Origin: Oegoconia quadripuncta
Lineage: Eukaryota; Arthropoda; Insecta; Lepidoptera; Autostichidae
Direction of reading: 5' to 3'
Assembly: GCA_949316235.1 (NCBI GenBank)
Contig: OX438751.1
Location: 17,236,801 to 17,300,800 of the forward strand
DNA: 64,000 nt
Shown here: one piece after another, positions 1 through 64,000 of the stretch
Layout: each line of letters starts with the position of its first letter
Numbering within the stretch: the first letter of the stretch is position 1
Notes under the pieces: model-generated
Database searches by the model: none
What the model saw: only the letters and a program-made list of their open reading frames with translations
What the model was told of the DNA's origin: nothing
Program-made: the position numbers and the translations under genes

Positions 1-221
1 TGGACAACGTTATTGCACTTAACAAACTTAATAACAATCAAAAACTGTCTTTATTAGGCATGATATTGCTCAGAAACTGCACACGTAGGCGGAGAAATCA
101 ATTTAGCGCGCTAATAAGCGCTCCTCCTGGTGAGTTAACGATTCGTAAGCGCCCACCTCAACGCATCACACGCACATACACAGAGCCGGCCTTAGTTATT
201 TGGTGCCCTTTACTAGTAGCA

Positions 222-346
222 TGGCAGGGGCGATAAACGTTTATGTCGCGCGAGATAATATTTGTCCTGCTTATTCGCTTGCGCGGAATATACAACTATC
301 CCATTCTCACTCCTACGTCGCGCGTGACAGACGATGTCATGCTACG
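222..346 (+). repeat. Dispersed repeat Z, copy 1
   Basis: This stretch matches the reverse complement of about 18472-18600. Shared blocks include CGTTTATGTCGCGC, AGATAATATTTGTCCTGCT and CATTCTCACTCCTA or close variants, in the same order. It has no coding capacity that I recognise; the short ORFs across it do not resemble known proteins. Two copies in opposite orientation 18 kb apart show that this is a dispersed element, but its class is unclear. Confidence 0.7.
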
Positions 347-384
347 GACGCTGGAGGACTTATTTTTCAGCGTCCTTTCTTTCT

Positions 385-668
385 CACGTGGCTTCAATTC
401 CCTGCTGGACACATGTTTAATACTCGGTTTGGTTGGTGATAGGACATTTTTAAATGTTCGCTTGGCTAACTACCATCATCTTATCTACGTCTGCTGCCAA
501 TCAGCAATGCTATAGCATTGATGTATACCGACTGTTTGTGATACGCTAGCCAGTCCTCCAAATAAGTTGGGGTTACGGGTGAGCGTGCTTCCATCTTCGA
601 CCTCATCCTTACTTAACATCACATGTAATTGAGGTTAAGCGCTAACCCACTGTGCAATATAAAAAATA
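385..668 (+). repeat. tRNA-derived SINE family 1, 5'-damaged copy
   Basis: The body matches the full-length copies near 4906 and 13080: a TTTAATACTCGGTTTGGTTGG block, the ACCATCATCTTATCTA block, GGGTTACGGGTGAGCGTGCT and a tail region with TGAGGTTAAGCGCTAACCC. The B-box area is degenerate (TTCAATTCCCTGCTGG) and no clear A box is left. It should be transcriptionally dead. Confidence 0.75.
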
Positions 669-2257
669 ACCAACATTTGCTTGCGTCTTTGTAGTTCGGA
701 TAAATTGATAAATGCATATCTAGGACTTGCTGTACATTTGGCGGGCGATGACTATTCCCATGTCGCCTACCTAACCCATCGAAATTAAAGTTTTAAGATC
801 TTACTAAACTATGGAACTGTATATGTGTACCAATAGTTACTTACTCTACTTAGTCTTTACAAAAATGCTTTCGTTAGGATTAGGGTGTTTTTGCCGGCAT
901 CCCGGGAGCAGCAGCATCTTGCGCCCCCTTGGCTCTAGCGGGTTGGCCCCTCCTAAAGCCAGTACTGCACACACAACCGGATCTTTATTATTATTATAAC
1001 GTCTCTCCAGCCGATAATAGTCTATGAATCTAATGCGAATTTTAGAGCTCATATAAATCGGTCGATTTATAAGTCCCAATCGGTTTTTTATACTCTCTTA
1101 ATAGTGTATTTATTTAAAGTGGATTTTTTAAACATTTGTTTAAAGTCACAGTGGACGCCAAGTGCGATAAGTTTCTATGTTTATATCCCGATTTATATGG
1201 GTTGTAAAGCGTTTAGCAGTAAACAAATGACCGTATTTAATGTAGTCCTATGGTTTTAAACGCTTTAAGAAAACTCACCGAAGAGCGACAAGCGAGGCTC
1301 GGACAATGGATGTTCGGTACTATCAGTTATTTTGAAGTTACCTTAATATCTATATGTGTTTATGAAGAGTCTTGCTTTTGAGTATGACACAAAAATATAT
1401 ACATTAATAGTCTAAATAAGTCCACGACTGTACAGAAACCGCACCAATAGCGCCATTTGCATTGCCTTCCATGTGAGGATTGGCCCAAATTACGCGGAGC
1501 TAAATACGAAACTCATTAATAGATTCAACAAACACGTAGACAAAATTACTTAGAAAAGTTAGATTTGTGAACTGAAAGGTCTTGTCCATTTTATACGTAC
1601 TCACTTTATGACGATCATTGTTAAATATGTCGTAAATAAATCAATAGAATGTAAGGTACAAATGATAAATATATCCCCTTCCGTTGATCACGAATAAAAT
1701 GGTTATATTCAATACATCTATTTGTTATTATTGAATATTTATAGGATGCAATAAACTTTGGTAACAAGTAACGTAAACTCACACAGCACGAAAAGGTAAA
1801 AGAATTTCTTTCAAAATTTTGTGGAGACGTTAACAGCGATATTAAATAACATCTCTATTCTCCATAAAACGATGTCATAAAAATCTTGGGTAAGTATATA
1901 GTGTTGGATAGATAGCGGACGGTCAGCGGGTCTATTAAGCTCCGGAAGAGACGCACCGCGGGGGTAAACTGGTACCTACTAAATATATGAAAATATTCAA
2001 TTTTTAAACATTCCGAAGCGATACCATCGCAGGCTGTCGAGTTCATATTTTCGGCAGTAAGGTAATATTAAACGGCGGGCAGTGAATGGAGGCTGATGCC
2101 TGCTGCGCGCACGCCTGCGAACATCGTAACTTAACACTTAATCATTTACACAGACACTTTATAGTTTGGTACCTATAGGGTTGGTAGGCGTAGATAATGT
2201 CTACCATCATCCAGTAGTGATCATCAAACAAAGAAGATTAAAAATGTAGAACCACTT
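669..2257. other. Noncoding stretch, nothing recognised
   Basis: AT-rich sequence with scattered stops in all frames. The few ORFs of about 60-77 codons have no recognisable domain. I see no repeats shared with the rest of the window. Confidence 0.5.
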
Positions 2258-2582
2258 ATTTTTTTTTATGCGCAACGGGTTAGCACTTGACCTCAATCAC
2301 ACCTGATGTTAAGTGAAGATGAGGCCGAAGGCGTACTGACCCGGAAACACCATCTTATTTTATCTCCGGCAAGATTTTATCAGACAACCGGAACACAACA
2401 ATGCCATGGGCTTTGCTATTTGGCGGCAGATTTAGATAAGATGGTGGTAGCTAGCTAGGCGGACATTTAAAATGCCCTACCACCAACCAAACCGAGTATT
2501 AAACATGTACCCCGCTGGGGATCGAACCCGCGACCTCCGAATCGTAAACCCAATGTTGGTTACATTGAGCCACGGAGGCGGT
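2258..2582 (-). repeat. tRNA-derived SINE family 1, near full length
   Basis: Read on the minus strand it starts with a tRNA-like head (CCGCCTCCGTGGCTCAATGT) and a good B box in the context CGCGGGTTCGATCCCCAGC. It continues through the family body and ends in a T-rich tail at 2258-2270 (A-rich on the minus strand). The 3' region contains an intact AGGTGTGA octamer on the minus strand (2297-2304). Confidence 0.9.
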
Positions 2583-3422
2583 TAAAATCTACACAGACAT
2601 TTCGCTCTAAAATGAGTGCAAAACAATTTATAAGAAATAGTTGGAGACCTACTTGTAATATAACAATGTTATATTACAAGGACTTAAGAATGGAATAATA
2701 TAAATTTTGTGAAAATATCGCATTATTCATTTGGATAATGAAAATATATTTGTATTGAAATCAAATAATCTAATCGATATTTGATTAGTATCGTAAGTAA
2801 ATGCATTTGATATTTAGAATTCACTTTTCCAAACCACAAATAAAAATTTGGGAAAAAAATTAATACCTGCTTAATATACTAAGTTTTAACCGTTTTGGGG
2901 GAGTTGAAACATTGAGTTTGTCGAATCGCATTCGTATCTAAAAATCGACAGCCTGTTCCATTGAATAACCACTGCTGGACTATAGAAATAAAATTATAAG
3001 TCTAAATGCATAATAAATAAATAGGTACGATACAAAAAAGAAATGTTGGAAAAACATGATGATGATGAAGCGGTCAGATGCGCAGGATATTTTAAGGTGT
3101 AGCGTTCGCGCAAATGCAGACGGTGTGTGCGCCTCGTCTTCCCTCTCCTCGGTTCAGTGGAACGGAAAGCCGCTACGACTGGAGAAGAGGTCAGATGATG
3201 TGTCTGGTCGATGGTAACTTAACTTAATATTGTTACATAATTTAGCGTGAGGTTGACCTAGCAGTAGAGCATAACATTTGCAGGTATGCTACTAAAATCA
3301 CTTATGTTTACTTACATGAATAGGCTATAATAGAGATACGTAGATTTTTCGGATTTAGCTAATTCATTTGCATTTCATATCAATAGTAATGGACAGAGAC
3401 CTTTCCTGGGGCTCACCTCAAT
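2583..3422. other. Noncoding stretch, nothing recognised
   Basis: AT-rich with no ORF of note. A GC-richer patch lies at 3060-3200, following an ATGATGATGATG run at about 3056. That run resembles the ATGATGATG tails at the 3' ends of RTE elements, but I see no coding remnant beside it. Confidence 0.4.
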
Positions 3423-3706
3423 ACTAATTTTACGATTGACACTTCACATAATGGTATAGCCCTATTAGTTTTAGTATCGGAAACCATACGAATGTTTACC
3501 TCCATTGACGATTGCAGGTTGTTAGAAACTGCACGCCAAGAAACTGCCGCTGCCTGCAAATGGTCCAGGCATAAGACTTAATTGGTATTAAGTCTAGTAT
3601 TACGAAAAATAACGTGTCAATCGTAAAATACTAATTTACGATTGACACTTGAAATAATGGTTTAGCCCTATTATTTTTCGTATCGGAAACCATACAAATG
3701 TTTTAC
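3423..3706 (+). mobile_element. Small MITE plus an abutting partial second copy
   Basis: The first copy runs from about 3423 to 3632 and is bounded by inverted ends: TTTTACGATTGACAC at 3428-3442 and GTGTCAATCGTAAAA at 3614-3628. Immediately after it a second left half begins (3630-3706) with the same TTACGATTGACACTT, followed by TAGCCCTATTA and GTATCGGAAACCATAC in the same order as the first copy. This is either an element inserted into its relative or a partial tandem duplication. No transposase is encoded. Confidence 0.7.
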
Positions 3707-3812
3707 TAAATTGAATTACGTTTATTGTTTTTTTTTTCCGGCATTTGTGTTTTTGATGTTTACACTACACTAGATGATTTATTCGTATATCTAATTAACT
3801 TGAACTAACTTG

Positions 3813-3883
3813 AATTAACTTGAACGAAAGTTACTAGTCAATTATATCATAAAATAGACTAGTAACTTTTGTTCAAGTTAATT
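3813..3883. repeat. Short foldback (hairpin) element
   Basis: Two 27-base arms (3813-3839 and 3857-3883) are inverted complements at 26 of 27 positions and are separated by a 17-base loop. The arms contain AACTTGAAC and GTTACTAGTC. It could be a relic MITE or a hairpin-forming site. Confidence 0.85.
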
Positions 3884-4905
3884 TTTATCCTTTTATCTCA
3901 GTCTCGATTTTCATTGTTCCTAGTGGCTTCAATTTTTTTTTGTTGACATAAGAATGGCTACGTTATAGTCATAATATCCTAACCCAATAACCTTTTCCAT
4001 ATTCACAAAACGAAATGGTACTATTTATGAACAATATTGAAGCAGACACTGCGCGCAGATAATATTTGCCATGACATATAATTGTTCAATGAAGTTGACT
4101 AACCTACTTCAATAATTCGTATATTTAACAAAATACGACACACACAAGAAATCGAAACCAGAATCAAAATTATGACTCCGGCACAAAAGACTTGTTAGTC
4201 AACGGCCGACTACCTACCTACCACGTCAGCCCATAACACAGTTCATTATTTATTTTAACAGTTTAGCAGTCAGTGGCCAGGTCGCCTGATCTCGACTTAT
4301 AGCCGCGTGAATATGCGTGGGCATTATCTGTACCCTTGTTAAACGCTGAGGATATTATAAAAATGATTCCTTTATCCGTGCTGTGACACTCGCTGGAAAT
4401 TGGTCGTTTAATTTATGATGATCATAAAAAAGGATTCGAACCCGTACAGGTTGGAATTTCATTCATAAGAAGGCAGAGGCGTTTGGGTCTTTATGCATGG
4501 ATGTTTTCATTAATTTAACGCGGATCGGGGGAATGCCACCGAGGTGTCCGGTGTCAGGTGTCATGTGACAGAGTGGACAGTAGATCTACAGATAGCGAGG
4601 CTCGTGCTCCGACTACTGTTTGCGGCAGTTAGGATTCTGTGTTTTTATTTACCAAAAATATCGAAGAATAAACCATTTGTGCTACGGTACGAATATTGGA
4701 GGTGCAGGTTCAAGTCCGAGCTTGTCACTAATTATGTAAAATGATGGAATAAGAAAATATCGTGAAAAAACCTGCATTCTGGGGCATGTTTCAAATGTCA
4801 GCAAGTATACTTGTGGTAATACGAAGCCCGAACTCCATAGTGATCTATCCCGTAATAACAACGACGATGGAAACTCATTTTACCATCATTGGCCAATATA
4901 AAGAC
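3884..4905. other. Noncoding stretch with two worn tRNA-like B boxes
   Basis: No credible gene. GGATTCGAACCC at about 4432 (minus-strand B box) and GGTTCAAGTCC at about 4706 (plus strand) look like remains of tRNA-derived SINEs, but no complete family match can be followed around either. Confidence 0.35.
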
Positions 4906-5210
4906 CGGCTCCGTGGCTCAATGTAAACAACATAGCATTTACGAATCGGAGGTCGCGGGTTCGATCCCTAGTTTATATGTTTAGTACTTGGTTTTGGCTA
5001 GCTACCACCATCTTATCTAAATCTGCCGCCAAGCAGCAATGTTAATAGCATTTTAGTGTTCCGGTTGTCAGAGATAAGATACCAGTACCCCAAATGTATT
5101 GGGGTTTCCGCGTCAGTACGCTTCCACCTTCGACCTCATCTTCACTTAGCATCATGTGTGATTGAGGTCAAGTACGAACCAGTCGTGCATAAAAAAAGAA
5201 ATAAATAAAG
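4906..5210 (+). repeat. tRNA-derived SINE family 1, full length
   Basis: The head GGCTCCGTGGCTCAATGTAA is followed by a perfect B box GGTTCGATCCC (4958-4968), then the family body (ACCACCATCTTATCTAAATC, TTGGGGTTTCCGCGTCAGTA). It ends CATAAAAAAAG with an A-rich tail. The T-box-like octamer of this family is mutated here (ATGTGTGA). Confidence 0.9.
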
Positions 5211-6485
5211 ATATTGGTAAATATGAACTTTCTACGGATCCCATCAAGGTATTTTGAATACATTACAAATAAATAGCGTAACTGCAACTCGTGATCAAAG
5301 TGTGGTTATAGTTATTTGCGTAATAAATCAAGCATCATTCCTCGAGAGTCAAGTGCGTGACTTAATTTATTGCGACGATCAGTGGTAAATAATTCTTAGA
5401 CGTTTCAGAAGAGCAGCCATTAGTCACCAGGTTGGTGGCGCTGCAGAGGGAGCGAGGTCCGTGCACCCGCGCATCATCTGATAAGCGGCAATAAGTCGAT
5501 ACGCGCTCCAAATAAGCTCAGAGACGTATTAGTCATCGCTGTGACCGACCACCGCCGACCAACACCGACAGTTCGCCTAATCCTTTCAAAACATTCGGAG
5601 ACATTTGTCGGTACGCGGCAGGGATCGGGTGATCGATAGCGCGACTCTCCACAAAACGATAGATAGAAGCCGATAAGTCAGAAGAAATATGACGCGAACA
5701 AAATCGGAAGATGTACGTAATAAGATAAAAGTCAAACAATGATTCGACCGCGGATTCGCCGCGGCATAATTTATGTGACAACGCGTGATGGACGAGCGGC
5801 GACTTTCGGTAAACTATTTACATACGGCGGTGGCCGCGCTGTCGGATTGGGTTCTGTTGTGACAGAGGGTGGGGCTTAGTACCGAAAACAAATGTCACTG
5901 TTATTTATTAGGTTACAGTAGCATGGGCCTAAGACAGGAATTATGGTTTGGGAAGGTACCTCTTAAGTGGGATAATTAAAAAAAAAATATTCTAACTAGA
6001 TTATTGGTTTTCGTTGTTTAGGTTTTGCAACAACAATAATTCTGAAATTAGGAAAATCTATGTATTTACTTATAACGATGGTACATGGTGATGCCTACTT
6101 AGACGTTGAGGGTGCAGGCAATCTGACTGGGAGTAGCAGACATCAGGGGTGAGGCGTCGCGAAGGCACTCCCGCGGCGATCGTTCTAATTGAATCAAGTC
6201 TCGAGGTCTCACCGGGCTAGTACAGGGTCTGACTCAGAAGAGAGATGAATAAATAATTAAGATGAACGAATTATTTAGAATAATAGACTAGACTGGAATT
6301 TATGAGGCAGATTGAACTGACTAGACTAGAACATTGTACATGAAGTTATTTAACAATCGTAAGGTATTTCATTGATTCGATTATTTACAGTAATTGAATT
6401 GGTATTCGCCAAAAAGTGAAAGGGAATAATCACAAGCAAAAATTGCGAAGTACCTGAAAGAAACAAGTATTGCAAGCATCATGTG
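5211..6485. other. Noncoding stretch with a GC-richer block
   Basis: There is no ORF that I trust. Positions 5400-5800 are GC-richer than their surroundings and not shared with any repeat in the window, so they are a weak candidate regulatory block. The 82-codon ORF on the minus strand there has no recognisable domain. Confidence 0.35.
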
Positions 6486-6897
6486 TATTTTTATAAGATG
6501 GTAAATATCAAAAATGCAGCATTTTAATGCAGTTCATGAAGTTCTTTTTGTATTGAGACCTGTATGTCGTCATGTTCTACTGAGTGTAGGTCTTTTCGTT
6601 TGCATAGTGACATTCTGCTCTATGCTATGATATCCTCATTAATTCCTTTTCTGCTACTGTGAACTAGATATGTCAGCCGCCTATATTACAGGGTATTTTT
6701 ATGAGATGGTAAATCCCAAAAATGCAGCATTTTACTGGCAGTGCATGAAGTTCTTTCTGTATTGAGACCTGTATGTCGTGCATGTTCTACTGAGTATAGG
6801 TCTTTTCGTTTGCATTGTGACATTCTGCTCTATGCTATGATATCTTCATTCATTCCTTTCCTGCTACTGTGAACTAGACATGTCATCCGCCTATATT
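6486..6897 (+). repeat. Tandem duplication, about 208-bp unit
   Basis: Unit 1 (6486-6693) and unit 2 (6694-6897) are near-identical with small indels. Shared blocks include AATGCAGCATTTTA, GAAGTTCTTT, TTGAGACCTGTATGTCGT, GTAGGTCTTTTCGTTTGCAT (AT in unit 2) and CTGCTACTGTGAACTAGA. No ORF passes through either unit. The high similarity suggests a fairly recent local duplication, or an element that exists elsewhere as a dimer. Confidence 0.9.
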
Positions 6898-8925
6898 TCG
6901 GTTGTTACACCAACTGAATGTTATATTTCATATAATATATTATATTCTATGGGACATTTATAGCTATTGGCATCCAGAGCTAGTATTGACTTAATTTGTT
7001 AAAAAAAATGACTTCCTGATATAGCTAAATTTGTATAAAATTTAGAAATTAAATAGCACTGTTTTAAAGTTAAATAGCAAAATTTTCAATTGAGTAGTGT
7101 GCCTAAAATCGGTATCTGCTCTAGAAGGTCCAATGTTTCAGACATACCGTAGAACATAGACAAGGCATAATCTTAGATGGTACAAATAGACACTAATTAG
7201 GGCCTAGAGTTTCTATAACTTTTCCGACTTAACTTTCTCGGACCGGCTCTGAATGCTGGCGTTGGAGGCGGTCGCCAATTCCCTTAACACGTCGACTTAG
7301 ATTGCTTCCTGTATCTCCTCTGAAAACTGTTTTCATGCTCGTGTGAGTTTCATTTGTTTTAAAAAGGAATATAGGTATCTATAGTATTTCAAGAATTAGA
7401 TATCACAAACACATGTTATTTAAATTGTTACATTCCTGTAATAGAAATGATGGCCAATGTTGAATAATATTAACAAAGACATATCAATATCATTAACAAA
7501 TTCATTAGATATCTTTAAAACACAAGAAGTGTTGCCTGTTAGGTCTGCAAATGTAATAAAAGGAAGTCTATTTGATAAGGGCCATCTTATTTGAAGGGCC
7601 AACATTGCGTCGTAAGCACGGGTCGTAGGTGAAAACGTTAGCCGAGCGACAATCCCCGCGGAGACAGCGAGGCAACTCGCTTTTTATCTGCGCTCCTCGC
7701 CGCGCCCGCTCGACCGTGTAATTGGATGAGAACGACGCGATCCCAATAGCGTGCCCTTATCTGTTCGCGGCAAATCCACCCCCGCACCACCTTCCGCACA
7801 CCCGCCACGTCCCCCGACGCTCAAGCAATAAGTTTTTAGTGAGTAATTCAAGATAACCCCTTGATGTTGTTCATTTTCACACTTCCTTTCGCGAGAACAG
7901 CTCTTTATTGCGTAATATGTAACTGTCTCGTCGCCGACGGGTGTCCCGGGGGCCACAGACAAACTTCGCCCCTTTTATGATGTTAATGCGATCGCCTCCG
8001 ACCCTCCTATCTGGATAATGATAATTGCTTTTTCCAAAATTATTGTTTGATGTTGTCGCAATGTCACTTTGGAAAGTTCCGCAAATGGAGGTTTGAGTTT
8101 GTCACGTAATTGTTTTTAAATAAGTAAATTGGGGTTGATTACATTCCTTTTACGGCTGTATGTTGTTCTTCAAAGCAATTAAAATCTATCGGGTTAGGCG
8201 AGGCACGGAGAGGACATCCTTTTGTTTTTATTTTCCATTGTAGGTACAGCGGGGAGGCTGCGAATTGTCGTCGTATTAGCCGGTATCAGATGGGCACTGG
8301 GCACTCCGGTACTCGCATGGATGTTATCTCGACCCTCCTCTTACCCCACCAGCCACCCACCTAACCTTAAATTTATATTGTAACATCAGCTGCTTCTGGT
8401 TTTATACGTTTAACTGTTAATGTATCAATTTACATTGCTGGTTTGTATTATATCTTAAAAAATAATCGACACCAGCTAGTTCAATTTTGTCTTATAGAAA
8501 GACGTGATGTCTCAGAATGGCCAGAGGATCTACCATGAGTATAAGCAAACTAATCTTGTTATCGAAGTCTATAGGTAATACTATTCGGTGCAATGCGCTA
8601 CTGTAACTACAGTGATAGAACGATAATTTATTATATTCAACTCATGGTAGAGTCACAAATGGTTTGGCGATCGTTGAATGTTGATCTTTGTATTCAGTTA
8701 AATAAATAAAATAAAAAGATATTTATTCATCCCACAATTAACAAAATTATTTAACAAACTAAGGGTATATTAGAAGTAGGACAATATTGAGATGAATGGC
8801 TAGGCACTCAGCAAATCTGCTGATTTTCAGTCCCCACCCAGCAGACTATATATATAGATATACTATATATAGTATGGTATATAGGTATAGATAAAATGTT
8901 ATAATTAATGTCAATAAGTAAATTA
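6898..8925. other. Noncoding stretch, mostly AT-rich
   Basis: No supported gene. It contains the GC-rich block listed at 7610-7985. Around 8700-8830 the T-rich then unique sequence (ATATTTATTCATCCCACAA) resembles the antisense 3' end of a non-LTR element, but I cannot name it. At 8835-8890 there is an ATATAT-rich palindromic patch. Confidence 0.35.
7610..7985. promoter_or_regulatory. Candidate conserved noncoding block (GC-rich)
   Basis: A GC-rich, non-repetitive interval stands out from its AT-rich surroundings and has no convincing ORF. It contains motifs such as CCGAGCGACAATCCCCGCGG and GGGTGTCCCGGGGGCC. The nearest gene seen is the T-box gene 39 kb away. The regulatory reading rests only on composition and setting. 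Confidence 0.22.
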
Positions 8926-8978
8926 GGCCTTTGTCCAGCAGTGGACGTCTTTCGGCTGATATGACGATGATGATGAAG
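8926..8978 (+). mobile_element. RTE-type LINE 3' end (terminal fragment)
   Basis: GCCTTTGTCCAGCAGTGGAC followed by GTCTTTCGGCTGA encodes the end of an RTE-clade endonuclease-reverse transcriptase, AFVQQWTSFG then stop. It is followed by the typical ATGACGATGATGATGA tail. Only the last dozen codons and the tail are present, consistent with extreme 5' truncation during target-primed reverse transcription. Confidence 0.8.
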
Positions 8979-11900
8979 TAAATTAGACTCGATTTGCCAC
9001 TGCCTGCGTTATGTATCCCTTAATTAATATACTGTAACTGCTGTTGGTGTGCAATATAAACTATTAATGCAATGCCAGAAAAATTTAGAAACTCCGCCTG
9101 CAGAATTTTATTTTTAATTGACTACAGCAAAGCAAAGGAGGTTAGTATGATTTAAGCCGACTCTCTGTGTGTTTGTATGTGGTTTCATCTGTTCCCCTAA
9201 CTGACTTAATTATTCGTGGCATTTTGGCATATACAGGTATGGTTGGGAGCGTTTTGTGTCATAAAAATCGTGATGACAATTTGAGATAGGTACTCACGAG
9301 AAGAAAAGGGTTGATTATATCTACGCATTCGTACTTGCCTAATTATTTTACCGACTACTGCATTCCACACAGGCAGAAAGGCAGTACCTATACCCTAACA
9401 AATTGTAAGCTATCCTCGAAATTCATTGTCAAGACAGCTGATTCATACCATGTGAACAGGAAAATATTCTAAACAGTTGCGAAGATTGCTATAAGAGTAA
9501 GTTATTATTTTGTAGTTGTATTTTTTCTCAATTAAGAGTACATTTTATCATTCTGCCTATCGGCCTACCTGTAACAAAACGCTGTGCACGCCGCTGACTG
9601 CATTCACAACACAGTTACATAATGTGGAGTACGTTACGCAATATAACTGTGATGTTAGTTGGGTGGAAGCAGTGTTGGAAGCCGGGATCTTGCGAACTGT
9701 CGTCATATTCAAACGCTATCAGATGGGCTCCCGAGGGACGCCCCTATCTGTGCTCCTAATATAACCGCACTCGACTGCACTGCAACTTCCAGCGTTATAT
9801 CCGTTTACAAAGAAAACTATTTCTGTATACAGTTTATTGTTTAAGTTATAGATCATTAAATTTATCAAGATCATTAATGATAAATTTATATCAAAAATAT
9901 TTTCTTTAGATAATTGTTCGTGCAATACGTAAGCAATTTAGAAGTTCGCAGAACAATTTCATCATATCAGAAACATGTTCAGAACTCATCTTCAGGGGAT
10001 CAATACAGAGGCACAGCGTATCAGGGAGTCAAGCTGATCACGTCCCCAGCTCTCATTTAGGGATACGCCGAAAACGTCTTTTTTATTGTGTTCATTATTT
10101 TCAGTGAAATTGCGAGAGCATTAAGTTGAGTATAGGGTGGGACGCGACGGGCCTATTACCGACCGCCTTGTAATCAGCGCTCGCCGGTTCGGTTCGCTCT
10201 CCAGCTCTTGAAACACATTTATTTAGCAAATTCTGTATTTGGAACGTTCACACTGCCTCGAGTGAGCAGTGACAAAATAATGTAATTATATTTCACAAGC
10301 GTGGATTCGACATAAAATTTATAAATTGGATGTGAATTTTAAGCGAGAGCCGAGCGAACAGTTTTTATAACAGTAATTGCATAAATCTTTACTCCATGAC
10401 ATTTAAATTTTTATGATCCATTTAAAAATTAAGTAAGAGATATAAAGAGGCGAGCAGTCAGCAGGCTGCGAAGCGACTTGCCGGCCCGCAGCGGCGGCAC
10501 ATAAACGATCCATCGGCGCATCAGCCCTGTAATTTTCTCCCTAATTTGCCCATTTTAAACCTGTGATCCAAATTAGAATTTGCATAAAATTGTTAATGTC
10601 AGTTAACGCAATAACCATCCGACGTGTCAAAATTGGCTCTATTTCAGTTTTGTTATGGACTATATTAACGCCTAAGTTATTTGAAATTGAATTTATGTAG
10701 ATCACTTTCCTCTAATACATGTCTGGGCGGAGACATCGTATTAACTCAGAGTGAAAAAACGTAATCGTGTACGACAAGTTGGGTGGCAATAATTGCTAAC
10801 TCTAGCACTTTATTAAAGTCTAAATAATGATTATAAGTGAGTGAGAGAACTCGGTCGGTGGCGTGTATCCCCGGTCTGTAATCTCGAGCCGGTCCCCAAT
10901 CACGCATTTCTCACCCGGGCGCGTTGAAAAATAATACCTTCCCGAGATTTGTCTATAATTTGCTTGATGCCGCTCCTTCGTGGTGCGCCTGCGCACGTAC
11001 CGGGTGGCTACACTATGCCCACCACGTAACAGATATCATAATAGCTGAATCTTTTCAATTCCTTTGTTATTTTTGTTTAGACAGTAGCTTTCTAATACAA
11101 TCTATAATTTTTCGGTAACAACTATCCTAATATTGATTTGCTTCCGTAAATCTAATTAAAAATCTGTAAATGTAAATAAATAACACATTGACAGGAGATC
11201 GGCAAAATAATTTATAAAAAAATCTTTGTCCTACATCGGTCTTGTTGTCCATTGTGGCCATTCATTCATAAATGGTGTTGCGACTACATGAAAAGCTTCC
11301 AATGTTATGGGAAATTACCCGCGAAATCCATAGAGTTGGGTGTTATTTTGACATTTGAGCGACAGTGACTTTCAATAAAGAATTATGCGTAACCGACAAA
11401 TGTCGAAAAGTTGGAAATGGGTTTTGTTCCCTTTATCCTCACAACAATGTATTGTAGAATAATCCATGGGATCTAATATTTATTCATAAGTATGGAAGAA
11501 AGTACTTTTGGCGGTTTTGTGTTAAAAAGCATAATGGAACATTGTGGTGCAATAGAAATGGTAATAAACAGCAAAGTGGAGAGATGTAAGTGGAGGATGT
11601 AAACTCAAGCTTAAAGAGGTTCTGAAAATGCATTTATTGACTTATAAAATAGAATAAAATTGATTGTGCAAATACGTACTTTCACGCTTGCTTGCTTGAA
11701 AAATGAAATAAGTACTTAAAATGATAAGTATTAGAGTACTTATCACATGTTAAGCACTACCCAAGATTCACAATAAGCTGCAAATAACTCAGGAAATTTT
11801 ATTCTTTCTAATAAAGTTTTACGTTGCTCTATGTTTTATTTGTTTGCTCATTGGTAGTTCTTTGGTTGGCAATATGAGTTTCTATTGTCGCACACGCTCC

Positions 11901-13079
11901 TGCGGTGGCCACACAGCTTGCCCTGTCAAATAACATGAACGATCGCTTTTTGATCACTATACCTACCGTCACCTCTCCACTCGCAACTCATCCAGACAAT
12001 GTCCATTCAAGTAAGACAAGATCGTGTTATGCTGCCATAAAACCGATGTTTATCTCTTTGTGACGAAAAACCAGAATACTTTTATCGAGACGGACGTTTT
12101 CTCTGCGATTTATCACATTTTTATTGTGTTAAAACACTATCGAAATACGGTGGCTGCAGGTGAGGCCAGCATTGATCGACACCCGATAATCTGGATTGAC
12201 AGGCGGCGTGCTCCAAAAAACAGACCAAGCTACGGAACAGTTTCCTCAAAACCTTGTTGTAAGGTCTGAATATGCATATTCTATAAGATTATGTTAAAAT
12301 ATGAGGTTTAACATAGACAATTTTCTGCAAATTGCCTTTTCTAGAAAATTATTATAGCTATTTTCCATTCTTTGACTTGAAGAGTGTATAGCTTATACAC
12401 AACGAGGTCTTGAAGCCGACACCACCTTACAATGTCTATTGTGCTGTATTGAGCGGGCACCGTAGGTTACCGGAATGTTTAGCGGCTTATTGCCTTTTTA
12501 TTTCTAACAAAACTACATTTCGTAATCTGCTCTAATAATACAAGTCAATTATTATTTTAGCTCACGTTTCATAAATCAATTTTTATTTATGAAACTTGTA
12601 GAAGTATAATTCATTTATACGAGCTGTGATTATGGTGCACTAGAAGTTTTAACTAATTTCCAATATGCTCTTATCTATAATTTTAAAACATACGATTTTT
12701 TTTCCTTTAATTTAAACAAGATATCAAAATGGAACATATATCTGAAATAATGACTGATACCCGACCCAAAGTGAATCTAGCACACTAAACGAAGTCACGT
12801 ATCACTTAAGCGCAGATTAAGTGTGTGTTCGGATGGGGGTTGCGATTAGTAGCCCGGCTCGGGGGCGGTCTCAGCAGCATTGGAACGTAAATCCGCCAGT
12901 AATTGCGGCTTCGTCGCTAGCCGCGGCGATCTCTCCTAACCCCAGAGGATCTTTGTTAGCGATGTCCGCTCAATTGTGAGAGAATAAGAAGCTTCGCTTC
13001 ATTTGTTATAGGTGTAGGGTAAGTAAGTTATGAATTAATGGAACAATGGTAGTCATATGAAATAATTCAACTAAATGAA
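8979..13079. other. Noncoding desert with several GC-richer patches
   Basis: No supported gene or full repeat. GC-richer non-repeat patches lie at about 10130-10210, 10440-10530, 10850-10930 and 12820-12970. A perfect 11-bp inverted repeat (12566-12576 and 12585-12595, GTTTCATAAAT) forms a small hairpin. Positions 9690-9735 resemble 8262-8297 (see findings). Confidence 0.35.
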
Positions 13080-13425
13080 CCGCCTCCGTGGTTCAATACA
13101 ACATAGGGTTTACGAATCGGAGGTCGCGGGTTCGATCCCCAGCGGGATACATGTTTTTAAGTACTCCGTTTGGATGGTGGTAGGGTATTTTAAATGTCCG
13201 CCTGGCTAGCTACCACCATCTTACCTAAATCTGCCGCCAAACAGCAATGTTAATAGCATTGTTGTTTTCCGGTTGTCAGAGATAAGTAGCCAGTCCCCCA
13301 AATATGTTGGGGTTTCCGGGTCAGTACGCTTCCACCTTCTACCTCATCTTAACTTAACATCAGGTGTGACGAAGGTCAAGTGCTGACCCGTTCTGCATAA
13401 AATAAAAATAAGAAATTGACAAATA
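13080..13425 (+). repeat. tRNA-derived SINE family 1, full length
   Basis: The head CCGCCTCCGTGGTTCAATAC, B box GGTTCGATCCC (13129-13139) and complete body match the copies at 4906 and 2258. The 3' part holds an intact AGGTGTGA (13362-13369). It ends GCATAAAATAAAAATAAGAAA. Confidence 0.92.
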
Positions 13426-14699
13426 AACTAACTGTCAAAATTAGGCTTCCGTTTTATATTTCGGGAGTGCATCACCAGACCTGGACCAAATTTATTATTA
13501 ACTCCACACTGTTGTGGAAACTCACAGAGCCAGCCCAAAGAATACAAAAGCAGACTAATAATTACGAAACTTAACTAACTGAACGTAAATGTTTCTTCGG
13601 CCATCTTTCACCGTGGTGCTGCCGCCCGCGCCGCTGCGTGCACGCAAGTCATCCAGGCATCTCGGCGGCGATCACAAATTACAAACAAAAGGCTAGGAGC
13701 GTCCTAATCTGACATCGCATCACGTCCGATCATCGGCTGATCATGATTTACGAACACGCTGAACGGTGATAGGTGATCTGGCCCCTAACAATTGATTCTG
13801 ATTGTTGAATTTGTACTCGCTCTCTATCTGTTTTTGTCTACTCAAAGCCGGTATTTTATTAAATGATCTATCGGATTACAACAAGGACACATCGAACCAA
13901 TTCGATTAAATGTAGAATAGTTGCAACCGTTTCGTTTCGATTCGATGATTTAAGTATGTTACCTAAGGTCACTGGTTTACGAAGCTAGATTGAATTATGA
14001 TTTATGAGCATTCAGTTTGCGCAACGCATTGTTCAGTTTTTCATATTTGGTAAGTAGGTCGTATCATCTAATCATTGTCAATGATGTGGTTCTATTTTGT
14101 GACATTAATCAAAATTATTATTATTCGCGTTTCGTGTCTCACACTACTATCTATTAAGATTGAACAAATTTTTTAAAGTTGTAATTTTTTGGGAACTTAT
14201 ACCAATTGTGAAAAAATAAAAGAGAAATACCGATCGATCACAACACAATCTTTCGGTTTGGCGGGTAGTCCTATATCTCACCCGCGTAGAGTGCGGGGCG
14301 GGGGCGGGCGAGGGCCACGTCAGCCCACCTGTCCGATTAGCATCACCTCCTTTGTGCGGGTCACTCACTGACGGCATACCATGCCACAAATTGAAATCTG
14401 TTTCGTTATGCCATGTCAAGGAAACTAGCTGACACGGAGAAATGCCGCTGGATTAGAAGCTGACTAATAGCGAGAAACACTCCCACATTCCCGATCCTCG
14501 TAAAGGGTATCGACTGTTGCGTGTTTTAAAATCAATCAACGTGATTGTCAGCACTCAACGATATCAAATTTTCATTACCGTCCAATATCAATACACTATC
14601 GACTGGTTAATTGATTACAAAAACAATGTTACCTCATCACCTAAGCATGACAGCATGAGTGCCTCCTCAGTTCTTGCATATATTAATTCAAATTAAAAG

Positions 14700-14895
14700 T
14701 AGGGACGGTTACCAAATGTCGAGCATTAACTAGCGGCCCTAGAGACTCCATTACCGGCAATAAAATGCCTATTATTATCGAGGGCCGAAAAGCCGATGCA
14801 CGCGATGCAATTACTTGATTGGCGGTGTTCTGGCCAGCTCCGGCTGAGCCGTGATTGATGGTGTACGTAATTAGAAAACACTTCAGCATGTGTCT
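14700..14895. promoter_or_regulatory. Candidate conserved noncoding element
   Basis: A non-repetitive block dense in homeodomain-like and palindromic words: GCATTAACTAGCGGCC, CCATTACCGGCAATAAAATG, ATGCAATTACTTGATTGG and GTACGTAATTAG. Overlapping ORFs on the minus strand have no domain and look like by-products. This is the most enhancer-like stretch by eye, but the call rests on word content only. Confidence 0.25.
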
Positions 14896-15844
14896 TCATC
14901 GACGCAATCTTAATTGCGGGCAGCACTTACCTCGCTGAGTCAAACAGCACGTGCCTGATACGCAGTATACACATCCCTCACTGGAAGCTGAAAAAATTGC
15001 TTTTTTGTAGCAACGATGTTTAATCTTTCAAATTTTCAATACCAATACTATGAAAGCTCCTATTCGACTACAGTCAGAAAACAAACACAAGAGTACTCGC
15101 AATGATATTATTGGCAGCCTATGCGTTTAGCAACAGAGTCACGACACGCCGTAAGAATAAGTAATTACATAAGAATCTACAATTACTTATTTAATATTAC
15201 TTCAATTTGCTGACTTACCTACCTACTAATTATTTCAGAATTGTAAGCTAATTTGCATCAAAATTGAATTTCAATTAAATTCTCTTTTATTTTCAGGGTG
15301 TACACAACAGTTCACCTTCTTAAAATACTTGCCAAGCTGCTTTGCAAATGATACAAACCATCAGGCGGAGAGTGAGCGCCCGATAGCAGCCGACACCTAG
15401 CGATTTACTGCCTGAGATATCGCCGCTATTTCCGGCGTATTGATATTTTCGATTCGATACATACATACAAGGATTGAGCTACGATTGCGCTGAAGTACTT
15501 GCCGCAAAGATATTCATAAATGAATAAAATGAATAGGCATGATAAGAGAGAGTAACATTTAAATAGAAACTATTTTTTTTTGGAAATAAACTCAATTTGT
15601 CGTTGAAATAAGATAAAATATGTTTGAATACATTAAAATATGGATTGCCTTATCAAATACCTATCGGTGTTGATAGCAACCTTTCAATTCAGTTTCAGTT
15701 TGTGAATGCATTGTTCCAAATAAAAATATCTTATTGTGCCCTAATTCTGGCTATTTATAGTCCGTTAATATCAGGTATATTAGATATCTAAGAAAATTAG
15801 AACCTGCCTTTAAAATTTAAAAGTGCTGCTTTGTAACAATCACA

Positions 15845-16025
15845 GTGGCGGCAGTGTTTGGTCCAGCAGCTTTACGATACTGCCGGCGGCCCGCTAGTAA
15901 TCAACCTATTAATAAGGGGATCAACTCTAATACGACCAATTAAAACGGCGACTCCCGTCTTGAGACGCCCACAGTTTTTGGGCTCGTTCCAGCCGGATTA
16001 GGCTTGCTTCACCAACACTCGCTGT
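15845..16025. promoter_or_regulatory. Candidate conserved noncoding element
   Basis: A GC-richer unique block with words such as CTGCCGGCGGCCCGCTAGTA, ATCAACCTATTAATAAGG and CCAATTAAAACGGCGACTCC. It shares nothing with the repeats in this window and encodes nothing recognisable. Its regulatory role is inferred from composition only. Confidence 0.22.
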
Positions 16026-16159
16026 GTGCTGCATTCTCATTATTATTTTATGTGCTGCGCTCCATCCTCTTCTCATGATTGTGGCTTGTCTCATTTAGTT
16101 CCATTATTTTATGTAAATTCATTGTATTAATATTCAATATTGTCGATAACACTCATCTA

Positions 16160-16398
16160 ACTTCTAACCAATATTATAAATGCGATAGTTTGGATGTTCG
16201 TTTGTTTGTTTGTTTGTTGCTCAATCACGGCGAAACGGACGAACGCATTTGGATGAAATTTGATATACAGGCACCCTACCCTTGAGACATAAGATATTTT
16301 TATCCCGATAAAGTGAGCTGTTCCCGCGGGATAAACAAATTTCCGCGATAAAGTCATTCCATCACGCAGGCCAAGCCGCGGGCGGAAAGCTAGTCGCT
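16160..16398 (+). repeat. Dispersed repeat U, copy 1
   Basis: The copy starts CTAACCAATATTATAAATGC and continues with GTTTGTTTGTTTGTTGCTCA, ATCACGGCGAAACGGACGAA and TTTGGATGAAATTTGATATA. It ends GGGCGGAAAGCTAGTC. Related copies are at 41764-41935 (+) and 50008-50261 (-). This type of sequence is very common in moth and butterfly genomes. I do not assign its class. Confidence 0.85.
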
Positions 16399-17639
16399 CA
16401 TAATTTTTAGCCAGGGGCAAACATTAGGTATGGCCCGTGACTGTGTTGACAACCTGGGAGGAGGAAGAGCGGCGTCTTTGTCGGCGTCGTCTTTGATTGA
16501 TGCGCGGGCGCCAGTAGCGATGGGTTCGAGTGCCAGTTTACGACCACCGACGCATTTTATTACCCGTCTGCCTGCTTCAATCAATAAGCGTGAATGGCCA
16601 TTAGCCGAACTAAGCGATGGCATCCGTTGCGTCAAACTAATTTTGCATACCCGCTTTCGGGTCTTTGAGCTTTAGTGCCCATGCTATGAGTTTAGTAATT
16701 GCGATTTATTTTACCTATGGTCCGATTTCAGGCGTTTATAACGTTTAAAATTTATATTACTACCTAACCAACTTCTTGGTTAGTAGATATTCGGACCCAG
16801 ACAAACGAAAAAGTGATCGGTCAGCATAGAGATAATTTGGGAAGGCACTGGATGATAAATATTGGAACTTGCTTTAGTGCTTGTCCTCAACTAATCACAC
16901 AATCAAAATATGAATGCATTACTCTCAACTGACCTGCTTTGTAAACTAAGAACATAACGAATTGCAAAATTGTGTGGTAATATTTGAAGATCCTTTCCAA
17001 TGTAATCGGACGATCTTCACTTTTTGAAAAATAAAAACCGTTCTCAACTACCTAGTAATTGCTCTAATGCTCTGGTGTCGCCATAATCATAATCCTAGGG
17101 TCTAGTCGTGTTAGCATCTTGGTAATCGACTAAGGCCTTAACAATTAAGGGTATAAGAGTCGTGTAGCTCGCAGTGTTCTCGCGAGCAACATATTTAGCG
17201 TCATTAAGGAGGCGTACCGATTATGCGCTATAACGCGACTACCGCGAATCCCATGCGCGCGCGCAAAAACGTTGTTTCATCAACACCAGGCTCGGACGGG
17301 ATGGTAATTAGTTTCGATCACGAATGTGGATAGCGCTATGTAGGAGCTCAGCAGTGTATTTATTGATTTTCTTTTCACACTTACCTTTATTATGCCGGGC
17401 AGCCTGAAGCAAATAATAATAGTCAAAATACACAATGTAACACGAAGTCCCGCTCTTCCATAAAAATTGACGATTAAAACAAGTATTACAATTTATAAAA
17501 TAATAAGAAATTCTCTCACAAAATAACATCGATTGAAGATGGTCACTGAATTATAGGTACCTATAAAAATAATTTGACAAAGGCCATAATGGAGGTCAGT
17601 GTATAGGAGCCATTCTCATTGATTATACTTCTCTATATC
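16399..17639. other. Noncoding stretch, GC-richer at its left end
   Basis: Positions 16420-16640 are GC-rich and open in both directions for about 81 codons, but neither frame has a domain; opposing open frames are expected from the composition. The remainder is AT-rich with nothing recognised. Confidence 0.35.
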
Positions 17640-17995
17640 GTTATATTCACATAACATCCATTGCTGAACATAGGACTTCAGAATCCCAGAGTGACCGGTT
17701 GGAAGCGGCCTGCATCCAGCGATTTCCCGTGACATTTATCAGGTCGTTCGTACCTTGTGAGTGGGCGCCCTACGCTGCGCTTGCCGGTGCGTGGTCTCCA
17801 CTCGAGAGTTTTAATGCACCACCGGCGGTCAGTTCTTCGAACTATGTGCACTGCCCATTGCCACTTCAACTGGCATTTCCACTGGGCATTTCAACGATCT
17901 TCGTTCGCCTACGGATTTCTTCATTCCTAATTTGATCACATAGCGAAACGCCGAGCATCGCCCTCTCCATAGCTCGTGGCTCCTTCTCTATATAA
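17640..17995 (-). mobile_element. RTE-clade LINE, decayed C-terminal coding fragment
   Basis: Read on the minus strand, the sequence starts with AMERAMLGVSLCDQIRNEEI, then shifts frame near 17870 into KWQWAVHIVRRTDRRW and LEWRPRTGKRSVGRP (17869-17750). These are characteristic of the C-terminal region of RTE-type endonuclease-reverse transcriptases widespread in Lepidoptera. At least one frameshift and missing residues before the usual terminal QQWT show that it is dead. The 3' boundary toward 17640 contains the familiar CCTATGTTCAGCAATGG. Confidence 0.85.
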
Positions 17996-18471
17996 CAAAC
18001 CTAACTACTTGGTGCATAGCAAGCAGGACCAGAAATAATATGTTTCACTGTAGTTAGAAATAGGTGTATACATTATAAATACTGACGTCTGACGAAAAAA
18101 CGAGTCACCCAATAATATTATACAATATAGCAGTGTAGGCATGTTTAAGTTATGAATGGTTCCTTTCGGGAGTCTCTGTTTCATGGCAATAAAATGATAT
18201 CGTTACCGCTTAAGGTTGCTGTAATAGGCGAGATCGATCGATCGCGGCCAAATTTGCAAAAAAGGCTTTTCAACATCAAACTGGCCAAGTGATACCGTCA
18301 GAAAAAACGGTTACCTGTTTTACCTGTATGAATAATAAGGGTTAAGGTATGTATATGTATTTTGTTGTGTGAGTTTTATGCAGCCCTATAATATATTCGC
18401 GGCCGCACGACGCGACGACGGCCGTAACATTTGCTTAGAGAAAGATCTCGGCGCCAGCTTACTCTACTTCC

Positions 18472-18600
18472 TGCGTGGCATGACAACGTTTGTCGCGCGC
18501 GACTTAGGAGTGAGAGTGGAATATACAAATATTTCATCCAAGTGAATGAGCAGGACAAATATTATCTAGCGCGACATAAACGTTAATCGCGCCTGTCATA
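18472..18600 (-). repeat. Dispersed repeat Z, copy 2
   Basis: Inverted relative to copy 1 at 222-346. On the minus strand it contains CGTTTATGTCGCGC, AGATAATATTTGTCCTGCTC and CACTCTCACTCCTAAGTCGC. The GC-rich CGGCCGCACGACGCGACGAC stretch just to its left (about 18400) may belong to the same element. Confidence 0.7.
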
Positions 18601-19638
18601 ATATACGGGGCCAGTCGGCCGATCGCGCTAAGTTTGAACGATAATACCAAAGCTAAACCATAACCAAAAACGTTACGTTAAGTACATTTCGTATCACGCT
18701 AATCATTTGAACGGAAATTAACCTAGTTTTTTTTATACTCGTGGTTAGCTCTAAACATTTTGGGTTTGATTTTTCTTTGGTTAGCGTCATCGATATAATG
18801 TTTCACAAAAAATAGCGCGATACCATTTTTTACGTCAGATAAACTGAAGCAAATCCAAACTAATACTGAATTTGGTTAATTTCTGATTTTAATCATCACT
18901 GATATGATAACATTCCACATTTATCTTTAAAGAAAAAAATAAAAGTTAATAAGCTTCGAAAAAGAAAATGCTTTTTTTTTTAATTGTAATTTTACAGTAA
19001 CTTTTCGCTGAAATCCATTACTTTCACGCAGCTGTTTTGTCCGATGTTTTTTTATTCAAATTTAGAACAAGCCTATCACGGTCACGGCGAGCAACCAGAA
19101 TTGTTTCTAATTTGAATGTCTTTAGACGAGTCAAGCATTTGACAAACTTTTTGAAGTCGCTTCCTTGGTCGTTCGAGAAATAAGTTTGTCAGTAAAGACT
19201 ATCCGTACAACTTTACAGCACTGAATCTGATCGCCATATAGAAAATTATTAGGAAATTACAGCGTAGTTGGAAGAAAAATGTTATGGCGAGGGCGCTATT
19301 TTGAATCTAGCGAAGGATCCTTAGCGTACACCGCCGAGGTAAAAATAATTTAGGGGCAGAGTGATACCCTCTGCTTTTGATTTCCCTCTATGAGAAGCTT
19401 CACGAGCAACAAAATGGTATTAGAATGTTGTTATTTTACAAAGTAAATTAATGAACTAAATATTTATGTTTAATATTTGAGACGTTTTGTAATTTTGAGT
19501 AGACTCTGTATCACATTTTTTGCTTCTGATTTAATATTATCAGTCTAATCACTCACTCGATGAACTTATTTTTCGAAAATGATTTGCATGTAAATAATTC
19601 CGTGTAAGTACATACCTTTTAGTTCGCGCGTTTTCTTT
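18601..19638. other. Noncoding stretch, nothing recognised
   Basis: AT-rich, with no ORF of interest and no internal repeat shared with the window. Confidence 0.4.
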
Positions 19639-19718
19639 AATGTTTATTGCACAACGGGTTAGCACTTGACCTCAATCACGTCACATTCACATTAAGTGAA
19701 GATGAGGCCGAAGGTGGA
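19639..19718 (-). repeat. SINE family 1, 3'-end fragment
   Basis: Only the last 80 bp of the family is present, reading on the minus strand. GCACAACGGGTTAGCACTTG, ACCTCAATCACG and GTGAAGATGAGGCCGAAGG match the 2258-2340 copy. The T-box-like octamer is destroyed (TCACGTCA). An 86-codon plus-strand ORF that overlaps it is not a gene. Confidence 0.8.
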
Positions 19719-20649
19719 AGCGAAATGACTAAAGCGTATTTTTTTAAATCGGCCAGTAATTTTTCTCATCCTATGTTTTCGTTTGATCTCTTTAATCACG
19801 GCACACTTATTGCGGCATATCACTGCGCCTATGAAAGTCTCTTGGAGAAAAGACTTTGGGTGCACTTATTGAAGAACCAATCGTCCTTTCCCGACTCGAT
19901 GGTATGAAAATTATATTCACGCTGTTTGTGCTGACGGTGTTAGTACAAGTTTGAAGGGCGGCTCTATACAAAGGCGCGGGCTACAGGTGCTTAAATCGCG
20001 ATCAAACATAATCGAGACGAGCTCATCGCCGCCGCTCAGCTTTCCATTTCGCATAATCAACCCGTTCTGAACTTTTACCTAAATGCACGCACGGTGGAAC
20101 CCTTGCTCTACAACACCATTAACTAAATAAAACTTTAACTTGCTAAAGTGCTACAAAATATCGTTTATTATATTTCTAAATACATTTTCATTAATATCTA
20201 AACATATCAAGATAAACGTCAAATGGAATATAGCTACGATTCTAGAATGAAGAAATTTGGCCTTGACAACAAGACAAACAAGAAAACCATCGACGCAACA
20301 CAATATTTGTATATAAAGAACTGTAGCCCTCTTTTTCATAAAAAATTAAAAACGCTTTATAAGCATAGTTAAAGTATGTTTTGTCACTTTCTTTCATTAC
20401 AACATTTCCTTGTGAACGACAGAGACAAAAATGCTTTAACTAAAACAGTCTTATAAAGGGATTGTAAATTTTTATGAATAAGACTGTAAGATTATAACAT
20501 GGATGTGGAGACTATAATCTTTTTTTAATTTTTTCGAACACTTACACCTATCATCTAGTTCCAAACTAAGCAAAGCTTGTATTATTGGCACTAGATAAAC
20601 ATACTTAAATATTTATATAAATATCCAATAAATGTTCGTATTGTAAAAG
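19719..20649. other. Noncoding stretch left of the structured array
   Basis: AT-rich with no supported gene. In minus-strand orientation this is the region into which a transcript of the structured array would run. No strong minus-strand AATAAA is visible close to the left edge of the array. The run of C at 20651-20659 is the first compositional change. Confidence 0.35.
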
Positions 20650-20999
20650 ACCCCCCCCCTCTGAAAAAGATCTCTAACGCGCTCTCACTCTTTAAAAAGC
20701 AAGCTAACCGCGTAGAGCAGTTACAATTTACTCACTGAAGTCGAGACCTCGAATAGTTTATCAAACTGAAAATGTTAGCTAACCCTGAACCCACGTGAAA
20801 TTTATGAAATAGACTGAGATGCCGGTAATATATTGAAGCCCTAGGCATACTAGGTTAGTTTTGGCCTTGTGATCGTCTAGAACACCTACGTTGTGATAGT
20901 AATAGAACCCTGGTGTCTTTTTAGAGATTTACAGTACAAAATAAGATGGCGATCTAGAGGTAAGGTCCTGAGACGGTTAAGAAAATTTACATAAAAAGA

Positions 21000-21190
21000 G
21001 GTCCCGACCGCCGAAGACGATCGAGACCGGACTAGGCAAGGTATTCAGAATCTGTCAATTCTAAAGATTAAATGGAAAAGGGTCCCGCTTGCCGGTAGAC
21101 AAACGAGACCCAACTTGTAAAGTTGTAAGCGACTTAATTATGATTTTAAATAGAAAGGGGACCCGTTTGTCAGAACGACAAACGAGACCC
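21000..21190 (-). repeat. Module A: three tandem hairpins, about 79-bp period
   Basis: Hairpins lie at 21000-21028, 21080-21111 and 21158-21190. Each has a 5' arm beginning GGTCCCG-like and a 3' arm ending CGAGACC. The inner stem differs among copies (GACCG with GATC; GCTTG with CAAAC; GTTTGTC with GACAAAC) but remains paired. The same C/A mismatch occurs in all three; on the minus strand it is a G-U wobble. The minus-strand loop of the first copy contains CUUCGG. Confidence 0.8.
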
Positions 21191-21242
21191 AAATCTCACT
21201 AAAGGAATAATGCTTCTGAAGGAAGCCTAACTAGTTAGCCCC

Positions 21243-21356
21243 CATCTGAGTCCCCAGTCTTCAACATGAAAGTTGTAATCCTGGCAGCCCTCAGATGAGG
21301 GGCGGGTGGCGCCTCCTCCGCCACCCACGGTGGAGTCCGGCCATTATGGTGACTCC
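21243..21356 (-). repeat. Module C: nested stem-loops
   Basis: CATCTGAG (21243-21250) pairs with CTCAGATG (21290-21297). It encloses CCAG with CTGG and then CAAC with GTTG. Next comes a perfect 8-bp hairpin, GGGTGGCG with CGCCACCC (21304-21326), and then GGAGTC with GACTCC (21332-21356), which encloses CCA/TGG. These three adjacent structures use nearly all bases in the interval. Confidence 0.8.
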
Positions 21357-21405
21357 CCCCCAAAGGGGAGAAAAAGGGAGTAAATGATTGTCATCATCAA
21401 TTCAA

Positions 21406-21900
21406 CCGATACAATCGGCTGATGGTTTTAGGTATTTGGAAAAATATTCCACATGTCCAACTGATACAATCAGTTGGAACGCTGATAAATGTATTAAAAT
21501 TTACACTAATGCAATCAGTGTTATATAGTTACGAGTCAATTCGCAATACAGATCTAGTACAACTAGACCTAACTCTAAGAAGGAATAGATCCCTCTACTA
21601 TTTCAGCTCAAACGCCAGACCTTAGGTGAAGCGTAAAGTATTTGCATAAACTTCGAAGAAACCATGCCTCAGGAGGACACGTTACAAAAGTGTAGGTTTA
21701 TAATGGTAACAACCATTACTATGTAGTTAGATTTCAGTAATCACCAAAGGGTTTTGCGTTATACGGAATTTACACCCTAGGGCCCCACTCACACCCTTAC
21801 TCCCAGCGGGTATCAACAGTCATGCAAGTGATTTTCTAAGCGTGCCTAACACTTTCCCGAAAGTGATGATGAAATCTTTAAGTTCAACTGATACAATCAG
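21406..21900 (-). repeat. Module B: four hairpins with a three-base loop
   Basis: CCGAT-ACA-ATCGG (21406-21418), CCAACTGAT-ACA-ATCAGTTGG (21457-21477), ACACTAAT-GCA-ATCAGTGT (21503-21521) and CTGAT-ACA-ATCAG (21888-21900). Loop and flanking stem identity are kept while the outer stem bases change in pairs. The third copy has one A/C mismatch on the + strand, a U-G pair on the minus strand. Copies 1, 2 and 4 are followed by related CTGAT or CCGAT plus TATT-containing sequence, so the repeated unit is longer than the hairpin. Confidence 0.8.
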
Positions 21901-22302
21901 CCGATAAGTATTAATTAAGTCTCAAATATAGTTCCTATGCCTGAGGCAATTGAGCCTTCGGAAGTATTAAGTATTAGAATTTACAATATGAAATTTTAGG
22001 TCTTCCGCTGAACTAATATAGCAAGGGGTTTAGATAAGTTGTCGTTATTTAGCTTTATTTAGTGACAATCGTAGTTAAGAGGTGATAGAAACTTCCAAAA
22101 GAAGTATAGCTTCTACTGAGAGGAGATTGGTCAGTCTGCAATCTCGCCATGAGAGATTCGACTTGGGCCTAACCAATTTTAGGAAGAAACTAGTTATTCT
22201 TGAAACAAGTCATTGGATAATATTAAAACTGCCTGTAATGTTTAGGTAATCGAACTTTCTACCATTAGGTAGTTACATGTCAAACTCAACTGCGACATCA
22301 CC

Positions 22303-22343
22303 CAATAGCACATCCTTTCAGCCAAAGCCTGAATGTAATATTG
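22303..22343 (-). repeat. Module D, copy 1
   Basis: An outer stem CAATA/TATTG, then ACAT/ATGT, then TTCAG/CTGAA around a short loop. It sits directly before module E copy 1. Other copies are at 22604-22645 and 22915-22954. Confidence 0.75.
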
Positions 22344-22345
22344 GT

Positions 22346-22456
22346 GGTTGAATCCTTTACTGTAATCTAGCTCCCGCGATTCCTGTGGGCCATTCCCCTA
22401 TCGTCCATCCGGCGACCAGCGACCTCCCACAGAGAATCGTAACAGGCGATTCAACC
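22346..22456 (-). repeat. Module E, copy 1: long stem with conserved 36-base loop
   Basis: GGTTGAATC (22346-22354) pairs with GATTCAACC (22448-22456). The inner stem CGATTC, one bulged base, TGTGGG (22377-22389) pairs with CCCACA, GA, GAATCG (22426-22439). The loop 22390-22425 is 36 bases and contains CCCCTATCGTCCAT and CGGCGACCAGCGAC. The loop is almost unchanged in the diverged copy 3, whose stem sequence is entirely different. Confidence 0.85.
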
Positions 22457-22603
22457 TTACAGCCGTAGAGTATACTTCTGTTTGCCTACAAGACTACGGT
22501 GTAGTTTTTACCTTTAGATAAATTACTATCCCTGTACCATTACGTAGTTGCCACGCTGATAATGAGGCTAACCACAGATGTCAGTCTCCATTGCGATCCT
22601 TCC

Positions 22604-22645
22604 CAATAACACATCCTTCCGGCTACAAGCCTGAATGTACTATTG
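22604..22645 (-). repeat. Module D, copy 2
   Basis: CAATA/TATTG and ACAT/ATGT stems are kept. The inner stem is TCCGGCT against AGCCTGA, so one mismatch of copy 1 is repaired and another appears. Lies 301 bp from copy 1. Confidence 0.75.
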
Positions 22646-22647
22646 GT

Positions 22648-22758
22648 GGTTGAATCCTTTACTGTAATCTAGCTCCCGCGATTCCTGTGGGCCATTCCCC
22701 TATCGTCCATCCGGCGACCAGCGACCTCCCACAGAGAATCGTAACAGGCGATTCAACC
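22648..22758 (-). repeat. Module E, copy 2
   Basis: Essentially identical to copy 1, 302 bp away. The D-E block (about 22303-22500 and 22604-22790) was therefore duplicated in tandem fairly recently. It ends with GATTCAACC at 22750-22758. Confidence 0.85.
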
Positions 22759-22785
22759 TTACAGTCGTAGAGCATACTTCTGTCC

Positions 22786-22840
22786 CCCTACAAGACTCCC
22801 TTTCGATTACCTCTGAGAATCCTATCGGGGTAAACAGAGT
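22786..22840 (-). repeat. Module F, copy 1
   Basis: CTACAAGACTCCCTTTCGAT is followed by a stem CTCTG (22811-22815) pairing with CAGAG (22835-22839) that encloses GAATCCTATCGGGG. The second copy at 22978-23033 shares the leader and most of the loop. Confidence 0.7.
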
Positions 22841-22914
22841 TTCTGACAGTTATTATTCCTTTACACGCCTATCATACGAATTGCTTAGTTGTTAGTTTCC
22901 ATAACTCTCTTCCT

Positions 22915-22954
22915 CAATAATACATCCTTTCAGCATAGCCTGAATGTACTATTG
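22915..22954 (-). repeat. Module D, copy 3
   Basis: CAATA/TATTG and ACAT/ATGT stems are kept, with inner TTCAG/CTGAA. It stands without an adjacent module E; the next E copy is about 345 bp further right. Confidence 0.7.
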
Positions 22955-22977
22955 TTATTTGCATCCAATCTATATCT

Positions 22978-23033
22978 TCCTATAAGATTCCCTTTCGATC
23001 GTTATCTGAGAATCCTACTAGGGCAACAGACTT
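22978..23033 (-). repeat. Module F, copy 2
   Basis: CTATAAGATTCCCTTTCGAT leader, then TCTG (23005-23008) pairing with CAGA (23027-23030) around GAATCCTACTAGGG. Confidence 0.7.
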
Positions 23034-23299
23034 CTTTATAAAATATTGTACAACATGACATTAAAGCAGGTTTGGTTTTACGAATATAGTTGGCGAAGCA
23101 TCGCTTATCGTCAGTTAATTCCCTTTACGGTTTTTGTTAAGAAGGCGACTAAGGTGCTTAAAAGGCGATTAAGATATTCGAGCATTATTACGTATCACTC
23201 AATAAACGGACTAATATTTCGGTAGACCTCGATCCCAGGTTGATTTTCCTTAAAAGTATAGCTTAAAACTAATTTACGCTAGGTTTCCTTAAAACTATT

Positions 23300-23411
23300 G
23301 GTTGAATACCTTTCTTAAATTTCTCCCCACAACTCTTGATAAGCCATTCCCCTATCGTCCATTCGGCGACCAGCGACTTCTTATCAAGAGCTATGAATGG
23401 GCGTTTCAACC
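23300..23411 (-). repeat. Module E, copy 3 (diverged)
   Basis: The outer stem is GGTTGAA (23300-23306) with TTCAACC (23405-23411). The inner stem CTCTTGATAAG (23333-23343) pairs perfectly over 11 bp with CTTATCAAGAG (23380-23390). The enclosed loop 23344-23379 is exactly 36 bases and matches the loops of copies 1 and 2 at 34 positions by my count, although the inner stem has no sequence in common with theirs. This is the clearest compensatory-change evidence in the array. Confidence 0.88.
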
Positions 23412-23581
23412 ATTGATTCATATTTAAATCATCTAAAATGAGATGATTGAAATAAGGGTTTGGTTAGTAAACTTCTCCAGACTGAAGCCCCGTTTGGTCG
23501 ATGTTCGAACATCTAGCATGTATTCCCTCCCTACATGCTTTACGTGTTAACACGATTTTTGGTATCATTGCATATTCAATA

Positions 23582-23637
23582 GCCCGTAGGCCTTTTGTGT
23601 TCGTAAACACTGCGTGTCTCCACTCACCACTCACGCC
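23582..23637 (-). repeat. Module G, copy 1: triple hairpin
   Basis: Three consecutive small hairpins. GCC-CGTA-GGC; then GTGTT-CGTA-AACAC; then GCGTG with CACGC around a longer loop. On the minus strand the first is GCC(UACG)GGC, a canonical cUNCGg tetraloop, and the second also has a UACG loop. Confidence 0.8.
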
Positions 23638-23638
23638 A

Positions 23639-23682
23639 ATGGTTTCACCATAGTGACCATTTTTAGTGTGCCAGCTCACACT
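23639..23682 (-). repeat. Module I, copy 1
   Basis: ATGGT/ACCAT hairpin followed by AGTGTG-CCAGCT-CACACT (23665-23682). The same pair of hairpins recurs at 23859-23902, and a worn TAGTGCGCCAC remnant is at about 24641. Confidence 0.7.
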
Positions 23683-23711
23683 GTTTATTTGATATCCTTA
23701 GATATTCATTT

Positions 23712-23760
23712 GCCCGTAGGCTTTTAGTGTTCGTAAACACTGCGTGTCGCCACTCACGCC
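23712..23760 (-). repeat. Module G, copy 2
   Basis: GCC-CGTA-GGC, AGTGTT-CGTA-AACACT and GCGTG-TCGCCACT-CACGC. The middle stem extends to 6 bp. Confidence 0.82.
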
Positions 23761-23807
23761 AACGTGCCGTGCCACGTATTTTGGTATCCGCAGATCCATA
23801 TTTATTA

Positions 23808-23858
23808 GCCCGTAGGCCTTAGATGTTCGTAAACATCGAGCGTGTACCCACTCACGCT
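23808..23858 (-). repeat. Module G, copy 3
   Basis: GCC-CGTA-GGC, GATGTT-CGTA-AACATC and AGCGTG-TACCCACT-CACGCT. Relative to copy 2, two base pairs of the middle stem have changed on both sides while the CGTA loop (minus-strand UACG) is kept. Confidence 0.82.
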
Positions 23859-23902
23859 GATGGTTCACCTCAGTGACCATTCTAGTGTGCCACCTTCACA
23901 CT
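23859..23902 (-). repeat. Module I, copy 2
   Basis: ATGGT/ACCAT hairpin then AGTGTG-CCACCTT-CACACT (23884-23902), matching copy 1 in layout. Confidence 0.7.
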
Positions 23903-23911
23903 ATTAGATTG

Positions 23912-23945
23912 CTAGAACGGCGCCCAGAGGACGTTTCATACTAGA
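23912..23945 (-). repeat. Module H, copy 1
   Basis: CTAGAACGGC, then a stem GCCC (23922-23925) with GGAC (23929-23932), ending CTAGA. The stem contains a C/A mismatch on the + strand that is a G-U pair on the minus strand. Minus-strand loop UCU. Confidence 0.75.
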
Positions 23946-23949
23946 ACCT

Positions 23950-24000
23950 GCCCGTAGGCTTATTGACATCATAAGACATCGGCGTGTCCCTCATCACGCT
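23950..24000 (-). repeat. Module G, copy 4
   Basis: GCC-CGTA-GGC is kept, and GCGTG-TCCCTCAT-CACGC is kept. The middle hairpin is replaced by TTGACATCATAAGACATC, which pairs poorly. Confidence 0.75.
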
Positions 24001-24017
24001 TACTTCTTAACTGAATT

Positions 24018-24052
24018 CTAGAACGGCGCCCCAAGGGACGTATCATACTAGA
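24018..24052 (-). repeat. Module H, copy 2
   Basis: Stem GCCC (24028-24031) with GGAC (24036-24039). The minus-strand loop is CUUG, a known stable tetraloop. Confidence 0.75.
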
Positions 24053-24068
24053 TTCAGCCAGCAGTCTC

Positions 24069-24120
24069 GCCCGAAGGCTTGTAGACATCATTTGATATCT
24101 GGCATGTCGCTCGTCATGCT
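24069..24120 (-). repeat. Module G, copy 5
   Basis: The first hairpin is GCC-CGAA-GGC, which on the minus strand is GCC(UUCG)GGC. This changes UACG to UUCG and keeps the UNCG class. The middle stem is AGACATCA with TGATATCT (one C/A mismatch, G-U on the minus strand). The third stem is GCATG-TCGCTCGT-CATGC, a compensated G-C to A-T change. Confidence 0.85.
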
Positions 24121-24137
24121 TTATTGTGATCTGATTA

Positions 24138-24172
24138 CTAGAACGGCGCCCCGAAAGACGTTTCATACTAGA
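24138..24172 (-). repeat. Module H, copy 3
   Basis: Stem GCCC (24148-24151) with AGAC (24156-24159), minus-strand loop UUCG closed by a U-G pair. Confidence 0.75.
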
Positions 24173-24176
24173 ATCG

Positions 24177-24240
24177 GCCCGTAGGCTCGCCTGTAGGCTT
24201 ATAGACATCATTTGATATCTGGCGTGTAGCTCGTCACGCC
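24177..24240 (-). repeat. Module G, copy 6, with doubled first hairpin
   Basis: GCC-CGTA-GGC occurs at 24177-24186 and again as GCC-TGTA-GGC at 24189-24198. The latter reads UACA on the minus strand and is the only exception to the UNCG rule among the first hairpins. Then come the AGACATCA/TGATATCT stem and GCGTG-TAGCTCGT-CACGC. Confidence 0.8.
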
Positions 24241-24258
24241 TTATTTGTTAATTGGTTA

Positions 24259-24293
24259 CTAGAACGGCGCCCCGAAGGACGTATCGTACTAGA
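24259..24293 (-). repeat. Module H, copy 4
   Basis: Stem GCCC (24269-24272) with GGAC (24277-24280). Minus-strand hairpin GUCC(UUCG)GGGC with a canonical cUUCGg loop. G and H alternate with a period of about 120 bp from 23950 to 24293. Confidence 0.8.
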
Positions 24294-24856
24294 CAATGCT
24301 AAACGCAAGGTAAGCGATCAACGCCCACTATGAATTCAACATAATTTAAACGACTGTTCAAAATGCTTGAAGCATTCAGCCGACACAACATTATATAACT
24401 AGGAAGAACATTCTTCCATATGAGGTGCTCAACCCACCTCTAAGTCCATCAAGGAACTTCGTTTAGACGCCGCAGCGTATCATCCTTTACTTAGGATTTA
24501 CCAAATGTGAGATTTTATTGCGATTTCACTATGCGAGAAATTCTCATACAAGAGACATCAACGCATCTTCATTTCCAATCACCCTACGTGAGAATGATTA
24601 TAATTTTGCTTTCATGTTCGATCAATTGCAAATGCTTTTCTAGTGCGCCACCACCACACTGTTATGCAAGGAAGCTTGAAACGCCAGGAGGAGGCCAGGC
24701 CATCGTCACCACTCGATGCCTTTTAAAGTAAGTTTTTTATTTGTTCGGCGTTTCCACGCGCGATCTACCAACACACTTTGGTACGCGCGCGGCACTCGGC
24801 CGATCTGGCCGGCGTCGCTTCCTCGCATCTTGTATTAAACTCACAAGCCTCCTCCC

Positions 24857-24866
24857 CATATATACC
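24857..24866 (-). promoter_or_regulatory. TATA-like box on the minus strand
   Basis: Minus strand GGTATATATGG, within a locally GC-rich stretch (24740-24890), about 130-250 bp to the right of the array. A start 25-30 bases downstream would fall near 24830, just before the array in minus-strand orientation. No clear initiator was found. This is consistent with, but does not prove, minus-strand transcription of the array. Confidence 0.35.
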
Positions 24867-25174
24867 AGCAGCGGGTTATGACCGTCCGCCTTAAGGTAAC
24901 ATAGAAGAATACACAACAATTACGAAATTGCTAAAATTCGAGATATAGGACCCACTGCTAACTGAAATGAATTCCTCATTTTCATTTTTGTGAAATACCC
25001 CCCTAGTTTTCCAATAAATCAAGTTTTTGTTATTAAGATTGGATTTTAAGTGGAATCATTTTAAAATACTACCTGACCTAGAAAAGTGTGCCCTAACTAC
25101 TTTATTACTCTTTAATAAGCTTGTACCCCCTCGAACCCACAAAATGCCTCACACACTGAATTTGTATCAACGGT
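24867..25174. other. Noncoding stretch, nothing recognised
   Basis: AT-rich sequence between the candidate minus-strand promoter and a SINE; no credible ORF. Confidence 0.35.
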
Positions 25175-25295
25175 ACGCTTGTGTTCCGTTACAGTATTCA
25201 TCACATAAACCTTTACCCCGCGCGGGATTCGAACTCGCCACCGTTGGTTTCGCTGACAGGGTCACTATCTCTACACCAATCGGTCGTCAAATCTC
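25175..25295 (-). repeat. tRNA-derived SINE family 2 (variant), 5' part
   Basis: On the minus strand: GACGACCGATTGGTGTAGAG, GTGACCCTGTCAGCGAAACC, then B box GTTCGAATCC followed by CGCGCGGGGTAAAGG. It is the same variant as the copy at 48750. The body past TGATGAATAC is not retained. Confidence 0.85.
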
Positions 25296-25351
25296 AGTAT
25301 AACCACGTGAGTGTTATTTAATATTATAGATGACTATACAAATGTACTATA

Positions 25352-25585
25352 TTATTGGCATGGGCGCTGACAAAAAGCGTGTTATGGAAAGACTTATGCT
25401 CGGCGTTACTCTGAGAGACAGAATTCGGAACAAGGAACTACAGTGGTCGACATAGAAAATTAACAGCCCCCCGTTTGATGGAACGACGACCATTGTCGAA
25501 CGGCTGGAAGCAACTGGATGCGTAAAGCCGAATGTCCGTCCTTGATCTCTGCTTATATCCACTAGTGGATTAGTGTAGGTTGATG
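25352..25585 (+). mobile_element. RTE-clade LINE, decayed 3' coding fragment
   Basis: Reading frames in turn give RVMERLMLGVTLRDRIRNKE, then after a stop and a frame change RTAGSNWMRKAEC, and finally QQWT-like IH, stop, WISVG before a GATGATGAT tail at about 25583. Order and spacing are those of the RTE C-terminus. An internal deletion has removed the HIARRT/WRPRTG segment. Not functional. Confidence 0.8.
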
Positions 25586-25626
25586 ATGATAATTTATCTA
25601 CTATACAAATAGAAACTATTTTTTTA

Positions 25627-25925
25627 TGACGACCTGTTTGGTGTGGTGGTTAAAAATTCTGACTGCTATACCAAAAGGTTGCGGGTTCGAATCTCGCTAG
25701 GAGCATATGTTTGTATTTGTACAAACTTTGTACGATGAATACAGACATGTGGTCCCGAGTTATGGATGTTTTTCATTTATATATGTATTTATTTACAAAA
25801 AAATATATATTTGTGTAGTTTATCAACCATCTGGTATCCATAATACAAGCATAGTTGCTTAGTGTGGAACTAGATGGCGCTGTGTGTATGTGCAAAGATA
25901 TTTATTATTATTATTATTTATTTAT
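25627..25925 (+). repeat. tRNA-derived SINE family 2, full length
   Basis: The head GACGACCTGTTTGGTGTGGT, B box GGTTCGAATCT (25684-25694), body with TGAATACAGACATGTGGTCC and GAGTTATGGATGTTTTTCAT, and 3' end GATGGCGCTGTGTGTATGTG followed by (TTA)n. It matches the copy at 40008. Confidence 0.92.
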
Positions 25926-27352
25926 TATTCTTATAATAGTAGGTAATTAATTATATCAGTTTGTGATAAACATTAATCCAATCTCCGAGAGGTCACAAAG
26001 TAAGTGCTGAGCTCACTCATTGCAGTGGTATTTATTTTTATAAGTAGATAATTTCATAGTTCTTTTTACTAAAGCATCAAACGAATCATGGTATCATATG
26101 ACTGGCGCCAGATATCTTAACTTGAAGAGCCGGTGGAAAGTGATCGTAGTTAATCTTTTTAGAAGCCGTCGAGTCCGTCACTCTTGAGGTTACAAAAATA
26201 GATCCGTAGAAAAACTGCATATGGCCCTGTTATCTCGGCTACTGCTGCAAGCAAAGTACACTTTTGTCTAATGGAGGGGAATTGTTTATGCTTCAATTTC
26301 ATGAATTGCCTCAATTTTTTTGTGTGAATTGGTAAATGAAATTCTTACACCTACTACGAATTTAAATTTGTTTCAAATTTTTTTTAATTTCAGCATTTTG
26401 TTTTGCTATTATATACCTATTTGGTCTGAGGGACATTGTACGTTGTGTATGGCATAGTTGAAAAAAATGTTAAATTAAAAAGTGAAGTTGTCATTTGTAA
26501 TAATGCAATTTTTTTATTAATTGTTACCTACCAGTGATTTACAAATAACCCTTTCTATGTAGTGTGAATAGAATTCCACAGGCAATTTAATTCTTAACAG
26601 ATGCCAACGTGTCGGAGAATACTTTCATGGAGTGTTTATTTTATAAATTTATTTATGACAAAAGTGTAGAAAGTGTTTCCCTGTCGTTCTCAAAATGAAT
26701 TAAAAATATTTTTATCGAATATAATCTGGAGATGGTTACTTTAAGATAATTTTTTTTTATAATGTGATCTGAGATGAGATAAGATTAAATAAAATAAGAC
26801 ACAAGACAAGAGTCGGCGATAAAGTAATTTCTCGCTATCAGCTAGTACCTATTTACCTACATAACTTTGATTTATTTTTATTGGATGTTATACAAACTTC
26901 TAAACTTTAGTCTATAATGAAGTCTTAAATGTACCTATATCAACTAAAGAATGAGCCACATCATATTTAGGACATCTGTTGCATGAAAGGGAAATATCTT
27001 TCTTCACCCGAATGGCTGGTGATCACAATTGTCAGCAATTAACAGGGTGGGCGTACAAAAAACTGGACCACCATCGGAAACACCTTGGCTAATATGTGAG
27101 TTGACAAACCAAGATACAGGCCGTGAAAAAAAATCCAGTTTTGCAAAACCACAGGGGTGCGACACGTTAATGGTGGGTGAAGTGTCCAAACACAGACCTC
27201 CGGAGGCGATCACGTGGCGATCATCTGTTTCCTTGGAACACATGCGAACTTGTATTTAATAGTTGTATTAAAACGTGCAGATGATGCTGATGATTGAATT
27301 TAAATTAAATAGCGATATTTCATTATTTTCTTGAAATTAAAAGTATATGTAA
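25926..27352. other. Noncoding stretch, nothing recognised
   Basis: AT-rich. Opposing ORFs of 76-79 codons at 27004-27259 contain no recognisable domain. Confidence 0.4.
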
Positions 27353-27710
27353 AGTGCTGTGTGGTTTCGGCACTCAAATAGATTAGAACTAACCCGTCTC
27401 TTCCCGTGGGTGTCGTAAAAGGCGACTAAAGGACTTTCCACCAATAAACATCTATAGTTTTGCATGTTTCAACGGCGATGGGGTCACGTGTGCATTTTTG
27501 TATATTTCATAAGTTGAACTGTGGATGTTGTTTCAATCATTAAACTTTTAATGTTTGGGATATCTCTGACCACCCCATTTGGGATAAAGATCGTAACGTT
27601 ATGTATGTAAATTCTTCTCTGGGGAATCAGCTATGTGAATAAGGAATAATGTCACGTTTTCAAGTGATAATTTTTATCCTACGAAATAAATATTTTTTGA
27701 TTTGATTTGA
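27353..27710 (+). repeat. Dispersed repeat V, copy 1 (non-LTR-like)
   Basis: Contains CTCTTCCCGTGGGTGTCGTA and AAAGGCGACTAAAGG, then CATGTTTCAACGGCGATGGG, and ends with an A-rich tail AAATAAATATTTTTTGATTT. The tail suggests retroposition. A second copy is at 49385-49560. Confidence 0.7.
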
Positions 27711-29142
27711 GAACAAATAATGTAGATAGGTATTGATAAGTGGAAAGTTTCTGTTTACCTTTGTCATTCTTCCACTAATTGTGAAGTTGTTCATCTAAAA
27801 TTGTGATAACAGTAAAAGTTCTTTCATTGGTAAGTTACAATGCGCAATAATTTTTCGTGAAGTCACTGTGGGCCACACAGCATGTAACCGCAAAAATGAC
27901 TTCTTTGTGGACTACCAATATTTAGTTGAAACTAGTAAACGCCCACTATATTTCATTGGTACAATGCGGTCGAGTGGGACCCTGAAAACGTCTTAATAGT
28001 GTTGCGAGTGAGATGCAGGCGAGTCCGTTGATGAATGGCCTCGGAGGGGTCTAACGAGCTATGTATGACGGCAGATGTTACTTCGAGAACTTGTGGTTAC
28101 ACCACCGTCTACAGGGTGCACTTAAATTTAGATAAGTACATGAAATGTAAAGTGGCAAACTTAGTCAACCGATTAGTCGACTGAGTAGCTACTCTGCCTT
28201 CGAAACCAACGCTTGCGGATTCAAATTCCACTAGATATATAAATAATTGGTGTAGTTGTCTCAAATGCATATTAGGTGCCTATTTAATATCTAACGAATA
28301 CACACATTTATAGGTATACACTCTTGGAATTTTTTTACTCTTTATTTATTTAATCAATTAAGTTGGTGTATACAGAGTGAGTAGATTAATATAATTATTG
28401 AAAAATAACATTGTTTGTTATATGGCAGGTGATCGTATATACACTTTCCACCCCAAAAACCATTCACTCAATGATAATAGCCATGTTGTAGTAATAATAC
28501 TTAATTGTTGTAAAAACACAAAAAATAAAAAATATATATTTATATGAGCCTGCTCTGCGGTTACATGTGCCTACGTATAGGTATACCTATACGTACCTTA
28601 CCTTAACCTTAAACCTACCTTAAAAGTAAGACATCACATTTCTTGAAAATTCAATTCAATTCAAAAAAATCCAATCGTCAAATGCGACCTGTAGTTCATC
28701 CATCAAATTCCACAAATAGTTTACTTTAAATATTAATTTCGACCAGTGGCGAAAGAGATGACAATAACGTTAATTATCATAGAAATTAGGAATAACGACA
28801 AGATTCACTCAAGGTTGTATGGAAGAAATCTCTTATAGATATAATTTTACTTTTATATATTATCTGTTGTATAATATAATTTAGTAGTGAAATACCTACC
28901 GACTTCGATTTCCTCTGAATTATCAGGGTAACAATATGTAACTCTTGTATGTAGGTATGTATCGTTTGACATACGTTTGGCATAAAAAACTATCTGAGAT
29001 TTCCTACCCGTAACCATAAGTAATGCCAGCATAGAATCATCGTTCTGCTTTAAACCGATGATGGATCGAGCAGCCAGTTGATGTATAAAACAAATTGATT
29101 AGAAAGTTAAATACTCATCTTCACTAAACATCAGTGTGCGAA
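27711..29142. other. Noncoding stretch with a worn tRNA-like repeat and a palindrome
   Basis: A diverged tRNA-SINE-like segment lies at about 28168-28300 (CGATTAGTCGACTGAGTAGC, CTTGCGGATTCAAATTCC). A perfect 24-bp palindrome occupies 28572-28595. Nothing else recognised. Confidence 0.4.
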
Positions 29143-29317
29143 GTGCGAGTTTTGTCTCGTTTTTAACTTTACCATCGCGTTCGCGTTTACGCAAAAAGTA
29201 TCTATGAAAAAAATCGTTTTGCAAACTATCCGCTAGAGGCGCTGCACATTTCTTCATACAAATCGTCACGTAAACGTGAACGCGGTAGTAAAGTTAAGTC
29301 GAAACAAAACTCACACT
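29143..29317. mobile_element. Foldback/MITE element with about 48-bp inverted arms
   Basis: The left arm, 29143-29191 (GAGTTTTGTCTCG, TTTAACTTTACCATCGCG, GTTTACG), is the imperfect reverse complement of the right arm, 29269-29317 (CGTAAACGTGAACGCGG, AAAGTTAAGTCGAAACAAAA). The middle of about 77 bp contains a CGCTAGAGGCGC motif. No coding capacity. Confidence 0.85.
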
Positions 29318-29552
29318 CCGCCCTCTGCATAAATAAAAGACAAAATAAAACCTATTGAACTACAAAAAATATTTTTTTTTGTGTTACACTTAACGCCAAC
29401 TACTACTGTACTACTGTAGTGTAACTACTGTTGGAGTACAATAATAGGCTATTTATATTGTATTGCATTGCATTTTATTGAATTGTATTTTCAAGGAATA
29501 ATATAGAGTTACTTGGACTTCCATTTGACCTATGTCATGTGTTGTGTAATGT

Positions 29553-29655
29553 GTTGGGGTTTCCGGGTCAGTACGCTTCCACCTTCGACCTCATCTTCAC
29601 TTAACATCAGGTGTGATTGAGGTCAAGTACGAACCCAAAACTGCATAAAAAAACC
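29553..29655 (+). repeat. SINE family 1, 3'-end fragment
   Basis: Starts at GTTGGGGTTTCCGGGTCAGT and runs to GCATAAAAAAACC. Contains an intact AGGTGTGA (29609-29616). 5'-truncated with no promoter boxes. Confidence 0.85.
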
Positions 29656-32600
29656 TAACTGAATTTTACTCCAAAAGTTGTTCCCCCCTCTAGTTTCATT
29701 TCACCCTGTATATACACAAAAATAAAATCCGTATAATAAAACCATACACTTCACATCGTAATAATAGAATCATTTAAAGAATTTAGTGAGTGAAGTGAGA
29801 AATTCACAAATCAATCTTGTTTACACAGTACTAGCAAACCGTTGTCACAGCAGTACATTAAGGGGATGGTTTTTCTCAAACAAAGGCCGTCCTTTCAATA
29901 GATCAACAGAAATAAAATAAAAATAGGTAACAATGCCTATACAAATATTAAATAGCAATAATATCTTTATTGGGAACTTTACCAAGTCTTAAAACAAAAT
30001 AGACATATTATTATTACATGTTTAATTTAGAGAGCCTTGATTATTTTTGGGACTTGACTAAGTTATCCTGTACCAAAGATTTCTTATTATTAACGCAACC
30101 CTACTGCTATGGTATGGGTATAGTATTCATCACTTCACTAAGTTCGGATGCTTATATTTAAAAACCGGCTATGTGCAAGTGGGGATTCGGAAACTGAGTG
30201 TCCAATATTAATAAATAATAAATGTTTCGGACACTTGCATCAATCATCTTACTAATAGTAAACAATGAAATTATACGACCTTTTAAAGTATGTTTTCATA
30301 CTAAAATTTCTCTATTTTCTTTATTCTTCACTCACAAAATTATAAAGAGTTTGTGTGTAGGTATGTGTGAAGCATAAAAATATAAGCTAGGAACACAGCC
30401 TGTTGGCAAACCCGAATACTTGTTCTAATTTTGTTTCTACAATCAATGCAAGATAAGAACACAATGTCAACAAATTTACAAAAACGAAAGAGGAAATACA
30501 CATTTACAAATTAAAATAAAAAAATAAATAAAATACACATTTACAAATAAAAGATTTGTCCCAGATCTTGCTGAACTCTATCTTATTTTTTGAAAACTTA
30601 TTTTCTACGAGTGCAGCAAGCTCATTTCAACGTATCAGATTTACATTACTTTTATAATTTCGCATATTTATATAAAATTAAAGGCCCACATTAGAGTAAG
30701 TTACTTAAAATTTTGGTGTATCTATTATAATAAAATATGGGTTTGGAGATCGAGGATTTAATGTAATAGTTATTATTATAGGTAGATACTGTGCCAACCA
30801 CAACCTTTTAAAAATAATTAATTCATTATCAACTGGAATGTTACATGCACTCGAACATAAGCCAAATACCTAGTACTTACCTACTATAAATTCCTTTTTA
30901 TCGTGATCTGTGTCATATTGTAATGAGCCCTACTATTCATTTGTGGATTATTTACAAAAAGTATATTTAAGTAGGTAAGACGGAATGCGCGTCGTCGTGT
31001 GGAGTGAAGGCAGCGGTCGACCGAGCTAGATATGTCTTCGTCACAATTTACATAAATGATATATGTGATCCGCCTAATACCATGCTTTGGTCATTTATTA
31101 AGCAGTTAGGAGTATGAGGTGCGCTCACCCGGGCGCATAGCGCGCGTGCCGATCCGCATGCGCCGACAGCGCCGGCGACGGTGGACCACACTGAAACACT
31201 CGTACTCATGAGAACATGTCATGCTCTGGCCTAACCTTGTTGACGTATGTAAATCGACCAACAGATCATTATCTAAACTCAATTATTTAAATAAGTCAAG
31301 CTGTTTCAATTATTACTTATAAGAACCAGAGATTGGGAAACCCCTCAACAGTGTGATGACTCTAGCTGGCAGGGAATTGACATTTATTGTAAAACTCTCC
31401 ATTAGCATAAAAGAGAACATCGAATCTGTTGTGTCCATCCACGTGTGGTGCGCACACGCCCTATGGCCGGTGGCTGAGCGCGGGTGGTCCGGCGCACGCC
31501 GCCCGCGGGAGGCGTCAGCTTCACACATCTACACTCACAATTGTACTATACATCATCCCAAGCACTCAAATAGTTCCTATTTCTAACTTTAGAAGATGCA
31601 GTTTCCATTAATTCCTTAACAGTGTAATATTACCTTTCTAAATCATCTACCTCTCATTAAAAATGATAGTAAGTCTACCGAAAGTAAAGATTTGGTTGTA
31701 ATAACAGATGGGTGTTAATTGCTATCATAAGGCGTCAATAATTGTTTTTTTTAGCTACTAATGGCAATGGAAGTTCCGGGTTATGAAAGTTTTTTGTAGT
31801 GTGTAATCAAGTCGTAATCAGTGGGTTGGCTTAGACCGTGTGAGCTACTCTCAGTGGTTCACTCCACCGCGAGGAAATTATTACTTTGTAAATCTATCTC
31901 CGGTGTTACTTCTGTGTTGAAGTGTTTGTGAGTCGTATGAAGACATTACAGACTTTATGATTCTTTGCGTGTGGTTCCCTCTGTAATCCATGGTGCAATC
32001 AAAGCTTTCGTGTCCCTGCAATTTATGAGTGGTTTGTAACGCTTTTACTCCACGACCGTTTGCTTTATGTTGTAATAGACATTTACTGACACACTAAAGT
32101 AAGGTATTTGAACATTTAGCATTTTAAATTCTTTAACTATGAAAGTAACTACACTTAGTACTGTATTATATCGCAGAAATTAGATCGAAATCTACAGGCA
32201 CAAGCTTGAAAATCAATTTGTAAAATATTAGAGCACCCAATAAATCAAAAGTTGGGCATCTTGTTTCACAGAAAGGGCGCATTGCCGAAATATTTTAATG
32301 GCATCTGTCATCTCGTGGGTTAGTTTTTGCCGATGTAAGTTTTTGTAAGTTTTGCCACTGCAAGTGCTAATGAGATGTCTCTGGGATAAGGAAATTTTGA
32401 TTTTCGGATTTTGATAACTAAGGATTTCTAATATTTAAGTATAGGTACCCTAGTCGGTGACGAATTTTTACGTTTCCTGCGTAATTAGATAATATCGATT
32501 GTACTCCATTTTATTTTTAAAGAAAATTATAATAGTGCTCGTATGAAGCCATTTCGTATAACTTATTTCAGGTAAATGATATAGCGTAAGAAGTTATCAT

Positions 32601-34633
32601 AATCATTAGTGACAAAAGAATATCTTCATATTCAAGCAGTTTCAATTTCAACTTTAGATAGGGTTGTCAAAAAAGTGACTTTGCTATAAGTATAATGCCG
32701 TTGTTCATTTCAAATAAGTATAATTTATTGGAAAACGAAGATTTAATTTTTAAATTCCGAAAAAATATAAGAATACTGCAGACAGAGGTCGTGACCCGGA
32801 CCACCCATGCTCTCGCTACCGCCACGGAGACAGACCGTGACGATCCACCGCCGCTAATTTTCATATTTAACAGTAGGCTAAACTTTGAGAACGCCACAAA
32901 AAAATATATATCTTGTAATCTTTACGTATCAAATATAAGACCAACTAAAAAGAAACAATAAATTTTGTTCCGCATAAACAAAACAATCAGCAAAGAACAT
33001 GATAAACAGGAAAACGATCTTGCAAATAAAATTTTGTAGAGCGAGCGCGGGATCCGACAGATCCTATCGGAAAACCCACTATTTTCCATCGGAGGCGGCC
33101 ATATTTTTGTCAATTTTTCGTCTGACATATCCCATTTCCTATTCAGAAAAACACGGAGCAGACGTGAAGTTGGAAAACAAGGGAATGGAAAAAAGAGCGT
33201 CTCGGTCGAAACGACAGATAATCGTGTTAGCCGGCCGCACCGGCGAATAACTGATGCGAGGCACTCGGTGCACCCACCCAATGAGATTGCGGTGTTTTTT
33301 CCGCGGAGACAAACAAGGGATGCAAATTCGTGTTGACACCACAATCCATCTTGTTCGCCTCTCCGGAGACCAGTTCCTGAACAAATAGAGCCGTGATTGA
33401 GACGTCCCTGCGGTTTATTTTTCCGTTTGTAGCCGATGTTTTTCTTGGTTGGATACGTTTCTTATTCTAGAAAAATAAACTTCCGATTCGTATTTCTCAT
33501 AGAGTAATAAATAAATGAAAGATCAGTGAGTGGATGCCAGCAGTTTAGTTTCGCTTAATCTTGGAAACGAAACGGGCGCTACGTTGTAGGTCGTAAAACA
33601 GGGCGTGCGACACGGGACGCGGCGCGGTCAGCTAGTCGGGCGGGCGGACACTACACACTGTGACCTTACTGGAATGAAGAACGACCTGCCCCGAAGCACA
33701 AACGCAGACTAGCGCTGAACCGTCAACCACTGAAATATTTAATACCTTACGTAGCTCCGTAGACTATGGTCTCTGTTGGATCTGAGCTTGATCTATATTT
33801 ACTCAAAATATAACAAATAAGTGCCGCTATACTCGTTTCACAGACCAAATGCATTCAAAAGCCTTACAAAATATTGATTCGACCTAGATAATTCATATTT
33901 AACAATTAGATAATTTATTCTATCAATAATACTCCAAGAGATTTCATTTTATAGAATGTAATTATAGTGTCTGCTTATATTCATACTGATGGCTGGGTAG
34001 TTATCGATAGCTTCATTACCAAACACTAATAGAAGACAGCTCATATTTCTAGTTATTATTAAAACCTACGAACTCAATTACGAAAAGCTTATTACATTAA
34101 AATGAACTTCACATCACAATATTTACTACTCTCTAAATTATGAATCCGTTGTCTACACTGATGCATTTACAAAATTTATTTATACCTATCATATTTCAGC
34201 TACTGTTTGCCTCTGTGCCTCATTGTTCTCTACAGTGGCAACGTAAGTCCACGGTGAATAGATCATCCTCGGGATCGGGCCCCGCGCCGCGCCACTGTCC
34301 AATAAATATACTGGTATTGTTTCGTGCAGAGCCAGCGCAGATAAAGCAAGCTCGCGCCTCGCTCTGCCTCGCTGAATCCGTTGAGGCGCAACTGTTAGCG
34401 TTACATTTGATAATAAATTATCTATTAAATTTTGTTGTAGGTAGTTAGTACCTATCTAAAATCGACGTGAGAATTTGCGGTAATTTGTAGGCGATTCTGT
34501 AAGTACATGAAAGGCCTATATATTTTTCTCATTTATTGTTAAGGTGAGGTCCTTAAGAAATTGATAAAACTAATACAGCAGATGGTGTATGTTATTTAAT
34601 TGAGGAACCAATCTACAATATACTTTGTCTTTA
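29656..34633. other. Noncoding desert with GC-rich patches
   Basis: No supported gene. TTTCACCCTGTATAT at 29700 is a lone end of the TACAGGGTG MITE family (see 49007). GC-rich unique patches lie at 31115-31190, 31430-31530, 32790-32850, 33040-33110 and 33590-33690. ORFs of up to 140 codons at 32922-33384 overlap on both strands and show no domain. Confidence 0.35.
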
Positions 34634-35011
34634 CCTATGAAATTGGAGTTTTTTTTCTTCGTTAATCAAATGTACCAATTCCTGCGGTTTTCAAAGCTAT
34701 ATCCAAATTTGTTTTTTATTTGGAAAATGGAATATTTTTTAATTTCTGGGCTAAATCACATAATAAAAAAAAATTGAATAGAGCTCTTTTCATGTGCTTC
34801 CCATAATCATTTCTTAGATTCGCTGAAACTTTTATAAAGCGGTTACTTTTAAAAATTAACGCTGCCTATACTTAACTTAATGTTATCCGATAATATACAC
34901 AAAGTTTAGCAAAATTTGGATTTGCCGTTCCCAAAAAAAAATCAAAAATGTGTGAATGGCGAAAACAGTCTTAATGAAAGTCAGTTTCATACAAAACGCC
35001 AATTTCATAGG
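34634..35011 (+). mobile_element. TA-flanked MITE W, copy 1 (378 bp)
   Basis: The ends are CCTATGAAATTGGAGTTTTT and its inverted counterpart ending CGCCAATTTCATAGG. A TA lies on each side, as for Tc1/mariner-type elements. There is no transposase, so it must be mobilised in trans. Copy 2 is at 37931-38334 in opposite orientation. Confidence 0.85.
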
Positions 35012-35149
35012 TAAGGACCTAATATTATAAAAGAATAAAAACAAATTTATACAGAAAGTTATTAAGCTGGTGGAACGTAAAATTAGTAATTTGCGAGGGA
35101 GATTTGTGCGTTAATTCCGAGTATTTTGAGTTGTATATTTATTTATTTA

Positions 35150-35285
35150 TGTACAGTCGACAGCACGAGGACCGTAACACTACCAATGTAAGCTGGCCGC
35201 GCAACGCTTTCGAAGATGAGAACGTCGCGAGACCCGCTTATACCAGAAGTGTTACGGTCATCATGCGGCCGCGTGTACCTGTACA
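35150..35285. repeat. Nested inverted repeat, about 136 bp
   Basis: Outer TGTACAG/CTGTACA (35150-35156, 35279-35285) and inner GACCGTAACAC/GTGTTACGGTC (35170-35180, 35249-35259). The inner part is GC-rich (GGCCGCGCAACGC, CGTCGCGAGACCCGC). Likely a tiny MITE or a structured site. The 90-codon ORF across it shows no domain. Confidence 0.7.
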
Positions 35286-36957
35286 TATGGGGGGTTTATC
35301 TAAGCGTCACGTAGTATTTGGAATGATTTCTCTTTTCTTTTCGATCACCTCGAAATATGCTTCCATAAACTATTGATTTATTATGTAGGTAGGTAGATAC
35401 CTAATTATGATAGGCACCTAATTATGGTAGGCACCCATGAAAGTGTAAAAAACTGTAAACTTACACAATAATGACTAAAACCATAAACTCGACTGCGTTT
35501 CGTAGGCGTCTCGACAAAATATTATAAATAACTTATCATATATCGAAATTGTCGTAATTACCTACAATGGAGTGGAAATTTTTATATGATAAACATGGGC
35601 GACCCTCATGAAAGTAGACCACCTATATAGTCAATATTCAATAATTATTTATTTTGTACTCAGGGTAGACTTAAAATTGCCAGATTTTACATTTTTAAGC
35701 TACTGTTTGTTCAAAAGGCAGTTTTCGCCTGAGAATAATAAGCAATAAACTTAAATAGATATGTAGACATGAACGATAAGGGCATTAGTTGCCACTAGAA
35801 GAGCTCCTTGTATTGATAGATTGTATTTAATTATATTAAACACTTTCCTCTTAATCCTAAAAAGCCATTGCAATAACAGCACAATATTTTAATTGTTTTA
35901 TTTCAGCACCATTTACACTGGCACGCCGCCCTACCTCTCCGCCCGGAATACTGTCAGCCAAACGCGGAGAGCTTGGCGTTTGCACATTATGACTTTGGAG
36001 GCTATTGTTATTCCAAATAAATATGAGTGCATTTGTGTTTCAAGATGAAATACATAATTAAACATAGAAATAAGTGCATTATTTTCGAAGTATTTAAAAA
36101 TAGTATAATCAACGTTACAAAATCCAAATAAAAAGTATGTTTTTAAGTTATGTGTAGTGAATATCATATGTTAAGTATCTTGTGTGCAGTTAAATTACAT
36201 AATTATACTTTGTAAGCTTAGTTTAGCTATTTTATAGCTTGCAATATACGATTAGTGCAAATCCTCGTCCCTAACTTGTAGCTTGTATCCTTTACTTTTT
36301 TTTCAAGTTTGCTTGGAAGAGAAGCTATTAGCAATAAGGGTATCGTTTGGTATCAATTGTAATGTATCAATTTGTACAGCTTTCTTTTAATTGTGAACTA
36401 TATGGTATAAGATTGGTTAATTGAAAAAGTTATAAACAGCGTATCTGGAAAACCGTCTAACTATAAAACTCAGGAAAGACAATAAATCCAAATACACAAA
36501 TCAACTGTGTTAAAAGCAAAATATCTAAAAAATGGTTTAACCGATTTTCACCAAATATTACTAATAATCTGTCCCCGATTATCTTTAATATATTAAAAAA
36601 AAATCACACTCAAATCGGACAACCAATTACTAAGAAACATCCGGACAAATATTGGACAAAGCTTTGAAAGCTAAGTTTAATCATCTCACACCGTCGGCGA
36701 CATCTTTACTTAAACAATTACAATTTTAAAACTAAATAACATAACAATTAAAAAGCTTTGTGAACTAAAAATTTCAGTTTAAAAACTACCCGACGAAATA
36801 CTTTAACTGAAAAAAAAAATTAATTTCTACAAATATAAATAAATAAATCAATGTAATATAACTACAGTAGCAGACGCTTGCGTTTATTCATGTTACATTT
36901 AATTATTGTTCATACAAACAATTGTTGGTACAATTATTTCAAATTAATTTGGATTCA
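35286..36957. other. Noncoding stretch, nothing recognised
   Basis: AT-rich with no credible ORF or repeat shared with the rest of the window. Confidence 0.4.
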
Positions 36958-37485
36958 TATGGGGTTGCTCAAAAGCCGACGTGCATTATTGGCGATAATG
37001 TTGAAGTCGTGCAAGATCCACAGGATGCGATGCTCATCTTGTGTGATCTATCTAAGGCTTTTTTGTTGCGATCATCATGATGGTCTAGTCGGAAAATCAT
37101 TACAATATTGTGTCAGGGGCCCTACTTCCGCATTTAAGAAGCATATTACTTATGTAACGAGTTCAAATGGTTGACGTCAATGGTAAAAGGTTGACAGTAT
37201 TAAATTTCCAGTTCGCATAAGTGTTCCACAGGGCTCATTTCTCGGGTCATTCCTATTTCTCGTTTACCTATATAAATCATATACCCAATTGTGTACCAAT
37301 AATGAAATTGCAATATTTGCTGATAATACTTCTTTACTATTCAAAGTTAAAAGGCGTTAGAAAGCTATTGACGATGTAAATACTGCTACATCTAAAATAA
37401 TTCACATAAAATAATCTACTCTTTTAGAGCAAAATGCTTGAAACACTCATTATCTAAATGTTAAAAATATAAATAGTATTGTTTT
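36958..37485 (+). pseudogene. Dead non-LTR reverse transcriptase fragment (jockey/CR1-like)
   Basis: Conceptual pieces in more than one frame include ILCDLSKAF (about 37035-37065), a VNGKRLTVLNF-like segment, VPQGSFLGSFLFLVYLYK (about 37223-37275) and IFADNTSLLFKVKR (about 37313-37355). These correspond in order to the fingers/palm region of the RT domain. The catalytic pair is FADN instead of FADD (37316-37327), and several frameshifts and stops interrupt it. It sits between the two inverted W MITEs. Clade assignment is from general motif flavour only. Confidence 0.8.
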
Positions 37486-37930
37486 ATTAGTAGGTGAGGA
37501 GTTAGTATTTGTGGAGACTGCCTTGTTCCTAGGTAGGTATTACAATGGATAAAGACCTGCAATAGAGTTTGGCTCAGGTCTGCAGCGTTTGCTATTAAAA
37601 ATACGATAAGTATTTAGCCGACATTGATTCGCGAAGCTGATTCACTTCAGCTATTTCCATAGTTCTATCGTTAGGGTATAATGTTGTCTAATCTAACGGT
37701 GACATAATACATTGTAGGTACTATTGTCCTACAGAAGCGAGCAATTATAGGACGTTTTACAAATTGAGGATTATTACAGAGCAGTTATCATCAGGATAAG
37801 TTTAATACTTAAAGGAAAGAATATTATCTTGTTTATCTTCTGACTATTAAGCGTAAGTTAGACCTCAGCCAGTAAGCAATCTAAGAAGTCTCTCATTCCA
37901 CCGGTGCCTTAGTTTTATATTAAGTCCTTA

Positions 37931-38334
37931 CCTATGAAATTGGTGTTTTGTATGAAGAATTTCATTAAGACTGTTTTCTCCATACAAGCATTTTTGTTTT
38001 TTTTTTTTGGGAACGGCAAATCCGAATTTAGCTAAACTTTGTGTGTATTATCGGATGGTATTAAGTTAAGTATAAGGCAGTGTTAATTTTTAAAAGTAAG
38101 CGCTTTATAAAAGTTTCAGCGAATCTAAGAAATGATTATGGGAGGCACATGAAAAGAGCTCTGTTAAAATTTGTTTTATTATGTGATTTAGCCCAGAAAT
38201 TAAAAAATATTTCATGTGAAACCTTGAAATAATATTCTATTTTCCAAATAAAAAACAAATTTGGATATAGATTTGAAAATCGCAGGAATTGGTACATATG
38301 ATTAACGAAGAAAAAAAAACTCCAATTTCATAGG
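37931..38334 (-). mobile_element. TA-flanked MITE W, copy 2 (404 bp)
   Basis: Inverted relative to copy 1. Ends CCTATGAAATTGGTGTTTTG and CTCCAATTTCATAGG, flanked by TA. The interior shares TTTCAGCGAATCTAAGAAAT, AAATTTGTTTTATTATGTGA and many other blocks with copy 1. It keeps a segment at the left end (AGAATTTCATTAAGACTGTT) that aligns to the right end of copy 1. Confidence 0.85.
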
Positions 38335-38828
38335 TAAAGGTAATAAATAGGTATCCAATATTTATATTATATTGTTACCTACCCAAAATGTCCATAGAAA
38401 ACAAGTTCCACTTTTTCACATTTATTTATATTATTGGTGGTATTAATAAATCGTAAGTACTTAAAGTGCACATAGAGCTCTTAATCACGATAAAAGTGGT
38501 AGTCGTGTGTGTCTCACATTAATTAAGTTCGGACCGTCCTAATTTATTCAGGTGACATGGGGCCACCTTCGTTGCGACGTTTTGTCGACGTCGTGTTTGT
38601 CGTGCGACTTGCAGGTTGCCACGTCGTGTGGTGGTTCTGCTGCAGAACTGTGCAACTAGGTATATGACAGATTAGTGAAGGCAAATGAATATCACAGTCA
38701 GAAAAAGCCGCTATCCTTCAACTATTCTTGTGCAAGAAAAATTATGACATTCTGACGCACCATCACGACTTGAAAGAAAAACAAACAAACTTTCTATTTA
38801 TAATAAAGTTGGTAAGTATAATTTTTAA
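38335..38828. other. Noncoding stretch with a CG/GTCG-rich patch
   Basis: No gene. Positions 38570-38640 carry several CGTCG/CGACG words (GCGACGTTTTGTCGACGTCG) forming local inverted repeats. Confidence 0.35.
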
Positions 38829-39125
38829 CTGCCTCCATGGCTCAACGTAGTTTACGTAGCTCAATACAACATAAGGTTTATAAAACGGAGTCTCGGGTTT
38901 GATTCCCAGCAGAGTATCTTAGTCTACCGCCAAGCAGCAATGTTGATTGTTGTGTTCCGGCTGTTTGAAATAAGATTGCTAGTCCCACAAATAACTTGGT
39001 GATTCCGTGTGAGCGCGCTTCTTCCTATCAGCCTCATCTTCCCTTAGCATCAGGTGTGATTGAGGTTAAGGACTCACTAAGTGTAAGTGCTTAACTTCAA
39101 TCCACCCCAAGAACGCATAAAAAAG
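38829..39125 (+). repeat. tRNA-derived SINE family 1, near full length
   Basis: Head CTGCCTCCATGGCTCAACGT with a small duplication (TACGTAGCTCAATACAAC), degenerate B box GGTTTGATTCC, family body, intact AGGTGTGA (39052-39059) and tail GCATAAAAAAGG. Confidence 0.88.
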
Positions 39126-40007
39126 GATTTAAATGAAAATAATTTATTATGCTTAAGAGGGTTTATTTCTTATAGTGGATAAATTAAGATTTCATTTAAA
39201 TACAGAATAAATCAATAAAAAAGCCCAAATCGATAAATAATACATAAATAGCTTTTATTACGGTTTTTTTCCAGAATCTCAAATTATTGACAAAACGGTC
39301 CCTTTTTTTCAATAATTGTGAATTCGGAAAAAAAACGCTGGTCACAATGGTGTATAGGTATTTATTTATAATTAGCTTTTATGCTTCTCGAATTCAGGTC
39401 AAAGCGATTTTTTTATTTATTCTGCATTTAAAAGGAAATCTTAATTTTTATAATGAAGGCGTCCCTGGACGAAATAAACCCTCTTAAGGATATGATTTAT
39501 AACACGATGGTGATGAACTATTTATAAATTTTACAATTATTTTAAAATGTGTTCATTCTTTATTGATGGAACGGAAACCCGGTTTTAGCTTACAGCAATG
39601 AACACCCCATGTGCCACAACGCAAAAAGAACCCTGTGAAGAAGATGGATCGACTCCACCTCACCACTGAGGTGGCGGTCACACGTTGGATTTTTGTATGT
39701 TTTACATTTACCCGGGAGAGCTTGTAACAGGGTAAGTTTGTTAGAGCTGGGTGTATATAAGAGAGTTGTTAATATAATACGAGTTGATCTTACTCGTATA
39801 TCCGGTTACGTAAAAATGTAGGCTCTGGTTTTAAACAATCTGTTAATTTTGTATGAAGCTTGATGTAGAAAGAAAAGAAAGAAAGAAAAACATTTATTCA
39901 GCTTACAATGGGCATGTACATGAAAATTGTAGCTTAGTATTATTATGCTAAATTGTTTGCGTCTGTCATCGTCACGTCTTAGGCTAAATACAAAATATAA
40001 TTAGCTG
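39126..40007. other. Noncoding stretch with a repeat-like segment and A-rich tail
   Basis: Positions 39560-39735 (GCCACAACGCAAAAAGAACC, CACTGAGGTGGCGGTCACAC, TTGGATTTTTGTATG) resemble a diverged non-LTR remnant related in layout to repeat V. A (GAAA)n run at 39868-39893 followed by CATTTATTCAGCTTACAATG looks like the antisense start of a retroelement 3' end. Confidence 0.4.
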
Positions 40008-40275
40008 ACGACCTGTTCGGTGTAGTGGTTAGAAACTCTGCTACTATATCAAATGGTTGCGGGTTCGAATCCCGCTAGGGGCATATGTTTTTATGATGAA
40101 TACAGACATGTGATCCCGAGTTATGGATGTTTTTCATTTATAAATGTATTTATTTACAAAAAAATATATTTGTGTAGTGTATCAACCATCTGGTATCCAT
40201 AACACAAACCTAGATGCTTACTGTGGACCAAGATGGCGCTGTGTGTTTGTGCAAAGACATTTATTATTATTATTT
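40008..40275 (+). repeat. tRNA-derived SINE family 2, full length
   Basis: Head GACGACCTGTTCGGTGTAGT, perfect B box GGTTCGAATCC (40062-40072), body, GATGGCGCTGTGTGTTTGTG and (TTA)n tail. Highly similar to 25627-25925, so recent activity of the family is plausible. Confidence 0.93.
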
Positions 40276-41763
40276 AATTAGCAAGACTGCAAGAGATTTG
40301 TAAGGTGTAAATAACTTTTATAGGTATCAACTTGTGAGCTGTTCATACACATATATTTATTATTGTTAAAATTAGGTTAAACATTTATTTTTCTTGATAT
40401 AGATACAACGGAAATTTGTAAAGAAGATCTAGTTTTTGTACACTCACTCGCAGGGAGACTAAATAATATTCAGTTTGGGTTTGTATGAAAAAAGTAAGGA
40501 CCAATAAATATGACGCATATAAGATCATGAGGTCTAGCTGGTAAAACCCAACTGTCGATCTAAACTATAGGAACTAGAAGGGTCGCCATCGCACAAAAAG
40601 TTTGGCAAGGACGCTAAAATACTTAAAATGAAAATAATATAAATAATAATAATAAAACAAAAAACAATTGACCTCAGCCACTACAAAGTAAAAACTAAAT
40701 TTACTGAAACGTTCGTATCACTTAATCAGCATTTTCTATATGTCGTCGTCGTCGTAATTATTAAAGGTATTTCTAGCACATGAAAAAATATCTTTCGAAG
40801 CCGGCGTCAATGTTTAAAGTGATGTTAATGTAGATTGATTTACTTTCAATATTGACGCAGAGTTCGTAAAATATTTTTTTCACATACTAGAAATAATAAT
40901 AAATAAGACAATGAACATAGAAATTAACTGATTAAATAATTTTTTTGTGTAGTGTAGTTGCTGAAGTCGGTTGATTTTTTTGTGAAACAGTTTTTAATTT
41001 GATTGTTTAGTTTCATTCGTTAACATTTCGTAAAGTAAATTTTTCGGTCTCTTAGGTAATTTATTGCCAAAATTTATTTTCTAATGGGTGCTTACAAGTT
41101 TTATAATATTTAGATGATCTGTCAGTGAGTCAAATTTATTACAAGTTGTAGAGCAGAGTGATTTTTTTAGCTTTTGATGTACTTTTTACCCTAAACACCT
41201 TAAAAGATAGATTATATACCTGGTATTTATATATATTATTGTTGGTAAGAGGAACTGGTGTATTAATTCATTTATATTTAATATGGAATCAACAAAAAAA
41301 AAACAAATTGAGACATATCCCACGATTTTTATGGTATATATTTGATTATCTATCTATATTACGTTATGCAATTCAAACTACACAAGGCTACGAGGAGCAC
41401 GTACGTACAGTATCCGGGTAAACCAACCTATGTCGATACATAGCTGATTTAGTTGTTTCAATAACGGGCTGGTGCTAAAATTTTATTGTTCTAGGGAGAG
41501 CCGAGTTTGCCTCAACTGTAGATTGGATAACAAAAATGTACACAAAGCATCTACATATTTTTAAAGTTTTCAATTAAGACCACATCATTTGTATACATAT
41601 ATATTAGATATTGGTTAGGTATTTGCAAGAAATCCAAAAATTTATTTAAAGTAAATTTTTGAATGGTTAGCGGAACTTTGTCATAAAAACGTATGCACTG
41701 AACCGTGGCCTTAAAAGATAAATAGTTTTGTGTCACCTGCTGACATGAACGAAAATACTTAAA
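40276..41763. other. Noncoding stretch, nothing recognised
   Basis: AT-rich with a (GTC)n run at 40742-40755. The 87-codon ORF at 41158-41421 is hydrophobic by composition only. Confidence 0.4.
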
Positions 41764-41935
41764 TCTAACTAATATTATAAATGCGAAAGTTTGTTTGTTT
41801 GTTTGTTGCTCAATCACGGCGAAACGGATGAACGAATTTGGATGAAATTTGGTATATAGGTTGAATATACCCTGGATTGAGACATAGGATATTTTTATCC
41901 CAATAAAGTGAGTAGAGTCCGGCGGAAAGCTGGCA
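41764..41935 (+). repeat. Dispersed repeat U, copy 2
   Basis: CTAATATTATAAATGCGAAA, GTTTGTTTGTTTGTTGCTCA, ATCACGGCGAAACGGATGAA and TTTGGATGAAATTTGGTATA, ending GGCGGAAAGCTGG. About 65 bp of the 3' part present in copy 1 is deleted. Confidence 0.85.
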
Positions 41936-44900
41936 TTACATATTCTTGTTCCACACTGGGTATATGTCATTATTTTTCTTACAGGCACAATTCTAAATTC
42001 GCATACATATACGAGTAAGTGTATTAAGTTGTTATGCTAATGATTGATATTGGTATTCTTCTTCTTCTTACGGAGTCGATAGCAAACACCAAATTCTGTG
42101 GAGCAGAAAGCGGCCATGGCATATTGGTATTGATTGATTGGTATTTTGGAGATTCATGTCAAAAACTAGCAAAAATAAAAGAATAAAAAATGGTTGGAAT
42201 TCCATAATGAAGATGGTTTTGGAATGGTTTACTTCGTAAACCCTTACGAATTTAAAAATTTTTTTATCGAATTCGACTATAGTTCCGTTTTTCGTAGAGT
42301 GGCGTTGCTATGGAATTACATGAATTCAAATTCACCTTGTGTATCAATAATTTGGCAGACACGTTGGCGGACACTGAACGCCTGTAGACGTAATAACAAT
42401 AAAACATCTATTGTGTCTGGTTCAGTGTCCGTGAACATGCTAATAGAAAGAGTGATTATATCCTTGGTGGATAAGATACAAAACTCTATCAAGGCTATAC
42501 GTGATAGTCCTGCCAGGAGTTGGCCACATAGATCCCGGTCCTAACATTTTTAATCTCTCTGTCGCTAGTCGAATTATAAAATTTAAGTAGGTACGAATTT
42601 ATTACGGGCTTTCCGGTGTAAAGAAACAACGTGTAGAATCTGTAAGTTGGATTAAAATATTAGAAAGATGTCACCTATTAGTATGTCGATATTGTAATTA
42701 TCATTTCTAAAAGACATTATTAAATATAATTTTTATGACATTAGTAATAAGAACCGGGACTCTCAAAAGCGGATATGGGACTGTCAAGGTATTATGTAGG
42801 TACCTACATTTCACTTATCTAGCATCTAGATTTTTTCACATGATCATAGGTTTGACTCATCATAACCATACATGCAAATGGTTTATGACGTATGATTGGC
42901 ATTCAATAATGTAATTTATTATTGTGATTGTAGTGCCATACGTTAAAATGGTTAATGCTTGGAGTTCTCACAGACCAACGTGACATAATTGACAGAGAAA
43001 TAGATTTTTAAATATATTTAAAATAGTAAAAAGAACTAATAAAAGATGCCCTTGTTTTCATTAAAACCAAGTGCTGAACGAAAATGAACCAAGCCATTGA
43101 GCGTAACATATTGAAATATAATATGATACCTACTTCATTTATAATTATGTAGACTAGGTATATTATTACAAATGTAAATTTGAATTCTCATTTTGAATTC
43201 GAAAAATACTGATTCTTTGTAAAGCTCTTGGTAAAGATTTTGGGAAAAAGACACTCGGCCTGTCACTTACTCGGATGGCACTTATCGAAGAGTTGCCCCT
43301 CACTCTTTCTTTACACGGACTTGCACTAAATGCACTAGAAATGTCTCCACAATTAATAATCTTGTCAACTTTGAAATAAAGTCGATATTCAAAGGAAGCG
43401 TGGTCGTCCCGCCTCTAAGGGGCGTCGTTCCCCCCCTCGTGCTAGCCGCGGCGAGTACGTTCACACGAGTTGCTTTGCTTACTTTAAAATTTTAATCACA
43501 ATCCTGTCGTCAATTTGGGGAAAAGTTTAAATGTCATGCGGCTTTTGCTTGCAATTGTTAAAAATATACTTACAGTTCAATATTTACATAAGTATAATAA
43601 TTAAAAATTAACAATTTCTCATAGGTACCAACTTAACTTTTTCTTTTTTAAAATCATATAAAAAATATATTTTTTCCAGAAACGATTCTATACTTGAATA
43701 TAAATTAATACATTATATTTTAAGTATTTAAATCACATGCACATTTAAGCAGCTAAAAAATAGCGAGTATTCATTAAAACACGTGGATTATAGAGCAATG
43801 TAACTCGAGTGAGAAAATACCTATTATATATTTTTACATTTTTATATTTATAATATTATATTCAATTATATTGATTATAATTATAATTTTACTCAAACTC
43901 CCATGCGGGCTTACCAGATGACTTATAAATTTAGATAAGTGACAGCTGACTTCAGTTCGTGAAGTTCAGTTATTGACGTAGCAAAAACAATTAATACGAT
44001 TTATAAATACCCGGTATTAGTCCGCAATTATAATTACATTACCTATATATAAATAATTATGTATAATACATAATTCTGAAGATAAAACTTGAATGTAGAT
44101 TAATAATAAATGGATAATGTAATGAATATTCCAGATGGCGTGTAGCCGCCAATTATTATTTTTAACATGTCACATAAAATTGCCAACATGTTAATTAGAA
44201 CCTTTGTTGTTTAATACCCATAAACTAGTTTAGTGGGTACTTATTAAAGTATCCATCATGTAACAAGCACTCTTTGGTTCAGGAGCTTATAATATCTACC
44301 TACTCAAGTAAGCCATTATCTACGACTTTCAGAAATTCACAAAAACATATTTCGCTCTACGCCAATCAACGAATAGTTTTGTATTGGGAAATCTAAAATG
44401 TTTCGCGATGTCCAAAAGTTGTAAAACATATCTAGAGTAGGATGGGATAAAGTTGCAAAGCTTCTTGAAAGTCCAGCAAAGTTTTTGTTACATATAGAAA
44501 AAAATAGAAATTACTGGAATTAATATTAATATATTTTTATATATTAAAATTATTGGGATGTTTCAAGCATTGCTACGAAACTTTTCACCTAAGTATTTTT
44601 ATAATTTTTATGTCTATAATAAGCAATTACAAAATCTATATTTAACTTTTGCCACAGCAATTTTGTTATGCAGCATTGTGATATTTTTACATAATAATGG
44701 TAAACCCTATTCATTAGAATATTACTTGATTATTAATGTAACATGTAGCATCGTATTCATTATTATAATAGGCTATATAGACTGCTGAACGTGGTTTTTT
44801 CGAAACAAAATAAATAACTAATTTAAAAAATATTGTAATTCAACTATGTAATTAGCATTAGCCTACCTTACCTACATGGAAATCAACAAAATAATTAATG

Positions 44901-46379
44901 CGATTCGTCACAATTCGCGTATCGGCGGCCATTTGAGTGGCCATTACCGGCTTACCGTCGATAAGCTTTACTGCCAAACGACATGGTTAGTTTGAACTCC
45001 TCGCACGTTATAAATTATTATAAATACGAAACAGGGAGAAAGTCTCTAAGTTCAATTTTCCGCAAATTTGATCCAGCGCTATAAAGGCAGTGGCAATCTC
45101 GGCGGATTGACGCCGCGTTGATTACTGCCAGTGTTACTCTACCTTCTTTGTGTCGATATAATGATGTTTATAAAGCCTCTCTAATTGAGCGAACATTGTT
45201 GACTTTAGACAAAGGTAAGATTAATATTTATATTACCCCGTACCTAGTTTACGATGAATAAACACCGCTTTCCCAACTCTACATTTTGTAGAGCAGCTCA
45301 GTTAAAGTTCTTTTGAGGATGTATATTATATCAGATAAAGTGCATAGACTATTGGCGCAAATACCATTAGTATGGAGATTAATCATATTAAATGTACAGT
45401 TAGAAACAGATAAGATAAGTTTACGTTCCTGCACAACATGAATTAAATTTTCTCAGCATATCATGAATATTTCTAGATAGCATTTTGTGCTTTTTAATAA
45501 CCTTACTATAATTGCTGTAACTAAATAAATATCGAAAGGCGTTCATGATTTCCTGAGTAAATTAAATTTGGATGCTGCTGGCCTGTCAAGGTTTATTTGT
45601 TTCCGACTATACCAGTAGCCGACCTGATATAAATATCTAAGATTCCATAATTATTACTATTAATGTCAAAATTAATTAATGTCACTAATAATAAAAGTTT
45701 TCAGAATTCACTAAAGTAGACATCGATTTGGCCTATGGAGTATTGTTTTTTTTTTGTGTTTTATTAGCTATTAACTAATATATTTTATAATTCTCATGTT
45801 TTCATTTAAAAAATGATTGAATAGCACACTTGCTCTCGTTCGAAAAATTATGATAAAATAGATTTTAATATTAAATTTCAACTTTACTAATACGGTTTCA
45901 TAAAAATCACTATTTGCTGCTTATTGTATTTTTTTTGTATAATTTACAAGTGCATTAATTCCCACACTAAGATTTCCCGTGTTCTGGGAATCCTTTTACA
46001 TATAAGTATCAATAAATATTAAAGTTATACTTATATGCCCAGTGGTCAATAATAAAAACTGAGCTCAGCAATAGCACTAGTCGTAATAAAACCAATGCAA
46101 CAATTAGCACAGACAATCCTTAGTGCATATAACATATCATAAGTGCTTCTTAAGATGCAAGTGGTAGAGTACACTTAATGATAAAACTAGTTGCTTCAGC
46201 AGTGAAGCAACTAAAGCTATCGCAGTTAATCACGATCTATTAATGTTTTATCCCGTAATAACCCATCTCCCTTGCTTGGAGCCATTTACGTCGGGTTATA
46301 AACTAAGGGCTTATTTATTTATTCATATTATAACCGCGAATATTCTCATACAAGTAATCGACGGGTACAGCCCCAAAGG
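41936..46379. other. Noncoding stretch upstream of the T-box gene
   Basis: Mostly AT-rich with no supported gene. GC-rich unique patches at 43375-43465 (CCCGCCTCTAAGGGGCGTCG) and 44900-45130 may be regulatory. The ORFs at 42194-42544 and 44558-44788 lack domains or convincing codon structure. Confidence 0.35.
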
Positions 46380-47156
46380 CGGCGGCACGGCGCGGCTCTC
46401 ACAGTGCATAAATAGTGATGGGAAGCATCGACGCAGCGAGTAATGCGAATAAATGCTTCGATACGATCGGCTCACCGTTTAACAAGAGAGTCTTTTCCGC
46501 ACCGCGGTGAGCCATTTAGCGAATTTCAATAGTTATCGCGCGGAGAAAAACTCGCTTGTCGAGTAGGACAGACGTGGGCATCGCTGTTGGCGTGAGCGAG
46601 ACGGACGTCATAAGAAAGAAGTAATAAAAAAGCGGTTGTGTGTGCGTGGTCGGAGTGTGGTGGCATAGGGCGGCGATGCAGGCCCCTCCCTGTGGCGCAC
46701 CGCCTCGCCGCCTCGCCGCCGCCTCAGTTGAGTCGACATCGCGCCGCGTCTCACCGGTCGGTCCGCTCTATCCGTGTCCACAGGCTCGCGTAAAAAGTTT
46801 ATACTATTCCGAAACTTTCGCCTACTGTGAATATACAATTTAACTGACGTTGATAATTCTTTTCAACAAAATATAGTATTAAATTATTAACAGAAAGAGT
46901 TTAAAGAAGTTTGTGTACTTTGTTTATTGTGTTTCAAGATTTCAGTAACTGGGAAAGTTCTGATTCATAATTTTTATAGTCTGACAGTTGAATTATATTA
47001 TTAAAAAGCTTCACTGTTGATTTCTTCCTAAAACCATAATCCACGCATTATCTACGGCTAACTTAAAATTCACATATAGTGTGAACGGACGTCAGCAAGA
47101 CGTCAGCGAGAGAGTTTTCTAAGTTGAGATTGCACAGACTATGTTCAGTGCCATCG
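46380..47156 (+). promoter_or_regulatory. Probable promoter and 5' UTR of the T-box gene
   Basis: The interval from 46370 to 46800 becomes GC-rich and CpG-containing immediately upstream of the first coding exon. An ATAAATA at 46408-46414 could serve as a weak TATA box. The 46850-47140 part is AT-richer and could be 5' UTR or contain a 5' UTR intron; no junction can be fixed from sequence alone. GACGTCAGC is directly repeated at 47089-47108. Confidence 0.4.
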
Positions 47157-47176
47157 ATGGGATGTTCAGACGGTGA
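47141..47176 (+). CDS. Upstream ORF overlapping the main start
   Basis: An ATG at 47141 opens an 11-codon frame that ends TGA at 47174-47176. It overlaps the in-frame start at 47157 in a different frame. If transcription starts upstream, ribosomes would meet this ATG first. Its context is weak (GACTATGT), so leaky scanning is likely. No peptide function is implied. Confidence 0.4.
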   Translation: MFSAIDGMFRR

Positions 47177-47403
47177 CGGCGCGTGGACTGGCGACAGATT
47201 GGGATCGGAGGCGGTCAACTTGATGCTGCTGCAGGGCGAGAGCCGGGAGCGGCCGGGGCTGGCGGTGGCCATGGAGGAGGACTGCTCCGCGAGGCCCTGC
47301 GCCACGGACTTCTCCATTGCGGCCATCATGGCCAGGGATCGGCAGGAAAGGCGAGAGAGGCGGAGACATAGAGACCCTAGAGAAGATACACTAACACCTT
47401 TAG
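47157..47403 (+). CDS. mid/H15: T-box transcription factor (Tbx20/midline/H15 class), coding exon 1
   Basis: Encodes residues 1-82 and the first base of codon 83. The protein is a nuclear DNA-binding regulator expected to act in heart, nervous-system and segment patterning, as Tbx20-class proteins do in insects and vertebrates. Residues 50-61 read TDFSIAAIMARD, containing an eh1-like FSIxxI motif that in this class recruits Groucho-type corepressors. An Arg/Glu-rich stretch follows (residues 60-76). The exon ends TTAG with a strong donor GTAAGT (47404-47409), phase 1. The first in-frame ATG is 47157 with poor context. Met39 at 47271 has a near-ideal context (GTGGCCATGG) and may be the true or alternative start, leaving the eh1 motif only 13 residues from the N-terminus. 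The class is assigned from this motif plus exon 2. Whether it is the midline or the H15 paralogue cannot be decided here. Confidence 0.85.
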
Positions 47404-48112
47404 GTAAGTCTGATATAATTTTTCCCACTTGTGATTAAGTAAGATTTTTTGATGATAATAACATTACCTACCTTGTACTAATTTACCGTAAATGATTTTA
47501 AATTACATGATTTTATAAAGATTATAAATAAATAAATATATTTAGTTACTAATTATTATATATAATCTTCAATATATTATTGACACGTGAAATATCAATA
47601 TTTCAATAATTTGAAAATCATGAATATTGATTTAAATATTTAATATCTATCTAAATTAAAATTTTGTAATAAATGTTTTCTAAATGTATCAAAATAATTT
47701 CTTAGTAGGTACTTTTTTGTAGTTCCTTCTAACTTCAGACACTTTAAAATTAATTAAATATTACATTTATATTATTTTTTAAAAGTTACAATTAATAAAA
47801 TTTTAATGTAGCACTAACAATTTCATACTCATAGGTTTTTTTATTTTAATGTTATTTGTTTCTTGTCAAAAGATTTATTAAGAGATATTAGATTATATAT
47901 TCTTTACAAATTTATTTCTTTTTTATATTAATTAATTTTCCGAATATTATCTATTGATGCCAATGAAAATAATACATGTAGATATCGTAAAAGTTTCTAG
48001 TGAATTTCAAATGATTAATATATTAATGTAGTTACACAGTATAGCTGCCTACATCATGAAATTATAATGTATTCTATATAAATCATTATCAATTTATCAA
48101 CAAGCTACAGAG

Positions 48113-48150
48113 CTCCACTGTTGAACATAAGCCTGTCTCAAGGCATGGTA
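48113..48150 (-). mobile_element. Tiny RTE-type LINE 3'-end remnant
   Basis: GCTCCACTGTTGAACATAAG followed by CCTGTCTCAAGG resembles the antisense of the RTE terminus (compare 62161 and 17640). Too short to place precisely. Confidence 0.45.
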
Positions 48151-48749
48151 CTTGTATCGCTACGCGTTCTTTTAAAGAAACTTTCTTAAAGAAACACAAA
48201 TTCCGAGAATATAACATTTAATAAAAGGAATTCCTACACAAAATGTCGGTTGTGCATTTATAATAATTGAATTAAATATTTTGCTGATAAGACCTGTTTT
48301 TATAATACGTACCTATCACCATTTTCAGGCTATGAGCGAGCGGCAAAATATAACAAATTTTAAAAGCGATTTCGCCCTCGTATAGTCTCGCGACAATCAT
48401 ATTTCGTGATAAAAAGCCGAATTCCATACCTATGGCAATGCGGAATGTGGTTTATCACTTTACCAACTTTCATCGAAATCTGTTCAGGCATTTTATTGCA
48501 AATTCTATACAACCAGCAAGGTAGACCGCCAAATGTTGTAGTAATATCTAATAAAAATAGCAATTTATCAAAATCCTTTCTTAAAAGATTAGAGTAAAAC
48601 TTGTCCCGGTTTGAAGCATACTGTGTACAAGTATATGACCATTTCATAAATAAATGTATCAAAATAGTTTAGTGCCCATAGTACTAAACTACAGATTTTG
48701 CCGACTGTGGAACTGGATATTTGGTGTTATTAAAGGTTTACAGGTAGGT

Positions 48750-48950
48750 AAAGACGACCTATTGGTGTAGTAGATAGTGACCCTGTCAGCGAAACCAACG
48801 GTTGCGGGTTCGAATCCCGCGACGGGTAAATGTTTGTGTGATGAATACGAACATTTATTCCCGAATTACGGATGTTTATATAAATATTTATATGTTTATC
48901 CGTTAGTACAGTATCCATAGTACAAGCTAAATATAAAAAAAAATCACATC
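48750..48950 (+). repeat. tRNA-derived SINE family 2 (variant)
   Basis: Head GACGACCTATTGGTGTAGTA, GTGACCCTGTCAGCGAAACC, perfect B box GGTTCGAATCC (48807-48817), CGCGACGGGTAAATG, then TGTGATGAATACGAACATTT. The 3' part differs from the copies at 25627 and 40008. Inside T-box intron 1. Confidence 0.9.
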
Positions 48951-49006
48951 AATAGCCGATACAATACAAGTTATTCAAAACCTAATATTATGGATAATAA
49001 ATAACA

Positions 49007-49261
49007 TACAGGGTGAATTTGAATTCGTGTAATTCCTATTAACTGATGACGCCACTCTTGATTATGAACAACTTTCCGCAAGAAATCATAGTCGAATTCG
49101 TCAAAAAGTTTTCGATTACCCATTCAACGTAAACTGCCTTTAGTATGGAAGTCCAACAATTTTCGGCTGAATTCGGATATCATTCCTACTGGAAAGTTGT
49201 TCGTAATCAGGAGTGGAGTCACCAGTAAGCAGGAATTACATTAATTAAATTTCACCTTGTA
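49007..49261. mobile_element. TACAGGGTG-ended MITE (255 bp)
   Basis: Starts TACAGGGTGAATTTGAATTC and ends AAATTTCACCTTGTA; the arms stay complementary inward for about 80 bp (CGCCACTCTTGATTATGAAC against GTTCGTAATCAGGAGTGGAG). It can fold almost completely into a hairpin. No ORF. Confidence 0.85.
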
Positions 49262-49384
49262 TAACAGGCATAATTACTTATGTGACAATAGTAAACTTAT
49301 TGTCAATCTTCTTTAATTTACGCTACATTAGGGACTGGTTGCCGTATAATAATAATTGTACTAGATACGCTCAAGGAATTGAGT

Positions 49385-49560
49385 GGTGTGGGGTTTTGGT
49401 ACGTAAAAATAATAGAACCAACCCATTTCTTCCCGTGGGTATTGTAAAAGATTTTCCACCGAAAAACATAGAGATGTTTCTAAGGAGACTTGCACGTTTT
49501 AACGGCGGTGGGCTCACATTTCTGTTTAGATGGGGCGTCATGCTAAGAAAGATTGTAATA
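49385..49560 (+). repeat. Dispersed repeat V, copy 2
   Basis: Shares TTCTTCCCGTGGGTATTGTA, GATTTTCCACCGAAAAACAT and ACGTTTTAACGGCGGTGGGC with copy 1 at 27353. It lacks a clear A-rich tail. The opposing 97- and 70-codon ORFs here are by-products. Confidence 0.65.
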
Positions 49561-50007
49561 CTGTTACATAATTGATACGTCATTTCAATGTTGATTGTTA
49601 TAGAGTTAGTATATAATTCTAATTGGTAAGTCTATTTGAGCATAGTAGAATTTTTATTTTAATACCTAGATATAAAAATCTATTAAAAACCAAAGATAAC
49701 ATTTAACATTAAACATTTCCAAGCCCAGATTAAAGCAAAACATTTTAAAGTGGTTGCTAAGCAATTTTTTAAATATATTCATATACAAACATTATTAATT
49801 CCAGATTAAACCAATAGAATTAAAAACGGTGGCTTAGTTTCTTTTTAAAGTATCTTAAGATTATTCACACATGTAATATTTTCCTGGATGTGTCCAGAAA
49901 AACTATTTTTTTTAAACGAGTCTGTAATTTTTTTAGAGTGGATTGACAACAATCCGTACGATTGTAAAGTTTACAATATTTAAAATTCTTATAAGTCTTA
50001 TAATATA

Positions 50008-50261
50008 CTAACTTTCCGCGCGCGGCTTCGCCTGCGTAGAACAACTTTATCGCGGAAATTTGTTTATTCTGCGGATATTACTCTATTTGTCTGTTTAAAA
50101 AATATTCTTTGTTAAGACGTAGATTCTGAAAGAATGAAGGATGATACCCTGTATAAATATCCAGGGTCTATTCTATCTAAATACCAAAATTCATCCAAAT
50201 TCAAAAAGAAAGAAATAAAGAAACAAACATCCAAACTATCGCATTTATAATATTAGTTACA
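50008..50261 (-). repeat. Dispersed repeat U, copy 3
   Basis: Antisense copy: ACTTTCCGCGCGCGGCTTCG at the left, AACTTTATCGCGGAAATTTG in the middle, and AACTATCGCATTTATAATAT at the right. Lies in T-box intron 1. Confidence 0.8.
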
Positions 50262-52215
50262 TTAGATCTAATAAGTATTTTCTATCGTATTTTTTCTTTG
50301 CGTTTCATCAAGCAATGATCTATGCTGTTACTTTACTCACTATATGAAACCAAAGTCACTTTTACGACACAAGCGAGAGATGGGTTGATTCTATTTAATT
50401 CGCACTAATATTACAAATGCGGAAGTAACTCTGGTTGTTACTTGTTCACGACTAAACCCTGAACTTAATAATGAAATAAATTGTACCTTAGTAATATAAA
50501 ACCAGTTTTAAATGAGCCACCCTTAGAGTTTCTTGCTTGTTCTTCTTAGGGGAAAGCTTAAAAAATTTAAAACTGACTATTTTAAGTGCACCCTACGAGC
50601 TTGCGTACCTACAATGTAAAGATTTTTTTAAACTTTTGTTTTACTTTAACCGTTCGTATTGAAATTTGGCGAAAGACAGGTTATCAAACAACTCAGAGAT
50701 TAAAATATTGGCTACTTTTCATAATGAAAACAGGCCGCGATAAAGTAATTTCAAGGAAAGTATTTGAGTAATTGCGCAAAGTTTAACAATTATGAAGTAA
50801 TTTGTGGTTAAGTCCAATTAGATTTACTGAAAATCATTGACCGATATTGATCAAGGGCTGGAAAAGATGAGATAAGAAAAAAAAAAACTACAATAAAATC
50901 GCGGGCGGAATGTTGGTGAATCAATATTACTTTATTTACAATAGATAAAGTTTACATTTGAAAAAAATAGACAGTACCTATTTGAAGATACCATGCAGGA
51001 GTTAGGCATTTACAGCCTTCCTTTGAGGAGAAGTCCAAGAAACAATTTTTTTTTTCTTTTTAATTCATGAAAGAAACAACTTGACAGTCGAGCAGTTATA
51101 CATTTAGTTCTATACATTATTATCGCTCACGTAGAAAAGATCTGGTTCTTATTTCTTGAATTAACTGTGTGCCCATCACTACTTTTAGTGAATAAAGCTT
51201 TTTTCTTGGAATAAAACAAATTCTCATAAATACTTTGAAATATTGTTAAAAATAAATTTTCAATTCTCTCTATAACAGAAATAGATAAGAAATTGGGAAA
51301 ATATAAACTTCGACAGTATAATATCTTACATTTATTGTATACTTGAAAGTTTTTAAATATGACTAATCCAAAAAAGTGAGTATCTCAATAATTATGTTTA
51401 ATCACGTATCAATACTAAAAAATTGGATTAGTTAGACGTTAGATTTACTCTAACTAGAATATTTTGCTTTGCGGACGAGCAGCTGACATAGAACAAATTT
51501 TTATTTTGCAAAAGAGCAAATACAATACGAATACGAGCAATTTATAACCTGCGTCGATGTGACTTTCTCCGGGACAGATTTAAGGAAATTAATATTTTAA
51601 CTGTTCCATCACAGTTTATTTACGAGAATATACATTCGAAAAAATATTTCTGTATTCCCGAAACCTAATGACAAGCATAATTTAAATTTGAGATAGGTGT
51701 AATATATAATTGGCTACCCCTAAGTTCAGACTAAGCAAAGTTAACACATAATTTATGGGACACTGTATACGCTTTTAAAACCTTAGGTTGGTACCTATAT
51801 ATAAAATATCATTAATCTAACTGAGAAAAAAATTAAAGATCATGTAAAAACATCATCAGCAAGAAAAGGTTACTACAAAATTTGTGACTACCTGAATGAC
51901 AAACACGCTTACCTACTTCGACCAGCTCCCAAAAATTATGAAATTGTATTAGTTGCACTTTATATTTATTTTTCTTTAAAAAAAAGGGCAACAATGTTCC
52001 TGCGGGTTTCTTGTGCAGCTACTTTTACCACAGATGATGATGATGAGAGATCCCTTTACATGACATGATTTACATGATGACAGACAAATGCAATGATTAT
52101 ATTTCCAGTAGATTTAAATTGACATTCAACAAATTATATCATTGTATCTTACGTTGAAATAAATGCTTGAAGTTTGAAATATGCTGACATTCTTTCTTTC
52201 AAAGAGGTACTATTA

Positions 52216-52395
52216 TGTTTAATACTCTGTTTGGTTGGTGGTAGGGCATTTTAAATGTCCGCCTGACTCACCCTTCTCTATGCTGGCAAATAAGATGGGG
52301 TTTCCGGGTCAGTACGATTCCACCTTCGGCTTCATCTTTACTTAACATCAGGTGTGATTGAGGTCAAGTGCTAGGCCGTTGCCGTAAAAAAGAGG
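52216..52395 (+). repeat. SINE family 1, internally deleted, headless copy
   Basis: Begins at TTTAATACTCTGTTTGGTTG (body) and ends GCCGTAAAAAAGAGG. An internal part between GTCCGCCTGACTC and GATGGGGTTTCCGG is missing. Contains an intact AGGTGTGA (52350-52357). Confidence 0.85.
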
Positions 52396-52595
52396 TTTTT
52401 ATAGTATTCGCGGTTAACTTAATTTCTTGGACAGAATCAAAAAACAAAGTTACAAGGATTTCTATTGACATGTAATCACCGATTAAAAGTTATCGCGTAT
52501 TGAAATTTATCTAATAGGTAAAATTCCCTGAAACCACTTAGTCTACAGGATCCACTTAGTCTAGGATTTTTTCATGCACAAAGATAAACTATTTT

Positions 52596-52879
52596 GACTA
52601 AAAGCACTTCATCTCTATCAAACTTGATGTTAAGTGAAAATTAGGTCGAAGATGGTAGCGCTTTCATCCGGAACCCCTAACTTATTTATACAGCCGTAAA
52701 ACAACAATACTCTCAACATTTCGGTTTGGCGGCTGACTTAGATAAAACTGTAGTAGTTGACTAGGTGGACATTTAAAATGCCCTACCATCAACCAAACCA
52801 AGTACTAAACACGAATTCCGCTGGGATCGACCCCGCGACCACTTTGTTGTAAACCTTACGTTGTTTTCATTGAGCCTAT
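52596..52879 (-). repeat. tRNA-derived SINE family 1, diverged copy
   Basis: Minus strand: GGCTCAATGAAAACAACGTA, B box GGTCGATCCCAGCGG, then the body. It lies only 200 bp from the + copy at 52216, making an inverted SINE pair. The octamer is lost. Confidence 0.82.
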
Positions 52880-53048
52880 CGAAATGATATGCCTTTTCAC
52901 TGTGCTTGGAGTCCGGCTGGATGTGTTAGATAGGTACCTATTTCTGCTGTGAAGCTTAATGCCCGCATTGTTAACAAAGCCAGAGAAATTACAGGTTCAG
53001 ATATTCCTTCTTAATCCTCAGACTCACATCACATCTGTGCCTTATATT

Positions 53049-53340
53049 TCAACCGCCTCCCTGGCTCAATGTAAACAACATAAGGTGTATAAAACGGAGG
53101 TCGTCGGTTCGACTCCCAGCCAGGTTTAATACTCAGTTTGATTGGTGATTGGGCTTATAAATGTAGGTACGGCCAGCTGCTACTATCTTATCTAAGATTG
53201 CCGCTAAACAGAAATGTTGATAGCATTGTTGTGTATCTATCTTACCTCAAACACCCGTAGGTGTTTCGGCTCATCCTCAATTAACATTAGATGTGATAGA
53301 GATCAAACGCTAACCCGTTGTGTACTAAAGAAAATATTTA
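53049..53340 (+). repeat. tRNA-derived SINE family 1
   Basis: Head ACCGCCTCCCTGGCTCAATG, B box GGTTCGACTCC, diverged body, ending TTGTGTACTAAAGAAAATAT. The octamer is mutated (AGATGTGA). Confidence 0.85.
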
Positions 53341-54307
53341 TTGATTTATTTAATTTATGTAATTTACTGATTAATGCTTCATCATCACCAGCCTTACACG
53401 TCCCCACCTTTGAGGCACAGCCTCCTCTCGTTACGCTAAATAAATTCATCCGGTGTATGAAGTTTTTTTTACTAAAGAAACACAAATGATTTCTTTTTAT
53501 TGATAAAGTCACTAGCTAGTTACTTATGGTAAATCTGATAATATCCTTTACAAACTAAATAAATAAATGAAGTAAGAAAAAGTTATAAGGTTTTAATAAG
53601 TTGACAATGTCTCTCTACAGCAGCTGATCATCTTATAAGATAATTGACAAAGCTTCTTTACAGTAGCTTCTATCCGATTATTTTATATAATTAATTAGTC
53701 TACATTATTCAATTGTTAGCTATTGTCCCTATTGCTAATGTTGATCTGTTCAGGTGATCCAATTGTGATTATGAAAAGAAAGAATTATTTCGTGATAATA
53801 TCACTAGTGTTAGTTAGGAAATTAGTTATTCTGTGCTATTAGGTATTTTGTCAAAATTAAAGACAGCCACATCCAATAATTAAACAGTGCACTGCTGCAG
53901 AATTGCATGCTCATACATAATCTTTTGTAATCGTATCGTACTTTGGGAGAGACTTTGGTCCAACTATGGCCGATAGTAGGTACGGGCTGCAATTATTATG
54001 TAAATAAAAAATATACTTAGGAAAGAAAATTCGGCAAGGAGAAACTGTAGTAATTCGTTAGTCTATACTTGTTGTTTCATTGTTGTCACCTGTTGTAAAA
54101 ATTACAGTTAAAAGATAACGACGGTCGCAAATTAGTATTCCAAAAATGAAAAAAGTGTGAGAGGACAAATACCCTGACGGTTCCGTACGTAACATCACCA
54201 TTGATATACTTTTGCACGCCCTTTCTTAGAAACGACTCGTAACGAAGGTCCGCGGGAGTTTGAGGATACTGCAGTAAAAGTCTAGAGCAATGCAATAAAA
54301 AGATAGA

Positions 54308-54715
54308 GCCTTTCAAAGCGTATTTTCATTCACTCACTGACTGACACTGACAGATCATCACAACCTACACGGTACTTTCCACTGACGTACAATTTTGAAG
54401 TTTGGCACAAGTGACAAACTTATATTTGCGGTTAATTTTGCATGCCCACTGCGTGCCATGAGGGTTCGTACCTACCTAGCATTATTACTATTGACAACCT
54501 TATTAAATCGACAAACTTAAATATGTGTTTAGTTACTTAGACGATCTAATAATATTAAAAGTTATGATTTTCGTATATGTATTCCCACACTTATGCCACA
54601 ATACCAATTTTTCCAATTTCGAGATACCAGAAAGGATAGACAAAGGGCAGTACGGTATAGGTGTTGATGATCTGTCAGTGAATGGGTACTTTTAGATGAA
54701 AATACGCTTTGAAAG
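54308..54715. mobile_element. Inverted-repeat element (about 408 bp)
   Basis: The left end CCTTTCAAAGCGTATTTTCA with GACACTGACAGATCATCA is the reverse complement of the right end, TGATCTGTCAGTGAATGGG with GATGAAAATACGCTTTGAAA, giving imperfect arms of about 50 bp. No transposase. The flanks (GGTTCCGTACG at 54178, GGTACGGAACCC at 54890) are themselves repeat-like, so it may be nested in a larger element. Confidence 0.75.
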
Positions 54716-55582
54716 GCCGTATTTTTTTACTGCTGGAAACTTGAATATGGCCGCAGCCCTAAGTTATTGATATTGATTCTAAAGTGATACCTCCAGCCTT
54801 TTCTGAGAAAAAGGGTCTTAATTCATAGACAGACACAGCCAGATAAACAACACAATGATACTATACGGGCTCCGTTTTTCCAAAATAAGGTACGGAACCC
54901 TACGAAAAAAAATTATATTTTTAGTGTTCCGTCACAGACTTAATATGTTCCATGACAAATAGGTATGCCAAACCTCTTCTGAAATCACCTCGGTTTCTGT
55001 AGACCTGTCACCGCCATTTATTTCAGATAATATTTGAAATATGGTTATACAAAATGATGGGTGAAAATTAGGCGCGAAAAAAGGTAGAGTTATATTTTTA
55101 AGGAGCTAAATGGAAAATTCGCTTCGAACGCTATATGGATATGATGATGATGATGAAATGGAAAATTTTATTGGATAGAATACATATTAAATTGGATATT
55201 ATAATGAAAGCAAGATTTCAAATAAAAGAACATATTTTACTTTATAAAATTTTTGCAGCTTGTGCAAAATACTGTGTCCTTCGAAGCTGCTGGCTTTGCT
55301 AATCGTTTTGAACAGTAAGAACAACCCCGTCATTTTAAAAATGCAAAGTCAAAATTATGTTAACTCTATGTTAACTAACTAAACTAACTAAATAAGAGTA
55401 CATTAGCTACTTATGTAATTTATGTAAGCAACTGTTAGTCTCTCAAATAAATAAATAAATAATTTACACTGAATTTATGTGATCCAGTCAATTATAACAA
55501 TATTTTAGAAACCTTAAAGGCCTCTTAAAATGCCCCAATCTCAAGATTTCTATGTCCTAACAACCATTGTGACATGTTTCAG

Positions 55583-55868
55583 AAAAATTCGTCGATGCTG
55601 CGGCGTCGGCGTCGGGGTCTCCATCGCCACCTTTAGCCGAATTCGAGAGAGACTCTCCAGTTGACGTGTCTTCAACATCAGAGGCTGGCTCGGCAAGCGG
55701 CACGGCGAGCGGCTCCCGAGCCCTTTCCCCACCACCTCGTAACCCCCAACTAGCCGAGCGCTGGTCCAGCGAAGAAATGCGGCACATACAGTGTCACCTT
55801 GAAACTAAGGAATTATGGGACAAGTTTAACGAATTAGGAACCGAAATGATCATCACCAAGACAGGAAG
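55583..55868 (+). CDS. mid/H15: T-box transcription factor (Tbx20/midline/H15 class), exon 2, start of T-box
   Basis: Encodes the rest of codon 83 through residue 177 and two bases of 178. Residues 83-140 are a low-complexity Ser/Ala/Pro/Gly linker. The T-box DNA-binding domain begins around residue 148: MRHIQCHLETKELWDKF, then NELGTEMIITKTG and R split by the intron. LETKELWDKF and LGTEMIITK are near-invariant in T-box proteins. The combination with an eh1-like N-terminus points to the Tbx20/mid/H15 class. The acceptor is TGTTTCAG (55575-55582) and the donor is AAG followed by GTAAGA (55869), phase 2. The remaining T-box (MFP-type motif onwards) and C-terminus are not in the window. Confidence 0.93.
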
Positions 55869-56938
55869 GTAAGACCTTTTATTACTTTGTTATGTAATCT
55901 GGAAGGGTAGGCATATAAGTGTGAACGTCTTGTCTTTTCAAGATAGGCTAGTAATTGTTATTCCGAGAGTGTAAACAAATCTTTATCAAATCGTGCTTCA
56001 TTTAAAACAAACATTTTGGTGTACAACAAGAATATCCTAGGCGCATTGACGTAGGTTAATTATTAGTAATTGAGTAGTTGGGCGTTTCGAATTGGCTATT
56101 AGGCGTTATCCCTGGTCGGGGCTTAAAAAATCGTGGCGGTAGGTAATCGAGACGTAATGTTGGTTAACGAAATCAAGGCAACATCGACAGCGCGCGTCGG
56201 AGGCGATAAGGTAGGTGGCACAGTGAGCGGCAGTGCGAGGCGTGTCGGTTGCGCCGCGCAGGCGAACAATGGGCAATCGACCGCCGTAGCAGCCACCGCC
56301 ACGGTGGCCGTATGCAAAACAACGCCTTTATATTTACGGATTTAACCTTCAATAGCAGTATATAGAGCTATTTGAACTCGATTAGCTAATAACTTCTTAA
56401 AACAAACATTCTAGAGTAATGTGGAGCGGATCTGGTCAGCAAAGACCAAGAACCAACCTGGTTTGGCTCGGATCTCAGAAGCGTCAGACCAGACCATTAA
56501 AGGCAATATGCTTCTTAGGATGAAGGAGTATAGAGCTGCGGTCATACCGCAGCGGTCTTGCACTGACCGCTATGAGGAATATTTCTAAGTCCTGAGTGAC
56601 AGCGCATCTGTAAATTTTCACCTGAATTTTATTTCAAGTACTATCAGGCTTGTCGTTAGTTTACGGGTGATAGGCGCTTTATCACTTTCCAACAAGAGAG
56701 TTCTTTTATTATCTGGACTTATAAAATAAGTAAAGTGAAATCAAACTACTTATTTCACGGGATACACAATGACCACTTTCAATCGTCACAAAGTTTTACT
56801 TAAAATTACCACACATTCTCAAGACTGAGTGCTCAGATTCCACTGAGGAGAAAGTGGAAATAACTCTAGGGTTGTTCGCTTAAAAAAGAACGGTAAATTG
56901 CACGTTGGCAATCAGATCAGACCTTTTCGTCTAATGAA

Positions 56939-57060
56939 TGATATTTATTTAACACTTTATTGCATACACAGAAAACAATTACAGTGATGCTTAAGAGTAA
57001 GATATACAAAAGGCGAGCTTATCCCTAAAAGAGATATCTTCCAGCAAACCCAATATAGGA
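56939..57060 (-). repeat. Non-LTR retroelement 3' end, antisense
   Basis: ATATTTATTTAACACTTTAT then TGCATACACA and GGCGAGCTTATCCCTAAAAG resemble the reverse complement of an A-tailed retroelement 3' end common in Lepidoptera. A related TTTATTGCACACAAAA start is at 57327. Class not assigned. Confidence 0.5.
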
Positions 57061-57314
57061 AATAACAATAGTGAAGGGGGAGCATAGAGTGCACACAAGT
57101 AAATTGAAAATAAGAAAATAAATATTAAGTACGTAATAATAAGTACATAAATAAGCCTACGAATATATAAATATATTTAATTTTTGTTGGAAGGCTTTGG
57201 CATAACTAGGCGTGTATAACAACTGGAACTGCTTTTGATTGGCTATGATGTTCTAAGACGATATTACTTTTAACAGCGAGAAAAGGTGACCGAACTATGG
57301 GAGTTATAATTATT

Positions 57315-57540
57315 ATTATTAAATCCTTTATTGCACACAAAATAAAATACAAAGAATATTTAACATAAATGGTAAAAGTGTACAAGTACGCCGCTCCTCC
57401 GTGTCTTCATGGTGGACCATATAGGTACTCCAACTTTGCAAGAGATGTTGGCGGGCCGGAGTTGGTACGCGGGCTTTACTTTATGGACATAGGCCCAGGG
57501 GTGGGGTGCAGTTGCTTTATTTATTCTTTTGCTGATTGCT
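57315..57540 (-). repeat. Second non-LTR-like 3' end, antisense
   Basis: (TTA)n then AAATCCTTTATTGCACACAA mirrors the start of the 56939 copy. The following unique part (GCCGCTCCTCCGTGTCTTCA, TGGCGGGCCGGAGTTGG) differs from it. Confidence 0.45.
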
Positions 57541-58019
57541 GACCAATCGCCCTACTACCGTGCCTCGGAATATCTCAAAATCCACTAAAAACTATATGCC
57601 GCTGATTTCTAGTCTGGAAATAAATAGACTAAAATGCTATTGATTTCAATAAACACCTATATTTTATACAAATTATATCACACTTATGAAGAAAATAATA
57701 TTAAGTTATGAAGACTGTTTAGAGTATTTTTTTCTTTGCTGTCTATGAGATAGCTCCATCTGGTTTTAATGGATTTTGACATCTTCCGTGGTACGATTTC
57801 TAGTATTCTCTTGCTTTATAGATCTATATAGAGCAAAGAAAATGTGCCTATGCTTTTATGTTACTTTCTGTTACGAAACCGGAGCAGAATTAAGCAGGTT
57901 ATAAGCTAAATAAAAGCTCCGCCCTTATGAAACCCCGATAAAATATTTTTATTTATTACGTTGCTGATTAAGCGCGAAGCGAATATATATGCCGACCTTA
58001 CCTCAATATTGATAGAATA

Positions 58020-58160
58020 AATGTTTTGTATTAGTCGTTATCGTGGAGATCGGTCGCGTTGTTGCTCGCCGGTCGCACGGGCGACTGTCGCTAGCGCATT
58101 GTTTATCATCAGCAGTGTAAATCAGCCCGCGACAGTCCACCGGTCGTGACAAATTCGCCA
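58020..58160. promoter_or_regulatory. Candidate intronic enhancer block
   Basis: A GC-rich unique interval inside intron 2 with GGTCGCGTTGTTGCTCGCCG and CTAGCGCATTGTTTATCATC. It is neither repetitive nor coding. A Forkhead-like TGTTTA and several CGGTCG words are visible. Inference from composition and position only. Confidence 0.25.
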
Positions 58161-59279
58161 ACCTAATCTTTTGATAACGACTCGCGGTTTCGCTTCAACA
58201 AAACATAACTTTCACAGTTCGATATAATACGACAGTAAAACTTATGGGTAACATAGTAATTAGTTTTCACACAAACTATAATCGACCATGAATAAAAAGG
58301 TGTGCGATGTTTTCTTTGTTTTAGTCATAAAAAGTTTCCATGAATGTAGTGTGTGTGTGTGAATTCTTTTTATTAAAATAAGTGTTAACAACTTTTAAGT
58401 TTAAACCTATTTATATTTACAGCACTAGATCCAATCAATTTTACTTTCATTACCATAATACAAAAAAATATTACATTTTACTTTATTTATTATTACAATT
58501 TTTTTTTACAAAATATTATATTAGGTATATACAAATTATTTCATTTTTTTTTTTTATATTATAATGTGTTTTAAAACTAGTTACTATAATTTACTCCTCT
58601 CATGAAGTGGTAATGTGTTTAAAGAGATATCGATACCTAAATAGCGGCATATATTCAAAACTTTTAACAAAACGATACTTTGTATAATTTCTACTAAAAA
58701 TGATCTCAATACAAATAATGTTAAAAATATTATTCATATCGTCAGCTGCACAAAGGAGTGATATCCGACTCTCAAGCCTAATTAGAAAGCAACCAATTTC
58801 ACATCCCAGCTTGAAATATTTAATGCTATTTAGTATCACGTCACCTCTAAATAAATAAATAAGAACAAAGGCCAAGTACTATGCACAAAACAATGAAGGC
58901 TCTTTCACGGACTATAAAGTCGTATTAATACCTCACTTATTTATTCCTTATAATGTTCTCGAGTTAACGACGCCTCGAGCATTCAGTTTTTTCTACCACG
59001 CACCATAAAATACGACATCTGGAAATAACCAGTCCAGTCGTATTTATTTCCGAACTTAGCAACCAGAGCAATCTTCGTGCATGTTTTATATTGTGTTGAT
59101 TCGCTATAAAATTGTTCATTATAACGCCTTTCAAATATCATCTGCTACGTTATGATAATGAATGACCAACGTGTCGTCATAATTCGCCCACGCTATCTTT
59201 TTCCACATTATCGATATTTTAGATACGGCCATGTGAGTCTATAAAGAACATTACGAAGGGCTTTGTGAAGTCACAATGA

Positions 59280-59560
59280 GGACAATTTACCACACACCGT
59301 CACGCGAGCTTATCCGAGTCGGCCTCGTCGATTAGCATAAATTTCGCCAACTAACCGTCACAAATGAACAGTGGATGCGTGGCAGGGGATATGGCTAAAT
59401 AAACAGGAGGCGAGAGAGGATCTGATCGAACGACAGACGCATGTCGCTGCGACGATCCGCGACGAATTGCGACCGTCGGTCGCCCGCATAAATCAGCATT
59501 ATCTCGCGAGATAGCCGCGCGCCTGGACCCACCCCGCCGTATCACGCGAAGCCCCGTGTC
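59280..59560. promoter_or_regulatory. Candidate intronic enhancer block
   Basis: A GC-rich unique interval with CATTATCTCGCGAGATAGCC (containing a perfect TATCTCGCGAGATA palindrome), GTCGATTAGCATAAATTTCG and GATCCGCGACGAATTGCGAC. The ORFs on either strand have no domain. Confidence 0.27.
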
Positions 59561-60947
59561 GTTCGAAAAAATTAATGACTTGGAAAAACGATTCGCTTAT
59601 GAGGGATTTTTCACTGTAATTGAATTGCCCCACAGAGATTGCCCGAATTGTCGGGTAATATCGCGCGGACGTAATGCCGAGTCAGGTGCATTCGCAAACC
59701 CAATGGATTTCTTTGTTTGTATGAGATTTAGGGAAGGAAAATATGCTTTTCATTTATTGCTAAAGATATATAAATATACAACTTGTTGTTACAGTTACTC
59801 TTTTACTGTTTCTGCTGGTACTACTGGTACGGGCTCTTTTACTGGTACTACTGACAAAAACCTGGTCAATAGCGAGTCGGGACTTCGGCAATGCACGGTC
59901 CGTAGTATTAGATTCTCCACTAAGTTTCTCAACGTAATCACAATCAATATAAAAGTAGGTAATCGTAATTAATTCTGCCTAACTCTAGTTTCAAGCTAAT
60001 ATAACCAAAACTGCCAAAACAAAACCTTGTCACAAACTTTCCTCTTACGTAAAAAAGTCATTCAAAACGTAACTTAGTAATTTTTCTACAATCTCAAACT
60101 ATATTTCCAATGTCGGAAGTGATTTTTCGATATATTTTTACATAAAGAATTGTAATTTATTTTTGAAATAATGCTTTAATTAGCTCTCATGTGAGACGCC
60201 ACACGATGGTGGGAACAATTGGACAGACATCGAGGTGATTCTATATAAGTGTTTCGTTTTGCATTTTTTGGTACAGAACACTACAAAGGAGAGTCAATGT
60301 TGAACACTGTGTTTACGGTGTGTAAAATACAAAAGACTTGTAAAGTAGGTAATACGATTAAATCGCTAATTTGCATACTTTCTAAATAAAGCAAGAAAAA
60401 TCGCTGCATTACTAAATCCGAGCACATTAGCCACATTCACCCTCTAATCCTCATGAGATTATCATAACAAGCGTAATAGAATAATGTAAATATGTCTGCT
60501 GGCGCCTCCCCAGTAGTTACGCTCATTCGAGCAGCAAACCCGCTCAGTAAGCTCAGTTTCAAAACCTGTCTCTTTGTATTCCTTTCTTTTTAACTTTATG
60601 CACCGGGGACCCATTTTTCATTCACTCTGCAAATATTTTGATGCCTGTCGCGTACGGGTCGACGTTTTAATGGGTTCTTTTGTAAATCCATGTTTTAAAT
60701 TTAGAAATGTGGAATATCTGATGATCGTAATTATTGTCAATTTCACAAGTAATACTTGGGTACGTTAGTACTATATTAATTATGTGACTTGGGTAACAAT
60801 TGTTTAAGAGTCTTTTTAAAAATTTATGAGTGTCATTTCTATCCCATAAAATGGCTTGTTCTAAATTCTTGTGTGGTACAATAATACGTGAAGATTGGAT
60901 ACTAATAAAATGATCTCTCTGATCTCCGAAGCAAACTCAAACTTTCA

Positions 60948-61000
60948 TCATCATATTCGACTCAGGACGTCCACTGTTCAAGTCCAAACGTTAAAACTTC
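60948..61000 (-). mobile_element. RTE-type LINE 3'-end remnant
   Basis: CATCATCATATTCGACTCAG then GACGTCCACTGTTCAAGTCC is the antisense of the RTE terminus (QQWT-like codons and ATGATGATG tail), as at 8926. Confidence 0.65.
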
Positions 61001-62154
61001 TTAGTACATTTTTTTATAGTTGCCTGCCTACAAATTTTTGAACGATGTTCGATGTCGTCGTACTTAACCCTTGTGTAAATAGGCGCATAAACTGTTTAAC
61101 CTCCATTTTCTGGCATTAAAGACATTACCTACGTATAAAACGTGATGAACGATGTTGCCGTGGGAGTAGTAGTAGACCTTTTTAATGGGCTGTTGATGAT
61201 GGTGAAGATGATATAAATTTTCTTAAATATATAAAAATTATAATACGAGACTTCGGAGAACGTGCGTAGGTACTGCTACCGCATTTCCATCTTCGGAAGT
61301 ACATGCCAGTTGCAGGGAGGATTTCCACACGTAAGTTCTGGACATACCTATTTCCTCCTCAAGTTGAAGGTGAAAAGGCATTTACTGCAATCGCAACTTC
61401 ATCTTTGGCTACATCGTTCCTTTCCACCAGGTGAGATTGTGCTTAAACGCGTCTCCAGTACCTATATCATAAATCTAAAACAATTGATTTTTACTTTTCT
61501 GCGGTTTTATTTGCAATTAACAATTTCATCGTTTGTATGAAAGAGCAGAAAACATAGAGACATAAAAAAAATCGGTTTCCTAAATATAATATTTTTATAA
61601 CACTATTCAATTTAAACGCTATCAACAGATAAATTATCCACAGGAAGTGTTATGAAAATCTCCGAGTCATTTATGATCTGAATCCGAGTTGGCGATCGTA
61701 AACGTCTGTGAACAGATTTAAATTAACATGTTTTCATAATAGAATGTATCGTCGATATGTGATGGCGCATTGTGAAGACGTTTCCTGGTGATCTCGTTGC
61801 CAACACTTTAATCGTTGTTGCACGATGTTGGCACAAGGCATTCCTCTTTGATTTACTTCTCACCACCCATCCCATACGTCGTAAATCATGTACAATATGA
61901 ATGAGATCATATAAATATTTAGTTCATTATTAATATACATAAGTGATTTTATTAAATAGATAGGGCACGTCAATGTTTGTATTGTACCTATTGTAACATA
62001 ATTTTTGATTTCTTTATCGTTTTAATAAATACTTCTTCTTCTTATAACGAGATATTATGAATCAATCAAATTACATTGTCATTAGTGTCCGTATAATTCT
62101 AGTTGGATCACTATCACAATCAATAACGTTACATACCCACTGTTTTAGCACATA

Positions 62155-62259
62155 TATCCGCCACAGGATATCCACTGCAGAACATAGGTCTCCCCCATAG
62201 GTTTACAGAGTCGGTTGTAAGTTTCCATGCATCCATGCATCCATGGAAACTTACAACCG
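62155..62259 (-). mobile_element. RTE-type LINE remnant ending in a perfect hairpin
   Basis: CCACAGGATATCCACTGCAG and AACATAGGTCTCCCCCATAG are antisense RTE terminal sequence. It runs into an 18-bp perfect inverted repeat (62212-62229 and 62242-62259) around CATCCATGCATC. Confidence 0.65.
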
Positions 62260-63593
62260 TCCGTAGGGACATAGTTTACATGGTCAATTATGTTTATTAA
62301 TTAGTTACTGAAATGACTAAGGCATATCAACTAAGTACAAAACAATCATAAAATTAAATAGTAGGTAAAGGTAAATAAAAATATATTTGGGACGAATATG
62401 AACGTTTATTTATGTATCATCCTTTATGTAAGATCCAGGCTTTAATTAGTTTGGGTCTAGATAATTGATGTAATTGTCGGAAATATTTATTTATATACTC
62501 TACTTATCAATTTTCGCTTACAAATTTTGTTAACTTTTCTTTGGAAAACTTTGATCTCTGTATTAAATTATTAATAGAGCTATGAAATATTATTTGGAAC
62601 ACGTAGATCATTAATTTGAATACTTCACAGATTTACAGTCTTTTTATTTGCCTTTAACAAATGACGCCGACATGAAATGTCGTCAATTTTCCGGACATTG
62701 CAAAAGGAAGGTTATTTTAGGTTATTGATGACAGCATATCTTTGAAGTGGGAATCATCATTAAACATAAATAGTTACCTACCTATGTTTTGTGTTATACT
62801 ATGTCGCGGTACTGTATGCGCTCAGCTGCTGTAGGTAAGATGTAGGAAATGGGCGCCGTAGAGAGAGGATGAGGTTCAGGGTTGTCGGTTTCAGGCACCT
62901 ACCAGGACTGCAGCCACTGATGGACGGTGAAGAAGGTGAAGGTCAGGAAGAAGGTATAGGCACTTGAAATACTTAATAATGATACAATAATTGAAAGAAA
63001 GAAATAAAAGAAAGAATGAAAAGAATAGTTCCAGTACGAAAGTTGCGTCAAGACTGCCTAGTTTTTGCAAATAATTTAGAATTCAGAATTTTGAATAATG
63101 TTCCAAAAAAGAAAACGCCAAATAGATTACCGAAAAGAAGACAGAATTTAAAAGAGGTTGTACACCTCGTTACAACTATTTCTAGATTATGACGTATGCT
63201 TGGCCAATTCATCCCTTTGGATTGATTATCGAATACGACAAAACCTGAAAAATCTATGAATATTTACTTTAGATAGATACACACAATGAGACAACATTAC
63301 AAACATAGATATTGTACTTCTGTAATACTTTTATATACAAGAAGGTAAGTGAAAGAAACAAATAATATTTTATTTGTTTGATTTTGGGTGCAACGATAAT
63401 ATACTTACACACTTCGCTCTCCCAGTATAAATAAATAATGTTGACTGATATTCATCATTATTCACTTATCTTCTAAATCAAACGTTGTCTTCTATCATTA
63501 ATGCTGAGTACATTTGTAATTGGTAGACATATAAGAACTGTACCACAAACCATTTCACATCGAATTGTAATATATGTTAATGTACCTAAAGTA

Positions 63594-63613
63594 AATAAAT
63601 AAATAAATAAACG
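63594..63613. repeat. (AAAT)n microsatellite
   Basis: Five tetranucleotide units of AAAT/AATA type. Confidence 0.8.
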
Positions 63614-64000
63614 ATAAATTATTCTTATATACTTGAGGAAGTATTAATTATACCAAATACGCTATTAAGGAGTATATCATTCAACATGTAAAGAAAACCT
63701 TAAGCGTCTTATATAGGTTGGTCGAATAAGAACTACACATCTTTAAATCTATATTAATTTTTTACCTAATGAAAAATACAAAATATTTTTCTATAAATTA
63801 TATAGGGCTATTACCCAACGTTTACCTATCTCATATTACTAAAACGACACAAGTAAAAAATATGTTTGTCAGTTTTCTTAGGATTGCTTAATATTTTTTC
63901 TGGATTCAACTTATAATTGTTAATCGCACTTAGTATCAGGAACAAAGTAGGTAATTACTTCAAGTTACGAATATGTGATACCTACCCACCTAATTGTTCC

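Follow-up and report, generated by a model that had tools for sequence, protein, structure and literature searches.

A 4-kb array of hairpin modules in a moth genome lies within a long solo LTR

Within a 64,000-nucleotide stretch of the genome of Oegoconia quadripuncta, hereafter the window, an initial annotation had described a non-coding array of recurring hairpin modules at 20650..24730. Our results show that this array belongs to a long terminal repeat (LTR): positions 20642..25193, on the minus strand, are a 4552-bp solo LTR (TGTAACGG...TCTTTTACA), delimited by the homology edges of dispersed copies, by its end motifs and by its length. The parent is very probably a recently active non-autonomous LTR retrotransposon, LARD-like in that it combines long LTRs with a non-coding core. 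The low end of the annotated interval was hence nearly right, while the element itself extends beyond it, and the claim that no known transposon class has such an architecture was wrong, since an LTR retrotransposon fits. What is unusual is the length of the LTR and the degree to which it is structured. A mobile element thus accounts for a striking non-coding hairpin array. Among insects, this element is a clean example of a retrotransposon with long LTRs, lacking coding signal and, in all likelihood, recently mobile.

The array was found at many sites of the 622.6-Mb assembly. When the assembly was searched with a 601-bp piece of it, at least 22 LTR copies, the window copy included, were recovered through matches of 520 bp or longer at 96% identity or above. 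Homology ran from about 20641/20653 to 25193 in 18 of 20 fetched stretches, inserts or deletions being allowed; the two exceptions were L024 (C13), which matched in part only, and L028 (C20), which yielded no 250-bp piece under the setting used. LTR copies carry TG...CA termini (end motifs were read and direct terminal repeats confirmed), and all 15 insertions in which both outer ends were read show a 4-bp target-site duplication (TSD), a count that leaves aside L011 and L026, each with one outer end read. At the window copy, the end reading and the empty-site match place the duplication, GTAT on the plus strand (ATAC in the element sense), at 20638..20641 on the left and 25194..25197 on the right. 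By its look, the sequence broken by the insertion is a tRNA-derived SINE (25198..25288 and about 20594-20637). Once joined, these flanks align across the junction to an unbroken SINE copy at 48753-48900 of the window, with 86% identity, which represents the empty site. The dispersed copies, the TG...CA ends, the 4-bp TSDs, the LTR pairs described below and the empty site therefore identify a mobile element. This is the outcome of the copy-number and target-site check that the initial annotation had proposed, and it divides the two readings given there, a large RNA with structure of its own or an element carrying such an RNA: the element stands and the stand-alone RNA locus falls. De novo calls of structured RNA from one locus need such a check of copy number.

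At six loci at least two LTRs flank an interior, all in one orientation. In all five pairs compared, the two LTRs are separated by at most one substitution and at most one gap column, and the number of blocks differs among LTRs. Eight near-complete interiors are present in the genome at 96-100% identity. The one that was read, from element C11, holds no ORF longer than 65 aa and hence none of gag-pol size, so that the element is non-autonomous; array-like repeats are absent from the interior. Matching limits, TSDs, LTR pairs at 0-1 base and an ORF-less interior therefore point to the solo LTR of a recent LARD-like element. An intact element would measure about 11.8 kb, with two LTRs of 4.55 kb around an interior of 2.75 kb that lacks coding signal, and the solo state at the window would have arisen through LTR-LTR recombination. 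In C11, ATTGGTGCCGTGACCAGGAT directly follows the LTR in the layout of a primer-binding site, as seen in one of the nine interior starts read. The other eight begin ATTAGAGTT[G/A]CCGTGAC, unlike the perfect primer site of C11, a putative match to tRNA-His. A G-rich tract, TTTTGGCGGGCGAG, only partly purine, precedes the 3' LTRs. Gag and reverse transcriptase would be supplied by a putative autonomous helper element; no such helper was found in the assembly with interior DNA as the sole query.

In agreement with the absence of any credible ORF reported at the outset, the longest stop-to-stop frame in 20650-24730 has 92 aa. We judge it spurious, and it has no relatives at E<=1 in the protein collection. 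Of the 58 window frames with at least 80 aa, 16 were compared with Pfam; T-box was the sole domain above cut-off, two weak matches remaining below theirs. Rfam 15 gave no match in the window at gathering score; at a permissive threshold, the best weak match within 20300-25000 was snR75, whose E of 0.78 is at chance level. No match was obtained by blastn against phages and plasmids, or with exact core patterns against viral contigs and genome contigs, and the literature on structured or long noncoding RNAs held no such RNA among the matches listed.

Modules A to I are present, on the minus strand, at the positions first given for them, and their described spacings were borne out. Three A hairpins, seen as predicted folds and repeats, follow each other in 79-bp steps (20997..21193), and B hairpins are predicted within 21395..21911 (21402-21422, 21456-21478, 21503-21521 and 21884-21904). 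Fold and covariance model delimit both the C hairpin (22912..22957, also 22601-22649 and 22300-22347) and the weakly related E hairpin (22978..23024, also 22785-22831). The D module (23299..23411, also 22647-22757 and 22345-22455) keeps a nearly invariant internal loop within a rewritten stem, and the D-E block repeats with an offset of 301-302 bp. The G triple-hairpin, with several loops reading UACG or UUCG (24189..24241, also 24069-24120, 23950-24000, 23808-23858, 23712-23760 and 23582-23637), and the predicted H hairpin (24256..24295, also 24135-24174, 24014-24054 and 23910-23946) make up an array with a period of 120 bp at 23950-24293. I hairpins are predicted at 24642..24660, 23883-23903 and 23665-23682. 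Covariance models built from the modules, a check also suggested in the initial annotation, were run on the window and returned six G matches (E<=8e-14) and three each for D and C, all within the array; further matches were weak (E 0.011 and up), some of them outside it.

The structure of the array favours the minus strand, which is the sense strand of the element, and the strand originally assigned is thereby supported. On this strand, 20640-24839 is predicted to form 653 base pairs (p>0.7) and 62 helices no shorter than 5 bp. Of the 28 strand-stretches, each of 4.2 kb, compared across the window, none scores higher (the runner-up has 559 pairs and 59 helices), and block-wise dinucleotide shuffles give 414 ± 48 pairs with a maximum of 531 (n=200). 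The plus strand of the array reaches 532 pairs, set against the same shuffle maximum of 531, as expected of inverted-repeat DNA. Hairpins of the cUNCGg type number nine on the minus strand and none on the plus strand, the shuffles having a mean of 0.5 and a maximum of 3 (n=200). Averaged over 33 windows, the fold z on the minus strand is -1.27 in the array and -0.22 elsewhere; on the plus strand it is -0.97 and -0.25. In C20, a diverged old copy, folding on the minus strand amounts to 89 pairs/kb, no better than the 90 of its flank, and rises to 147 on the plus strand; this copy has one cUNCGg hairpin.

The anatomy of the LTR, read on the minus strand, suggests where these hairpins would lie in a transcript. 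TATATAT at 24858..24864 is a candidate TATA box, with transcription probably starting near 24835, and AATAAA at 24736..24741, one of seven in the LTR (six besides the candidate), may be the poly(A) signal that ends a short R. The TATA box near 24860 and the AATAAA at 24741 suggest a U3 of about 358 bp (24836..25193, weakly structured, its limits set by the TATA position), followed by a short R and by a U5 that would span about 4 kb. In that case the entire hairpin array would sit in R-U5, within the genomic RNA leader and shortly before the primer-binding site. Beside the presumed RNA 5' end, an 11-bp terminal helix is predicted to enclose a 163-nt domain (24665..24827). Predicted pairing amounts to 78 pairs/kb in U3 against 155 in R-U5, where the antisense strand has 127; the interior has 132 pairs/kb in sense and 100 in antisense.

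Comparison of module copies inside the LTR reveals compensatory changes. Hand-chosen module stems contain G-U 36 times against three for A-C, and a strand-neutral count gives 8 against 2. Cognate arms pair better than swapped arms both in a hand-picked test, which is biased (its arms came from folds of the minus strand, and the register of the H outer arms varied), and in a weaker, fixed-anchor one, where 107 of 50000 swaps were equally good. The latter covered 7 modules and 22 copies (two D rows being identical, with 4 of 6 copies caught for G2 and 2 of 3 for A); C, E and A showed no gain in it, and the plus strand gave a signal too (500/50000). Between element copies, covariation above control was absent in 18 young copies and in one diverged copy, C20. 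In the young set, which counts both LTRs of an element and is hence not made of independent copies, 58 of 1406 paired sites are variable, a share only a little below that of the unpaired ones (173 of 3146). Distinct one-sided changes break a pair in 34 cases and keep it in 22, and changes create G-U 12 times and A-C 11 times. Taken together, these counts leave little current constraint visible. C20 has 7 compensated pairs, and the control with partners slid by 1-3 has 0-8.

As its likeliest role, we tentatively propose that the leader may act in cis, its repeated protein-binding hairpins causing the non-coding RNA to be packaged, dimerised or primed by the proteins of the putative helper. A fuller reading, which we hold to be rather doubtful, is that duplication of protein-binding hairpins built a 4-kb modular RNA leader whose folding selection has preserved, one that offers many docking sites for helper Gag or host factors and lets the element out-compete the helper; under the same doubtful reading, the element would be an RNA parasite and the expandable hairpin array within the LTR its adaptive part. 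If the leader structure is functional, the element is a tractable system for gene-less parasitic RNAs that recruit another element's machinery. It is improbable that the hairpins have no RNA function and are a side effect of palindromes growing, and of tandem duplication, within the LTR. The lack of pairing constraint above control in young copies and C20, and the varying block number between LTRs, agree with such an origin, but strand bias is not expected of a process acting on DNA, and against that origin stand the nine-to-none distribution of cUNCGg hairpins, the excess of G-U over A-C in both counts and the better pairing of cognate arms.

Capture of the array from a host structured RNA gene, with the LTR as its present carrier, would fit a rich RNA-like structure that has no Rfam family and an interior that has no such repeats; we nevertheless consider it very unlikely, as the genome matches examined, not all of them read to their ends, showed no separate host copy that lacks LTR ends. 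A single-locus lncRNA acting as a nuclear scaffold through protein-binding hairpins in tandem, akin to roX or Xist, was initially favoured, and the minus-strand structure, the TATA-like box, the UNCG loops and the repeated modules speak for it. This reading is now barely tenable: the genome search overturned it, and the many dispersed and nearly identical copies, with their TSDs and LTR pairs, refute it as a single locus. The roX1/roX2 and Xist A-repeat RNAs do carry multiple hairpin modules in one RNA, a comparison of how they work only. Unlike them, the array is not a single-locus gene, and the roX box, whose consensus in roX RNA stem-loops is GUUNUACG, is not enriched: the pattern GTTNTACG occurs 9 times in the window against 8.4 expected, and never on the minus strand of the array. 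A roX RNA was dropped for this lack of excess, a miRNA or hpRNA precursor because no uninterrupted predicted helix exceeds 16 bp, and a snoRNA in view of the chance-level snR75 match. Telomerase RNA, described as short, with a type 3 promoter and a template (excerpts of PMC9841428, which include Lepidoptera candidates), was dropped for a dispersed 4.5-kb LTR whose template-like 8-mer near 20858, spotted by eye, overlaps a predicted helix.

The closest known systems are likened to the element by architecture. LARD elements (Sukkula of grasses), which are mobilised in trans, are likewise LTR retrotransposons whose core encodes no protein, their LTRs and core presumably measuring about 4.5 kb and 3.5 kb. 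The host here is an insect, and most of the structure is found in the LTR, where modules recur in arrays, whereas LARDs have theirs in the core. TRIM elements (Cassandra and the ant PbTRIM) are, in the excerpts drawn on, also non-autonomous LTR elements without gag or pol; their LTRs are short, in contrast to the 4.55 kb found here, and those of Cassandra carry 5S-rRNA-like sequence (PMC7215508), whereas no Rfam family was matched in the present LTR. The same excerpts describe LARDs and TRIMs as specifying well-conserved RNA secondary structures (PMC7215508). In a moth genome, LARDs make up 8.84% of that genome, according to an extract of PMC10923946.

The nine kinds of hairpin module (A-I) that the initial annotation had described at 20650-24730 are present there, and coding signal was looked for in this stretch and not found, in agreement with its reading of the array as non-coding. 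Our results show that the array lies inside a 4552-bp solo LTR (20642-25193, sense on the minus strand). Searched against the 622.6-Mb assembly, in which the window is C10:17236801-17300800, a 601-bp fragment of the array hit no fewer than 22 LTR copies, counting that of the window, with ≥96% identity across 520 bp or longer; partial and diverged copies were hit as well. Homology between copies stops at about 20641/20653 and at 25193, and the LTR ends read TGTAACGG...TCTTT(T)ACA. Both outer ends were read at 15 insertions, and every one of these has a 4-bp duplication: nine are solo LTRs (the window's and those of the genome stretches L012, L021, L022, L025, L027, L038, L039 and L040) and six hold at least two LTRs (contigs C11, C3, C4, C2, C8 and C13); L011 and L026, with a single outer end read each, are outside this count. 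When joined, the window flanks give an 86% match, spanning the junction, to a SINE copy at 48753-48900, and the LTR has therefore split a SINE. By the features tested, the array-bearing element is an LTR retrotransposon. Of the two readings that the initial annotation put forward, the dispersed LTR copies and 4-bp duplications uphold the element and refute the large structured RNA as a stand-alone locus. L025 and L026 (C3, 2.04 and 2.06 Mb) share an LTR-carrying segment of 5470 bases, about 20 kb apart, which is either a recent segmental duplication or an assembly duplication; because it is 100% identical, they may not be independent insertions.

In whole elements, paired LTRs enclose a 2.75-kb interior, of which we found eight near-complete copies (96-100% alike), one truncated copy and two fragments. 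No ORF longer than 65 aa was found in the one interior read for this, that of C11. LTR pairs are 0-1 substitution apart in five of the five compared, so that these insertions are very recent. At the nine interior starts read (L029, L014, L016 and others) the primer-site region has two forms, although the interiors are alike in the rest: eight begin ATTAGAGTT[G/A]CCGTGAC, and one, in C11, carries the primer-binding-like sequence ATTGGTGCCGTGACC, a putative match to tRNA-His. A TATA-like box at 24864 and an AATAAA at 24741 suggest an LTR with a short U3, a short R and a giant U5. The element can be called LARD-like, judged on its size and lack of coding; what stands out is the 4-kb, module-built, strand-biased hairpin array within its LTR. 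The modules vary in number. In L038 (C1, 37.3 Mb) and L039 (C9, 23.46 Mb) there are two matches of the D-E block, separated by 306-308 bp, and these LTRs are about 4.84 kb long from the ends read, which together suggest an extra D-E block and a block number that varies among copies. At C13 14.22-14.23 Mb (L023/L024/L036) three LTRs alternate with two interiors; the second and third LTRs, both ends present, measure about 2.5 kb from the end positions and lack the same part, and therefore share a large deletion. L011 (C5, 8.74 Mb) holds a 5′ LTR and a near-complete interior, with one C5 LTR among the matches listed. Between the two C3 LTR copies, L031 has a 357-aa open frame (1205-2278, plus), presumably resembling a mariner-type transposase.

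Among 28 strand-stretches of equal length, the minus strand of 20640-24839 comes first, with 62 predicted helices and 653 predicted pairs at p>0.7; none of 200 block shuffles exceeds 531 pairs. The array holds nine cUNCGg hairpins on the minus strand and none on the plus (shuffle maximum, three), and the G-U share among predicted helix pairs is 0.142 on the minus strand versus 0.063 on the plus, the latter being the lowest of the 28 strand-stretches. Inverted-repeat mismatches, a strand-neutral count given here as seen from the minus strand, are eight G-T and two A-C inside the array, versus 33/30 and 102/113 outside it. On the basis of pair counts, cUNCGg hairpins, G-U share and mismatches, the RNA of the array, if any exists, is the minus strand. 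Element sense, read from the primer-site region at the interior starts, agrees with this structured strand. On the sense strand, predicted pairing per kb is 155 in R-U5, 132 in the interior and 78 in U3, and antisense values are lower (127 in R-U5, 100 in the interior). An AAAGG motif recurs in modules C, D and E (22318-23313, minus), often preceding the 3′ arm of a stem, and the model of module C finds module E, weakly.

Covariation was found between modules within the LTR, but not above control between element copies. In module D the inner stem is rewritten from copy to copy and the internal loop is nearly constant; the stem shows seven two-sided pair changes (on two distinct rows) versus 3.6 in shuffles (6/500 as high) and 1-3 in the slid control. 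Module A has two such changes (44/500 shuffles as high), and compensated pairs occur additionally in modules B, G1 and G2. In a pooled swap test on ten hand-registered module stems, cognate arms gave 274 of 285 cells paired versus a mean of 247.7 for swapped arms, which reached the cognate value once in 200000; the test is biased by the choice of arms. With fixed anchors and duplex energies, 107/50000 swaps were as good, and 500/50000 on the plus strand.

Between copies, we compared 18 LTRs 98.3-99.1% identical to that of the window. Variable sites made up 58/1406 of paired and 173/3146 of unpaired positions; 34 distinct one-sided changes break a pair versus 22 that keep it, and these 18 copies show no G-U bias among changes (12 G-U versus 11 A-C). 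An LTR on C20 is collinear with the window's at 66-75% identity in pieces of at least 100 columns. It keeps 36 of 100 changed pairs and compensates seven, not above the 0-8 obtained with slid partners, and its predicted fold is better on the plus strand than on the minus. This LTR is probably a decayed copy and therefore a weak test of structure, yet it gives no support. A partial relative on C19, matched by the models of module D (E 2.3e-12) and module C (E 1.4e-14), keeps 8 of 16 changed pairs and compensates none. These three results do not fit selection on structure.

LARDs and TRIMs, non-coding LTR elements, are assumed, in a passage of PMC7215508, to be mobilised by proteins of autonomous elements. 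The RNA of such an element would have to bear its own packaging, dimerisation and priming signals, and the repeated hairpins are candidates for these, a tentative reading to which we give somewhat less than an even chance. The main rival, that the hairpins are a by-product of duplication, would sit with the varying D-E block number and the between-copy results, and would have to face the strand bias of the array and the better pairing of cognate than of swapped arms; we consider it unlikely. The remaining probability goes to other functions in cis, namely stability, nuclear retention and escape from silencing.

Elsewhere in the window, the plus-strand intervals 55573-55872 and 47085-47438 hold the first part of a T-box domain (Pfam T-box, E 3.2e-7) and, in a frame lying upstream, an FSIAAIM motif; this is presumably a gene of Tbx20/H15/midline type.
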